The notes under the pieces: model-generated
Databases searched by the model: none
Seen by the model: the letters and a program-made list of their open reading frames with translations, nothing else
Told to the model about the DNA's origin: nothing
Source of the DNA: Amoeboaphelidium occidentale
Lineage: Eukaryota; Aphelidiomycota; Aphelidea
Assembly (NCBI GenBank): GCA_023515795.1
Contig: JALGPX010000002.1
Span: 96,293-160,292 of the forward strand
DNA length: 64,000 nt
Direction: 5' to 3'
Shown here: positions 1 through 64,000 of the stretch, piece after piece
Layout: the number at the start of each line of letters is the position of its first letter
Numbering within the stretch: position 1 is the stretch's first letter
Made by a program: the position numbers and the translations under genes

Positions 1-1
1 A

Positions 2-184
2 AAAGCCGAAGAGAAATGCGAAGATCCATCAAAGACACCGACCTCTCAACCTCCAAAGTCACCAACCTCTACATCTCCAGAGTCACCAGGAAAACCTGAA
101 GACAAGCCATGCGATGCAGACTCAATTCAAAAGGAAGCTATTCAACTTTTCATGAAGGAGAAGGCTACCTCTACAAAACATTAA
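2..184 (+). CDS. 3' end of a Pro/Ser/Lys-rich protein (partial)
   Basis: An open frame enters from the left edge and stops at TAA 182-184, giving 60 visible residues. They are rich in Pro, Ser, Thr, Glu and Lys (PPKSPTSTSPESPGKPEDK), carry two isolated Cys, and end in a charged helical tail (KEAIQLFMKEKATSTKH). The composition, including a KCEDP motif, closely resembles the C-terminal parts of the secreted proteins at 1221-5377 and 5774-8968; KCEDP itself recurs near the C-terminus of the latter. I infer a third member of the same secreted low-complexity group. No domain is recognisable and the start lies outside the window. Confidence 0.6.
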   Translation, partial: KAEEKCEDPSKTPTSQPPKSPTSTSPESPGKPEDKPCDADSIQKEAIQLFMKEKATSTKH

Positions 185-263
185 TAGGAATTTACAAAGT
201 CAAATTACGGATCCAAAAATAAATCTTAATTAAATTTAACTTCAAATCGTTCTACTTAGCAAA

Positions 264-956
264 ATGTATGACTGGGGTGCAGTGTTAGAAGAAGATCTGG
301 TGTATACTGTAAGACCCAGCTTCGAGAATCCTCTGCATATGATCATACAGCAAAGTTCCGATGATGGAAATGTCAAGATCGCTACATGCTTCCATAAAGA
401 TCGAAGCATCATAATTTCTGATGCATTTGGGAGGTTCAGTGACTCTATTGATGGCGAATCTACTTTGGCTAAATTGGATACAAGTTCTACAGACGGTACC
501 AAGATTAAGTCGCAGGTGTGTGATAATATCAAGATCCAAGTCAATATGGTATCAAGCACTGGCCCAGAACTTCTATTAGAATCTCCTCAAGACGAAGAAC
601 CACGCTTTCCTATTAAAGTCAGGAAATCATCATTCTTGTCGAGAAATGTGTTCGCAAAACCTTGTACAGATGATCAAGCATCGGATAATGTCATGTTCCA
701 GATTTCTGGAGGAAGGTCAGGTAATTTAAGGATCAAGAAAGGAACTCCGATGAAGCTCATCCCTGCGATATTTGCTTCGTGGAGATTGTACCTCAGATGT
801 CTCAGAATCTTTGTGATGTCTTTGTTCATAATTGATGCGATTCTCATAGCGAGTCTTTTGTACGCGACTTATCTCACTGGTAATCAGCTTTTCTTTGGCG
901 TTCTGGTTGCTGTGCACTTCGTATATGTATGTGTTGCGTTCTTACTTCTAGTTTAG
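264..956 (+). CDS. hypothetical two-TM protein, 230 aa
   Basis: Single-exon gene with an ATG at 264 in an A-rich context. Residues 1-170 are soluble, mixed-charge and without a recognised domain. Residues about 175-230 form two hydrophobic helices separated by a short loop (TYLTGNQ), ending at the C-terminus (CVAFLLLV), so it is probably a membrane hairpin with a cytosolic N-terminal domain. It sits among genes for secreted low-complexity proteins but lacks a signal peptide. A 14-bp palindrome overlaps the stop codon (955-968) and an AATAAA follows at 979. Function unknown. Confidence 0.6.
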   Translation: MYDWGAVLEEDLVYTVRPSFENPLHMIIQQSSDDGNVKIATCFHKDRSIIISDAFGRFSDSIDGESTLAKLDTSSTDGTKIKSQVCDNIKIQVNMVSSTGPELLLESPQDEEPRFPIKVRKSSFLSRNVFAKPCTDDQASDNVMFQISGGRSGNLRIKKGTPMKLIPAIFASWRLYLRCLRIFVMSLFIIDAILIASLLYATYLTGNQLFFGVLVAVHFVYVCVAFLLLV

Positions 957-984
957 CTTCATGAAGCTGAAAGATTTCAATAAA
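955..984 (+). terminator. 3' palindrome and poly(A) signal of the two-TM gene
   Basis: The perfect palindrome AGCTTCATGAAGCT (955-968) begins inside the stop codon and is followed by AATAAA at 979-984. The hexamer is the likely cleavage and polyadenylation signal. Whether the palindrome folds as an RNA hairpin or is chance is unknown. Confidence 0.4.
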
Positions 985-1220
985 CATCAATGGGCCATAC
1001 CACTAATTTTCATGAATTGCATTAAGTATTCACTTGTTTAGACAAGCCTATGCGTTAGTTATAGTCTAGGCTCCCGTTGTATGCTCACGAAATCGGTCTG
1101 TAGCCGTTGATTGGTTCTTGTTTCAAGTTTCAACCATTACCCTAGTAAGATAATGGAAGTTCATAATGGGCTGTTCGATGGACTAAAGATTCTTTTTCAA
1201 AACATAATACACCAAGTAGA

Positions 1221-4200
1221 ATGCTATCCGAGCTCGTAAAGAAGCCGCGTAGCTACCTCAGTATCTTACTGCTTGCTGGATACGTAACGTGCCAAGTGCC
1301 AGCGTATGGACAGCCACTTGCTCAACTGGTCCCGGCTCCTTCTAATCCTGCATTACCAATTGGATCTACACTTCAAAATTATCCACCTGTTGGCGCACCA
1401 CAGCAGCCTGGTGCCGTTGCTCAACAGCCTGAAACGCCAAAATGCGATCAGTNNNNNNNNNNNNNNNNNCAGCCACTTGCTCAACTGGTCCCGGCTCCTT
1501 CTAATCCTGCATTACCAATTGGATCTACACATCAAAATTATCCACCTGTTGGCGCACCACAGCAGCCTGGTGCCGTTGCTCAACAGCCTGAAACGCCAAA
1601 ATGCGATCAGTGTGGTTCTCTCATATGCAGTTGTTATCCAGTTGAAAACCTTCCTCAAAATCTTACTAAACCAGTACCTCAAGTACCAGTTGTTCCTCCA
1701 CAGGGTGCAATTGACGACAAGACTCCTATAAGTCCTCCACTTACAAATTTAGACACGCCTGAACGCCCACAAACTCCCCAAGTTCCTCCACAGGTTCCTA
1801 CTTATCCTCCATCTCAACCTTTGGTTCCAAATACAGTGCCTGCTTGCTCACAACTTACTCCAGAATGCAACACTTGCATGTTGGGTGGTGATTGCTCGAG
1901 ATGCGATATTAGAGTTGTCGCAGCTGCATTGAAACAATGTTGTGGTGCAGTTGCAGTTCCTGTTGTACCTCCAGCTGGAACTCAAGACCAGAAACATCCT
2001 ACCATTCCTTCACCAGTTATTTCAATTGTTCCAGTTGTGAGCGTTCCTCCAGCTGGAATCAAGGAAGTTGTTCAGAGTCCTGTGTTCGTTCCGGTCCCAG
2101 TTTACGTTCCGCAACCAGTCTTCAAGCCTCCATCTCAGCCTGTTCCACAACCGCAGCCGCAACCGCAGCCGCAACTGCAACCTGTCCCTCCACAAGCACA
2201 ATTGCAGGTTCCTCCTCCTCCTGTTCAACCACCACCTCCACCTCCTGCTCCTATTGTTCCAATTAATCCACAGGGCGTCGACGAAATCACTCCACAACAG
2301 CCAGCTCAAACATGTGCGGTCCCGCAGCAAGTCATCCCGCCTGTTTATCCTGCTATCCCTCAAGGTGTTAATGAAATCAAATCTCCTGTTCCGAACTTTG
2401 TCAATCAACAAAGACGGGATATCCAACCTTCTCCTATTGTTCCAAGCACTTGCACAGCTTGCTTGCTTCCACCATGCATAGGGCAGTCAGTTGCCAATGG
2501 AGCAATGCCTGCAGGCTCCTCCAATGTTACAGGAAGATGTTTGAGAGACCCTGATGAAGTTGAACGTTTGAACTCTGCAAATCCTAAATGTCCTCAGATG
2601 TGCTACTCCGTTCCAGTTCCTCCTCAAGGCGCTCAAGATGTTAAGCCTCCAGCAGTGCAATCTCCACAAGTACCTCAGCCTCAACCACAACCGCATCAGC
2701 CTCAGCCACAACCTCAACCTCAGCCTCAACCTGTTGTTCAGATTCCATCACCGCAAGTTATTACTCATACGGTTGTACAACAGCATGTCGTACCTGTGAT
2801 CCAGACTCCTGTGGCTCCGGTTTACCCAGCTATTAACATCACACTGCCAGTTCAGCCTCCGAGTGGAAATCAAGAGGAGTGCAACAAAACGGTTCCTATG
2901 AAGCCTCCTGTCTACCCTGCTGTACCAGGTCAACCAATCCAGGTGCCTCATGCTACTCCTGTTTATCCTCAAATGCCTTCACAAGATCAATTTATTCCAG
3001 GTACCCAGCAACCTTCTGGTCCGAAAGAAAATGTTCCTGTTTATCCTTTGCCTCCAGTACAACATCCTGCTCCGAAGCATCCATCCGGTGTTTCTGACGA
3101 GACTTGCACTGCTCTAGTGAATGGCACAAACAATGTTCCACAGCATCCTCAAGCTCCACAGCCTATTGGTCCTCAACCGCCATCAAGTAATAACGATGCA
3201 CCCCAACCAATTGGTCCAAATCCAAAACAACCTGAAGCACCACAGCAACCAATAGTTCCATCTCCAGGCGGTAACCCAGTTGTGCATCCACCAACTACGG
3301 GTACAGTTCCTCCTCCTGTGGTTGCAGAGAAGCCATGCAATGATTCAATCCATGCTCCTCCTAACGTTCCTAAGTTGCCTCAGCTACCTCCAACTCAGCC
3401 ACAAATCCCTCCAACCCAACCACAAGTGCCTCCAACCCAACCACAGGTACCTCCTCCAGGCTCTATCCCTCATCCACCGTCTTCCAACATCGATACTCCT
3501 CCTTTGCACTGCAACACTACATCGCCAACAAACAACACAGTTCACCCGCCAGCTCAACCTCCAGCTAATCCACCTTCCCCGAACATTGATGTGCCAGTTA
3601 CACCACCATCACATCCAACTAATCCAGTCACCAACACTACTGTTCCTCCAACCACTGGGGCTAACGAAACTTGCTCAGATGTGAAGACACCTCATGCTGG
3701 NCGTCTTCCAACATCGATACTCCTCCTTTGCACTGCAACACTACATCGCCAACAAACAACACAGTTCACCCGCCAGCTCAACCACCAGCTCAACCTCCAG
3801 CTAATCCACCTTCCCCGAACATTGATGTGCCAGTTACACCACCATCACATCCAACTAATTCAGTCACCAACACTACTGTTCCTCCAACCACTGGGGCTAA
3901 CGAAACTTGCTCAGATGTGAAGACACCTCATGCTGGTTGTATTCCTGGAGTTAATTGTCCACCTGATTTACAGACTCCTCCTCCAGCACACAATATCACT
4001 GCTCCTCCTGCGAAGAACATTACCGATAATGTTCCAGATCCTAAAAAGCCTGAAGAATGCCATAAGGAAGGTACCAACACTACTGAACCTGCTCCAGAAT
4101 CTCCAAAAGAACAGAAGAAAGTACCGAAAGTAACTCCAACGCCTTCAAAGAAGAACGAGACGGAACCTGAACTTCCAGATGAGCCTATCAAAGAAGCTCC

Positions 4201-5377
4201 AACTCCTACATCGAAGAATTCCACAAAAACGAAGACAAAGATAACAGCTTCATCCGCAAAGGCTTTCCCTACTCCAACTGAGGCTAAAGATGTTCCAAAA
4301 GACAAAGAACCAGACTTATCCAAGGATCCAGAAAATGTCACAAAGAAAGATAACTCCACCAAAGTTACCACGAAAAAGACAAAAATCTCAAAGAAGCCTA
4401 CTCCTTCAGTAACGAAGACGAAGATTCAGGAAACTGATGCACCATCCAAAGATAAACCAGAGCCAGAGAAGCCTAAGGAACCATCGATGGAGAAGAAGGA
4501 CGAAGATAAGCCAAAAGACGAGAAGAAAGAGGACAAGCCAAAGGAACCATCGATGGAGAAGAAGGACGAAGATAAGCCAAAGGAACCAACAGAGAAGAAG
4601 AAAGACGAAGACCAGCCAACAAAGACTCCAGAGAAAGAAACACCTCTTTCACCAGTTCCATCAACTCCAACACAAGGATCTAATGAAACATGCACAAAGG
4701 AAATGATTGTTGAATGCTCTAAAGCTTGCAGTCCATTTGATAGCCAATGTTTCTTGAGTTGCTGCGATACTTGTGTTCCAAGCAAATCCTGCACGCCTGA
4801 GATTGTCGCCAACTGTTCAATGGCTTGTGCCAATGCCGAGGACAAGTTATCCGCTGACAAGTGTTATGAAGAGTGCGCGAAAGGCTGTGGTGAGTTGATA
4901 AAGATCCCACTAGAGGATGAACCATGCGTTGAAGAACCTCCTGTCACTCCATCAACCGACAGCTGTCATCACGAGTATTTATCTTTGTGTTCTAAGGGCT
5001 GCAAGAAGGATGATTTGGCATGTTTCTTAGAATGCGCTAAACCTTGCCATTACGAGTCAAATCCTGCCTGCTCAGCTGAAGTCATTTCTCAATGCACACA
5101 GAGATGTGCTTGCGAGGCTCCTGGTGATCTAAAATGCATCAAGCAATGTGTTCTTGGCTGCAAAGAATTGGACTTTGATATTCAAGTCACTGACACGGGG
5201 TCGGTTCACAGTTCCCAACCACTCGTGGAGAGTATAACGGAGAAATTTGTTGCAAACCCGGAGAAATGCACTACATGCGAAACAAAGCCAGCAAAGAAGA
5301 ACAAGAAGAAACTTCCAGTTCTGCCTCCAACAGCATCTTGCACGAAATGTGAGGAAAAGAAGATCAAGACCAAATAA
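1221..5377 (+). CDS. very large secreted Pro-rich, Cys-module protein (split by two assembly gaps)
   Basis: Starts at ATG 1221 with a clear signal peptide (hydrophobic core LSILLLAGYVTC, residues about 13-24). Residues to about 900 are Pro/Gln/Val-rich with repeated P-x-G-x-x-[DE] motifs (PPQGAIDDKTP, PPAGTQDQKHP, NPQGVDEITP, IPQGVNEIKSP, PPQGAQDVKPP). A Lys/Glu/Pro region with an exact 66-nt-period repeat follows. The C-terminus holds four Cys modules of about 35-45 residues of the type CxxE...CSxxC...C...CxxxC, then a Lys-rich CxxC tail. As assembled, the frame shifts at the single N at 3701. Sequence on either side of that N is near-identical, and collapsing the duplicate restores one frame, giving about 1,255 residues after both duplicates are merged. 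So it is an assembly break, not a pseudogene. Likely a cell-wall, cyst-wall or adhesive protein; no named family recognised. Confidence 0.7.
1311..1611 (+). repeat. 142-bp direct duplication flanking a 17-N gap
   Basis: Bases 1311-1452 and 1470-1611 are identical except for one substitution (CTTCAAAA versus CATCAAAA) and lie on either side of the N run 1453-1469. The pattern fits two contig ends from different alleles or error-bearing reads that overlapped but were not merged. The 159-bp period happens to keep the reading frame. Confidence 0.8.
1453..1469. other. assembly gap, 17 Ns
   Basis: Seventeen consecutive N within the Pro-rich gene. Because the flanks duplicate each other, the true gap length may be negative (an overlap). 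Confidence 0.99.
3478..3936 (+). repeat. about 223/235-bp direct duplication flanking a single N
   Basis: Bases 3478-3700 and 3702-3936 are copies that differ by a 12-nt insertion (one extra Pro-Ala-Gln-Pro unit) and a CCC/TTC-type change near 3620/3860. They abut the single N at 3701. The repeat period is not a multiple of three, so the annotated frame breaks here. Deleting one copy joins the frame from 1221 to the frame ending at 5377. The copies most likely represent two haplotypes. Confidence 0.8.
3701..3701. other. assembly join, single N
   Basis: One ambiguous base separating the two copies of the duplicated segment in the Pro-rich gene. Confidence 0.95.
4475..4581 (+). repeat. in-gene tandem repeat, 66-nt period
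   Basis: A 41-nt stretch at 4475-4515 recurs exactly at 4541-4581. It encodes a KEPSMEKKDEDKPK block in the Lys-rich part of the secreted protein. It preserves frame and is typical of recent slippage or duplication in low-complexity coding DNA. Confidence 0.8.
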
Positions 5378-5773
5378 TTTACACCTTAGACCCTGACTTA
5401 CAATCTATTTCGACCACTTAACGTTTTAACAATAAAGTTGCATAAGAAATTAGTTATCAGATCCATGAAAAGATTGTTCCAGAAAAAAACTGTTGCGCTT
5501 TTCTAGCAAAACTTAAACGATATCAATCGAGGGATGACATATGCGTGTTTCGTGTAGATTAAATCTTGGTGCACAAATTCTTGTGAAACGAGTCTTGCTA
5601 CAGAAAGGAAGAGTGAATTTCCACCAAGATAAATTTTTCCATGTAACCATATCGAAGGAATTCGAGTGAACCACACAAGTAACAACATATAGCTATCATA
5701 AAGATAATTTGAAATTTCTAAGTTTTACGAGAATTTATTGAGTTAAGATATCTGTGCTTTCTCGAAGTGATCA
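5378..5773. other. intergenic region between convergent secreted-protein genes
   Basis: This 396-bp spacer separates two convergent stops. It contains AATAAA at 5431-5436 for the plus-strand gene and TTTATT (AATAAA on the minus strand) at 5734-5739 for the minus-strand gene. I see no further coding or RNA feature. Confidence 0.6.
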
Positions 5774-8700
5774 CTAGCATATTGCTGCATTTCTTGGAGC
5801 TCCGTGAACTGGAGCAGTTTTCTTGGCTGGATAAACAATCTTACCACCCTTCTTTGGCATTTTCTTTGCCTTGTTAGTATTCACCAAGTTTTGCAATGGA
5901 CTTTTCGGAACATTTTTTGCATGCTTAGGTTTCGGATCTTCGCATTTCTTTGTAGTTTTAGCCTTAATGAGGTTGAGGAGATTTTGTTTTGCAGCACATT
6001 TAGCACAATCTGACTTACCCTTTTGTTCTTTGTTTCCAAATCCTAATCTCTTCTTGATCAAGTCCAACAGAGATGATGATTGTGAGTTGCATGAGCATGA
6101 CTCTTTTTGGCTTGTAGCAGCAAGTTTGTCTGTAAGGGAAGTAGAAGATCCAGAGGCGGTAGTAGTAGAAGTTGCAAGGCGATTCAATAATGAAGTGCTT
6201 CCTGTTGCTGTACCTGTGACAGAACTAGTTCCAACGGCAACAGAGCCGGGGCTTATGACAGGAGTGACGGGCGCAGAAACGACAGCAGGAGCAACAACAC
6301 CAACAGCAGGAATGTCTTGATCATAATAAACATACTCATACTGAGGATCGCAAACATCACCGCCGGCATAGGTAGATCCCCCGTATGCAATATCAGCGGT
6401 AACTGGCACTGCACAATCATCAGCAGTATCAGCAATGATAGAGCGCCCGCCGATCATGTCGCCGCCATACATGTCACCACCACCATACATATCACCGCCC
6501 ATAGAGCCATATTCTGCTCCAGCATAGCTTGATCCCATGTAAGAAGATGACCCCATGTAAGATGATGATCCCATATAGGACGAAGATCCCATATATCCTG
6601 AAGCGCCGCAACTATAACCACTGTCGTACCCATAACTACCAAGTCCTCCGCCATAACTAGCGGAATACCCGCCGTAGAGGCCTCCAACGTAATCTGGACC
6701 GTAAATGGTACTTTGGTAACCAAGCATTGGACTAACATCGTATGTGTTGATGTAATCGACATAGGTAGCTGGAATAGCTGGAACAGCAGCGATAGCACCA
6801 ACAGTGCCGACTGCTCCAACTGCTCCAACAGTACCGCCAGTGGAAACGGTGCTCTGGGAACCCGAGATGCCCTTGGTCAAAGCCAACTTCAACAAGTCAT
6901 CCAAATCACAGTTATCATCTTTCTTTTCTTTCTTGCAGTCATCGCCGCTCTGGCCACCGTTTCCGCCATTTCCGTCATTTGGATTCTGTGAGGAGTCCTT
7001 TGGATATGGTGCTGGGTGAACATTTTGATCTCCATCGGTATTCTTTGGCATTTTCGAAGGAGTTTCATGACCTTTCTTTGGATACTGTGAACCATCTTGT
7101 GGATACGAAGGAAATTTCTTTGGATACTTTGGACCATTCGGTTGAGTAGAGTCTGAAGGTGTAGGGTAAACATCAGCGGGAGCTTTTGGAGTATCTCCAC
7201 TGCTTGATTCTGTTGGAACAGGATAAGTACCATTAGAATCAGGTGGAGTGGTTTCAGTTGGACCAGAACCAGAGCCGGAACCAGGATTGAGATTGTAAGG
7301 AGAATTCGGAGTTGGATATAATCCTGAGTCGTTTGGTTCCGCAGTTGTAGGATATATACCAGAAGGCTCTGTAGCAGTAGGATTTGGTGGGTAAATATCT
7401 CCTGGTGGCATCTTTGGACCCTTTGGTGTTTTCGGGGAATTGTCGCCATTTTTTGGAAAGCCGCCATCATTCGGAGGATTGCCATCTTTCTTGCCAGGTC
7501 GATTTCCATCATTAGGAGGGCTACCACCTTTTGGAAGAGGGTAAATGTCATCATCATTAGGAGATTTTCCATTTCCAGGAGGATTTCCGCCTTTTGGTGG
7601 AGAGTCTCCATCCTTCTTAGGTGGACTTCCACCAGATGGAGGACTATCGCCCTTCTTCGGTGGATTCTTGTCATTGTTTGGTGGATTCTTGTCATTCTTT
7701 GGTGGGTTCTTATCATTCTTTGGAGGATTTTTATCGTTCGGTCCAGGGCTTCCATCATCTTTAGGATTCTTGCCACCAGGAGGATTATTGTTACCCGGTG
7801 GATTATTGTTCTTACCAGGAGGAGAATCACCGCCTTTACCAGGACCATTAGGAGATTTGTCGTCGTCATTAGGAGGTGTTTTGGGATTCTTGTCATCAGG
7901 ACCATCATTTTCACCAGGAGATTTAGGATTCTTTGGTTCATCAGGCTTACCGGGCTTATCTCCATCGTTTTTAGGATTTTTATCATCATCAGTCGGAAGT
8001 TTCTTCTTCTTCTTGGTAGTTTTAGTGACAACTTTTTTCTTGTTGTTAGTATCATTTTTCTTGTTGGTAGTAGCAGCTCCAGCACTTGATGAAGACGCAG
8101 CTGCTTTCTTGGTTTCTTTCTTTGTGACAGAATCAGGTGTAGAAGTTGAATTGCTCTTACGGCCTGAACGCTCATCGGAAGAGTCAGATTCTTCTTTCGC
8201 CTTTTCTTTGTCCTTGCTGGAACTTGAAGTATCAGATTTCGCATCGTTCGATTCCGGTGATGGAACAGGTGACGGTTTTGTCTCAATATTGTAAATCGGG
8301 GTAGTTTCTTTCTTTTCGGGAGTTTCATTGGACTTTTTTGAATCGGCCTCGGACTTGTTATCAGGCTTGTCTGATGGAGTAGAAGCGCGACCACTTTCTT
8401 TTGATTTTGTAGATTTGCGTGCTGGTTTTGATGTCTTCAGAATGCTATCAACCACAGAAGTATTATTCCTATCTTTTGAAAGTTCCAAGTAAGCTGCACT
8501 AACAGCTGAGCGAATGGTTGGCTCGAGATCTTTTCCTTCACGAGTTGAGCGAGCAACAGGATCAACAAAGGATGTCAGAATGGAGGAATTAGTACCGGTA
8601 ACTCCACGAATAGCAGCATTCACGGCCTCCAATATGGTGCTATTGTTCTTCGATTTTGAGGCAGACTTAAGAATGATTTCCGCAGTTCTGTTGAAATCCA

Positions 8701-8968
8701 TCTTTGCTAGCTCTGCATTCTTTTGTGCACCAACAGCATCTCCAGCCAATATCGAATTGATCAAGTAACGTAGCTGTTCATTTGAGACCTTAGAAGGTGC
8801 AGCAGATTTCTTCAACTCAGCATCATTACGTTTGTGTATATCAGTATTCCATTCACGAGCTGCATACAATGTTAGAAAGGGTTGAAACGGTGTGGATTCC
8901 TTACCTTGTCCATATGGAGCAAAAGCTGTGCATATAACGAGCATACACGCTACAGCTCTGAAAAGCAT
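5774..8968 (-). CDS. secreted multi-block silk-like protein, 1064 aa
   Basis: Single exon from ATG 8968 with a signal peptide (MLFRAVACMLVICTAFAPYG). Block order: a helical, non-repetitive N-terminal domain (about 25-180); a Ser/Lys/Glu linker rich in STPs (180-330); a Pro-Gly-Asn-Lys-Asp block with a 21-nt repeat encoding KNPPKND; a Tyr/Pro/Ser block with recurrent (I/L)YP motifs; a C-rich DDCKKEK junction; a Gly/Tyr/Ser/Met segment with SSSYMG and GGDMYGG repeats; and a C-terminal Lys-rich domain with CxxC pairs (about 940-1064). Block structure plus Gly/Tyr repeats recall structural or adhesive extracellular proteins in general. I recognise no family. Its C-terminus (KKCEDPKPK) resembles the fragment at the window start. 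Confidence 0.75.
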   Translation of the reverse strand: MLFRAVACMLVICTAFAPYGQGKESTPFQPFLTLYAAREWNTDIHKRNDAELKKSAAPSKVSNEQLRYLINSILAGDAVGAQKNAELAKMDFNRTAEIILKSASKSKNNSTILEAVNAAIRGVTGTNSSILTSFVDPVARSTREGKDLEPTIRSAVSAAYLELSKDRNNTSVVDSILKTSKPARKSTKSKESGRASTPSDKPDNKSEADSKKSNETPEKKETTPIYNIETKPSPVPSPESNDAKSDTSSSSKDKEKAKEESDSSDERSGRKSNSTSTPDSVTKKETKKAAASSSSAGAATTNKKNDTNNKKKVVTKTTKKKKKLPTDDDKNPKNDGDKPGKPDEPKNPKSPGENDGPDDKNPKTPPNDDDKSPNGPGKGGDSPPGKNNNPPGNNNPPGGKNPKDDGSPGPNDKNPPKNDKNPPKNDKNPPNNDKNPPKKGDSPPSGGSPPKKDGDSPPKGGNPPGNGKSPNDDDIYPLPKGGSPPNDGNRPGKKDGNPPNDGGFPKNGDNSPKTPKGPKMPPGDIYPPNPTATEPSGIYPTTAEPNDSGLYPTPNSPYNLNPGSGSGSGPTETTPPDSNGTYPVPTESSSGDTPKAPADVYPTPSDSTQPNGPKYPKKFPSYPQDGSQYPKKGHETPSKMPKNTDGDQNVHPAPYPKDSSQNPNDGNGGNGGQSGDDCKKEKKDDNCDLDDLLKLALTKGISGSQSTVSTGGTVGAVGAVGTVGAIAAVPAIPATYVDYINTYDVSPMLGYQSTIYGPDYVGGLYGGYSASYGGGLGSYGYDSGYSCGASGYMGSSSYMGSSSYMGSSSYMGSSYAGAEYGSMGGDMYGGGDMYGGDMIGGRSIIADTADDCAVPVTADIAYGGSTYAGGDVCDPQYEYVYYDQDIPAVGVVAPAVVSAPVTPVISPGSVAVGTSSVTGTATGSTSLLNRLATSTTTASGSSTSLTDKLAATSQKESCSCNSQSSSLLDLIKKRLGFGNKEQKGKSDCAKCAAKQNLLNLIKAKTTKKCEDPKPKHAKNVPKSPLQNLVNTNKAKKMPKKGGKIVYPAKKTAPVHGAPRNAAIC
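6531..6602 (-). repeat. 18-nt tandem repeat encoding SSSYMG
   Basis: Four imperfect 18-nt units (6531, 6549, 6567, 6585) encode consecutive [S/A][S]SYMG hexapeptides in the Gly/Tyr block of the silk-like protein. Synonymous differences between units suggest selection on the peptide rather than very recent duplication. Confidence 0.8.
7659..7742 (-). repeat. 21-nt tandem repeat encoding KNPPKND
   Basis: Four 21-nt units encode a KNPPKND heptapeptide with minor variants. They lie in a long Pro/Gly/Asn/Lys block of the silk-like protein. Confidence 0.8.
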
Positions 8969-9518
8969 AGCGGTAGTAGATTATGGAAAACGAAAAAACT
9001 ATACACGAACAATGGAATACTTATACGAGACGGTAATGCGTAATGGGAACCTCCATTATCGAGATCGTTGAATCCAATCAAACGTCGCCAAACCTCCGGC
9101 ACTAAACCAACCAGGATCAAGCAACATTGTTAGTGTAATGGAGCATTTAGTGCAGGGGAAATATCGCAAATTATCGCTAGCCTGGAGCATCTGGTGCAAT
9201 AGCTTGATTACGACTTGTTTTGCGTTCAATGAGGTCTAACTATGTGTTGCATCGTTAGATTCAAGACTCAACTTCATCGATAATCTGGTCAACGAAACTC
9301 TTTAAGGGTTTCTTACGAGTTTCAGAGGTCGTCATTATGCAGGCCTGGAATGAACATCGTTGCCTTTAAGTTACAGCGTGTGGAAGACAAATAAGAACAC
9401 AAGATGAAACCCAACGCTATCATAAATCGATCCCCCTAGATAGCCCTCCATTATTCCGCCTTTAGCATCGCATTAAACGGTCAGGAAAGACCTATCCTTC
9501 TTTTTTCTTGAAAGCTCG
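8969..9518. promoter_or_regulatory. divergent intergenic region (550 bp)
   Basis: The region separates the minus-strand silk-like gene from the plus-strand prefoldin gene, so it must hold both promoters. An imperfect 16-bp direct repeat (14 of 16 matches) lies at 9139-9154 and 9183-9198 (TGGAGCATTTAGTGCA and TGGAGCATCTGGTGCA). No convincing ORF, tRNA or TATA box was found. Confidence 0.4.
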
Positions 9519-9992
9519 ATGGACGCCGTGAAACTTATGAAACCTGGCGAGGACGCCGATATTGAAGTGGGCTGGGAGGACCAGAATAAAATCAACAAGT
9601 TTTCCAACTTGAATGTGCGCATGTCTGAACTTGAAGAGCGCGTTGTTCATCTCAAGCGGGCCATTGAGGAAATACAAGACGCAGAAAACGAACTTGAACT
9701 TGTATTGAGCGATGATGAATTGGAGGATGAATTCGCTGATGTTGCCCTCGAAGAGAAGAAGAATGGCAGAAAAGCTTTTAATGTCGGCGTGCCATTGCTA
9801 ATTGGAGACTGTTTCGTGAATTTTGATCTTGAGGGCGCTAAGGAACGCCTCAGCCAAATGAAGGCCGAAAAGAATAATAACATGGATGCCCTCAAGAAAG
9901 AAATGGGTTCTATTGATAAGGAAATGGGAGAATTGAAGTCATCCTTGTACAAGCGGTTCGGCAACTCCATTCAGCTGGAACGTGAGCTTTGA
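9519..9992 (+). CDS. GIM3: prefoldin subunit 4
   Basis: A 157-residue single-exon protein. It has the family hallmark EVGWEDQNKINKFSNLN near residue 16, a long heptad coiled coil (about 20-70), a central beta-hairpin core with the IGDCFVNF signature (about 98-106), and a second coiled coil to the C-terminus. That is the beta-type prefoldin layout, and the length is slightly above the usual 130-150. Prefoldin is a hexamer that carries nascent actin and tubulin to the CCT chaperonin in the cytosol. An AATAAA follows at 10002-10007. The stop is only 33 bp from that of the convergent WDR7-like gene. Confidence 0.9.
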   Translation: MDAVKLMKPGEDADIEVGWEDQNKINKFSNLNVRMSELEERVVHLKRAIEEIQDAENELELVLSDDELEDEFADVALEEKKNGRKAFNVGVPLLIGDCFVNFDLEGAKERLSQMKAEKNNNMDALKKEMGSIDKEMGELKSSLYKRFGNSIQLEREL

Positions 9993-10025
9993 TATCCGCA
10001 AAATAAAGCATGCATGTAAATTTCA

Positions 10026-13000
10026 TTAGAAATTAAACGTCAAAGAAGGAAGAGGTTCAGTTCTTTTGAGCGTCACTGTACGATCTCCAAGCCATTCAAA
10101 CCTCACCTCTTGCAAGATTGAAATCGCAGACTGGTAACTCAGTCGTCGCTTCCCAAAGAAATCATTCTGTTCGCCGTGTACACCGTCTACTTGAAAAGTC
10201 CTAAATAGTCTTAAAGAACCTGTGGCTCCGGCAGCTAATGTTCCAAGAAAGCCTTCAGAGCGATTATCTGAGCTTGATGAATGCCTTGTAACAGCATGAA
10301 AGGATGAAGATAATGCAGAGAAAATATTCGAATAAGGATGCCACACCTTCACACAACGTTCTTCAATAGAGTACGAAACCAACAAAAGCTCGTAATCTTT
10401 GGTGTTTTTCTTTGGAGAGGAAGCTATTTCGGTATTCAAAGATGATGCAGGCTTGTTGAATGACACAGCATTAATGCTATGAGTTCCATGAGCATCGAGT
10501 ATCTGGACCCTTGTCGCTGTCTTTAGGTCCCAAAATATGATTTGTCCGCCAGGATGACCATTGTGACTTGAAATGTTTGATTTGCCGACGTTTGCATTAT
10601 CGCTCGCAGTTGCTATTGCAAGCCTTTGTGATAGTGCATGAAAGGAAATGGTGGGATAGATTCTAACAAATTCGTGAATGATATTTGTTACCACAGGGGA
10701 AATTCTTTCTCTAACTGTAAATGGAATGTTGGGATCCAAACAACCTTTGATTATGGCCTCTAAAATACCAGGAAGGTAATGCGGAAAGAAGCTTATTGGT
10801 CTCTAACAATTAAGGCATTAAACAATAATGCGGTATTACCTGTTTTGCTACCATTAAGACACCAGCTCTTAACAGTATTTTTGTCCGTTCCCAATCCGAG
10901 TCTTTCATACCTGCGTTTAACAGTTCCGTTGAAAGTAGATTAACATAAGTTGTAGGGTCAGTCTGACAGATTGATATCACAGCTTGTCTACACGCAAATA
11001 CCATTTGTCGTCTCTCAACAGCAAACTTTTCTTCTGGTTCATCGGGATAACTATTATAAGTGAATACGGATCTGAACGAAGATTTCTTTCTGAATGCAGC
11101 CAAATGCTTCTTCCATTCCTCCAACACTAGATTTTCAGCTTTTCCAACTGTTCGCTCAGGATCAAACATGAACTCAAATATATCTTTTTCATGCAATTGA
11201 ACCTTCTGTTTATCTGCAATGTGTTCAGAACTTGAATCTCTTGTTTCTTTTGATGAGCTTATCGCAGCATGACTCCACAATTTCCGCATGACATATACCT
11301 GCAAAGGCAATGCTGCTGTGGGTGTATTAGATGGTATTGCTAAAGTAGGAGCAGGTTTTGATAAGTGAGGAATTTTTAAGTCCAAAACCGTAAGGCCTTG
11401 AAATGCCGGAGAAAAGCAATCCCAGTTGTTAGCAAGAATTTCAGCAGCAAGTAGTTTTAAAGTGTTCAGAACAGAAGCACTATCTGTTCCTGGGTCCGGT
11501 GTTGAGAGAAGCAGAGCCAGTGAAAGCAAAAGCTCGCGAATGAGTTTTGGACCGATCATAATAGGACCAGCACCATTTTTGATTTCTAACTGAACTGTTC
11601 CTTCATTAAGATCGACAGTTGGACCTTTCACAGATCCAACGGGAGGTATTAAAGTGGACAGAAGTATGCAAGACCGAATAGTTTGGTCATGAAACTGCGC
11701 AGAAGCAAAATCTCTGTTGATCGTTGGTAAAGTTTTCATCCACCTGTCGATAAAAACCTTCAAGTCTGACAATTGAATGCGTCTGATAAAGCTAGAAATC
11801 AGTATTCGAGCTGATATTTGTGCCTCTGCCTCAGAATCATGATAGAAATGTGCGAATAACGACAATGCAGGCGCAACTGCTTGTTCAACTTTGGAGAGGT
11901 CATCGAATAAGTCTGTACTAATATATGCAATCCAATTAAGATTGACTTGTTCAGAAAGGGAATCAAAGCGCATCAGCTTCTTGAACAATATCATTAAAGC
12001 CATAAGCATGCTTGCGGTTTGTTGTTTTGAAATGGACCACATGAAAAGTCTACGCTTCTTAAGATCATCCACGAGTTTAAAGTATGTAATATCGTTCAAC
12101 ATCAAACCCAATGAGCAATCAATAGACTTGATACCTATAGAGTGAACGCTATCGTCCAATTCTTTGCGAAGTTCCAATGGAGCTAACGCGGAAAGTAGCC
12201 CCTTGAGAAGATCAGTTGTAGTTGAGCCAAGAGGACTATTGCAGACATCCGTGTTATGTTTCAGCTTTTTTAAATCAATCTCAGCATTCATAACTACATT
12301 ATTTAGCTCACAACTGAGAACATCTTTCGTTTGTTGTTTCTCATCAATGCTTACTAAAGTAGCCTGTATGGAATCTACTGGTTTACGCAGCTGCCATTCT
12401 TTCAAGTCTTTCTTTTCAAAAACGCATTCTCCGCCATTCCTTCTCAAAAGCCATCCCGCAAAAGTTTTTAGTCCCATTAGATAAACGTAAACTCCTTCAG
12501 AGTCTTCGGCAGTGGGCACAAACAGAACAACCTTGATGATAGAATCATTTTGATCTAAGCCAGATAAAAACCATCCAATTCGCCCTTGCTCCCAACTTAA
12601 AATAGACAAGCTAGAGCCATTAGAGGTTAGAACATAAAGCGATCGAAATAGGGTGGCCACAATACTAGATATTACAGAATGCTCGTCTATAGACCCTCGC
12701 CTTTGTTTCAAAGGATGCTTCTTTGTGTATCTAAAATTAGGAGCCCAAGTAGAAAATTTCGAAATGGTGCCGTCTGGTACCGATAAGTTGTCCTTGCTAT
12801 TGGTCTCCTTCATTATTTTGGCCGAAACTGTTCCAACAGATTTCTTCGTGCTATCTTGTTCATTCATCACTTTTTTATACTCTGAATGCACAGGTTCGTG
12901 TAAACTCTTGAGACTGAAAGGATGTGCATGAAATACTCGTAATGGAATTGAAGAATGAATATCCCACCAAACAACAACTCCATCTTCCGAAGAAGAGAAT

Positions 13001-14124
13001 ATCCAATTTAATTGATACAAAGAGTTTGTGTCAGAGTTTGAAGATGCAGCTGAGTTGACAAAATAAGGTGGTGCGACAATACTTGTGACTTTTGTTCTAT
13101 GATAATTCAGCAACAGGCTCTGCTCAGAAGGAAAGAATAATGAAGTTAAAGGATAAACATAAATGAAGCCATTCCGAAACCCTTTTACGATAAATCTGTC
13201 TTGAACTGGACAAATGACGGTGACATCTTGTTGTGCATCGGCATGAAATGAATAAAAACTAGGAGCGTGTTTCCCTTGTTTGAACATGACCAACTGAGAA
13301 GGCCCCTTCAGAATTATTTCCATAGAGCATTGAACAATTGAGAAGCCGCTGCAATCGTTTGAAGAAGTTCCGTTGATCTCAGTTTCATAATTGTACAAAA
13401 CAGACTTGAAATCCGTTGAATACACGGAGAATCCCTTTGAGTGAGCCACAACTATTGCACTCAGACTAAGGAAAGCTGCCTTTTCAAGTTCATGGTCGTT
13501 ATCATGCCTTGCCAATACAAAATGTTCTTTGGTTTCCAAGTTGACAAGAATAATAATCAAAGACCTTTTTGTCGTCACTAATAGCTGCAGAACATTCGTG
13601 AACTTGTTGCAGCAAACATACTTAATATCCCCCATAGTTAGATCTTTATCAGTAACAAAAGGTGCCAAGCTTATGTTTAATGACCAACCGGAAGCATGAT
13701 ATACATAAATGTTCGTTGTCCCATACAGAACAAGCTCCGTATTCTTAACAGCGAATCCAGAAATAACCTCCGGTGTAGGCCCAAGTTCTCTAGTAATATT
13801 CAGTTGCGAATTAAGAACAATATTTTCAGGAACCAACAATATCATGTCGCTAACTTCGCCTGACGGAAGTAGCGCTTTATCTGATGAATGCTTTAATGAG
13901 TTCACAGGCTGATTGTTCAGGGTCAGAGTTTCCAATAAGTGTTCCTTGTCTGATAGTAAAAGCTTTTGTCCTCGAGAATCCTCAAAAGCGTGCAGCCTTT
14001 TCCGCGAGTGTATCAGCTGTGTCCGATATAAAACATTGTGCTCGTCCAAATTAAAAAAGAATTCATCGCATATGTCCTGTGGCAGAGTGTATTTCGTTGT
14101 TAAAAATGACAAGTTGAGTTTCAT
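10026..14124 (-). CDS. WDR7/rabconnectin-3 beta-like protein, 1 intron
   Basis: Join of 10026-10802 and 10840-14124, with a 37-nt intron (10803-10839, GTAATA...TTAG) that restores frame as VAKQ|RPISFFPHYLPG. From ATG 14124 the protein has about 1,353 residues. N-terminal and C-terminal WD-like repeats (SSSEDGVVVWWDIHSS, GGQIIFWDLKTATRVQILDAH, EERCVKVWHPYSN, GFLGTLAAG) flank a long helical middle, as in WDR7. That family works with DMXL proteins to regulate V-ATPase assembly and acidification. Sequence similarity is diffuse, so another beta-propeller scaffold cannot be excluded. No upstream in-frame ATG exists; a 26-codon uORF ends in an ATGA overlap with this start. Confidence 0.65.
10803..10839 (-). 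other. intron, 37 nt (WDR7-like gene)
   Basis: GT-AG intron with donor GTAATACC and acceptor TTGTTAG. Removing it joins two frames into one continuous WDR7-like C-terminal region. Confidence 0.85.
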
Positions 14125-14201
14125 TTGTATCTGCTTCCTCTGTAGAGCGAATGAATCTCGCTTGAAAAAAACTTGACGACAGAAGGAAACTGTTTCAACA
14201 T
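14121..14201 (-). promoter_or_regulatory. upstream ORF abutting the WDR7-like start
   Basis: A 26-codon ORF starts at ATG 14201 and its TGA overlaps the main ATG (ATGA, 14121-14124). If transcribed in the leader, it would place terminating ribosomes exactly at the main start and could allow reinitiation. Its own peptide has no known counterpart. Confidence 0.35.
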
Positions 14202-14273
14202 CGTTGCCGTGCAAATTACTTCAGTTGCGCTTTTATTTAATACTTTTATTGCTATGATATCTGTTCAATTAGA

Positions 14274-15305
14274 TCATAGCTCGCCATCTTCGTCTGTAAG
14301 AACTTCACCCTCTTCTGGAGTATCAGGTCGAGCTAAAGGACTTTGAACAGACATATCAGCTTTAAGGGTATCAAGTTCTCTAATGCTAGAAGTTGCAGAT
14401 GTTGGTAAACTAATTCTTCCTATTCGCTCTGGATTAATAGGTGTCACAGATACATATGATCGATGTGCCTGCAGTTCTGCTTCGTATTCTTTACGTTTAG
14501 CTTCACATAAAGCAGCAGCTTCTAGTCGACCGAAATCTCGCAGTTTCAGTACTTCACTACAACCATCTTTAATCTGTCGAGCCAGACCCTCAAATTCTCT
14601 ACCAGCCCATCGTTCTACAAACACACAAATGACTTCCATCCATTTTAACTTGTCCTTATTAAATTCTGACGCTCGCCAGTGTATTCCTGTTAGGTACGCG
14701 CAAACACCTGCGATAATCACTGCTGGATACAATAAAACACAAAAAGACTTTGCAACATCCAAGGACCATGCGAGCATTATCGAATGAATATGAGGGCACT
14801 CGGCTTTTGCAATTATACCATGATCAGCTAGAGCTTTCACAAGATTATCCAAATACATGTAAGGCGTAACATCCGGAGAAAAGTCAAAACATAGCATTTC
14901 CACCAGCGCATCTTCTACCGCGATGATTCTCGACGACCAGCGTGAAAACAGCGACTGAGTTAACTCTGCTTTTGATGCGTGCTTGGAAACCACAGCGATG
15001 AGATCCCTCGGCTTCCGGAAAGTCTCTTCCAACTTACAAGTTAGGAATAAGCAGGTCGCCCCTGTGTCGAATGTGTTATAATCAGCCATGGACCGCCTGC
15101 AATAGAATCGATGCATATACAGACATGATATGTACAGAGCAGAGCAGTCCAGTCGTAAATCTCTACCGCAATCCTGAATAAATTTAGCGCATTTAGAACG
15201 TTCTGATAGTTCATGTATGGCATCTTTGCATGTTTTGTCCTGCACCGATGGGCAGTGGCTCAGCTGCGAGTGTGTAAAAACCCACGTTTCGATCTTTTGA
15301 GACAT
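14274..15305 (-). CDS. cyclin T/K-like (CTD-kinase or P-TEFb cyclin partner)
   Basis: A 343-residue single-exon protein starting MSQKIETWVFTHSQL, the W-x-F start typical of cyclin T/K/L. Cyclin box 1 spans about residues 35-135 (FIQDCGRDLRL, HRFYCRRSM, ATCLFLTCKLEET); a second box follows to about 245. The C-terminal tail has Lys/Glu-rich and Ser/Pro segments and an acidic end (EEGEVLTDEDGEL). Such cyclins activate CDK9/CTK1-class kinases that phosphorylate RNA polymerase II. It lies head-to-tail with the WDR7-like gene. TTTATT at 14232 and 14245 are minus-strand AATAAA signals. Confidence 0.8.
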   Translation of the reverse strand: MSQKIETWVFTHSQLSHCPSVQDKTCKDAIHELSERSKCAKFIQDCGRDLRLDCSALYISCLYMHRFYCRRSMADYNTFDTGATCLFLTCKLEETFRKPRDLIAVVSKHASKAELTQSLFSRWSSRIIAVEDALVEMLCFDFSPDVTPYMYLDNLVKALADHGIIAKAECPHIHSIMLAWSLDVAKSFCVLLYPAVIIAGVCAYLTGIHWRASEFNKDKLKWMEVICVFVERWAGREFEGLARQIKDGCSEVLKLRDFGRLEAAALCEAKRKEYEAELQAHRSYVSVTPINPERIGRISLPTSATSSIRELDTLKADMSVQSPLARPDTPEEGEVLTDEDGEL

Positions 15306-15350
15306 CTGGAAGAAACTACGAGGGATTTATTCAAATCGTTTCGTGTCACT

Positions 15351-16254
15351 CTAGTAAACTCCCGGAATCCAAAAGTACGACTTCTTCTCGTATTCCTCAA
15401 ACTCAGCCCCAAACCTGCTCAGCGACTGGTCCTTCTTGATCATGCTTGGAATCCAAACTATGGAATGTTAACGGAACCATCAGATAGACTTACCAGCTGC
15501 AACCATGCTTCCGAAAGTTAAGCACGGAAGCCAGTGGAAACTTAGAGTGCAGAAGGATGCGTAAATCAACAGTTCACCAAAATAGTTTGGATTCCTTGAA
15601 ATTGCCCAAAGTCTTGTCTGTAACACATTCGGAGTTTTTAGCTTTTCAGCCTGTAACTTCTGTCTGAACTCCAAAAACACAGACTTGTGAATATCGGAGC
15701 AGAAGTGCCAAAATACGCCGTTACAGTAAAGGAAGACGCCTAGCTCATGTTAGACCTTTCTCAAAAGAACATGTAGCAGCATTTACCCATACCCAACACA
15801 TATAGAGGAGGTCTTGTGGTTGAAGAAGCGATCAAGTAAGCAGGCAACCAATAATTCATCAGAGCCAAACCGGTCAAGAAGTTCATCATTAACGGAGCTC
15901 TCTTATGGAATCTTGTGTCGCCAAATCCCAACAAGTTCTTTGATGCCCACAAAATACCGTAACTTCCTTTAAAATTTAAAACTACTTCCGGTGCTCCAAA
16001 TGGTTACCATGACACCCAAAATATGCCCACGCAAAAGGGTTCTGTAAAGCATTATAAGGTGCATCTCTGTAGCGATACATGATCAATAGAATCACAATAG
16101 GACAAACACCCTTAAACGAGTCGATTGTGTATGACAGCGGGAAGTGGTACCATTGGTATGGCCCTTTGAATTCATCTGCATCCGACAATTTGTTCAGACT
16201 CGCAACGAGCCCTGAGCTTTTCTGTTGCTGCTTTTCTGCAGTTTGTTTTGGCAT
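15351..16254 (-). CDS. steroid 5-alpha-reductase/DUF1295-type membrane oxidoreductase, 4 exons
   Basis: Exons 16008-16254, 15787-15966, 15494-15739 and 15351-15457 (introns of 41, 47 and 36 nt) give 259 residues. The C-terminal half carries the family signature: GVFWHFCSDIHK, LWAISRNPNYFGELLIYASF, HWLPCL, then DQSLSRFGAEFEEYEKKS and a short end. The N-terminal half has WYHFPLSYTID and several membrane helices. Members reduce or modify steroid or fatty-acyl substrates in the ER; the substrate here is unknown. The start codon is only 40 bp from that of the divergent phosphatase, so the two share one promoter. Confidence 0.8.
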
Positions 16255-16294
16255 TTGCGTAACAAAACTTACGGAATTGCGTCACAGAGGAAAT

Positions 16295-17074
16295 ATGAAA
16301 GTTTTGGTTGCTTTTGACTTTGACTGGACTCTTATAGACTCCGATAGCGACAGATTTACTGTTACGGAACTGCACCCGCAAGTGGGACAGCAGATGGATG
16401 AGTTGAAACGGACTATTCAGTGGACAGATCTTATGAACCATCTTTATCATCAGCTGCATTCACACGGTATCCGACCAGATCAGATCAAAGAAACAATATC
16501 AAAGTTGCCCATGTCTGAATATGTTGTGAATACTTTAAAGTTCTTGAAGGATCAGATCAAAGCAGATATCTTCATCGTTTCCGATGCGAATACATTCTTC
16601 ATTGAAGAACTGCTGAGGCTGAAGGGTTTAAGAGAGTGTATTGATGGTATCATAACAAATCCGGCGTTCTTTGATGAGCATGGTCGATTGCACATTGAGC
16701 GAATGACGAAACCATCTGATCCGCCACATGGATGCTTACTGGGAACATGTGCCCCTAATATTTGTAAGGGCAAAGAGATCAAGCTTTTGACTCTGAAGAA
16801 TGCTTATGATGTTATGGTTTACGTTGGAGATGGTCGGAATGATTATTGTCCCAGCACGAAGCTAAGAAAAGATACTGATTATGTATTGTGCAGGAGAGGA
16901 AGAGGACTAGAAAATTTGTTACTTAATGGAACAGCTATGGAAGATGCTGATGGATTACATGCTACAATTCTTCCACATTATCCTCGTGTTGAAGCTGCAA
17001 TCAAATACTGGGATACTGGAAAAGATATGCACGACATCTTTCAAGAGATCTTCAAAAGTCACATTCAGAAATAG
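16295..17074 (+). CDS. PHOSPHO1/2-family HAD phosphatase
   Basis: From ATG 16295 the protein has 259 residues. HAD motif I is at residues 8-12 (DFDWT, with Asp8 and Asp10). Motif II is IVSDANTFF, and motif III/IV is YVGDGRNDYCP, as in PHOSPHO proteins. The family-specific CAPNICKGK Cys segment is present. Vertebrate PHOSPHO1 acts on phosphocholine and phosphoethanolamine and PHOSPHO2 on pyridoxal phosphate, so the substrate cannot be decided here. An in-frame extension upstream to 16079 would overlap the neighbouring reductase exon and does not begin at the conserved motif, so I rejected it. The stop is 9 bp from that of the convergent RlmN-like gene. Confidence 0.85.
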   Translation: MKVLVAFDFDWTLIDSDSDRFTVTELHPQVGQQMDELKRTIQWTDLMNHLYHQLHSHGIRPDQIKETISKLPMSEYVVNTLKFLKDQIKADIFIVSDANTFFIEELLRLKGLRECIDGIITNPAFFDEHGRLHIERMTKPSDPPHGCLLGTCAPNICKGKEIKLLTLKNAYDVMVYVGDGRNDYCPSTKLRKDTDYVLCRRGRGLENLLLNGTAMEDADGLHATILPHYPRVEAAIKYWDTGKDMHDIFQEIFKSHIQK

Positions 17075-17083
17075 ATCTTTTAT

Positions 17084-18667
17084 CTATCGAAACATTTTTA
17101 GCAGATTAGTATCAACTGAGTAGACCATTAACTTCCATAAGACTCTGAGCATGAATACAAACATCAGAATTGAAACCAAGATGAACAATTTCTTTGGCTT
17201 ATTAGAACGAACCTTGAGTTTCAATTCCTTCTGATCTGTGATGATAGGGCTGACTTTAGCGTTGATCTTTCTTCTTCTTGTGGCAGGTTTGATTTTTCCT
17301 GCTGATGATTTGCTAGTTTGTCCGTCCTTTATGCCCATGTCTTCGATATCTGCAGCATTGGAATCGCAGCCTTTGTTACCTTCAGGAGCTACAATCAACT
17401 GGCCACATGCAGCGTTAATGTCTTGACCAAGTTCTTGTCTGACGGTAACTTTTGTGTCATAACTTCGAACAATTGATACAAACTTATTGACTACACCTTG
17501 TGTTGGTGGTTTGTATCCTTGTAAATCGCCAATAGCAGTTGGGTTGTATGGAATAACATTTAGCAGAAAGTCTGTATTCCCTGCAATAAGCTTGCCCATT
17601 TTATGCGCGTGATCTTCGGTGCAATTAACGTCTGGGCCTAGTAATACATATTCTAACAGAACTCTACGCTTCTTATTAGAATCCTTCTTCTCATCGACCA
17701 AACGGGAAGATATTTGATAAGCAGGGCTATTTAAGGACTGTATCAAATTCTCGCTGCTAATAATTTCGTTCTGCTGTTTCGCGAAAGAAGAGACCGCGTC
17801 CATTAAATCATTAATCTTCCAAGTTTTAGCGGTTGGAACTATTTTCTCTCTCGTTTCCTGATCAGGAGCATGAAGAGACAATGCTAGCGAAACTTGCGGC
17901 ATATCTTCAAGCATCTGCCAAATCTTTGGTACGACACCAACGGTTGAAATTGTGATCTTGGCAGGCGATAAACCAAACATACCAGGATCTACCATACATT
18001 TGACTGCTTGACGGAGATTTTCATAATTCATCAATGGTTCTCCATTGGCCATGTAAACAACATTCCTGATATCAGCCATTCCTCTTGCGTGATAAACTTG
18101 CTCCAAAACTTCAGCGGCGGTCAGATTACCCATTAAGCCAATTTGACTAACAGCACAAAACTTGCAGCCCATTGCACAACCAACTTGCGTCGACACACAA
18201 ACAGTAGCGCGCATCTTTGATTTAAACTTCCTGAACGCCGTAGTCGTAGTAGAAACACTCATCACAGAAGCAGCATCATTTCCTAATCTTTGTTCCGTCT
18301 CTTCTAATAGCTGAAGCCTCTTCTTTCTCTCAGCTTCGGGATATGATCGCAACTCAACATGACCATATCTCATAACGACGCATTCCACTTTACTGACACC
18401 ATCCGAAAGAAGGATCACCAATTTCGTCGTACTTCCATCTGCGGACTCTTTCTTATCAACCACTTTAGTCAGCACGCCGAATCGTTCTTTCAAAAGCTTG
18501 ATGGCGTCCAAAGGGAAATCCTTAATTTGCTCAAAATTGAACTTACGGTACTTCAAAACATAACGATACGCCGTAGCTGCGTGCTTCTGTTTTATACCGG
18601 CCTGTGCAAATTCTGCCTCAAGAGCGTTCACGTCGAATATAGAAAACTTGACCAAATTCTGTTCCAT
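17084..18667 (-). CDS. RlmN/Cfr-like radical SAM methyltransferase with C-terminal TM tail
   Basis: From ATG 18667 the protein has 527 residues. The N-terminal helical RlmN domain is at about 1-60. The radical SAM core carries CxxxCxxC (Cys164, 168, 171), Cys157 seven residues before it, and Cys421 in INAACGQL. These match the spacing of the cluster cysteines and both catalytic cysteines of bacterial RlmN. The usual GMGEP is ANGEP. RlmN methylates C2 of adenosine in 23S rRNA and tRNA. Residues about 430-485 are a Lys/Arg-rich extension and about 487-512 a hydrophobic helix (LFILVSILMFVFMLRVLW), suggesting a tail-anchored enzyme. No mitochondrial presequence is evident. The ATG overlaps the divergent gene's ATG. 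Confidence 0.85.
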   Translation of the reverse strand: MEQNLVKFSIFDVNALEAEFAQAGIKQKHAATAYRYVLKYRKFNFEQIKDFPLDAIKLLKERFGVLTKVVDKKESADGSTTKLVILLSDGVSKVECVVMRYGHVELRSYPEAERKKRLQLLEETEQRLGNDAASVMSVSTTTTAFRKFKSKMRATVCVSTQVGCAMGCKFCAVSQIGLMGNLTAAEVLEQVYHARGMADIRNVVYMANGEPLMNYENLRQAVKCMVDPGMFGLSPAKITISTVGVVPKIWQMLEDMPQVSLALSLHAPDQETREKIVPTAKTWKINDLMDAVSSFAKQQNEIISSENLIQSLNSPAYQISSRLVDEKKDSNKKRRVLLEYVLLGPDVNCTEDHAHKMGKLIAGNTDFLLNVIPYNPTAIGDLQGYKPPTQGVVNKFVSIVRSYDTKVTVRQELGQDINAACGQLIVAPEGNKGCDSNAADIEDMGIKDGQTSKSSAGKIKPATRRRKINAKVSPIITDQKELKLKVRSNKPKKLFILVSILMFVFMLRVLWKLMVYSVDTNLLKMFR

Positions 18668-18668
18668 G
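18665..18668. promoter_or_regulatory. CATG shared by two divergent start codons
   Basis: The minus-strand ATG (18667-18665) and plus-strand ATG (18666-18668) lie in the same CATG. Neither frame has another upstream in-frame ATG near its conserved N-terminus. Each promoter and 5' leader must therefore lie inside the other gene's coding sequence, unless an undetected upstream exon exists. Confidence 0.65.
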
Positions 18669-20003
18669 ATCGCACAGAAAAGCTCCAAAGCCTCGATTTC
18701 TATTCTGCTTCTGGGCGAGGGCAATTTATCATTCTCATTGGCTCTATATCAATTACTACATGATCACGATGGTGACTTCGCTGAGGCTGCGTTAGAATAT
18801 CTTGGCTTTGATGGTGAAGCTGAAGATTTAGATTTCGAGTTTACGTGCACAACCTTTGATACTCATGAGGAAGTTACTGAAAAGTATCCGGAATCGGTGT
18901 CTATTTTGGCTAAGCTGCATAAGCTGCCGTTTGTTACCGTTCATCATCGTATTAATGCGTGGGAGCTGCCTGTACATTTCCCATCCAAGAAGTTTGACGT
19001 GATCATATGGAATCATCCTCATTTAGGCACGGAAGATTTCAGGCTGCATCGGTTCCTTATGGCGCACTTTCTTAGTAGTGCATCTATTGTTCTGGCAGAG
19101 AATGATTACAGTCGCATTTGTGTTTCGCTTGTTGAAGGACAGGAATTACGATGGGATTTGAGTGGTCAAGCGATTAAATGTGGACTGAAAGCACTTGCTG
19201 CTACACCATTTGATGAACACAAATTTCCTGGCTATATCTGCAAGAGGAATAAGAACGGTCAATCTTTCAAGAATATTCACACTAAAAAGCATATGGGATA
19301 CGTTATGGGCAGCTTTGTTCACAGATTTGTTAAGAGTCTAGACTCAGAACGAGACGAAGTCGTCAGTGCTGATACTGAGAATTCGGTTTCTTTTGATACT
19401 GCCTTGAATGCAACAATTGCTAAGGTTCGTAAATTGGATTTACAGGGCGAAGAAGTCATGTTCGACTATAATGTTTACAAGAACAAAGATAAGCGAAAAG
19501 GCTTCTCGAAGCTTATTACTCAGAATACGGTTTTTAAATGCCCCGAATGTCTGAAGAATTTCGGAAGTTATCGCGGAGCAGGACAACACTATCATCAGAT
19601 TCACGTTTTAATGCAAGGTGAGGAAGAAGGCGATTCCAATGGCGATCCATTAAAATGCTCACACGATTCTTGTTCGATCAGAGTATTTAACAGAAGAAAA
19701 GATCTTGAACAGCATATACTGAGCAAGCATTTTGACATTAAGCAAGACAGTGAGTGGCAAAAGATAGCAAAAGATTACGCATCAAAGGAGGATTCTAATG
19801 GTAAAGAATACGCTTTTGTCCCTTGTGATGTATGTGGTCAAGCTGTTTCAGCTGCACCTGGTGGAATGCAAGTTCATTTGGAAAGCTTGAAACCACTAAT
19901 AGGAATGAAAATGTCTTGTCCTCTAGAATGCGGAACCAAGACGTTTTTGGAAATCAGAGCATTGGAGCAGCACTTTAGAACTTGTCTAGTAAGGAATCGA
20001 TGA
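18666..20003 (+). CDS. BMT5-like (DUF2431) Rossmann methyltransferase with C2H2-type fingers
   Basis: A 445-residue single-exon protein. It opens with the BMT5 signature ILLLGEGNLSFSLAL (about residues 13-27, SAM-binding) and has FDVIIWNHPHLG at about 110, the catalytic region in 25S rRNA uridine-N3 methyltransferases. The C-terminal 170 residues add Cys/His modules: CPECLKNFGSYRGAGQHYHQIH, CSHDSC...HILSKH, and a Cys-rich end (CDVCG...CPLECG...HFRTC). Yeast Bmt5 lacks such fingers, so this is an extended relative, perhaps nucleolar. The start overlaps the RlmN-like start in CATG. Confidence 0.75.
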   Translation: MIAQKSSKASISILLLGEGNLSFSLALYQLLHDHDGDFAEAALEYLGFDGEAEDLDFEFTCTTFDTHEEVTEKYPESVSILAKLHKLPFVTVHHRINAWELPVHFPSKKFDVIIWNHPHLGTEDFRLHRFLMAHFLSSASIVLAENDYSRICVSLVEGQELRWDLSGQAIKCGLKALAATPFDEHKFPGYICKRNKNGQSFKNIHTKKHMGYVMGSFVHRFVKSLDSERDEVVSADTENSVSFDTALNATIAKVRKLDLQGEEVMFDYNVYKNKDKRKGFSKLITQNTVFKCPECLKNFGSYRGAGQHYHQIHVLMQGEEEGDSNGDPLKCSHDSCSIRVFNRRKDLEQHILSKHFDIKQDSEWQKIAKDYASKEDSNGKEYAFVPCDVCGQAVSAAPGGMQVHLESLKPLIGMKMSCPLECGTKTFLEIRALEQHFRTCLVRNR

Positions 20004-20088
20004 ATGTTTTACGAGTTGGTTCTTGTGACTTTTCGAACGACTCAACAATATAACAGATTTCATTTCAACAACAAGTTCTTGTTATTCG

Positions 20089-21981
20089 ATGGAACAAGCA
20101 TGTCTTAATAAAGAATTGCCATTAATAGTCTCCCATGAGACAGAACAACAGCCTACTGAAATGTCTGATGATCAAGTTCCTGAGGAGATGATCACACCCA
20201 TTTCTGAGGATGCACAGGATGAGAGCAAGATCACATCAAATGCAAAGAAACTTGACAACTATGTTGCAACTAATGTGAAAAATACAATATCACCTTCCGA
20301 GGCGACCAAGTTGAAACCCAGAGCAACGATCACAGCCTCGAGTATTAAGAAGCAGTTCATGAAAGTTAGACGAAACCTTGACTATTCACAAGTTCAAAGG
20401 TCAATTAGAGAAGATAAACGCAAGGCAAATGATACAATTTCAAGTCATGATCATGAAAGCAAGGCAATACAGCTCAACACGACAGGAACTTATTCAAAAA
20501 CCGGGAGATTGAAGATTGTTTCACCTGTTCCTCCAATACCATCATTCTTGACTCTTTTGCCTAGTGACCTGCTGGATAGAGTTCTGCCGTTTTTATCTTT
20601 CAAAGATATATTGGTTTGTTCAGAAGTTTGCTTATCATGGTACGGTATATTTGCGTCACCGGAAGTTTGGTCTCGATTTTGCAGAAATAGGAACTGGATG
20701 GCTACTTCAACCTTTTCTCATTTCACAGACTGGAAGCAAATATTTGCCATGAACTATGTGTTGGAACGCAACTGGAACCGTGGTGAATTTAGTGTCAGTC
20801 GCTTATCGAAACAGGTCAAAGTCTCGTCGCCTGATACACCGCCTTCCCGAAAACAGACTGAAGCGCAAGCTGCTTATTCAGACGTTAAAGATTATCATAT
20901 TACAGAGAAATATCTTCCACCGCACTTTGGACCAATACACGCTGTTTGCCTTGATGAGGACATAATTGTTACAGGAGGTTTGGATGGTAACATTAACGTC
21001 TGGACCCTTGAAATTGACGAAAATACAGATAAGAGAAGCTCAATCAAATATCGTTACACGGTTAAAGCTGGCTCAAGGCCCAATGAATTCGAAGGTTCTT
21101 GTGGAGGGACTTATTGCCTTGCTCTTACAGATAGAAATATTATTGCTGGCATGTCTGATGGATCTATTGCAGTATATAATCGATTTACAGGAGATCTCCA
21201 AGGACTGCTATTACATGAACATAGTGACGGCGTTAGTGGAATATCGGCATGGAGTAGGAAACACCAAAATTTTGTGACTTCTGGGTTCGATGGCTTTTGC
21301 AGATTTTACAGGATAGAGAACTTTAATGGTTCAACTGAATTTGGTATATCTTCTCTTGATACTTACGAGTCCAACGAGCACCGACTATTAATTCGATTTC
21401 TGGGTTCTTTGAAAGTGGATGTGTTAGGTATTTATTGCCTGGATTCCTTTACGCTATCAAATATCCAACACTTCATAGCTGGCGGAACAGAAGGAAATAT
21501 CGTAGTTTTTAATGAAGATATGCATATGCTACAACATCGGATAAAGGCACATGAAGATTCAGTAATAAGTTTATCTTGTTCGAGGGATCTATTCGCTACA
21601 GGTTCAATGGACAAGACCATAAAAATTTGGAGCCTAAAGAACTACAATTGTCTTAAAGTTGTTCATGTCGCAAATGGTTGGATCAAATCTATTGCATTTC
21701 ATCATAGTCTGCCATTCTTTATGGCTAGCACATTTGACTCTGACATTTTGATATGGAAAACGAACTCAATGGAATGGAACCTTGTTAAAAAGTTGGACGC
21801 TTCCAAGTTAGGGGACGCCCTGCCAAAATATCACGAAGATGATTTGAAACATGATCGCAAGTCTGAGCGCATCGTTATAAGCACAATTCGAGCAGATAAA
21901 TGCCACATTACAGCTACAGACATGCTCGGGAATATCTATATTTTGGATGCCCTTGACAAGCCTTCGTTAATGCGAGAGTGA
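20089..21981 (+). CDS. F-box/WD40 protein
   Basis: A 630-residue single-exon protein. Residues 1-145 are polar and probably disordered. The F-box is at about 150-195 (LTLLPSDLLDRVLPFLSFKDILVCSEVCLSW, then a VW near 204). WD40 repeats run from about 280 to the end (GGLDGNINVWTLE, ATGSMDKTIKIWSLKNY, TSFDSDILIWK-like). The layout is that of SCF ubiquitin-ligase substrate receptors such as Cdc4, Met30 and FBXW7, with the F-box binding Skp1 and the propeller binding phosphodegrons. I could not assign orthology. It is followed 43 bp later by Tpc1 on the same strand. Confidence 0.8.
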   Translation: MEQACLNKELPLIVSHETEQQPTEMSDDQVPEEMITPISEDAQDESKITSNAKKLDNYVATNVKNTISPSEATKLKPRATITASSIKKQFMKVRRNLDYSQVQRSIREDKRKANDTISSHDHESKAIQLNTTGTYSKTGRLKIVSPVPPIPSFLTLLPSDLLDRVLPFLSFKDILVCSEVCLSWYGIFASPEVWSRFCRNRNWMATSTFSHFTDWKQIFAMNYVLERNWNRGEFSVSRLSKQVKVSSPDTPPSRKQTEAQAAYSDVKDYHITEKYLPPHFGPIHAVCLDEDIIVTGGLDGNINVWTLEIDENTDKRSSIKYRYTVKAGSRPNEFEGSCGGTYCLALTDRNIIAGMSDGSIAVYNRFTGDLQGLLLHEHSDGVSGISAWSRKHQNFVTSGFDGFCRFYRIENFNGSTEFGISSLDTYESNEHRLLIRFLGSLKVDVLGIYCLDSFTLSNIQHFIAGGTEGNIVVFNEDMHMLQHRIKAHEDSVISLSCSRDLFATGSMDKTIKIWSLKNYNCLKVVHVANGWIKSIAFHHSLPFFMASTFDSDILIWKTNSMEWNLVKKLDASKLGDALPKYHEDDLKHDRKSERIVISTIRADKCHITATDMLGNIYILDALDKPSLMRE

Positions 21982-22024
21982 TAATAGAACCTTTCACCTT
22001 TGTTTCTGACTTCTGAAAACCCTC

Positions 22025-22969
22025 ATGCAACAGAATCACCATTCCAAAAAATCTCAAAGTATCAGCATATTCAAAGAAATGATATCCGGATCAGTAGCAG
22101 GGCTAGCGTCCCGTCTTGTGGTCGCCCCATTTGATGTGCTGAAGATTCGATACCAAGTGACTTTGTGCTTGTGCTTAATCTAATGCCTGTAGCTTCAAAC
22201 GAATCCCCTTCTTTCAAACAAAGATCATCCTAAATACGCTGGAGTTGTTGCATCATGGCGTAGAATCGTAGCAGAAGAAGGATTATCTGGTCTATTTAAG
22301 GGCAATTGGGCAGCAGCGTATCTTTACATGGTTTACGGCGCAGTCCAATTCACAACTTACAAATATTTTTCTTCTTTACTGTCTCCTTACGTGGAGCATC
22401 GGTGGCTTTATAAGGGTTTATCTGGTGGCATGGCTGGAGTAGTCGCAACAACGGTTTCGTATCCTTTTGATCTCTTAAGAACAAGATTTGCTGCACAAGG
22501 CACAGAAGCCGTTTATTCTTCGATTACAGACGCTTTAAAACGAACTCTGAAACAGGAAGGCGCATTTGGACTTTATCGGGGTCTATCTTCCTCCATCGTG
22601 CAGATATTTCCTTACATGGCAATAATTTTTTCTTCTTACGACACTATTCATTCACAGCTGAAGCGTCGGAATGTTTATAATGCAGATCTTATTGCTGGAG
22701 GGTTAGCTGGAGCTCTTGGGAAACTGTCAGTTATGCCTTTTGATGTTATACGGAAACGCCAACAAGTGCAAGGCCCAACGCGAAATTTGTATGTTATCGA
22801 AACAGCAAAGTATCCAAAGAAGGCTTCAATGTTTACAATAGGTCAACAGATTTTACGGCATGAAGGTTTAAGTGGTCTATTTAAAGGAGCCATTCCTTCT
22901 CTTTTGAAAGCAGTTCCAGGGTCCGCCGTCACCTTTTACGTTTACAATTTTATCAATAGAATAATGTGA
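22025..22969 (+). CDS. TPC1: mitochondrial thiamine pyrophosphate carrier, 1 intron
   Basis: Exons 22025-22156 and 22193-22969, with a 36-nt intron (GTGACT...TGTAG), encode 302 residues. All three mitochondrial-carrier repeats are present: PFDVLKIRYQLQ, YPFDLLRTRFAAQG and MPFDVIRKRQQVQG, each with the Px[DE]xx[RK] motif. Helix-end EEGLSGLFKGN and EGAFGLYRGL segments follow. The FPYMAIIFSSYD and QVQGPTRNLYV regions fit the Tpc1/SLC25A19 subfamily. It imports ThDP into the matrix in exchange for nucleotides. The exact substrate is inferred from subfamily resemblance. The stop is 9 bp from the convergent TMEM237-like stop. Confidence 0.85.
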
Positions 22970-22978
22970 TGAGTAGAA

Positions 22979-24599
22979 TTATTCTTTGGACCTTTGATGT
23001 GATCTAAATTTAATCTCTATGAGTGCTGCAACAAATGCAAAAACGGCTGATAATCCACGAATAATATTCCATGCACAGAACCAGCTCATATCGAACTCAA
23101 ATGATGCGGGAAGTTTTGCTGCTTTCTGAGTTGCAATTGCATCAACGATTTCATACCAATACCAATCCATAATTGTGACAAAGTTTGAACCCGCCAGGTT
23201 GCTTGTTTTCGGGTCTAGGTTTGATGAATAAGCAGCCGCCCGGAAACCAATTGTATTTGGAACAGCCCCATTGCGGCGAAAAGAAGGTGATATAGACGCA
23301 GCATAAAAGTTCTCACTGGAAAAGCTGACCATTATTGAACTCAAGAATAGTATCCAAGTCAAAACCAGCAAAACTGCTGTTGCAACACCCCGTTTCTGAA
23401 GAGCTTCTTTCTGTTGTAATGTTAAAATCTTTGAATTTTTTGTTATGGGTTCTGAATCTTGCTTTAGCAGTATTTCGCGAGTCGATCTTTCCTTGTAACG
23501 CGTATCCAAGCCATGCAATAAAGCAAAAGTGCTAACTAAACAAAATGTGTTTGAAACTGATGATGCATGAGATGAGTAGTATGAAAGAAATATAACCAAT
23601 GGTGATGTAACATAGGCCATCATATCAAGTAGAATGTCATTCTGGAACTTGAAACCATTTTCTGGTTCAACCTCTGGTGGAAATACAGGATAAGTTATCA
23701 GAGTATAAATTCCCAGTCCAGCTGCAATACCGTAGCTCAGATAACTAATAAAAATAATCACAAGGCGCGAAGAGTCTAAAAATTGCTCCATCATCGTATC
23801 ACCGACTTCCATAATGTCGTTGTCTTCCAATTCAGACTTAATAATTGCATCAAAAATCAAATCCTGTTTAGTCTTCCTTCTGAAACGGTTACGCTCTAAG
23901 TTTTTGAGTATTTAATACTGTCCTGTAAAAATTACCTTGAACTAGAATCAGATCATCGTTCTTGTTGGATGTTGTAGTAACCACTGTAGGGCCTTGATCA
24001 TTGCCCGCACCTTTGAAAGTTGTACTTATCGTTCTTGTATTTCCAGATTCAAGTGCCCTTTGGGATACTTCATCTGGTTCATCGTCATTAAACTCCTGAA
24101 TGTCTGATGGATCGATAAACACTTTGTCGTCTAAGATCATATTAAGTTTCAAATGATAGTCGATCAATACCTCCTCCTGGTGAAAATATTGCCATAGCAC
24201 TATTCGGTAGAGGTCCTGACTTCATTTTTCTTCTACTTTCTAACATCATCAGGATGATCTTCAACATCTTTACCTCTAGCTTGAGCGATCGAAGACTTGG
24301 GCTTGGGTCTTTGCAGATCTTCTGTGTCTATTTTGAGTTCTGGTTGCCTCTTAGGAGGTATCGGAATAACATTGTCGGGACTTTCATCAAGATCATCAAG
24401 AACTTGGCTCGAGGGTCCTGATTTTTGGTCTTGGCCAGTAGAATCGACCTCTCTTGCCCTTGATTTTCTTCTTCCTGAAGGAGTTTCTACGAAATATAAT
24501 AAACTCTAGATGTCTAGCACTCTTACGTTTAGGATCAGAGAATGTCGTAGAGGTTTCGTACATTTCTTTCAAAAAGAAACTTGAAACTTGAAACACCAT
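22979..24599 (-). CDS. TMEM237-like multi-pass membrane protein, 5 exons
   Basis: Exons 24527-24599, 24274-24486, 24171-24239, 23936-24130 and 22979-23895 (introns 40, 34, 40, 40 nt) join into 488 residues. Residues 1-210 are polar with basic clusters (GRRKSRAR, RNRFRRKTK) and a DDKVFIDPSD motif. Residues about 230-480 hold four or five TM helices. The W-x-x-WN-x-x-R start of the last helix (FCAWNIIRG) and overall topology resemble TMEM237, a ciliary transition-zone protein. If correct, the organism makes a flagellum. Identity rests on pattern resemblance only. The second ATG (24563) may be the true start, because the PABP poly(A) signal lies just upstream at 24610. Confidence 0.5.
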
Positions 24600-24609
24600 T
24601 CACGAGTAT

Positions 24610-24615
24610 TTTATT
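24610..24615 (-). terminator. poly(A) signal of the PABP gene
   Basis: TTTATT on the plus strand is AATAAA on the minus strand, about 50 nt after the PABP stop. Cleavage is expected within about 25 nt, which overlaps the first ATG of the downstream TMEM237-like gene. Confidence 0.6.
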
Positions 24616-24661
24616 TTCATTTTTATAGCTCCTTCAGCACTTTTACTACTCTACTTATCTC

Positions 24662-26573
<1,912 letters not shown>

Positions 26574-27008
26574 TTTTCTAATTATTTCTACAAAGTGGGA
26601 TTAGCCACACTGAGGGCGAATAGCAAAAGTACTTTTTAAGTTTTGTCTCGTGAATTGGTGGTTTTCAGGAGAAAATTTTTTGCGATTTTTGCGCCTCTGT
26701 CGATCATTCGAACCGAAAGCAGAAGTTTCGTGTGAAACGCAGCGAGGATCAAGTCAGGTTGTTGTGAGGCTTATGTGAAAGTATGCATGTTTCAACTGTA
26801 ATGGGTGATATCAACTAGAGTATCACGCAAGCAGGTTGTGTCGTGCTCACAAGAGCGATACTGAAAGCATGTGGATGTGACAACGACGAGCTGCTATAAT
26901 GAAGAGCACTAAAATTTTCATTCGTCAAGTATATCAAGCTGACGTAAAAGCCAAGATTCACAGTAGGCTCTAGCCACATGCGTGGTAAACTCAGTTTGTG
27001 TTTGCGAC
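26574..27008. promoter_or_regulatory. divergent intergenic region (435 bp)
   Basis: The region lies between PABP and the first WD40-receptor kinase and must contain both promoters. A short T-rich run occurs near 26678. An out-of-frame ATG at 26978 precedes the kinase start. No RNA gene or conserved element was recognised. Confidence 0.4.
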
Positions 27009-30000
27009 ATGATCAATTTTCTTCCGTTGGAGCTTCTGGCTTTCGCTTTCACTTTCGATCTCTTCCAGTCTCTGCAGCATGAGAAGAGCTTTTATGTTCA
27101 GGAAGAGCTGAAAGGAATCGACAAAATTGACTTCTATTCCGGTTCTATTCTGATCAATACTGAGAATGATGTGATTCAGAGGGATCTTGTTACAGGTGCA
27201 GTGCAAAGGACATTCAGAGCACACACAAATATAGTCTCTGGTTTTACTGTTGTTAATGGATCCGCAATGATCACTATTGGCTTTGATCTTCAGTTAATCC
27301 TATGGGATTTGGTTTCAGGATCGATCACCAAGAGGATCGGGCTAGGATCAGAAGCTACAACACCGCTTTGTATTGCAGTCGCTGATAACATGGCTTACAT
27401 TGGTACTCGTAATTACAAAGTTCTCAAAGTTGATTTGATATCTGGCAGAACTTTGAGGATCAGAGATTTGGGTAACGCCGTCCTCACCTTGTCTCTCTCA
27501 TCAGAGGACCTGTACGCTGGTGGTCAGTTCTTTCCTTTGGCGCAAAAGCTTGATTTGAATACACTCGAAACGGTGCAAAACTTTAATGGCCACGATAATA
27601 CGATCTCTCAGCTAACTTACTATCGTGGTGTGCTTTACACATGTTCTGCAGATACGAGAATGTTTGCCTTTAATGTTGAAACTGGCAGCATTCTTAAAAC
27701 ATTTATTGGCAACCTAGTCTGGATTACTAGTGTCATGGCCAATGGAAGCAATTTGTACTCCGGAAATTCATTGGGTCATTTGATCCATTGGGATATTGAT
27801 ACTGCAGAAATTATAAATCAATTTCCTGCATATCATGGTGGTCAGATTAATAATCTCGTTCTGTATGATGGCTCCTTGTTCTCATCGTCTTACAATGTGG
27901 TGGCTCGCTGGAATATTGTATCGTACACGTTAGAGTCCAGTTATCAAGGCAGAGTACGCTCATTAAACGCCGTTGTTGTCTGGAAAAACTACGCCGTGGG
28001 GGCTGGCTCCGCTGGAATCATAAGTTTTTGGGATTCCGAAGCTAAGACCTTTGAGCCTACATACTCATTGTCTGGCCAGACTGGTGGAATCAGCGAAATG
28101 TATGTACTTGATGACATATTATACACTGCTGATTTTAACCGCATAAGAAAGTGGGATCTTGGACAGTTTGTGATTGAAAAGTCAATATTGGTTCCAACGA
28201 GTTCTGTTACAAGTTTATTCGCTCGTGAGGAATCAGTATTTGCTGGCACTTTTGACGGTAATTTCAGGAAATGGAACTCGTCATCAGGCGATTTGATACA
28301 CGAGTTTAAACTTCATGTTGAGACCGTCTCAGATATTGAATACTACACAGATGTCCTACTTACATCAAGTTTCGATTTCTCGATTGCATGGTGGAATCCG
28401 CGTGATTACTCGTTAATTATGAAACAGCCTGCCCCCTCATTTCAGCTGAATCGCATTTTCATTGCTGAAGATGTTGTCTACGCATGCGGCTTTGAATTAA
28501 TGTCTTTTGACTTTACAACTGGTGAAAGATTCAACATTTTGTACATTAATGATTATTGCTACGATCTTACAGGACAGCCAACTTTCTTGATCCTAGCCAG
28601 TGCTGATACGACGATTCAATTGCGAAACCCACAAACTTTTGAAGTTTTCACGTCCCTTAAAAACTCACAAGCGTCTGCATTGTGCTCGGACGCAAACAAT
28701 ATACTTTACTCCGCTGGAACTGACGGTGCTATCAAGAAGTGGAACTTGGACTCCAGATCTATAGCCTTCTCGTTTGAGGGTATGCTTGATTGATATAAGA
28801 CTGATTTTAGATCTCAGCGACGCTGTTACTTCACTTGCTTCTAACAGCGTAGATTTGCTGGTTGGTTTGCGCCGTGGTGTGCTCCAAAAATATGATACGG
28901 AAAGCGCTGTTTACGTAGAAGGAAAAAAATTGTTCGATGGGAAAATTGTTTCGATAGCTCAAAAAGACGATTCGATATTGACGTTTGGTCAGAATGGAAT
29001 CGGCTCAAGTCACTCCCTGAATGGGCTTGACTTAGAGTATATTTGTTACAATGATACTTCGGCACCGTTGATATCAGTTGCTTTCCACGCAAACATTGTG
29101 TTTCTTTTGAGGGGAGAAAATGAAATTATCGCATTGAATTCATCAGGGTTGTATCCGCCACTTTGGAAAATTCAGTCCACATTCGCTTTGACTTGTCTTG
29201 CCGCAACTGAGTCTCAGATCTTTGCGGGTACAAAATCAGGGCGTATATTTGGTTGGGATAATGCGGATCAGCAAGCCTCGTTTGAAGTAACGAAACAGAC
29301 AGCTAGCATCAATTTTTTGCTTGCGGATGAAGATGTTTTGCACTCCGCGTCGGACGATAATACTATTGTGCAATGGTCAATTGGTTTGAGTGCAGTGCTG
29401 AACACGCTGACGAGAAGCTCTGCGACTGCACTTGGTCATCTGGGACCTGTAAATTCTTTAAGTCTTTGTAATAATGTGCTTTTTTCAGCTGGGTCGGACT
29501 TGACTGTGAGGAGATGGAACGTTTTCAACGGCAAGCACGAGGACCTTTACTTTGGCCATGCGAGGAAGGTGAATGTCGTTCTATGCCACAATGGTTCTGT
29601 CTTTTCTGGTGGTGATGATTTCGCCGTGCTGCTTTACAAGCCGACACTTCCGCAAGCGATTGTGAAGAAAACCACGACATTAATTGGAGCTGCATCCTCC
29701 AAAGCTCAAAGAAACATAAAGAGAGTGACTGCCCGTGTAGATTCCGCATACTCTCTGCCAGTTTCTTTGATTATCATTCCCAGTTTCGCTGCGGGATTTG
29801 TCATCATATTTCTTCTGGCTCTTGTATGCTGGCTAAGAAGAAAGGATTCAAATGCAACCACAAGCCCCTTGGACTCTATGGCGAAATCCGTAGTGACGGA
29901 CTCAGAAGCTACAAATACTAACACAATGTTAAGAACGCTGGTTCCAACGACTATGGGTCTTTCTATGCACGCCCAACTTGAAATTAATCCAGTATATATT

Positions 30001-30651
30001 TCCAGAGGAACCTTGTTGGCCAAGGGCGGCGGTGGCTATTTGTACAAAGCAAAACTAATGGGGCAGGATCTGATTGCTTTACACGGCGAGAATGTTGTTC
30101 AAAAACTTGTAACTGTATCTGGAAGATCTGTGAGAGAATCATTTGACCAAGAGGTTGCCATTATGGCCATGTTATCCACGTTTCCTCATTTCTGTAAGCT
30201 AGTTGGATACACTCTGAACCCGTTGTCGATGATTCTAAAGTACTACCCTTCAGGTTCTTTAGATGGATGGATAACCAGACATACTTATGGCAAGAGGGTT
30301 GCTTTCCAACTGGTATATGAAGTATCAATGGCTGTTTCCATAATGCATTCTCATTTTCTTGCACACTGCGATTTGAAAACTCAGAACGTTCTTGTTGAAT
30401 CTAAGGATGGAGCTATTCATGCTTATTTAACCGATTTTGGAATAACACAGGTTCTCTCAGAGAAAATTCTAGCTGCAAAGCTATTTAGCGTCATTAATCT
30501 GCGTGGCTTATCTGTCCGCTATGCATCACCTGAAGCATTCCGTGCATTCAAAACTAAAGATTATACCAAATCAGACTTCAAAATGTATGATATCTACTCT
30601 TTGGCATGCGTCATGGTGGAATTACTGACACGTAAATTGCCGTGGAGCTGA
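27009..30651 (+). CDS. WD40-ectodomain receptor-like protein kinase, copy 1
   Basis: Exons 27009-28779 and 28811-30651 (31-nt intron) encode 1,203 residues. A short hydrophobic leader precedes about 21 WD-like blades (e.g. LILWDLVSGSI, LIHWDIDTAEI, IRKWDLGQF, RKWNSSSGD, IFGWDNAD, VQWSIG, VRRWNVFNGKH), enough for three seven-bladed propellers. A single TM helix follows at about 907-931. The kinase has LAKGGGGYLYKAKL (glycine loop), VVQKL (lysine), FDQEV (helix C Glu), HCDLKTQN, TDFG and YASPEAF, so the core residues are intact. It stops right after TRKLPWS, before helices G-I. I infer a type I surface receptor with a cytoplasmic kinase; the ligand is unknown. Confidence 0.75.
28780..28810 (+). 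other. 31-nt intron at a position conserved with the paralogue
   Basis: GTATGC...TTTTAG interrupts the FSFE|D codon. The paralogue at 32545-32575 has an intron of the same length, phase and position, so the intron predates the duplication. Confidence 0.85.
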
Positions 30652-30687
30652 TCAGTAACATTCTCAAGAATTATGACATGAGTGTGA

Positions 30688-30693
30688 AATAAA
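30688..30693 (+). terminator. poly(A) signal, kinase copy 1
   Basis: AATAAA lies 37 nt after the stop and is followed 13 nt later by the 18-nt element shared with copy 2. Confidence 0.6.
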
Positions 30694-30705
30694 TGTGTCT
30701 TTTTA

Positions 30706-30723
30706 TTGTACCACGAGCTGTTT
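30706..30723 (+). repeat. 18-nt element shared by both kinase 3' flanks (copy a)
   Basis: TTGTACCACGAGCTGTTT occurs identically here and at 34468-34485, each time shortly after the AATAAA of a receptor-kinase gene. Flanking sequence is much less conserved. Confidence 0.6.
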
Positions 30724-30734
30724 GCATCAATTAG

Positions 30735-33700
30735 ATGCCTCATACCAGATGTATGTACGAAAGATGGCCTCTTGTTTGCATCATGGTCACAGTAGCTCTG
30801 CTTGTACTTTTGGCTTTTGCCTTTACTCCTTCCAAGCCTTTGCAACATGAGAAGAGTTTCTATGTCCAAGATGAATTAAAAGTTGCTGATCACATTGGCT
30901 TTTACGGAAGATCTATCTTGATAAACACTGAGAATGATGTAATTCAGAGAGACCTTGTTACAGGCGCAGTGCAACGAACCTTCAGAGCACACACTAATAT
31001 TGTTTCAGCCTTTGTGGTCGTTGATGGATCTATCATGTATACTATTGGTTTAGATTTGCTGGTGGCTATATGGGACTTGGCATCAGGATCAATCATCAAG
31101 AGAGTCTTTTTAGGACCAGAAGCAACAGTGCCACTTTGTCTTGAAGTATTCAATGATAAGGCATACATTGGTACACAAAGTAACAAGATTATTATGGTTG
31201 ATCTCATTGCGGGTAGGACTATAATGGCAAGGGATATGGGCAGGGATGTCATGGCGATTTCTCGATTCTCAGATCATCTCTACGCAAGTGGTCAGTTTAC
31301 ACCTTTAGTGCAGAAATTGGATTTAAACACGCTTGAAACAATTCAATCTTACATAGGCCACAGCAGCTCGGTCTCTTATATTACTTTTAATCTTGGAGTG
31401 CTTTACACATGTTCGTCGGACACAAATGTCCTCGGATTTGATGTTGACAGTGGAATTATATTGAAATCGTTCATTGGACATGGTGTATGGGTCTCTTGTG
31501 CCGTTGCTGATGGAAGTAGTTTATACTCTAGCGATGATGCCGGTGAAATTATACATTGGGACATTAATACTGCGGAAATCGTAAGAAGATTTCCTCCGTA
31601 TCATTTACGCCAGATTGAGTATCTTGCCTTGAATGAAGGTTTTTTATTTTCATCAGCTGTGGGTGTTATAGCTCGGTGGAATCTCGCAACGTACAGCGTA
31701 GATTTTACTTATCGCGGTACATTAAATGCATTGAATGTTGTCGCTGTTTGGAAAAACTACGTTCTTGGAGCCGGCACAGAAGGAGTCATAAGATTCTGGG
31801 ATTCAGAAGCTAGATCCTTTGAGCCTGTTTACACATTGTCAGCTCAAAGTCGTAGTATTATAACTGCTTTTGTCACAGATGATACTTTGTACTCAGTTGA
31901 TTCTTCCCGTATAAGAAAGTGGGATCTTAATGCCTTTCTTATCACCATGACGATAACGGTTCCCACTGGCTCTGTGTCTAGTTTGTTTTACCAAGGAGAG
32001 TTCGTGTTCGCTGGCGCTACAGATGGCATGTTCCGAAAATGGAATTCATCAACAGGAAGCTTGGTTCACGAATTTGAGCTCCAAAGTATTGTTAACGAGA
32101 TTGGCTACTACAAAGACGTCTTGTTCACTGCAAGTACTGGCGAATTAGTCACATGGTGGAGTCACCAAGATTTTACCATTTTACTGCAAAAGGTTGCTCC
32201 TACGACCCGACTCAACCGCATATATATCAATAACGATGTAGTTTATGCATGTGGATTTAGTTTGGCTTCCCTTGATTCTACAACTGGTGAAACGTTAAAC
32301 TTTTTGGATCTTGGAAATTTTTGCTATGATATTGTGGGAACTGAAGAATATTTGATTCTAGCGACTGATGACACAAGAATTCAGTTGCGTGACCCTCAAA
32401 CTTTTGAAAGGTTTGCATCACTTCGAGACGCAAAAGCCATTTCATTGTGCCTGGATTCAAGCAATACTCTTTATTCAACCGGAAGCGAGGGCTCGATCAA
32501 AAGATGGAACTTGGAATCTAGATCCGTTGCCTTTTCGTTTGAAGGTGAGAATTTTCGCGTTATAACTTACTTTAGATCTGAATGGGGCTGTCACTGCGCT
32601 TGCTGTATATGGGCAAAAATTGTTGGTTGGTTACCGCCGTGGTGTAATGTACAGATTCGATCTAGAAACTGCGCTGTATGAAACTGGAAAGAAGTTGTAT
32701 GAAAATGCAATCGTTATAATATCTTTCTTGGACAATTCTATATTGACTTTTGGTCAGAATGGAATGGCTTCAACTCAATCCTTCGATGATTTTGTTTTGA
32801 AAGATGTGCTTTACGATAATCCTTCGTTGCCACTGCTTTCTGTTGCTTTGCTATCCGAACTTGTGATTATTTTGCGAGGAGAGATTGAAATTTTAGCTTT
32901 TAACTCGTCTATTCCTGAGAATCCCTTGTGGAATATTCAGGCCACATCGCCATTGACTTGTATTGCTGCAACTGAATCTAGAGTTTTCGCTGGTACGAAG
33001 TCTGGGCGTATATTTGGCTGGGACACTTTGAAACAGGAAGTTTTGTTTGAGATAACAAAGCAGACAGCTAGCATCAACTTTTTATTAGTCGATGGCGACA
33101 CTTTCTATTCTGCTTCAGATGATAAGACGATTGTTCAGTGGTCGATAAGATCGAGAACAGTGCTTAAAACCCTTATGAGAATTTCTGCTTCTGCGCTTGG
33201 CCATCTAGGGCCTGTAAATTACTTGACTATGTGTAACACTGTGTTATTTTCTGCTGGATCTGACTTGACCGTGAGAAGGTGGAACACTTTTACTGGTAAA
33301 CACGAGGACACTTACTTCGGACATTCAAAGAAGGTTAATGTTGTGATCTGCCAGAATGGCTCCGTCTTTTCGGGCGGGGATGATTTCGCTGTACTATTGT
33401 TCAGACCTATATTTGCATCCCCTGCCACGACAAGCACCACAGTTTCCCCAAAAACTTCTTCATCTGCGCTTCAAAGAATACTGAGACGAGTGACATCTCG
33501 ATCTGATTATTCAAATCGTCCAGGATCTTCTTTGATTGTACCAACCACGGTTGGTACAGGGATTCTTCTTTTGCTAATCACAGTTGCGTTTTACTGGAAG
33601 ATGAACGATGTGAATTACAAGACAAACCATACAGATTCCATTGCTCAGTCTGATATCACAGGCTCAGAAATTACGAATATCAATACTATGTTAAGAACAC

Positions 33701-34413
33701 TCGTCCCGACTTCCGTGGGGCTTTCCATTCATGCTCAACTTGAAATCAATCCTGCATATATCGCAAAGGAAATCCTGTTGGCTAAAGGTGGCGGTGGGCA
33801 ATTGTTCAAGGCAAAGCTGATGGATCCAACTTTGATTGCTTTACATGGCAGCCAAGTGGTTCAAAAACTTGTAAATCTATCTGGAAAAGCTGCACTGGAA
33901 TCCTTTAATCAGGAGGTTGCTATTATGACAATGTTATCAACTTTTCCACATTTTTGCAAGTTTATTGGATACACTGTGAATCCTATGTCGATGGTTTTGA
34001 AGTTTTATCCGGCTGGCTCACTAGATGGATGGATAACCAGAACTATTTATGGAAAGAGGGTTGCTTTTCAAATGATTCATGAGATTTCAAAGGCTGTCTC
34101 AATAATGCACTCTCATTTTCTGGCGCATTGCGACTTAAAAACTCAGAATGTGCTTGTGGAATCCGAAGGTGATAAGCTAAATTTCTGTTTGACTGACTTT
34201 GGAATTACGCAAATACTTTCAGAGAAAGTTCTAGCTACAAAGCTGTTCAGAATTACCAACATTCGTGGCTTATCGATTCATTATGCATCACCTGAAGCAT
34301 TTACCAGCTTTCGAACCAAAAATTACTCTAAAGCGGACTTCAAAATGTATGATATCTACTCTTTGGCGTGCATTATTACGGAAGCGCTCACAAGAAAGGC
34401 TCCATGGAACTGA
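30735..34413 (+). CDS. WD40-ectodomain receptor-like protein kinase, copy 2
   Basis: Exons 30735-32544 and 32576-34413 (31-nt intron) encode 1,215 residues, a tandem paralogue of the preceding gene. The leader is more convincing (VTVALLVLLAFAF), followed by LQHEKSFYVQDELK, which matches copy 1. About 21 WD-like blades follow, then one TM helix at about 920-942 (TVGTGILLLLITVAFYW). The kinase domain has LAKGGGGQLFKAKL, VVQKL, FNQEV, HCDLKTQN (Asp1123) and DFG at 1144-1146. The protein ends 69 residues after DFG at RKAPWN, exactly where copy 1 ends, so the short C-lobe is a family trait rather than a mutation. Likely a surface receptor; an adhesion or pheromone-like role is possible but unsupported. 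Confidence 0.75.
32545..32575 (+). other. 31-nt intron, kinase copy 2
   Basis: GTGAGA...CTTTAG splits FSFE|D, identical in position, phase and length to the intron of copy 1. Confidence 0.85.
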
Positions 34414-34448
34414 TTAGTAATTTTCTAATAATGATTGTAAGAATGCGG

Positions 34449-34454
34449 AATAAA
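34449..34454 (+). terminator. poly(A) signal, kinase copy 2
   Basis: AATAAA about 36 nt after the stop, followed by the shared 18-nt element. Confidence 0.6.
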
Positions 34455-34467
34455 TGAACTGTGAAGG

Positions 34468-34485
34468 TTGTACCACGAGCTGTTT
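34468..34485 (+). repeat. 18-nt element shared by both kinase 3' flanks (copy b)
   Basis: Second copy of TTGTACCACGAGCTGTTT, 97 nt upstream of the next gene's ATG. It marks the right end of the duplicated unit. Confidence 0.6.
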
Positions 34486-34581
34486 CATAAATCAAGTCCT
34501 GTTGGCGCCGATCACAGTTCTCAAGGTGTCACAAAGTTCCATGTTGTGCTTCAAGAACAAGAAAGCAATTGTAACTTAACA

Positions 34582-35724
34582 ATGAAGGCTACTTTAGTCC
34601 ACACAATGAATGCGTATCTTATCTTTGTGTCTTTGGCAATGTTGGTTGCATTTGTTCCAGAGGTACACGCTCAAGGCTTCGTGTTTCCAGGACCATTCCC
34701 GCACGCCCCACATGTTGCACCAAAGAGTATTCCATCTCCTCCGTCTCTACCACCAGCTCCGCCAACGGGAACCGTTTCAGCCGGAACCCAAGCTTCAGCG
34801 GCTGTTCAGACAAAGAGCGAGACAACTCGAGTTGCAACTCCAGTCGCGTCTGCATTGCCTTCCAAGACTAGTGCATCTAGTAGTACAGCTACACCGACAA
34901 CGAAACCAGTTGATCTTCCAGTTAATCGTATTTTGAATCCTGGTGCAGGTGCTGCATCTGGTACAAACGGGACAATTAATAATGATCCTTCTGAGGAATC
35001 GAAGAAGAGCTCTGGTGTCATCATTCCAGCAGTCATTGGAGCATTTGCTGGCACCTTCGTTCTAAGTGGTGTATTGTTGGCATTCAAGAGAAGATCAAAC
35101 AACAAGAGTCGCTATGAGAGAAGAGGCAGTGAAGACGGTGGTGATGATCTATTCGTCCCAGAAGAAAGAATATCCGTTGCTGAAAGTCAGTACGAGTTTG
35201 GCAGAATGTCAACATATCAAGGAAAAGATCCAGCTAGGCAAAGCTCAATGTCTGAGCATAGCGTTGGCAATTCACCTCTGCTGAAATCGCAACTTTTGGA
35301 GATCCCTGAAGACAGACCTGTTTTCAGTTATTCAAAACCTAAATCCATATTCACAAACTCTTTCAGCGTATCAAGACCTCAAACTGCTGTTCCTGAAACA
35401 AGGCGCCAGACAGCTGATCCTCTTGTTCGTGTCTCTTTCGAGAGCGAATCTGCGTACACAGAATCTGTGCGTTCATCAAATACCTCTGAGAAAATGACGG
35501 ATTTTGCATCACGTTGGAGTTCACCCGGTGGTGCAGGTGCTCTTGGCGCTGGCGCTATGAAGAGAATTTCAACGGAATCCGACGAATGCACTTTGAATGT
35601 GACACCTTACCAGAGAGAACAAGAACAAAAGGCGGAACCAAAGGCCAGGAAGTCTTCATTTTTCGCAGCGCCTTTCGTTGGATTATCGTTCTTCAGCGAA
35701 GACACCGATTTCGTTGATGTTTAA
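34582..35724 (+). CDS. single-pass membrane protein, Ser/Thr/Pro-rich ectodomain, 380 aa
   Basis: From ATG 34582 the protein has an N-terminal signal peptide (about 1-30, core YLIFVSLAMLVAFVPEVHA). A Pro- then Ser/Thr/Ala-rich stretch of about 100 residues is probably O-glycosylated. One TM helix follows (VIIPAVIGAFAGTFVLSGVLLAF), then a basic stop-transfer (KRRSNNKSRYERR) and a 200-residue Ser-rich tail with possible phosphosites. The architecture recalls fungal wall-stress sensors such as Wsc/Mid2 proteins, but there is no Cys-rich WSC domain, so this is only analogy. It lies directly downstream of the receptor-kinase pair on the same strand; a shared surface role is inference. An in-frame upstream extension without ATG was rejected. 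Confidence 0.65.
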   Translation: MKATLVHTMNAYLIFVSLAMLVAFVPEVHAQGFVFPGPFPHAPHVAPKSIPSPPSLPPAPPTGTVSAGTQASAAVQTKSETTRVATPVASALPSKTSASSSTATPTTKPVDLPVNRILNPGAGAASGTNGTINNDPSEESKKSSGVIIPAVIGAFAGTFVLSGVLLAFKRRSNNKSRYERRGSEDGGDDLFVPEERISVAESQYEFGRMSTYQGKDPARQSSMSEHSVGNSPLLKSQLLEIPEDRPVFSYSKPKSIFTNSFSVSRPQTAVPETRRQTADPLVRVSFESESAYTESVRSSNTSEKMTDFASRWSSPGGAGALGAGAMKRISTESDECTLNVTPYQREQEQKAEPKARKSSFFAAPFVGLSFFSEDTDFVDV

Positions 35725-35776
35725 ACTCCAAATGTTGCACTCTATTAAGTTATTAATGATATTAAAACTGTGATAT

Positions 35777-36607
35777 TCATGTTCGACCACTTAAAAACAT
35801 TTTAATCTCGCTAAGCTTCTGCATGAAATTATACTTTGTGTGTTTGGATACATGTACGCTTCCAATGTGACTCTCGATATCAGACAGAATCTGAACAGTT
35901 CTTGAATTTGGCACAATTGCAAACTCATCCATCAATTGGAGCCTCTTGAGACACGCTTCGATATCTTTGTTGACCCAATTCAATAATATCAACTCGTTTG
36001 CCACATTCACATCAACCCATTGAACTAAATCCAACTCTGACTTTTCTTGAATGAAATTGACGAGAGCTAATGCCATGCCTGGACTGTGAAATTTTCTGCA
36101 CGAAGCGATGGTCATGGCAAGTAACAAAGGCTTTGGTTCTTCTGCAGGACTTGCGCTGGGATCCTCCGGAAAGAAGACTTCGACAAACTTTGCAATAGCC
36201 CGCTTAAGTTCATACGAAGATTCCGATCCTGTTAGTCTGTTCATAATACTCAGATTAACGTCTTGCTTGTTTGCCCTATGATGTACAGCTACTTGATGTA
36301 TTGCATCATCTCCTTCCTCGTCATCGTCCTTCCTGATCGCGGTCTTGCTTTGCTTCACGAGTTCCTTGACCCACCCGCTTATTGGATCATCTTGGGCTTC
36401 GTTGGCCATTTGTGTTTGCTGCGTTGAGGTGTTGTTTACAGATGGAGATTCATGCTGTCTGTCCTTCTTCAGAGAGCTAAACAACTCATCCAACATTTCG
36501 CTGTAACTATCTTTGCTCATAAATCGCATGCCACTGGGCCTCTGCACGCCCCATGGAATATAAAAAGAGTTACGTGAAAGCAATCGCGATTTGATCAAAG
36601 ATCTCAT
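35777..36607 (-). CDS. Mtf2/PPR-like mitochondrial protein
   Basis: A 276-residue protein with an Arg/Ser-rich, acid-free N-terminus (MRSLIKSRLLSRNSFYIPWG) typical of a mitochondrial presequence. The middle is polar and acidic. The C-terminal 120 residues are helical, with pairs resembling the Mtf2-like domain of fungal mitochondrial RNA-processing and translation factors (PLLLAMTIASCRKFHSPGMALALV, NELILLNWVNKDIEACLKRLQLMDE). The assignment is weak, because helical-repeat proteins look alike. It is divergent from TRM9 with about 100 bp between starts. Confidence 0.5.
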   Translation of the reverse strand: MRSLIKSRLLSRNSFYIPWGVQRPSGMRFMSKDSYSEMLDELFSSLKKDRQHESPSVNNTSTQQTQMANEAQDDPISGWVKELVKQSKTAIRKDDDEEGDDAIHQVAVHHRANKQDVNLSIMNRLTGSESSYELKRAIAKFVEVFFPEDPSASPAEEPKPLLLAMTIASCRKFHSPGMALALVNFIQEKSELDLVQWVDVNVANELILLNWVNKDIEACLKRLQLMDEFAIVPNSRTVQILSDIESHIGSVHVSKHTKYNFMQKLSEIKMFLSGRT

Positions 36608-36708
36608 TACAAAATAAGTTTTGTAAGGGCAAATTCAGCTGGACATTAATACCCCTGAGCCTCTTAGATAGAATTTACCTCGAAGTATTCTTCTGCGACC
36701 AAATTTAG

Positions 36709-37458
36709 ATGTCAAGATCTTGTCTTAGGACACTTGCGACGAAACATTTTCCTGTGATCAGAAGTAGAAGTGTCATGCAAGTGGGAGATTCTGTAGCAAA
36801 AGGAGCAACATTGGAAGAAACTCACGTCCACAAAGTTTACGATGAAATCGCTGGACATTTCAGTCAGACGCGTTATAAACCATGGCCTGTCATTCAAGAT
36901 TTCCTGGAATCTTTACCTAGAGGATCTATAGTTGGTGATATTGGTTGTGGTAATGGAAAATATTCGGCAATTAATAAGGAGAATTTGTGTTATGTCGGCT
37001 GCGATCGTTCATTGGGTCTTTTAAGTCATGCTAAACAGCTACAACCTCATGCTGACTTTACGCTGTGTGATGGTCTGCGAACGCCGTACAAGTCTGAATG
37101 CTTTGATCATGTTATTTCTATTGCTGTTATACACCACTTTTCAACGCACGAGCGAAGGGTTGACGCTGTGCTGGAATTACTTCGAGTCCTGAAGAAGGGC
37201 GGAAGAATGTTGATTTTCGTATGGGCCTTTGAACAAACAGCGACAAGTAAACGAAAATTCGACTCACAAGATGTATTTGTTTCATGGAATAAGGCTGGCG
37301 TTGAAGAAGTTTTTTATAGGTACTACCACGTCTTCAAAGAAGGTGAACTAGGAGCGCTAGTCCGTGACGCTCTAGCAAAAGGTAATATGGAAGCAAGCAC
37401 GATAATTAAAACAGGTTACGATAGGGACAACTGGTACATTGAAGTCCAAAAAACGTAA
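36709..37458 (+). CDS. TRM9: Trm9-type tRNA wobble-uridine methyltransferase
   Basis: A 249-residue class I methyltransferase. It has HKVYDEIAGHFSQTRYKPWP at about 36, motif I VGDIGCGNGKY, CVGCD-like VGCDRSLGLL, motif IV CDGLRTPYKSECFD and IAVIHHFSTHERR, and it ends in the Trm9 YRYYHVFKEGEL...GYDRDNWYIEV signature. Trm9 with Trm112 makes mcm5U at tRNA position 34. The first 22 residues (MSRSCLRTLATKHFPVIRSRSV) are basic and acid-free and are not part of the family core, which could begin at Met23. This suggests alternative starts and possible mitochondrial targeting. The AlkB-domain gene that completes an ALKBH8 lies 1.3 kb away. Confidence 0.9.
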   Translation: MSRSCLRTLATKHFPVIRSRSVMQVGDSVAKGATLEETHVHKVYDEIAGHFSQTRYKPWPVIQDFLESLPRGSIVGDIGCGNGKYSAINKENLCYVGCDRSLGLLSHAKQLQPHADFTLCDGLRTPYKSECFDHVISIAVIHHFSTHERRVDAVLELLRVLKKGGRMLIFVWAFEQTATSKRKFDSQDVFVSWNKAGVEEVFYRYYHVFKEGELGALVRDALAKGNMEASTIIKTGYDRDNWYIEVQKT

Positions 37459-37632
37459 AAACGTTAGAGCGAAGTGGTTAGGAATGTTGTAAATGATTAT
37501 GAGCTCTAGATAGTTTAAACGCCACCTGGAATAGATTGCAACATTCTGAACTTATGAAACAGAAATAGACACGACGCAACTAAGATTCCTCTGGTTAAAA
37601 AATGTTCGCCCGATTATTGAAAGCTTTGCGAC

Positions 37633-38328
37633 ATGTCTAAGCCACAACCGATCGGCGACATACCAGAAACCATTTCGAAACGTTTCCTCCAATTGATGAC
37701 CTCCGTTATACAAAATGAATTAAGTAATTTAAATCAGAGCGTTGACAGGCGGCAAGTGCCCAAATCATTCCATCGAGTCCAAATGCCTGTGCTGGAGGAT
37801 ATGATAGCGAACATGCTGACTAAAATAGCGTCACATAATGACCAAATCCCAGTTACGCCAAACTCACTCACACGATTCCACTCACGAGCCCCACCCGCAA
37901 TATCTGTGGCCGCATACTTACGGAGAATTATTCAGTTCGCTTCTTTAGAAAAGGCCAATTTACTTATGCTTTTAATCTACATTGACAGAATCTGCTCGAC
38001 TCATCCAACATTTACACTGAGTTCTCTGACTATACATCGATTTATGATCACCGGAGTTACTGTGGCTGCGAAGGCTCTTTGTGACAGTTACTGCACAAAT
38101 TCTCATTACGCCAGAGTTGGGGGCATTTCTGTTTCGGAGCTGAATACGCTGGAGTTGGAATTACTGTTCCTGCTGGACTGGAATTTGTGGTGTGACAAAG
38201 TTCTATTGGAAAAGTATTACACGCATTTAGTGGAGAGTTCTGGTCTGTATTACATGGATACACACGCAGATAAGAGCACAGAAGAAAAGCTTGACACTTA
38301 TGATGCACAAGCATTTCTTGGTCGATAA
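37633..38328 (+). CDS. Pho80/PCL-type cyclin
   Basis: A 231-residue single-exon protein. The cyclin box spans about 90-205: FHSRAPPAISVAAYLRRI, LLMLLIYIDRICS, LTIHRFMITGVTVAAKALCDSYCTNSHYARVGGISVSELNTLELELLFLLDWNLWC. The S-D/N-x-x-Y-A-x-V-G-G-I-S segment is diagnostic of Pho80/PCL cyclins. These bind Pho85/CDK5-like kinases and govern phosphate, glycogen or polarity responses; which one is not decidable here. It is convergent with the AlkB gene (58 bp between stops). Confidence 0.9.
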   Translation: MSKPQPIGDIPETISKRFLQLMTSVIQNELSNLNQSVDRRQVPKSFHRVQMPVLEDMIANMLTKIASHNDQIPVTPNSLTRFHSRAPPAISVAAYLRRIIQFASLEKANLLMLLIYIDRICSTHPTFTLSSLTIHRFMITGVTVAAKALCDSYCTNSHYARVGGISVSELNTLELELLFLLDWNLWCDKVLLEKYYTHLVESSGLYYMDTHADKSTEEKLDTYDAQAFLGR

Positions 38329-38386
38329 TTATTCTTACCGCTATGAACAACCAATTACAAAAAATATTTCCCAAAAAAAAAGATCT

Positions 38387-39025
38387 TTAACTTAATAGAT
38401 TTTCCTTATCTTTCACAGAGCGCATTGTGTAGCTCCATCGTGTTGATCTTGGGACTATTTGATTATCAACAAGATCTGTTTTACGCTCTCTAATGCCATG
38501 CTTGTATAGATATCGAGCATTGCCTCTTATTAAAGCTAAAGATCTTTGCTTCAGCACTACAGAAAACTGTTCCGGAAGTTTATCAGTTGAATTGTTTTGA
38601 GCATCACCAAGTAACCGAAAGTCTAGCGTGGTGCATGATCCTGTTGACAACGTAAAAACATGATCTCCCCATACCAAAACATCCAAATGAGGGGCGATCC
38701 CAACACCAGGCAAATACTCCTGCACTGTGACTTGATTAACGTTTAGCCCTTCTAAACCCTTGAACTTAACACTGATTCTATCCAAAATATAACGCATGTA
38801 TTCCGGAACATCATGATCGCATCGTTTAATCGAGAATGTAGAGTATTCGTATTCATATCCATAATGCTTCACCCTGCGATCTTTTATCTTAGACCAGGGA
38901 TTCTTGCAATCATTATCCGTAGCAGCTTGCAGATTGACCTCTTCCTGCTCCGTAATGAAGTCTTCTACTACTTCGAAGCCAATATCACGCATAGTTTTAT
39001 CGTCAAGAAAAGTACACTTCGCCAT
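38387..39025 (-). CDS. ALKBH8-type AlkB dioxygenase domain protein
   Basis: A 212-residue single-exon 2-oxoglutarate/Fe(II) dioxygenase. Iron ligands are visible as H113-x-D115 (GIAPHLDVL) and His176 (YKHGI), with a distal Arg near 196 (RSTRWSYTMR) for 2-oxoglutarate. DRRVKHYGYEY, VNQVTVQEYLPGVGI and LKQRSLALIRGNARY match the AlkB module of animal and plant ALKBH8, which hydroxylates mcm5U in tRNA-Gly(UCC). Neither the N-terminal RRM nor the C-terminal methyltransferase of ALKBH8 is fused here; the latter is the separate TRM9 gene nearby. ALKBH6-like enzymes are the main alternative. Confidence 0.8.
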   Translation of the reverse strand: MAKCTFLDDKTMRDIGFEVVEDFITEQEEVNLQAATDNDCKNPWSKIKDRRVKHYGYEYEYSTFSIKRCDHDVPEYMRYILDRISVKFKGLEGLNVNQVTVQEYLPGVGIAPHLDVLVWGDHVFTLSTGSCTTLDFRLLGDAQNNSTDKLPEQFSVVLKQRSLALIRGNARYLYKHGIRERKTDLVDNQIVPRSTRWSYTMRSVKDKENLLS

Positions 39026-39168
39026 TTGCCCCTTTGAAATAAGCCCAGACTCAAAATCTCGATCGAAAGCCAGAAAATTTGATTTTTCTATTCATGGAAA
39101 AACCCCCATAAGTTGGCACAAAGTTCTTCTATCCCAACTTCTTTACTCGCAAATCTTCTCCCCTGAAA

Positions 39169-39865
39169 ATGTCTTCTCCAAAGTTTACAGCAAATCAGCC
39201 TTCACTCGTTGAGTATGGGCGACTTCGGTTTCTTATTATGGATGCTCCATCCGATTCTACATTAAGTCATTACATAAAGGTAACACTTATAAAAAAGATG
39301 CGAAAGGAGGGCTGCGAGGGCTTCTTCTTTCATAGTCTTCATTAGCATGGATGGTCTAACTTTGAAGGACTTTGAAAAGTATAATTGTAAAGATGTGGTC
39401 CGATTATGCCAGCCGACTTACAAGAAGGAAGCACTGGAAAAGCTCAACATAAAAGTTCATGTAATTGCGACTGCTACTGTCTTCTGATCATTTCCTGTTG
39501 CTTTTGTAGGACTGGCCCTTTGCTGATGGTGAAGCCCCGCCGGCGAATATCGTTGATGACTTTCTGAAGTTGGTTAATGATCGATTTAGCTCAGATCCTA
39601 ATTCAAACAAACAGTCGATTGCATGTCATTGTGTTGCAGGCTTGGGACGGTTAGTCTTATCTATTCGAAGGGTCTAATTGCTGATGATCATCGTAGGGCA
39701 CCGGTTCTTGTCGCAATCGCATTGATCGAAGAGGGTATGAGCAATCTGGATAGTGTCGCTTATGTCCGGGAACGGAGGAGAGGCGCAATTAACAACAAAC
39801 AACTCCGATACATTGAAGCCTATAAGAGAAGAAAAGGGAAGAATGGGAAGTGTTGCATCCAATGA
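39169..39865 (+). CDS. PRL/PTP4A-type prenylated phosphatase, 4 exons
   Basis: Exons 39169-39279, 39368-39460, 39510-39649 and 39697-39865 give 170 residues, the usual PRL length. [25 protein letters not shown] (general acid Asp74) and the active site [10 protein letters not shown] (Cys109, Arg115) are as in PTP4A1-3. [16 protein letters not shown] follows. A polybasic KRRKGKNGK precedes the C-terminal CCIQ CAAX box, so farnesylation and membrane anchoring are expected. PRLs bind CNNM-type magnesium transporters. Intron 1 is 88 nt, the longest in the window; introns 2 and 3 are 49 and 47 nt, the last with donor GTTAGT. Confidence 0.9.
39280..39367 (+). other. 88-nt intron with skipped AG sites
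   Basis: The donor is GTAACA. Two upstream TAG sites (39335 and 39344) would shift or stop the frame. The used acceptor is TTTGAAG, directly after a CTAAC branch motif at 39356-39360. The resulting HYIK|DFEKY junction aligns with PRL proteins. Confidence 0.75.
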
Positions 39866-40065
39866 CAACGGCGCATTTTGGATCAGGCAGAAATATTCTT
39901 GAAACATTTAGAAATTCCCTCAACAACTTTAAAGCATGAAACACCCTCTAAAAACATTCAATAAACCCAAAAGGTCGTTTTTGATATTCGTGCCAAGTTG
40001 ATCGGCTCAACTGGCAGCTGTCAAATTTTTCAATCGCAAATCGACTGGGACTGCCTGAAATAAAG

Positions 40066-42458
40066 ATGACAAGCACGACGGACAGCTTTTCGTATTCTTC
40101 TGTGGCTATCATATGGATTCTACTTTACATGATCACATTATATCTTGTCTGGTTCTATTCATCAAAGAAAACATCCTGGCTGATCATCATTATCGCATCC
40201 TTTGGTTGGCTCATCCCTGCTTCAGTTGTCCTGCTGCTTCCACTTGATCTAACATCTGTATGTTCTTATTAATAGCATTTTTAGTATCTTACTAGATAGG
40301 CCATGTATTACGACTGTAAGCAATCCCTGGAAGAACTACGGCAACATCCTCCTCTTACTCCGAACATTTCTAATAATGATACTAATACGACTAACACATC
40401 TGCGATTTACGGAAATAATAGTGGAATGGAGATGATTGTTACTTCGTTATCCGAAGCTGTAATTGCTGCTTCCTCCGTCAACGCCACATGCGATCCGCCA
40501 GCTTTGTATGTTTCGTCACAGTTTTTGGTTATTTCATGGCAGGCTGTCTATTGGGTCATGTTTATAATGTTGCTTCTATTTATTCCATTCTTCCAGGCGT
40601 ACATTGACTCTGGATACTTTACCAAGATCGAGAAAGCAAAGAAGAGTCTTCGTGTTAACTTTCTAAATTACGTCGCTATGGGCATAGTCGGAATTGGGAT
40701 TATAATTTACTTGGCAGCAACTGGACAGCTAAAGAATATTTTTGGTCTTCTGGGTATATCTATGGCCCTGTTGAATATGTTCAATTTGACGTATGCCGTA
40801 GTTTTAATGTCTTTTGGTTTCGTTCAGATTCCAAGATCTTTTTGGCATTTAGGAAATAGGAAACGAACTTTACGGGTTCTAGAGTATCAGGCTACTCAAA
40901 TTAAAGACAGTTTAAACGATGCAGATGCGGAATTGGATGAACTTACAAAGGAGATACAAAGTGTTAATCGAAGGGTTAGATTTCATGATGATTTACGGGC
41001 GTACGTAGATGTGGTTTTGGATAGTTTGGGACAGAATGCAGAGGTGCACAGTGCCGATGAAAGTCGTACTGAGACTTCGATGGATACTGATGTCACAGTT
41101 CTAAGTTTAGCCCAATTAAACAAAAACATTATACGAGCAGTCCGAAAGAAGGAGCGCTATCAGTATGAATGGGACTCTACTTGTCAAAGGGCTTTCCTTT
41201 TACAAGATATAATATCACAACAAAATTCTAATACCTGGAGGTTTACTTCAACAGCAAAGCCTATCACAACAAAATTGAATGTATTCAACTATGAACTTGA
41301 TTTAACGCAATTCAGAGGATTCTTTGAGATTATCGACTATGTATGGCTTATTAAAGTAGCTCCAGTATTCTACAGATCGGTTGGAGTTCTTTTTGGAATC
41401 ATGTCGATAATCGTGATTTGGGCAAACGTAACTTATGCTATCACTGTAAATAATACGCCCATCTCTATAATTGGAAACTTGTATCAGGCAGAAGATGCTT
41501 CATATTCTACGGTGCAGGTAGGCTTTATGCTTGACTTCAACTCACTTTTAGTTTGTTTCACTCGCTTTTCTTTCGTACATGTGTTTATGTTCCTTGAATT
41601 CAATATTTCGTATCAAGCTATTTAGTGCATTCAGCATTCACCCTTATCATCATAGCTCAGATACAAGCATCCTGTGGATTTCAGGTCTTATGTGTAGACT
41701 AGGTATTTTTTCAGAATTCTTTCTAATTTAAAGGTTTTCCATTGAGTTTCATTTTCGTCAATATGTGTTCAGGAAAAACCAATAACACTGCTTTCGGTGT
41801 ATTCATGAAAAATATGGACATAGCACCTCTCATTGGTTCAGGAGCACAGGCGTACTTCCCGATTTTGATATCCGTGATATGTGTTCTGGACGTTTTTGAT
41901 GTGCTGGGAAGAGTTTCGAAATGTTTAGGCCTTCAGGAAGACTTCTTAGATAACAAAGATTCTGATGGAAGTTGGGGAAATGCAGAAGATGGAAAGATAT
42001 TGATTGCAGATGCAAGAGTCACTTATGAAAGACGTATTGGAGATCCTAATTATGAAGCTGCTCGGAGGAATTCTGTTGCAGGGCTACTTCACGATAAATC
42101 ATCTGCTGGAGCTAGTTATGGCAGTAAGAAAGAACCATCTGAAAAGAAAGAATTTACATCGAACTATATTCTTAATAATCCTCTTTACGAGAAATACCGG
42201 AATAAGGGAGCGAGTTCAAATCGGCATGAATTGAACAGCATTAAAACTGACGAACAAACTGGTTCAAGTTCAAGAGCAACTAAGAACCCTGTAAAACCTG
42301 CTGCACATGCATCTTCGCACCTCGGAAGTAAATACGCAGGAATCGGATCAAGAAAAGACAAAGGAAAGGATGATGCTAAAGGACTGCTAGATGAAGACGA
42401 AGATGATAAGGGATTCTCTGGTTTTACATCAAGCATTTTTAGCAAAAGCAACAAATAG
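40066..42458 (+). CDS. LMBR1-domain (LMBD2-like) multi-pass membrane protein, 4 exons
   Basis: Exons 40066-40257, 40300-41517, 41552-41702 and 41734-42458 (introns 42, 34, 31 nt) give 761 residues. N-terminal helices end in VVLLLPLDL, a family hallmark. Further TM segments and YGLVEIP-like FGFVQIPRSFW precede a coiled coil (about 280-370). TM helices then resume (GLMCRLGFPLSFIFVNM, IAPLIGSGAQAYFPILI), and a 160-residue polar Lys/Ser tail ends the protein. LMBD2 homologues are nine-TM proteins linked to receptor endocytosis and signalling; the molecular role is unclear. A premature stop appears if the intron at 41518-41551 is not removed. Confidence 0.85.
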
Positions 42459-42487
42459 ATGATTTTATGGTACTTCCTTACGATTAA

Positions 42488-45400
42488 TCAACGGAACTGC
42501 AATTTGATGTAAGGAACTTCAGCGTCTTCTCCATCTTTGTCGTTTACACAGACTTCCAACACAAGACTAGTAACATGACTAGGAATAGGCTTTTTGCATA
42601 TCGTTTCCATCAAAGTAGACAATTTCTGTCCAAATCTCTCCTTCTTTGGCATGAACATCGAGTACAACATGATTTGACCACAAGACAACATTGTGATTTC
42701 CAAACCATGAGTTTTCTTGAAATAATCAATTAGCTCTTGCAAAGTAAGATCTCCTTTAATATCAAATCTATCCCACAAAGTCCATTCTTTGTTGTTGTAC
42801 TTGTTCTTAGGTGCAGCGATAGGCTCACTGAATCCAAAGAAAGGTAATGCCAAATTGACAAATCCGTTCTTGTAGTCATCGATCTTCTTTTTGCCATCAA
42901 CCATCTTGATCAACTCTAGACAAACTAAACCGGTCACCAAAGAGGTGGTTGTTGCGATCGCAGGAATAATCTTTCCAGCAATTCCTTTGGTTTTGTGGCG
43001 ATCAGCAACAGGAATTCTGTAATTGGTTGCTCTTAAGTTTGAGCACGCTGTAATGAAGTCGATGTGGAAATTAGACTCATCATCCTTCTCAAAGTCGCAA
43101 GGTTCTAACTTGAAGCCAGACATCGATGAAGTAGGCGGCAAAGCCTTTGAAATAACATCGATTTCATCACCACTGTCATTCTGCTGAACATTTTCGTTTT
43201 CATTAACTTGAATCTTAACACCCTTCTTTGGAGTAAATTCTGGCACCATTACATTTACAGCCACTTTCTTGATGTAAGAAACATCTCTTGAACCAGCGAT
43301 TTTGTAATTAAAAGCATGCAAGTTACTTGCAGACACAACGAATTCCATATGCAAAGGATTTTCTGGATCGAATGTAATTGGATCTGGAGCTCTCTTAGGA
43401 CCAGACCAGAATGGTGCACCAGAAGATGTAACGTGATCTTTTGGCAATGTAAACAGCAACTGCTGAATGCTGTTGTTGAACCAGTTCTCAAATAATAATC
43501 TAGCCCAGACAATACAGTCATCAAAAGAAGAAGCCTTTTCTGTAGTCAATGCCTTGAGTACACCTTCCAATACTTCCTTGGCACCAGCTCCTTGCTTAAT
43601 GGTATGGTTGACAAAATCTGGTGTTGTCAAGTACATATTCACATTTTGAATCGAAGAGACAAATGCTTCATCGAAAAGCTCTCTAGCTCTCTGGATACAG
43701 TGCTCAATGGCATTCGGAAAGCTCTTGACAGTACACATAGGGAAACCTTTCTCAGGAGGATCTTGGGACGAAGAATAAGATTCAGTCATGAACGGAACAA
43801 CAACTTGAGTATTTCCTTTAGTACCCAAAGTTCCAGATTCTAGCAAAGGCTTTTGGTAATAGACGCATCTTCTGTCAACATATCTTCTGGCGTCAACATT
43901 GTCCAAAGCATTTGTGACTAAATCAAGTCCAGTCCAGAATGAATCATTGAAAATGTCTACATGTCAAAGTGAACTAAACTAAAACTTACGTTCTGTATCA
44001 GCTCCGACGCGGTCCTGCTTAGCCGAAATCTTTCCTTTCAAGTCAGGGTTCATTTTTAGAACAGCGCCGATAGCACAACTTGATTTGCTTTTACCGACAT
44101 CGCTAGTTCTAAACAAGAACTGCCTGTTCAAGTTACTGGTTTCAATGTTGTCCATATCAGTCACAATGATCGAACCTTTTTCCCCAGAACCTAATCCCAT
44201 CATAGCCCAATTCTTTAGCATTTCACATCCAATCGCACCAGCTCCGACCAAGAAAGTTTTTAAATTAGCAATCTTTGTATGAGCAGTCTTTCCAATAGTC
44301 ATAATCTGGCCATCATATCTAGATCCGACTGGCTGACATTCAGATTCAGTAAGACCGTCTGTTGGCAAAGATTCTAAACTATCAAAATATGCGAACTGCC
44401 TCAATGGGGTGAATTTTCCAGAACAAGCCTTCAGAACTTCCTGCGCAACAAAACCACCAAGAACAGCAACCATAGGACAGAAATCACCACGAGCCTGATA
44501 AGAAAGTTCTTTCAGTAACTTTTCATCGAGCTTTTCAGTCTTATCAGTGGACTTCTCATTCAATTCCTTGACCAACTTTACAATAATTTCAGCATCAGCA
44601 TCATTTCTTGGCTTTGGAAATCTTCCATTTTGTTTTGCAAATAAGTGAAGAGCTTGAAATCCAAGATGTAGCAATGCAGGACGATCAAACTTTCCGAAAT
44701 CAGTCATCAAAAACTCTGGCTTCACCAATGCTTCCTTCAATGGCAAGAAATCCATTTTGACTGGAACTTTGACTTGAGTAAATACTCCACCGGATTTGTA
44801 TTCAGACAGACCTGTAGTGTCGCCAATTGAAAAGGTGAAAGGCCCGAGTGACTTGATCTTGCGAGGTTCACCAGAATTCAATTCATGCATGCCTACAACT
44901 TCTCTAAAAGTGACATAGTCCCCATCTTCCAAGCCGTGTCTCTGCTCATCTAAACAAGTAACGATACCATCCTTTTCTCTGGTAACGCTCGCAATAATTC
45001 CGGAAATTGGTTGTTCCCCATTCAAATCATTAACAACAAACCCTTTGCCAAAATCATTGAAGACCATCCCAAATAGACCGCGGGTTTCAGCAACGATGAA
45101 TCTAATGCCAAGTCCGTGAGTGACTTGGTTAAGTTCGAGCTGCTTATCCAAAGAAGTGTCTGTTAAAACAACAGCCTAAAATCAGATATCCCTCAACGTA
45201 ATGACGCTACCGTAATATCCTTCAAATTGGAGCTATTTGGCTCTGCAGAAAATACACTAACATCCACATAGCGATTCAGTTCAGCCAAATGATTGACAGA
45301 AGAAGCAGCTCTTGGTTTGCCAACATCAGAAGGGTTCAAGAAGAACTAAAACTTAACCATTACAGAGCTAAACTTACCTGAGTGCTCAGGTCTTCAATTC

Positions 45401-45621
45401 TGACTGGATTTGGGTCGTACAGCTTCACAGATTTAACTCCGGCAAGGATAACATTTTTTGCTAAGCGTGAGTCAATGGAGCTGAAGATAAGCATTACCTA
45501 TTTCGACACCCAAGCCACGCATGCCTACGATTAATACGTTGCTCAGAGTCATTTGTTTCATGGCTTCATGGCCTAAAACATATAGCTGTCTCGAGTATAA
45601 GCCTTCGTCGATTTTTGTCAT
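42488..45621 (-). CDS. UBA1: ubiquitin-activating enzyme E1, 5 exons
   Basis: Exons 45498-45621, 45378-45460, 45211-45345, 43990-45175 and 42488-43956 (introns 37, 32, 35, 33 nt) give 998 residues, typical for Uba1. It starts [17 protein letters not shown]. The inactive adenylation half has [13 protein letters not shown]. The active adenylation domain has [20 protein letters not shown] and [17 protein letters not shown]. The catalytic cysteine is Cys584 in [16 protein letters not shown]. The ubiquitin-fold domain is C-terminal (about 900-998, [14 protein letters not shown]). It adenylates ubiquitin and passes it to E2 enzymes. The stop is 29 bp from that of the convergent LMBD2-like gene. Confidence 0.95.
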
Positions 45622-45788
45622 CGCTCGTTGTTTGAAGAAAACTCGATGAGCAAACAGGGAAAAGTTGTCAACTTTCAAAGCCTTCTCAATGACCTGAGCC
45701 CCGAAACAAAATCTATTAATTTTTGTGACCCATGTTAGATCTTTTAACCTTAATGAGCCAATAATCTAGCCATGATATACGAGAGATA

Positions 45789-47561
45789 TCATCTTATCAA
45801 AAGATGCAAGACCAAAGGCCAAACAGATCCAACAACCATCATAAGTATACTAAACGCGAGCAAAAGAATAAGCAGCACTTTCTCCCATGGATATATTGCT
45901 GCCCCAAGGGTCTTCATGTATGCGATGATAGGGAATGCTGCACTAACAGAGAAGCTAAAGAATGATCCAATAATCGATAGTAAGCCATTGAAGTTTGGAT
46001 AATAAGCGCCAACCAAGAAAGCTAGGGTGGCGATACTTATTCGCAGAAGGCATGTTAATGCGCAGTAAATATAAGGCGACTGGAGTTTCAACCTTGAGGA
46101 CAAATCTGGAAAAGATTCCAAAGATTCTCCACTGCTGTAGGTTAAAGTAGAAGCTCTTCTCTTGATAAGCGGGTCTAAAATTTCGTTGTCTTCTTCTTGA
46201 AACCATGGCGCGATGAATATAGATTCTAAGCTCTGGCAAACTGGATTCAGAATGAGAGCAAACTTTGTAAGAGGGTTGCAAACGATTAACCAAAGCAGAA
46301 CAGTGTTCATGACCTTGTTGTAGCCTTCAACTTTCGCAATGTTAAATGTGACTTCTTCCAAAGTATCATTTCCAAACATGGTGTAGCAGACACCACAAAA
46401 CGACAAAAACCATAGAGTCACGAACGCAATTGTAATATTCAGAGCCTTATTGAACGTTTCTGGTTTCTTTAAATTTCGGTACATGTTTGGAATCACTGCA
46501 GCACCGCTGTAGTTGTACATAGTCATGCCCAAGCTCAGTGGTGTAAAGAGCCATTCCGCTACTGTAACTGGAAATAATTTCGTTTCAGCTGGATATATAA
46601 TACTTCCTGGAGAGCTTTTAAGGGAGAAGCCATCGTACAATATCACGAAACCGAGAAGCAAAGACGTCATGATTCCAACAACACTACCGATCGACAAGAC
46701 TCTGAATGATGTGATCAAAGTTGTAGGCATCATTATTCCGAGGAAAGCAATGAGCTTTAAAGTGAAAACATTGCAAAACCATTCACCTGCATAACGTGTC
46801 TCCAGAATAGTATAAAGCGTGTCCCCGACCAGAATCACATAAGAGCAAGAGCAAAAGAATAATTCCCCAAACAATAGCGCAGTCACAAGAAACTTACCCT
46901 TGGTACCAAATAACTTCTCTCCGATATCAGAATAAGAATTCGAGTTATTTGCAATCATGGCCTTGATGAGAATTCTGATCATGTATCGTGAGAACCATGC
47001 TGCTGACAGTATTAAAAAAGTGCCAATAATCCATCCACCCATCTTAAACATGTAAGGCAAAGAGAGCAAACCCACTCCAATAAAGATATTAATTGAGTTA
47101 AAGATGAACTGACTTGTTGTCATTGTGGCGCGATCATCTACTGCCAAAATCTCAGTAAGAGCATCAAAGTCTGGCTCTTCAACAACCTCATTGTCGTCTA
47201 TCTCATAATCTGCAGATATACGCGAAGATAATCTTGCGCCTAGAACAGAAGAATGATCATGGCCTGAAACAACATCTCGTCTACTTGGCGTGAAATCGTA
47301 AATGCTTTGCAAGCTATCATACCACGATGATACCTGATCCTTAGCAGATCTCATTCCACGATAGGTGATCTGACTAGGCCTTCTGAATAATTTTCTAAAT
47401 AGCAACTCGCCAGTTGAGCCATGTATTCTAATCGATGATCTTCTGCTTGGCTTTGGTGACGTGAACGAAAACGACATGTAGCCTCTACGGAACGATGTTT
47501 CAGCAGAAGATTCCATCTCAGGGGGTTCCTGCTGCTCCGAATTTACGTTATCACCGATCAT
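45789..47561 (-). CDS. AVT-type vacuolar amino acid transporter
   Basis: A 590-residue single-exon protein. A 190-residue Ser/Arg-rich cytosolic N-terminus precedes about 11 TM helices of the AAAP/SLC36-38 fold. TM1 has the family motif SINIFIGVGLLSLPYMFKMGG. Other landmarks are GTKGKFLVTALLFGELFFCSCSYVIL and FTPLSLGMTMYNYSGAAVIPNMYRNLKKP. This pattern fits fungal Avt1-type proton-coupled transporters of the vacuole membrane. Substrate specificity is not readable. It is divergent from CHD1 with 89 bp between start codons. Confidence 0.85.
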   Translation of the reverse strand: MIGDNVNSEQQEPPEMESSAETSFRRGYMSFSFTSPKPSRRSSIRIHGSTGELLFRKLFRRPSQITYRGMRSAKDQVSSWYDSLQSIYDFTPSRRDVVSGHDHSSVLGARLSSRISADYEIDDNEVVEEPDFDALTEILAVDDRATMTTSQFIFNSINIFIGVGLLSLPYMFKMGGWIIGTFLILSAAWFSRYMIRILIKAMIANNSNSYSDIGEKLFGTKGKFLVTALLFGELFFCSCSYVILVGDTLYTILETRYAGEWFCNVFTLKLIAFLGIMMPTTLITSFRVLSIGSVVGIMTSLLLGFVILYDGFSLKSSPGSIIYPAETKLFPVTVAEWLFTPLSLGMTMYNYSGAAVIPNMYRNLKKPETFNKALNITIAFVTLWFLSFCGVCYTMFGNDTLEEVTFNIAKVEGYNKVMNTVLLWLIVCNPLTKFALILNPVCQSLESIFIAPWFQEEDNEILDPLIKRRASTLTYSSGESLESFPDLSSRLKLQSPYIYCALTCLLRISIATLAFLVGAYYPNFNGLLSIIGSFFSFSVSAAFPIIAYMKTLGAAIYPWEKVLLILLLAFSILMMVVGSVWPLVLHLLIR

Positions 47562-47650
47562 TTAGTTAAAATCATGAGTGTACGAGGAATTTGCCAGCAT
47601 GAAACCATCACCTTGCAGACGTGATTCGCTCTCAAAGTTTTCAGCTTGAG

Positions 47651-50600
47651 ATGGACGTTGACCCAAAAGAAACTGAGCGTCCCAGTAAACCGGAAGCCGC
47701 CACAGTTCAAGACATAAATTTATCTGTACCCGCTGCAGCTCCTAAACTTAATGATCTTGTAAATTCTGCAAGCAGTCAGCAAGTGCCTGTTCAGTATAAT
47801 GTTGCCCAGCATCACTATGAGACAGCGAACAGAGAAAACACAAATGGCTTCACATCAAAGGAACCCAAAGAAGAAGGAAAGGATGAAGACTCTGCCAATG
47901 GGATGGATGTTCACAATGATACTTTTATTCCAAGCGGCGCAGACCATATTACAGACCAGAACTTCAAAAAAGAAGCTGAAACAAACGAAAGCATGCAAGA
48001 AGGTTCGGATAGTGAATTTGATGATGTTATTCATCCCGGAGTTAATGGTGATACTCAGCAGACGCGCCAGTTGAATGATTCTGCTGAGGAAGATGAGAAT
48101 CCACAGGCCGATGACGCTTCGTCAGATTTTGTGCCTTCGGAAGCAGAGCAGTCTCAGTCAGAGTCCGAGGAATCTGAAGAAGACAGCGAAGAGTCAGAAG
48201 TTGTTCAAAGAAGGCGTAGGCCATCGAAAAAGCTTGATATTGATGACTTGGATCCGGAATTATATGGCTTGCGACGGTCTGGGAGGTCAAGAGTGTCAAA
48301 TGTTCGTTACGGGGTAATTTCTGCTTGAAAGCCACTTAAATTTCCTGTAGGGCGATGATAGTGATGACGACGACTTTGGTGTACAAAAGAAAAAGAGAAA
48401 ACGTAGAGTGTCAGGTAAGTTGAAACAGCATGTGAAAGTGGCTGAAGTCTAGACTCTGATGATGGCGAAGTTTCAGAAGATTTTTCCGAGGGAGATTCAT
48501 TCATTGCGGATGATGACTCTGATTATGGTTACGTAAAGAAAAGCAAGCGCAAGAAATCTAAGAGCAAGAAGGCGAAGAGAGATAAAGATTTCGATTTTAG
48601 TAATTTTGGTACCAGGTTCTCTGCAAGAAATAGTCAAGTAAAAAGTTACAACATCGATTATGATGAAGTTGATGAACTTCTTGACGAAGAAGACAAGATG
48701 TACCAGGAACAAATGGGTGATGCGTACTATGAAGAAGATACCGGACCTGCTGTTGATGTAGTGATGGACCATAGAATTCCAGAGAATGCTGGCACTGCAG
48801 CAGGATCGACACAAAGCCTTCATGAAGAAGCAGAATTCCTTGTAAAATGGAAGGATGTATCTCACCTTCACAATACCTGGGAAACGTTTTCAGACTTGAA
48901 GCAGTACAAAGGCTTCAAGAAAGTTGAGAATTATATCAAAATCAACCTTCTTTATGCTGAAGAAGATGAAGATATTGTTCAAGAACAAATCGAAAACAGG
49001 AGATCTCTGTTGGAGGATTATGTCCTTGTCGAAAGAATAATTGCATCTCGTCGTGGTATCAGCGACACCGAGTTTTTGGTAAAGTGGAAATCTCTGCCTT
49101 ATTCTGATGTGACATGGGAACAGCGTAGCACACTTGCGGATAACTTTCAGGATAAGATTGATGAGTTTTTGAACTCACAACAAAATACTTGTGTTCCATC
49201 TAAAAGCAAAAAGTACAAGGACGTTGCATCTAGAAGAGAAGGCTTTCACCGACTTACAACTCAGCCTGATTATATCAAGGAAGGAAAGCTTAGAAGCTAC
49301 CAATTAGAAGGTGTTTCATGGCTAGCTTACATTTGGAGCAATAACACAAATGGAATTTTGGCTGATGAAATGGGTTTAGGTAAAACCGTGCAGACAATAT
49401 CTTTTTTGAGATACATGTATCATGAACTTAATGTTTATGGACCATTCTTAGTTGTTGTGCCACTTTCAGTTTTGTCTAATTGGTATAATGAGTTTTGTCA
49501 ATGGGCACCCGAATTTAATGTGATCGTTTTCATTGGTGGCACAGAAAGTAGGAATGTCATAAAAAACTACGAGTTCTACATGAAAGGAAACAAAAACAGG
49601 CTAAAGTTTAATGTACTGCTTACTACCTTTGAAATCATACTCAAAGAAAAATCATTCCTTGGTAGTTTTAATTGGAAGTATTTGGCAGTCGATGAAGCTC
49701 ATCGTTTAAAGAATAGTGAATCTCAATTGCACGATGTTTTGAAAGATTTTAGAACAGACAACCGTCTTCTGATCACCGGTACTCCGTTGCAGAACACTGT
49801 TAAAGAGTTATGGTCTCTTCTTAACTTTTTGCATCCAGAGAGATATACATCTCTTGAAGAATTCGAAGAACCATACAAGGCCATTAAAGAAGCTTCTGAT
49901 GATGCTGCTGTCAAAGTGCAAGAGTTGCAATCTAAATTGAAACCTCATCTCCTTCGAAGAATGAAGAAAGATGTTGAAACAAGTTTACCACAAAAGAACG
50001 AATACATTTTGCGAGTTGGTCTTGCATCATCTCAAATGGAACTCTATAAGAATATTCATTGCAAGAATTTCGATGTTTTGAACAAGAAGGGTGGCGGAAG
50101 TCAAATGAGTTTGAACAATTTAGTCGTGGAACTCAAGAAATGTTCTAATCACCCTTTTATATTTAAAGGATATAAACCTGAAGTGGTGACTCTGGACCTT
50201 ATTGTTAAGAATTCAGGGAAAATGTTCCTGCTTGACAAACTCCTTCATCACCTTCAAACGAACAATCATCGTGTTTTGATTTTCTCCCAGATGGTTAAGA
50301 TGTTGGATATACTTGCAGAGTATTTGCGGCTCAAAGGCTATCAGTTTCAGAGGCTTGATGGTTCTACGAACAATGAAGCCAGAAAGAAATCGATTGAGCG
50401 CTTCAATGCACCGGGTTCCAATGATTTTGTGTTTTTGCTGTCGACTAGAGCTGGTGGTCTTGGTATTAACTTGGATACTGCGGACACAGTTATCATTTAT
50501 GATTCTGACTGGAATCCTCAGAATGATCTTCAGGCTATGGCTAGAGCTCATAGAATTGGTCAGAAGAATACCGTCAATATTTACAGAATGATTGCTAAAG

Positions 50601-52267
50601 ACACAGTGGAAGAGCAGATATTCGAACGAGCGAAAGCAAAAATGGTTCTTGAGCATGCCATCATTGGAAATATGGAAAAGAATCAGGATGCCACTTCGAG
50701 TAAACTAGCAGCTATGGGTTCAGTCTCTAGCACCAGCAAAATTGGTGTGGACAAGGAAGAATTAGATAAGATTCTAAAGTTCGGAGCCATGTCTATGTTT
50801 TCTAAATCTGCCGAAAACAATGAAGAAATGGAAAAGCTAGAAAAACTAGACATCAACGAGTTCTTAAAGAATGCTGAAAGAAGAGAAGACACTAATGAAA
50901 CGACCACAGCTAATGAAGAATTTTTGAATTCTTTCAAAGTCGCTGACTTTGGTAGCTGGGAAGATGTTATTCCAGAAAAAGAAAGATCGAAGTTCAAGGA
51001 GGATGAGGAAGTTCAGAAGGAAGCCGAACTGGGCTATGTAAGAAAACGCACTAATGTTAAGAGTTATGCAGAAGATTTGCTCCATCGTGCTGAAGCTACA
51101 TCACCTAGCCAAGCCGACGCGAAAGGTAAAAGAGGCGCTAATAAGGCATTAGGTAGTTCCGGAAGGCAAAAGGCCTCAAGAGCTCGCCCAGCTTCTTCAG
51201 GCACAACAAGTTCAGATGATTCTTCGTTAAACTCGAGAGAAGTGAAGCAACTGTACCGTGCTTTGACTAAGTTTGGATTCAGCACAGAATCAGGCAGATT
51301 GGAACTCATAGCGAAAGATGCCGGTTTAACAGAGAAGAAAGATGGTGTTCTGTTGGATCACTGTCAGAAGGTTATTCAGGCTTGTAAGAAAGCTACAGGG
51401 TCTAAGAAAGGTATTTCATCTTTTGTTGCATTTAATAGTCTAGATTCTCCATCGAAAGATGAGCCAGAAGGCAAACGAAGTTCACATATTGAATTTATGG
51501 GCTTTGATCAAATTAATCCTTCTATGTTGCTACAAAGAATCGCAGATATGGATTTGATCGAAGCTAAACTCAAGAAACTGTCCAATATGTACCAATTCAG
51601 ATTTGATACTGCTCTTAAGCCTGTGAGTCAGTCTGGCTGGTCCGATAGGATTTCATGGCCGGTTAAAGATGATGCTATGCTGCTTGTGGGGATTTATTTG
51701 CATGGCATGACTAATTGGTCTGAAATTGAGAGTGACGAGAGGCTAGGGTTCAAAGGAAGATTCCAGTTTAGCTCTTCATCCAATGTTGCCGGACCAACTC
51801 CGATAAATTTAGCCAGAAGAAGCGAATATCTACTGAAAGTTTTTCGAGATGAAGCAGAAGCCCAACGAAGAGCTGATAAGCGTGCAAAAACACAGGATAG
51901 ACCAAAAAGAAAGGCTCAACAACTTACTTTGGAAGATTCCTCTACGATAAGTGGTCCAGGAAAGCTTCTTAAACCCGTTCAAGAGAATCTGGATGCTATG
52001 GCTGCCGTTAAAGGCAAGGATCAAAAGGAAGCGATCGCAGTTATCAAGGAACATATTCTTCCAGTGGGAACACTGATTCTCGATTTAGTGAAATCAAAGA
52101 GTTCAATTATGTCAAAGAGAGAATGTGCCAACTTTGAGAAGAAACTCTGGAAACATGTTCTTGGATCATGGCCTTTTGATAATCCTAGTGAAGATACCGT
52201 CAAGACGATATTCGAAAAGGTTTTGGCCAAGAAGAGAGACGACAATGTTCCTTCACCGAAGCCATAA
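47651..52267 (+). CDS. CHD1: CHD1 chromatin remodeller, 3 exons
   Basis: Exons 47651-48313, 48351-48414 and 48453-52267 (introns 37 and 38 nt) give 1,513 residues. The N-terminus is acidic and Ser-rich. A tandem chromodomain (about 375-480) has [17 protein letters not shown] and [18 protein letters not shown]. The SNF2 ATPase follows with [15 protein letters not shown] (about 546), DEAHRLKN (about 657) and helicase C with [25 protein letters not shown] and [18 protein letters not shown]-type region and a C-terminal CHCT domain ([31 protein letters not shown]) complete it. It spaces nucleosomes behind elongating polymerase II and reads H3K4me in many species. The presence of CHCT distinguishes it from ISWI. 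Confidence 0.95.
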
Positions 52268-52383
52268 TATCACTCATAAATTTTATTCCAATTTGTTCCA
52301 TTTTTAGAGGCATCGAAACAGGGCGTAATTGTGGCGCGGTTGAGCGAAATTCTTGTTTGCAAATCGACTGCAACGACCAAGCG

Positions 52384-53217
52384 ATGCCGGAACCAACAGC
52401 AGCAAGTGTACCACAGCCTAAGACCGTCAGCAGCACACCTTCTCTTGATACTAAAGGTATCGCTCAAGTTAAGTCTCTGATGGGTGCTGGTAAAGCACAA
52501 CAATCCAAGATCATCCACGGCCTATCAGATCATACGGAAGCGTTAACTACTGAGACTTTGGATGCTAAAGACTCTCTATACATTAAAGGGTGCAGCAACA
52601 GTGTGTTCACCGTCAATGCGACTTGTACGAAAGTCTTTGTGGAGTCTTGCGATAATATCAAGCTTTTCTTCAATGATCGAATTATCACTCACACTGTCGA
52701 AGTTTGGAAATGCAACAGCGTCACCGTTGAGATTAATACGACTGTGCAGACTTTGCAGGTCGACATGTGCGAAAAGTCGCATTTCAAGTTCAAATATGTG
52801 GGTCTGTTCAAGTCAATGATTTGGTCCTCATGTGAGGAATTGTCGCTGGGCTTTGCTGATAGTACGGAGCATCAAATTACTGTAGGGACCTCATTAATGA
52901 AGCAGAGTAATGATAATATCACTCAGCATGATCAATTCATTGCTCGCATTCTTCCAAACAAAGTTACCGGGAAGGCGCAGCTACTGAACGAACTGATTGT
53001 CAGATTAGAGAACGGGTTCCCTACCACTGAAAGGGAAGCAAGAATCTTTGAAGAAAGACAAGAAGCAAATTTACAAGCATTAGCAAAAGAAATTTTGGGT
53101 AAAGAGATCACCATCAACAAGAAGAAGGACACAAAACCAAAGGCTGGGCGTAATGATCCTTGCACATGCGGTAGTGGTAAAAAGTACAAGAAGTGCTGTG
53201 GCACAGACGTTTTCTAA
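52384..53217 (+). CDS. C-CAP/cofactor C-like domain fused to a SEC-C zinc motif
   Basis: A 277-residue single-exon protein from ATG 52384. The central part (about 60-190) is a run of short beta strands as in the C-terminal domain of cyclase-associated protein (SLYIKGCSNSVFTVNATCTKVFVESCDNIKLFF, KCNSVTVEINTTVQTLQVDMCEKSH). CAP uses this fold to bind actin. The WH2, Pro-rich and helical N-terminal parts of CAP are absent. The final 23 residues are a SEC-C motif (GRNDPCTCGSGKKYKKCCG), a zinc-binding end known from bacterial SecA and scattered eukaryotic proteins. An AATAAA follows at 53238. The role is unknown; actin binding is inference. Confidence 0.75.
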   Translation: MPEPTAASVPQPKTVSSTPSLDTKGIAQVKSLMGAGKAQQSKIIHGLSDHTEALTTETLDAKDSLYIKGCSNSVFTVNATCTKVFVESCDNIKLFFNDRIITHTVEVWKCNSVTVEINTTVQTLQVDMCEKSHFKFKYVGLFKSMIWSSCEELSLGFADSTEHQITVGTSLMKQSNDNITQHDQFIARILPNKVTGKAQLLNELIVRLENGFPTTEREARIFEERQEANLQALAKEILGKEITINKKKDTKPKAGRNDPCTCGSGKKYKKCCGTDVF

Positions 53218-53727
53218 AACGATCGAAATCATTGGACAATAAACGCGTCTATTCTGTGCTCCGCTTCATATCTTCAAAGCATCGTCGGTAGGATTCCAAA
53301 GCGCTTCTTCAAAGTAACTCTCTGCTTGGAGTATTTATCGTCAGGGGAAAATCTATCACGTTAATATCGCTCTTGATGATCGTCATGATTGTTACCTTGC
53401 TGGATGAGCTGATTTGGTCATTTTTCCAGAAGGCTCAGTCTTCTACACAAACAGATAAGTCCACGTGATATGTCCGCAGCGTTACCTTAAGAGTGTAAAC
53501 GCGATTTCCCTCGCTATCAGGATAGTACATCAAATGCATTTTGGTTCAATCTGTGTCTTGCAAAAAATTGAAAATTCGCCGGCTTGATTCTTTGAAGCAG
53601 AAACGGAGGTGTTTCATCCCTCAACAGCAAAATCCGTTAAGAAGCCTCTCGCGCTCTTTCCGTCTGCATATATGAACCCTCCACAGATCAAATTTTTTAT
53701 TGACTCCACTTTTCGATACACTTCACA
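53218..53727. other. intergenic region between convergent genes (510 bp)
   Basis: This is unusually long for convergent genes in this window. It holds AATAAA (53238-53243) for the plus-strand gene and TTTATT (53696-53701) as the minus-strand poly(A) signal of the PP2A gene. A possible small ORF lies at 53376-53468. No tRNA or clear snoRNA was found. Confidence 0.5.
53376..53468 (+). CDS. possible 30-residue hydrophobic small ORF
   Basis: ATG 53376 to TGA 53466-53468 encodes MIVMIVTLLDELIWSFFQKA plus a polar tail. That is a short amphipathic or membrane helix followed by Ser/Thr/Gln. The frame stays open upstream and continues hydrophobic (LISLL). No family recognised and no expression evidence; it could be chance. 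Confidence 0.15.
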   Translation: MIVMIVTLLDELIWSFFQKAQSSTQTDKST

Positions 53728-55694
53728 TTAAGAACACAAGACCAAAGCACGCTGTCCAAAGTATCGAACATCCTGGTCATTGTCCTCCGTCATTTTGCTC
53801 AAAGCAGGTTTGATAACTTCAGTGACGATAGGATGATTTGCAGATTTCTTTAGAATTGGGATAATAACTTCAAGGCATTTAGCAGCATTAAAACGGATAT
53901 TAGGAATAGGATCCTTGGTCAATTGGAGTACAGCTGGAACAATTAACTCTTTTACAGTATCTGGTGAGAGAGCTGTTGACAAGGCCTACGAATTAGTAGT
54001 CTCAATTGCAAGAAACTTACGGATAAGCTGAATAGAGTGGTTATGCGGTAAGTAAAGACATTATTGCTTGTCATGGCAAGAACCTTTGGTAAGATAACCT
54101 CCTGAAAAAGTTAGAAATGCATGATAACACATAACCTTTGTCCAAGACTCGCCGAAAACTTCAGCAAGACGTTTAAGGTTCACTGTGGCAGCTTCTCTAA
54201 TTGAAAAGATAGGATCAGTCAACCATGACATACACATATTTCCCAATTTTTCGTCAAAGAACTTGACACCCAACTGTTTTGCAAGCAATGGAATGAACTC
54301 AATAATTGCAAGTCGAACACGCCATTGCTTATCTTCAGCCAATTCAACAATGGCTGGGAATAAGGATTGTGATAACAACTCAATTCCAATAACTTGATTA
54401 ACAGCATCCAACTTGCTGATAATATTAAGACGTACTTCAGGGAATTCATCTTTCAAGCATTGCAAAAATAGTGGCAACAAGTGATCAATAGTACTGCCCT
54501 TTCCTAGAACTGGAGCTAATCCACTAACTTGTAAAGCGATAGCTGAGCGAACATGTTGAGATCCATCGGTAACCAACTCTTTAACACATGGGACAATGTC
54601 TTTTAACACTATCTGAGGATCGTTGATTATCTTGCTGAATTCAGGAATTTGTGAGCAAGCTGCGATCCTAACTTCAGCTTCTGCGTCTTTCAAAACATGA
54701 ACAAAGGCTCCGATTAAATCTTCCTTCACAGTTTGTGGGCCCACAGCCTTTGCTAAAGATACAAACTTCTCAGCAATAACATAACGAACTCTCCAGCTCT
54801 TATCACTGTACAAACTTCTGAGAGTGTTGAGGATGTGCGTTCTAGAATCTGCTGGTCCCAAAACTTCAGCGATAGAAACGCAGCACTCAACTGCCAAAAG
54901 ACGAACACTGTCTTGTTCATCAGAAGCCAAAGAGTTGAACAACGCAATAAAGTCATCGATAACATGTTGCTTGGACAATTGTTTCACGAACTTTGCCAAG
55001 TGAGTGGCAGCAGCTCTACGTACCATCGGAGTATCATCATGGCAAAGAGTTGCAAATGTTCTAAAAGTTAAGACAGCTTCAAATAATGAACAGGTACTTT
55101 CTAAGCTCTTCTTGTACAGCTGGCTTTGGTTTGGAGTAAATCGGAGTGAGTAAACCACATGCGCTTGTTCTGCTTGTGAACCAGTCATTTGCAGCAAGTC
55201 TCTTAATAACAGGAACATAGTAATGTTCAGCTTGTTCAGCACTTAAAACGGCAGCGATTTTAGCCATAGATTCAACAGCCTTTAAATATCAATACCAAAT
55301 CTTTACAAAGCCATTATACCTTGTCACGGACGACAGTTTCTTCTACGGCAGCCAAGTTTTCCAATGGCGTGAGCAGAGTGTGAGCAAAAGATGGGCCACC
55401 AATGAAATCAATCAAGCCTCCAAGCTCTTCAGCTAAAGCAAGCAACACTTCATCCTCATCTTCAACGGATTCTTTACAAAAGTTAAGAGGGACTCAGTAT
55501 GACAAATCGTTACCATCCAAGAAAGGAATCAGCTCTTCTCTAGCCCTGTCTGCTCCTAGAGCAAGCGCAATAGTCGAAAGTCTTCTGATCGCATTCAAGC
55601 GGTATGCAACTTCGTCATGCTTCAGCTCATCGATGAGAACTGCTATTGGATAGAGGGCTTCTTCTCCCTGAGCGTTTGTTGGTTCTGGTTCCAT
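53728..55694 (-). CDS. TPD3: PP2A scaffold subunit A (PR65), 6 exons
   Basis: Exons 55514-55694, 55320-55471, 55098-55279, 54136-55060, 54021-54101 and 53728-53985 (introns 42, 40, 37, 34, 35 nt) give 592 residues, the usual PR65 size. It consists of 15 HEAT repeats. Diagnostic stretches are [94 protein letters not shown] and [14 protein letters not shown]. It holds the PP2A catalytic and regulatory B subunits together. This is the most intron-rich gene in the window. Confidence 0.95.
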
Positions 55695-55793
55695 TGGGCT
55701 TCAAATTTGATTTGAGGAAACAGTTTCGACCATGTGTTTGACGGCCGGAATGTGAAACGCTTAAGATGCGTAATTTTTATTCAAGGCATTTTG

Positions 55794-57899
55794 CTATTTA
55801 AGTTCAGGGATATTTCCATAGAGCTTTAAGCAGTCTGGGTTAACGAGGGTGGCAGAAGATGTGACAGATATTCCTGACACAATCTTTTTCACAGCAACTT
55901 CTACTTTCTTGCCATTAATCGTGTAAGGAATATCAGCAATTGGCAGTATAACTGCTGGGACATGTCTTGGCGATAACTCTGTTCTTATTCTGACTTTGAT
56001 CTTATCGACTAAATCTTTGTTAAACTCACAACCTTCTTTCATCTTCAAGAACAATACAACTCTTTCGTCATTATCTTCTGGTCTTTTCTGTCCAACCACA
56101 ATAGAGTCTGCAACAAACTCATTGAATTTATCGACAACATTGTATATCTCTGCGCTTCCAAATCTAACTCCTGCTGGTTTCAATGTCCCATCGCTCCTTC
56201 CTAACATTACAACACCAAAAGTATTTGGATTAATCCATAGATAGTCCCCATGATACCAAACATGCTCGTAATTTGAAAAGTAGGCTTCTCTGTATTTTGC
56301 TTTGCTTTCATCGTTCCAGAATGAAACAGGCATGCAAGGAAACGGTTTCTTGCAAACTAAATCACCGCTTTCACCATAAACAGGCTTGTTCATATCGACC
56401 CAAGATTCCACAGCCATACCTAAGCATCTTGCTTGGATCTCTCCACGGTACACTGGCAAAGTATGATTGTGTCCAGCAAACAAGGAAACAATATCTGTGC
56501 CTCCAGTAATAGAAGCCAAACAGATATCACTCTTGATGTTTTTGTAAACAAAATCATAACTAGCCCCTGCCAGTGGTGAACCAGTGGAGTAAATTTCATT
56601 TAATTTCTCAAGCTTGAACTTTTCAATCGGGTGAATCTTCATCTCTTCCAAAGACTGAATGTATTTAGCGCTAGTACCAAACTTTGTAAAACCATGCTTC
56701 TCTGCCAATTGCCACAAAATATCAGCATCAGGTTTAAAAGGAGAACCATCAAACAAAACAATGGTACATCCAACAGCTAATGCAGAAACCAACCAATTCC
56801 ACATCATCCAACCTGTGGTTGTATATTGAAAGAACACATCGTCCCTTGTCATGTCACCATGAATAACGTGCTCTTTTAAATGTTGGATAAGAGTTCCACC
56901 AGCAGAGTGAACGATGCATTTTGGCTTTCCTGTTGTTCCAGAACTGTACAAAATGTACAATGGATGATTAAAAGGCAACTCTTCAAACACCAACTTTTCT
57001 CCATCCCCAGACTTCAAGAAGTCATCATAAGTAACCCATTTTGCATTGTCTTTGGGAACATCAGAAAAGCCCAAAGACTCAACAAAATTTATAATGACAA
57101 CCTTCTCAAGGGATTCCAAAGACTCGGCAACTGCTTTTACCTTTGAAATATGCTCATAAGTCTTTCCATTATAAACGACACCATTAACGGAAACCAACAC
57201 TTTTGGTCTTATCTGCTGGAATCTGTCTAGAACACCAGTCGCTCCAAAATCTGGCGAAGTAGAACTCCAAATAATGCCAAGACTTGTCGCAGCCAACATG
57301 AACACAATCGCTTCAACGCAGTTCGGGATGTATGCAGCTACACGGTCTCCAACATGAAGGCCAGCCTTTTTTAAGGCACTCGCACACTTCTCAACCATAT
57401 TAAATAACTCCTGGTAAGTGATCTTGTACTCCTTACCAAGCTCGCCTGAAAATTTAGAAGCTGCGACAAAGTTTTAACTCGTACCAGTAGCAATTATAGC
57501 CAAATGATCATCTCGGTACTTCAAAAGATTCTCAGCAAAGTTCATTCTGGCCCCAATAAACCACGTTGGAATGTTGTCCATCTTAATGTCTGAGACGACC
57601 TGACAATGATTAACTTCCATTAAAAAGCACAGCTTACTTGCATATACTTTTGCGAGTATTTTATGCCCAAGTAGTCCCACATAAGCCCCCAAAATTCTGC
57701 GTGGTGTTCGCAAGACCATTTATGCAAATCGTGGTAATTCTCTTAACAAGTTATAGTTCGGCGCAACCATGGAAAGATTACTCAAGTCCACTCTGAATTT
57801 GTCATTAACAGTTTTACGAAGATGTTCCATTTTGGTCTTTTCGATGGCTTTTGGTTGCCACATAATCTTTGGCTCAAGTGACAAGTTGCTGCCGTCCAT
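55794..57899 (-). CDS. acetoacetyl-CoA synthetase, 4 exons
   Basis: Exons 57782-57899, 57638-57741, 57485-57599 and 55794-57445 (introns 40, 38, 39 nt) give 662 residues. The N-terminus (MWQPKAIEKTKMEHLR, YHDLHKWSCEHHAEFW, MNFAENLL) is typical of AACS. The adenylate-forming core has YSSGTTGKPKCIVHSAGG, WSSTSPDFGATGVLDRFQQI, GRSDGTLKPAGVRFGSAEIY and the C-terminal IPYTINGKKVEVAVKK acyl-adenylation lysine region. It activates acetoacetate to acetoacetyl-CoA in the cytosol for sterol or fatty-acid synthesis. TTTATT at 55776-55781 is the minus-strand poly(A) signal. Confidence 0.93.
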
Positions 57900-58020
57900 T
57901 TTGCTTTTGAATTGGGTGCAATGCGTTCTCGTGAGAAGCAGAAAACTTGGTGCCACAATATGGCGCAAATGCTTTGGGGCTCAATTCCGTTTCATCTCTA
58001 AAATAGACACGCCTTTATTC

Positions 58021-59295
58021 TTATAATGCTTTAAGATCTAATTCAGAGATATTCTTTCTTTCGACGCCAAGAACTTCCTTCTCGAAGTCAAGCAGCTGAA
58101 ACACGAAGCCAAGATTAGGGCTAACATTAGGGCTTTTCTTCTTAACAAAAGTATAAGCTTCTTCCATAGAGATTTTGAGTTCCTTCATTACATATGCGAT
58201 CACCAAAGTTGCGGATCTTGATAAGCCTTGCTTGCAGTGTATAAGTACAGCCTTGTCCTTGGAGTTGACGAGATCAATAAAGTCAAAAGCTGGTTTAAAA
58301 TACTGTAATATACGCTCTTCATTGTGAGTCCAAGGCAAGTGTAGATACAAGGGCGGCTCAAACTTTGTAAGATCGACACTAGAAGCTACACCTGATCGTA
58401 AAGAGCCCTCCGATTTTGATTTTAGCAATGATACATTGTCTTTCTGTGACGAGTTTGCTCCTTCTGATACCTCTGTTTGCTCTTGTAATTCAAGCGCGTC
58501 ATGCTCATCTGTTTCATCTTCAAGATCGCTCTCGATTGATGATGCAGAATCGCTTTGTACTTTAGACACATCCTTATCTGTGAATTGCCTTTTCTGCTCA
58601 GATGTGACTGACGGGAGACTCAAAAGCGATATTCGTTTGCTTGAAGAATTATTGTCGTGGTGACTTGTTGAGTAAGAAGAATGAGCATGCGAGTAGCTCG
58701 ACATCCTCTTATCGTTCTTTGACGTTGATAAATTTAAAGGATTATATATCGGAGAAGATGGTCCTGCATCTTGAACAGATATGTCCTCCAATTCTTCGGT
58801 CAACAGTTTCACGCCAACCTGATTCTGTTCAAAGTGGTTCTTGCACTCTTTTGCCACATTTATGATACCTCCAATATTCTTCTTCATGAGCACAATCTGA
58901 GAGGACGCATTCTTCTCACTGCCAAGATAAAGATTGCCCAGTATCAAAATCGGTTCATCTTGATATGGTCCTGCACCCCACTTGGGAGCTTGATCCGAGC
59001 CAGCGGACATTGGGTGGGCAGAAGAAGGTGTAACGGAATGACGGATATGAGACGTAGCCGGACTCTTTGGAATCTCTACCGTTTGAACTGAGATGTGCTT
59101 TCCATCTTTAGGTTGACTTGCTGCAGTTAAGAGTCGATCACTGCTTATGGATGTCGGCGACACGGTTGGTGATCTTGAGTTTGAATCGACAGAAGGAGTA
59201 ATCTTAAGTCCAAGAGGTCTTCCTATTCTCTTTAGCTGCTTCTTTTCTGCTGTGGTGTTGTCCATATATATTTCGCGACTAAAAATAGATGTCAT
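58021..59295 (-). CDS. dual-specificity phosphatase with a large Ser/acidic insert
   Basis: From ATG 59295 the protein has 424 residues. The DSP fold starts at about 115 (EPILILGNLYLGSEKNAS, IGGIINVAKECKNHF). It is interrupted by about 140 residues rich in Ser, Asp, Glu and Lys, then resumes (LYLHLPWTHNEERILQYFKPAFDFID). The catalytic motif is HCKQGLSRSA (Cys354), followed by TLVIAYVMK and PNVSPNLGFVFQLLDFE. The N-terminus is Ser/Pro-rich. Yeast Msg5-type MAPK phosphatases are similarly organised, but the substrate is unproven. An in-frame extension upstream lacks an ATG and was not used. Confidence 0.85.
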   Translation of the reverse strand: MTSIFSREIYMDNTTAEKKQLKRIGRPLGLKITPSVDSNSRSPTVSPTSISSDRLLTAASQPKDGKHISVQTVEIPKSPATSHIRHSVTPSSAHPMSAGSDQAPKWGAGPYQDEPILILGNLYLGSEKNASSQIVLMKKNIGGIINVAKECKNHFEQNQVGVKLLTEELEDISVQDAGPSSPIYNPLNLSTSKNDKRMSSYSHAHSSYSTSHHDNNSSSKRISLLSLPSVTSEQKRQFTDKDVSKVQSDSASSIESDLEDETDEHDALELQEQTEVSEGANSSQKDNVSLLKSKSEGSLRSGVASSVDLTKFEPPLYLHLPWTHNEERILQYFKPAFDFIDLVNSKDKAVLIHCKQGLSRSATLVIAYVMKELKISMEEAYTFVKKKSPNVSPNLGFVFQLLDFEKEVLGVERKNISELDLKAL

Positions 59296-59456
59296 CTTCT
59301 TCAAAAATCTGGCTCGCAACTTTCACTTGTCGACCAAAAGTGGCTATAAAGATAATTTTCTATTCCCGAAAAAAGCCAAATGAGTTTCAACTCAAGCCCT
59401 TAATGATAACACCTTACACTTAACATTACATTAAACTCGAACTAAAATTTTATGCA

Positions 59457-60356
59457 TTAAACTATCGTGGGCTCTTCTGTGGCACTTTCCGAAGTTGCTC
59501 TTGACTTGTTGTAGAACATTTCCGTATTACGCGTCTTGGAGCTAGCATAACTTTGCTTTCTACGGTTGATAGTTGCAAACTCATCCTCGTGCCCATATTT
59601 CTTCATTTGAAACTTCAAGAACAGCAAAGATAAGCTTAGCATCAGCAGCATTAATGTGTATGCTACATGCGTAAGATCTCTAGCAAGCGTAGAGGTCAGA
59701 TAGCTATTTAAGAATACAGCAACAGCAGCGAGAAATGCCCAAAACACGGAAAGCATCCCGAAGTATGCAATAATCTCCAACTTTGTCCACGTTGTTTCAT
59801 CTTTAGTCAAGGAGAATATTTTCTTGGCCGTATTAGCGTAGCGCATAAATTCTACAGTGTAAATGATATCTGCAGCGACTAGGAAAATAGCCATGATGAG
59901 TCTAGTAACGCTTGGAGGGACGACGCCAACAGGTTTGATTTCGAAAGCTATTAATGCCAAGTGACCGACTAAAACTACAATGATAACAGCAGGAACAAAT
60001 ATTTGCATGAAATTTCCTAGTGCAGGTCTCTTCAATAAGATACCCTTTGATCTAATGTACAAGTAGTAAGTATACATCGCAACGATCAATGCGTTGATAA
60101 CGTATATCACGACCATGAGCACTTGGTGACCAACACCAACATTAAAACAAGCCCTATCAAATGCATGCAGAAGAATAATGAGAGTTATTGCAACGATAGT
60201 AGCCAGAGAAGTTGCAGTGAAGAACTTTTTGACACCCAACCATAATGAACCATCTTGTGACGACAACTTCAACAACCACAATATCTGTGCGATACCGAAC
60301 ACAGCTTCCAGTATACTCGCTACAAAGAAGGCATCGCCAAAACTACAACTGTGCAT
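59457..60356 (-). CDS. seven-TM protein of unknown family, 299 aa
   Basis: A single-exon protein with a short N-terminus (MHSCSFG), seven evenly spaced hydrophobic helices (about 8-30, 45-67, 78-102, 115-140, 150-172, 190-215, 225-255) and a polar, Ser/Lys-rich C-terminal tail of about 45 residues. That is the topology of G-protein-coupled receptors and of several fungal 7-TM families. I see no diagnostic motif, so receptor function is only a possibility. Upstream 132 bp separate it from IPI1 on the same strand. Confidence 0.7.
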   Translation of the reverse strand: MHSCSFGDAFFVASILEAVFGIAQILWLLKLSSQDGSLWLGVKKFFTATSLATIVAITLIILLHAFDRACFNVGVGHQVLMVVIYVINALIVAMYTYYLYIRSKGILLKRPALGNFMQIFVPAVIIVVLVGHLALIAFEIKPVGVVPPSVTRLIMAIFLVAADIIYTVEFMRYANTAKKIFSLTKDETTWTKLEIIAYFGMLSVFWAFLAAVAVFLNSYLTSTLARDLTHVAYTLMLLMLSLSLLFLKFQMKKYGHEDEFATINRRKQSYASSKTRNTEMFYNKSRATSESATEEPTIV

Positions 60357-60488
60357 GTATTGACTCGGAAAAAGAGTCTATTTATAGCAACCCGCTTATG
60401 AAGACTAATTCCGCACCGAAAACTAAGCATACAATAGCTAGATCGCGCTCCATGTAGTATAACGGCAGAATATACCATTATTGATAAC

Positions 60489-61751
60489 TTAAACCATGGC
60501 ATTCGTGATCAATTCATAGCTCTTTCTGAATTCATTCAAGACATTTACAACTTGATTATCGATTTCGCCGAATTCTTCAATAGAAAAAGGATACTTGAAG
60601 CCAATGGTCCTTTTCATAGTTTCCTTCATCTTTAACAGTTTGATTTGATTAACTTGGCCAGACAGCTGGCTGTATTGTTTCCATATCAAAGATAAGCATA
60701 ATAAAGCATTCCTCATAATTTTTAGTGAAGTAGAATCAGTTATCCTGCCAACTTCAAAAGCAGAACTACTGCATTCGACCCATATTTGAATGAGAAGAGG
60801 GTGCATTTGAGAGATAACATTCTCAACCTTTTTTCTGCTATCCAGTCCCATTTCTTCAGTGTCTTCTTCAGTAGAGCTGAATGAAGGAAATACCACATCT
60901 ACAACCAAAGGACATTTGATGGTTGTAATTAAACTAATAGAACCCAGCGCGAAATGAATAGGCTTGTAATTAGCACCTTTGGATGAAATGCTTTTGATTT
61001 GAGCATGAAGATACTTGTACAAACCGGAAAGAATCTGCAACCGCCCATTTGATTTTCCTAATGAACTATGTGGACTCACTCTCAAACTTGAAGTGCCATG
61101 ATTTCCAGCCCTAGTGGTGTCTGGAGAGAGCAATTGTAAAAAGACAGGAAACAGCTTTCCCTGATCAAACTTGACAATTAACCGTGGTGTTATTTCCAAG
61201 TAAACCGTTAATAAACTCAACGCATCAATTTGTATTTCCTCATCCAAATGTGTCAGTGCAGCACGTAAGCGCACTACTAAACCCTCAAAGAAACTCGACA
61301 AGCGATCGTTGCGAACACTCTGAACAAGTTGCCTCATGAACGATACATAACTCTTTCTAACAGCAGAATTCTTATCGAATATCGTCTGTAAAGTTCCTGT
61401 TATCATGAGCGAAAACTCATCGCGTACCAAATGATGTTCGTGCTTTACAATATCAGTCAGAGTAACTAGCGCAGCTTTGCGGGAACTGGGATTTGAATGA
61501 TTAACTTGAACAAGAGCATTCTTTAGCTTCATTAGAAGTGCTTCCCTCTGGTCCACGGTTAAATCAGCATTAGCAATTGACTGAGCGCGTATCACAACTT
61601 TCTTCGACTTGAACGAGGTATCTGTCTCCTTGGACGACGCGATCTTTCTGCCCAACTTCAATTTTACTTTCTAGCAAGGTTATGTACACAGAAGGTTCGA
61701 AATTACCTGAAAGTCCTGATTCTTTTGGCGTTTCTTTCTAGATGTTGGCAT
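60489..61751 (-). CDS. IPI1: Ipi1/TEX10-like pre-60S ribosome factor, 2 exons
   Basis: Exons 61707-61751 and 60489-61670 (36-nt intron) give 408 residues. The N-terminus MPTSRKKRQKNQDFQKVKLKLGRKI, reconstructed across the intron, followed by ETDTSFKSKKVVIRAQSI, is the Ipi1 hallmark. A HEAT-repeat body follows (SSRKAALVTLTDIVKHH-like, VRKSYVSFMRQLV, FFEGLVVRLRAALTHLDEEIQIDALSLL). Ipi1 belongs to the Rix1 complex, which acts in ITS2 processing and late nuclear 60S maturation. An in-frame ATG ten codons upstream (61781) is possible but adds residues not seen in the family. Confidence 0.88.
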
Positions 61752-62056
61752 ATCGTTGATGGAAAAAGCCTTAAGAGACATAGTTCCAGAGCAACACAGA
61801 CAATATCAACCATTAACCATCAAATACTCCCTATGGATGCCGCGATCTACGCGATCTCATTCATAATCCCTTTTAACTTCGCAGGAGTAACTTGTTTGAG
61901 CTGAACTTGCCTTGTTTGACAAAGCTTGATCGATTCGATTAGCAAGCCTTTTGTCGCCAAAACCCAAAAGATTTCTCTGTCATAACGAACAGGGCCCACT
62001 TACGCTCTTTTTGGATTTTTTACAAGTTTTGCTTTTATTGATTTACACTTTCTCTA
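61752..62056. promoter_or_regulatory. divergent intergenic region (305 bp)
   Basis: The region separates the IPI1 and CBM48 starts and must hold both promoters. A minus-strand open stretch of about 50 codons ending at 61847 has no start codon and no recognisable homology. Nothing else is seen. Confidence 0.35.
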
Positions 62057-62559
62057 ATGCCTCCTAAAACCGTCCCTGTCGAAGTACTTTTGATATTGTT
62101 TTAGTGAGCATTCTAACTATATTTCATTAATAGTTTCAATGGAAACATGGTGGCAAGCAGGTCATCTTAACCGGTAAGCTCTGAGGTATCTCAATGCATC
62201 TGATCGTCATAGGAACCTTTGACAATTGGAAGATGTCTGTGCCAATGAAGAAGAATCCAAAGGCTGCTGATGAATTTTTCGCAATTGTCAATTTGGATCC
62301 TTTCGATAAAGTTTTCTTCAAGTATGTCGTCGATGGTGTGTGGAGATGCTCAGGGGAGTTTCCTACGGAGGGTGATCAGAATGGAAATGTGAATAATTGG
62401 CGGGTACCATCACAAGAGCCATTGTATCAGCAAGTCAGTCCAGAAGACGCAAACGTACCTTTGAAAGCTACATTGGCTCCATCTTCTGCTAAGAATCCTG
62501 AAAAGATACGCAATGTCATAATTCCTGAAACAAAGGGGGCAACTGCAAAGCAGCGTTAA
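62057..62559 (+). CDS. stand-alone CBM48/AMPK-beta-type glycogen-binding protein, 3 exons
   Basis: Exons 62057-62083, 62134-62173 and 62213-62559 (introns 50 and 39 nt) give 137 residues. The first 85 form the AMPK-beta/CBM48 domain: VEFQWKHGGKQVILTGTFDNWKMSVPM, F..IVNLDPFDKVFFKYVVDGVWRCSGEFPTEGDQNGNVNNW, with the two Trp of the sugar-binding face. The rest is a short polar tail. The C-terminal AMPK-beta interaction domain is missing, so it resembles yeast Crp1/Mdg1 N-termini more than a kinase subunit. AATAAA at 62581. Role unknown. Confidence 0.85.
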
Positions 62560-62627
62560 GGCCCAAAGGCTGTTTTGCATAATAAAATGTGTTTCTTGTA
62601 TAGCTCTTTACGAGTCAACTAGTTTAG

Positions 62628-63214
62628 ATGGAAGCGTTTCTGCTGAAGTTCGTGTGTGTCAAGAATCATACAGTGAGATACAGGATCATGAATCAAGTGA
62701 TGCTATTGGCAGCGTCAGAACAATATCCAATGCATCGCATAAAAGCGTACAAAAACAAACACTTTTATTTTTGGCATAATATGTATCATGTGGAACATTC
62801 TTCTCTCAAAAAGAACCAAAATAATGAATACCGCAAAGACTTGGATGAGGAACGGCGTGCAGCAATGGTTCGGATTGCCGAATCTACAAGTAGATCCTCA
62901 CCACCAAACGACATGCGGCATGTTGTCAGAGTGCCGGAGGTAAGTGAGAAAGAAAAGGCAAGAAAGTTGGTCACGAACATGTTTATCGCGGGATTCTTCA
63001 CATTGTGAGTTCCACATGTTTGAAAGTTTAATTAATAATTTTTAGGATACCATTTTTTGTACTCAGTTTCTTTCCGAAGCCCAAGAATCAGGCTGAGACA
63101 GTATACCAAAAAAGGTCGCGTTTGATATCTATCATTCTAGTGGTTCTTATCGCGGCATTGGCTATTCTGATACCCACGGCATTGAGAGCATCTGAACTAA
63201 AGTCCTCGGAATAA
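62628..63214 (+). CDS. small two-TM protein, 2 exons (5' end uncertain)
   Basis: Exons 62628-63004 and 63046-63214 (41-nt intron, GTGAGT...TTTTAG) give 181 residues. The second half is convincing: a charged helix (RKDLDEERRAAMVRIAEST, EVSEKEKARKLV), TM1 (MFIAGFFTLIPFFVLSFF), a loop, and TM2 (LISIILVVLIAALAILIP) near the C-terminus. The first 65 residues look less protein-like, and another frame is also open there, so the start or an extra small intron may be wrong. No family recognised. Confidence 0.55.
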
Positions 63215-63334
63215 ATATGATGTCTTTTATCTTTTGCGTTAGTTTTGGTTTGATATTCTATCATAAAACAGTTAGTGTTTCTTGATTTGATCAGCAAACT
63301 ATGTGTTTCAACCTCTGAAAGTGATTTCCACGCA

Positions 63335-63646
63335 ATGAATTATCAAAAAGATCACCCACAAACCTATTATGGTGGATATGTTGTCGATGTTCCTCGTATG
63401 ACGCCAGTACAGAAGGAAATTGTTGTTATTGAAGAGGAGGGCAGTTGGACAGCGTGCTTTTTCTTTTTGGGTTTCTGTGTTCCTTTCTTGTGGTGTGTCT
63501 CAGCGTGCTGTATGAGGAGACCAAGAGGATCTTGTCAGAATGTTTTCTGGATACTCAACGTGATCTTTGCAGTTCTAACAATCTTGGCGATCGTTGCTGT
63601 TTTCGTTCTCGTCATGGTTCCTGTAGTCAGCCCTTCAGCTCAATAA
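63335..63646 (+). CDS. small Cys-rich two-TM protein, 103 aa
   Basis: From ATG 63335: a Tyr/Pro-rich N-terminus (NYQKDHPQTYYGGYVVDVP), an acidic segment, and a first TM helix with Trp and Cys (ACFFFLGFCVPFLWCVSACC). A basic loop (MRRPRG) and a second TM helix (VFWILNVIFAVLTILAIVAVFVLVMV) follow. The Cys cluster at the end of TM1 suggests palmitoylation. It may belong to a family of small fungal membrane proteins, but I cannot name one. AATAAA overlaps the stop region (63645). Confidence 0.6.
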   Translation: MNYQKDHPQTYYGGYVVDVPRMTPVQKEIVVIEEEGSWTACFFFLGFCVPFLWCVSACCMRRPRGSCQNVFWILNVIFAVLTILAIVAVFVLVMVPVVSPSAQ

Positions 63647-63669
63647 AATATTGATGAGCGTTTATTTCT

Positions 63670-64000
63670 TCAGTAATAAGACGGCTGAATGAATATTATA
63701 ATCAAAGAGATCACATAGAAAATACTAGTCAACTGATTAGCCATTCTCCACCTTCTTTGAGTTGGCGTATCCGCAAATATTAAAGAACCGATAAACCAAG
63801 TAATTCTATAAACAAGCATTAATTCAATTCATTGGAGAAACATTACCCTAGATAAAATCCAGCGATCCATAAAAACATCGCAATTGGTGGTGGTTCTTGA
63901 AGCACGACTATTTGTACAACTTTGACAATTTGAGTTCGTGGTGTTTCATCTTCCGCGGTAGTCTCTTGCGCGTTTTCTTCTTGAGCGTCTGTAGATGTTT
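63670..64000 (-). CDS. membrane protein, C-terminal part (cut by window end)
   Basis: Exons 63847-64000 (entering from the right edge) and 63670-63805 with a 41-nt intron encode the last 96 residues or so. An acidic Thr/Gln-rich stretch is followed by two hydrophobic helices (PPPIAMFLWIAGFYLGITWFIGSLIF and SIFYVISLIIIFIQPSYY) separated by ADTPTQRRWRMANQ. TTTATT at 63661-63666 is its poly(A) signal. Family unknown. The stop is 23 bp from that of the convergent small protein. Confidence 0.6.

Follow-up and report, generated by a model that had tools for sequence, protein, structure and literature searches.

A tandem pair of candidate receptor-like kinases with WD40-propeller ectodomains, and the shortened kinase of their family, in Amoeboaphelidium occidentale

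The gene pair and its propeller ectodomain

The window analysed is a stretch of 64,000 nucleotides of A. occidentale contig JALGPX010000002.1, and all positions of the gene pair and its neighbours refer to it. Two genes, A and B, lie head to tail on the + strand, with 83 bp between the stop codon of gene A and the ATG of gene B. Gene A (27009..30651; exons 27009-28779 and 28811-30651) encodes a receptor-like kinase of 1203 amino acids, and gene B (30735..34413; exons 30735-32544 and 32576-34413) encodes one of 1215 amino acids. Each is interrupted by a 31 nt intron at the same position, the boundary of propellers 2 and 3 (28780..28810 in gene A and 32545..32575 in gene B). Protein A begins with a weakly hydrophobic, signal-peptide-like stretch (residues 1-21, 27009..27071), and protein B with a putative signal peptide or signal anchor (residues 1-35, 30735..30839). 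The three propellers of gene A, with seven blades each, were located at 27096..27947 and 27948..28778 by alignment to the model of a paralogue, P0046, and at 28811..29643 directly in a model of gene A itself. Those of gene B were located by alignment at 30864..31715, 31716..32543 and 32576..33408. A conserved N-glycosylation sequon (N851-G-S at 29590..29598 in gene A and N864-G-S at 33355..33363 in gene B) is followed by a transmembrane (TM) helix (29767..29844 and 33529..33606) and a kinase domain (29980..30648 and 33742..34410). The kinase of gene A contains the GGGG loop, VVQK, HCD, DFG and SPE, and both kinases end just past helix αF. A sequence-only reading of this locus had proposed tandem receptor-like kinases built from a leader, about 21 WD40 blades, one TM helix and a kinase. 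That order was confirmed in both genes, and the domain order, blade count and intron position were indeed common to the two copies, with all 21 blades of P0046 mapping onto both proteins and the intron falling between propellers 2 and 3.

The AlphaFold2 model of P0046 (1185 amino acids, mean pLDDT 82) contains 21 blades, a TM helix at residues 895-920 and, as the last kinase element, helix αF at residues 1162-1179. The structural matches of the model span residues 16-289, 300-569 and 4..854, giving three propellers; 275 residues are aligned in the last span, an indication that the third propeller of the model takes its closing strand from the N terminus. A separate model of gene A exon 2 (mean pLDDT 78) shows one complete propeller, the TM helix and the kinase. 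In a Foldseek search with the propeller model, the top entries by E-value were designed 8-bladed propellers (TMt 0.68), and the 7-bladed propeller 5yzv was the better fit (TMt 0.84, rmsd 2.0). The repeats of about 40 residues, arranged in seven-bladed propellers, are those of a WD40 β-propeller. Hence, the structure prediction that had been suggested as a check on the repeat part returned, in the models of P0046 and gene A exon 2, the WD40 fold in three seven-bladed propellers.

Proteins A and B are 60% identical. The dN/dS between them was 0.17 for the ectodomain and 0.12 for the kinase, at a dS of about 1.7, which is near saturation. From the identity, the ectodomain dN/dS and the dS, we consider the pair to be old and under purifying selection. 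A recent duplication was rejected on the dS of 1.7, and between A and B no positive selection was seen, only purifying selection, at a dS near saturation.

The neighbouring open reading frames (ORFs) were inspected by eye. The next ORF downstream (34465-35724, + strand) has a signal peptide, a Ser/Thr/Pro-rich outer part, a TM helix and a cytosolic tail, a layout which we take to resemble that of fungal wall-stress sensors. The ORF at 24662-26224 on the - strand resembles a poly(A)-binding protein with RRM-type repeats, and the one at 36709-37458 on the + strand resembles a class I methyltransferase that may have tRNA as its substrate.

A genome-wide family and its topology signals

The sequence-only reading had described two tandem copies. 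The pair is real, but it belongs to a large family spread across the genome, which went beyond that description. The genome copy searched here comprises 11.3 Mb and is incomplete compared with the published assembly, for which PMC10608142 gives a total of 13.56 Mb, an N50 of 73,507 and 366,412 as the length of the largest scaffold. The kinase query gave at least 150 matches, all those scored among 210 candidates, and the exon 1 query gave at least 83, with 74 of 339 candidates scored. Sixty-nine close kinase matches (E ≤4.2e-56, identity ≥47%) were found on 37 contigs, and 45 of them had a neighbour within 10 kb. The two members shared a strand in all 29 neighbour pairs, and in 18 pairs they were separated by 3.7-4.5 kb. 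Some of the 69 matches are kinase fragments, since two neighbour pairs are less than 1 kb apart and several matches lie in frames of about 190-340 amino acids. When 11 long members were compared (55 pairs), the mean identity was 38, 33 and 43% for propellers 1-3 and 58% for the kinase; by this comparison, the ectodomain diverges faster than the kinase.

The two pairs less than 1 kb apart (C148:10680-12110 and C73:68063-69547) look like kinase-only partial tandem duplications. Kinase matches were also seen within very long frames at C177:13416-14084 (4694 amino acids), C15:8935-9576 (3198), C203:4963-5262 (2354) and C187:9865-10359 (2324), which are possible giant proteins or fusions with the same class of kinase. 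By eye, P0051 and P0095 (NCBI models MP638_002839 and MP638_004964) look like fusions of neighbouring members or fusions with unrelated sequence.

Signals of membrane topology were counted in the 50 of 57 kinase ORFs that had enough upstream sequence. A TM helix was present in all 50, and Lys and Arg were more frequent on its kinase side than on the other side in 42, equal in five and less frequent in three. A hydrophobic stretch (mean ≥1.8) comes after the ATG in 46 of 50 first exons; three of the remaining four reach 1.62-1.75 and one is without a readable start. At 1.59, the stretch of gene A is weak and is exceeded by two propeller strands of gene B; the stretch of gene B may stay in place as an anchor. 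Of 30 aligned sequences, 29 keep the sequon of propeller 3, whose middle residue is of eight different kinds, and 16 keep a second sequon. Overall sequon enrichment was not found in the ectodomain (129, versus 132 in reversed sequences and 157 expected), and sequons were scarce in the kinase part (16, versus 60 reversed and 40 expected). The hydrophobic stretch, the positive-inside TM helix and the conserved sequon agree with the N-terminal stretch being a signal or anchor, the point on which the sequence-only reading could have failed. Members of the family thus carry the sequence features of a type I receptor kinase, namely a signal stretch, an ectodomain, one TM helix and positive charge on the kinase side.

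The anatomy, the fold and these topology signals support the overall reading as receptor-like kinases with a WD40 ectodomain. The proteins probably belong to a large aphelid family of type I membrane receptor kinases, with the propellers outside and a TKL-like non-RD kinase in the cytosol. The signal peptide would direct them into the secretory pathway, and the glycosylated ectodomain of three WD40 propellers would face the outside, joined by one TM helix to the cytosolic kinase. The same topology signals would suit the ER and a food vacuole just as well, so that the proteins could instead sense the lumen of the ER or an internal vacuole in the manner of IRE1 and PERK, which also have β-rich luminal domains. 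Housekeeping sensors are usually few in copy number, however, and 69 diverging close matches are hard to square with such a role; we regard an internal sensor as decidedly unlikely and a receptor of the plasma membrane as the preferred reading.

The active site and the end of the kinase domain

Among the 54 of 57 kinase ORFs with enough sequence for an active-site tally, the G-loop, the Lys, the αC Glu and DFG were kept in all 54 and the APE Glu in 53. The catalytic His, Asp and Asn were also present in all 54, but these three were part of the search pattern. The catalytic residues of subdomains I-VIII of a eukaryotic protein kinase are therefore kept throughout the tally. The catalytic loop reads HCD in 56 of 57 ORFs and HSD in one, with a pattern that also admitted HRD and HGD, and on its sequence the family kinase is non-RD. 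Among solved structures, a tandem EGFR entry matched the kinase first, followed by RIPK2 and then by StkP and IRAK4; judged from these best PDB matches alone, the kinase appears TKL-like.

The sequence-only reading had the anatomy right but overlooked the absence of kinase subdomains X-XI. Pfam Pkinase matches the kinases of A and B at profile positions 24-198 of 263, whereas many other kinases of the same genome reach position 263. The fetched loci contained 57 kinase ORFs, and 55 remained after two were set aside (one at a contig end and one with N in its tail). All 55 stop 1-8 residues past a Trp just beyond helix αF, 42 of them exactly one residue past it. Subdomains X-XI (helices αG-αI) are absent from all 55, and the models of P0046 and gene A likewise end after αF. 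The end point is shared by database relatives (n = 51, of which 14 are from A. occidentale and partly the same genes): 48 of 51 end 85-104 residues past HxD. Of the exceptions, P0051 appears to be a partial model with a fusion, P0066 continues for 24 residues past the Trp without a C-lobe, and P0081, a metagenome protein, is a TM kinase with HRD, a complete C-lobe and an SH3 domain. The Trp is missing at the end of P0061, P0074 and P0075, and its place is taken by Phe in P0082. P0081 may be an untruncated relative by which the C-lobe loss could be dated.

The early end might be an annotation artefact, in which an intron, a frameshift or readthrough joins the missing C-lobe to the kinase. Introns here can be as short as 31 nt, and in 25 of 55 genes a GT occurs in the 15 nt that follow the Trp codon. 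However, the other 30 have none and no offset is preferred, stop codons of all three kinds come after the Trp codon, and 83 bp is all that lies between the stop of gene A and the ATG of gene B. A C-lobe profile without αF, run in three forward frames downstream of the 55 genes (up to 1.2 kb, median 1.1 kb), found no αG-αI at E 1. This profile was built from 54 tails, largely bacterial, and a very divergent αG-αI exon could escape it, since its only control was finding its own 54 of 54. An earlier profile that included αF had given four matches below 0.01 (best 2.3e-9), which were read as neighbouring kinase copies and rejected. Metagenome ORFs and NCBI models also stop at the same place as our ORFs. 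Taken together, we consider an artefact extremely improbable and the truncation a property of the family.

Helix αG and the later helices normally hold substrates and brace the C-lobe, and their loss is expected to cripple a kinase. The kinase part could thus be inactive or nearly so, an ATP-binding scaffold in a receptor that recruits a full kinase, which is compatible with the receptor reading. The lack of αG-αI in 55 of 55 kinases, with none found downstream, fits this alternative. Dead kinases, on the other hand, usually lose their catalytic residues, and here these are kept in 54 of 54 with a kinase dN/dS of 0.12; we view a scaffold as possible but somewhat unlikely. Because the catalytic residues are kept while the kinase ends just past αF, a catalytically active kinase would be expected to work with a partner or as dimers, not with a complete C-lobe of its own, and the partner or dimer would offset the loss of the elements that hold substrates and brace the C-lobe. 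A more speculative proposal, to which we give rather little weight, is that the receptor kinases are incomplete by design. A partner or second receptor would supply the αG-αI surface, ligand would complete the kinase in trans, and the minimal kinase would be fixed while the propeller type (WD40, Kelch and perhaps others) is swapped.

Relatives, candidate function and known systems

The database search returned 34 matches, 14 from A. occidentale and 20 metagenome proteins. The search for full-length homologues returned 32, and the only close one was P0001 of A. occidentale, which matches C147 in two pieces (97.7 and 94.3% identity). The others were WD40 proteins of 20-28% identity, bacterial where NCBI names them. 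The start of P0033 resembles a gene on C87. Kelch propellers precede the kinase relatives P0064, P0065 and P0074 (TM helices by eye), a set from metagenomes plus one putative Paraphelidium transcript. This transcript is P0074, which carries the EukProt tag Partr; the tag is used for the aphelid Paraphelidium in PMC10406608, and the assignment is our own reading of it. P0074 stops slightly earlier than the others and may be an incomplete transcript. Among relatives whose TM helices were also seen by eye, P0077 and P0079 match SBBP propellers with less than the curated score, P0082 has WD40-like propeller matches, and P0075, P0076 and P0080 have no recognised ectodomain. With these Kelch and other relatives, the receptor class extends beyond WD40 and, if Partr is read rightly, beyond one species.

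Bacterial WD40 and WD40-plus-kinase proteins among the weak matches, and bacterial StkP among the solved structures, would fit an origin of the family by gene transfer from WD40 Ser/Thr kinases of bacteria. Such an origin is very improbable in our view, as P0004 and P0005 have the reverse order, with the kinase N-terminal and the WD40 part C-terminal, RIPK2 outscores StkP, and the putative Paraphelidium transcript with a Kelch ectodomain carries the kinase relative.

The sequence-only reading had placed the genes in an early-diverging fungus; they belong to an aphelid. The aphelids, which invade algae to live, form a lineage sister to Fungi. In the receptor reading preferred here, the fast-diverging propellers may bind ligands, for example host-wall or environmental cues, and ligand binding might gather the kinases and so start signalling. 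The family may help the parasite to sense its surroundings or its host, and the 69 close kinase matches in the 11.3-Mb genome are a ready candidate set for host recognition. Should the truncated kinases prove functional, subdomains I-IX would be enough for a receptor kinase to signal, and the 55 readable kinase ends offer many natural test cases.

Receptor-like protein kinases of aphelids have already been published (Mikhailov et al. 2022, Curr Biol, as cited in PMC10608142). The WD40-propeller family may be among them, and the family as such is thus possibly already known. The titles and abstracts searched contained none on WD40-ectodomain kinases in aphelids and nothing on a three-propeller ectodomain or a family-wide truncation; Mikhailov et al. 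2022 lay outside this search, and we do not claim that the family is unpublished. In the text of PMC6299283, the terms kinase, receptor, WD40 and Kelch do not occur.

Several known systems share parts of this architecture. The plant non-RD receptor kinases FLS2, Xa21 and EFR have a signal peptide, an LRR ectodomain, a single TM helix and a cytosolic HCD kinase, and belong to a large tandem family. The aphelid proteins resemble them in the signal, an ectodomain, the single TM helix, HCD in place of HRD and the large tandem family, but differ in having WD40 propellers instead of LRR and a kinase that ends just past αF. The receptor tyrosine kinases MET and RON carry a 7-bladed Sema propeller in the ectodomain and are likewise receptor kinases with a 7-bladed propeller outside, whereas the aphelid propellers are of WD40 type and three in number, and the kinase is truncated and without a tyrosine-kinase assignment. 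PkwA and similar bacterial WD40 Ser/Thr kinases also combine propeller and kinase in one protein, and among the structural matches of the P0046 model the PkwA propeller 5yzv came first, level with others. The kinase of PkwA is complete, and the domain order is reversed in the two bacterial-type relatives P0004 and P0005. Like RIO, Bud32 and other PKL kinases, the aphelid kinase is reduced to subdomains I-IX; unlike RIO and Bud32, which are without the APE motif, it keeps the APE Glu in 53 of 54 sequences and has a strong Pkinase match. Subdomains I-IX are generally conserved in all PKLs, according to a figure legend of PMC1821047. Finally, RIPK2 and IRAK4 of the TKL group are among the best solved matches of the aphelid kinase, and their chains, unlike those of the aphelid family, continue past the end of the match and past the point where the family ends.
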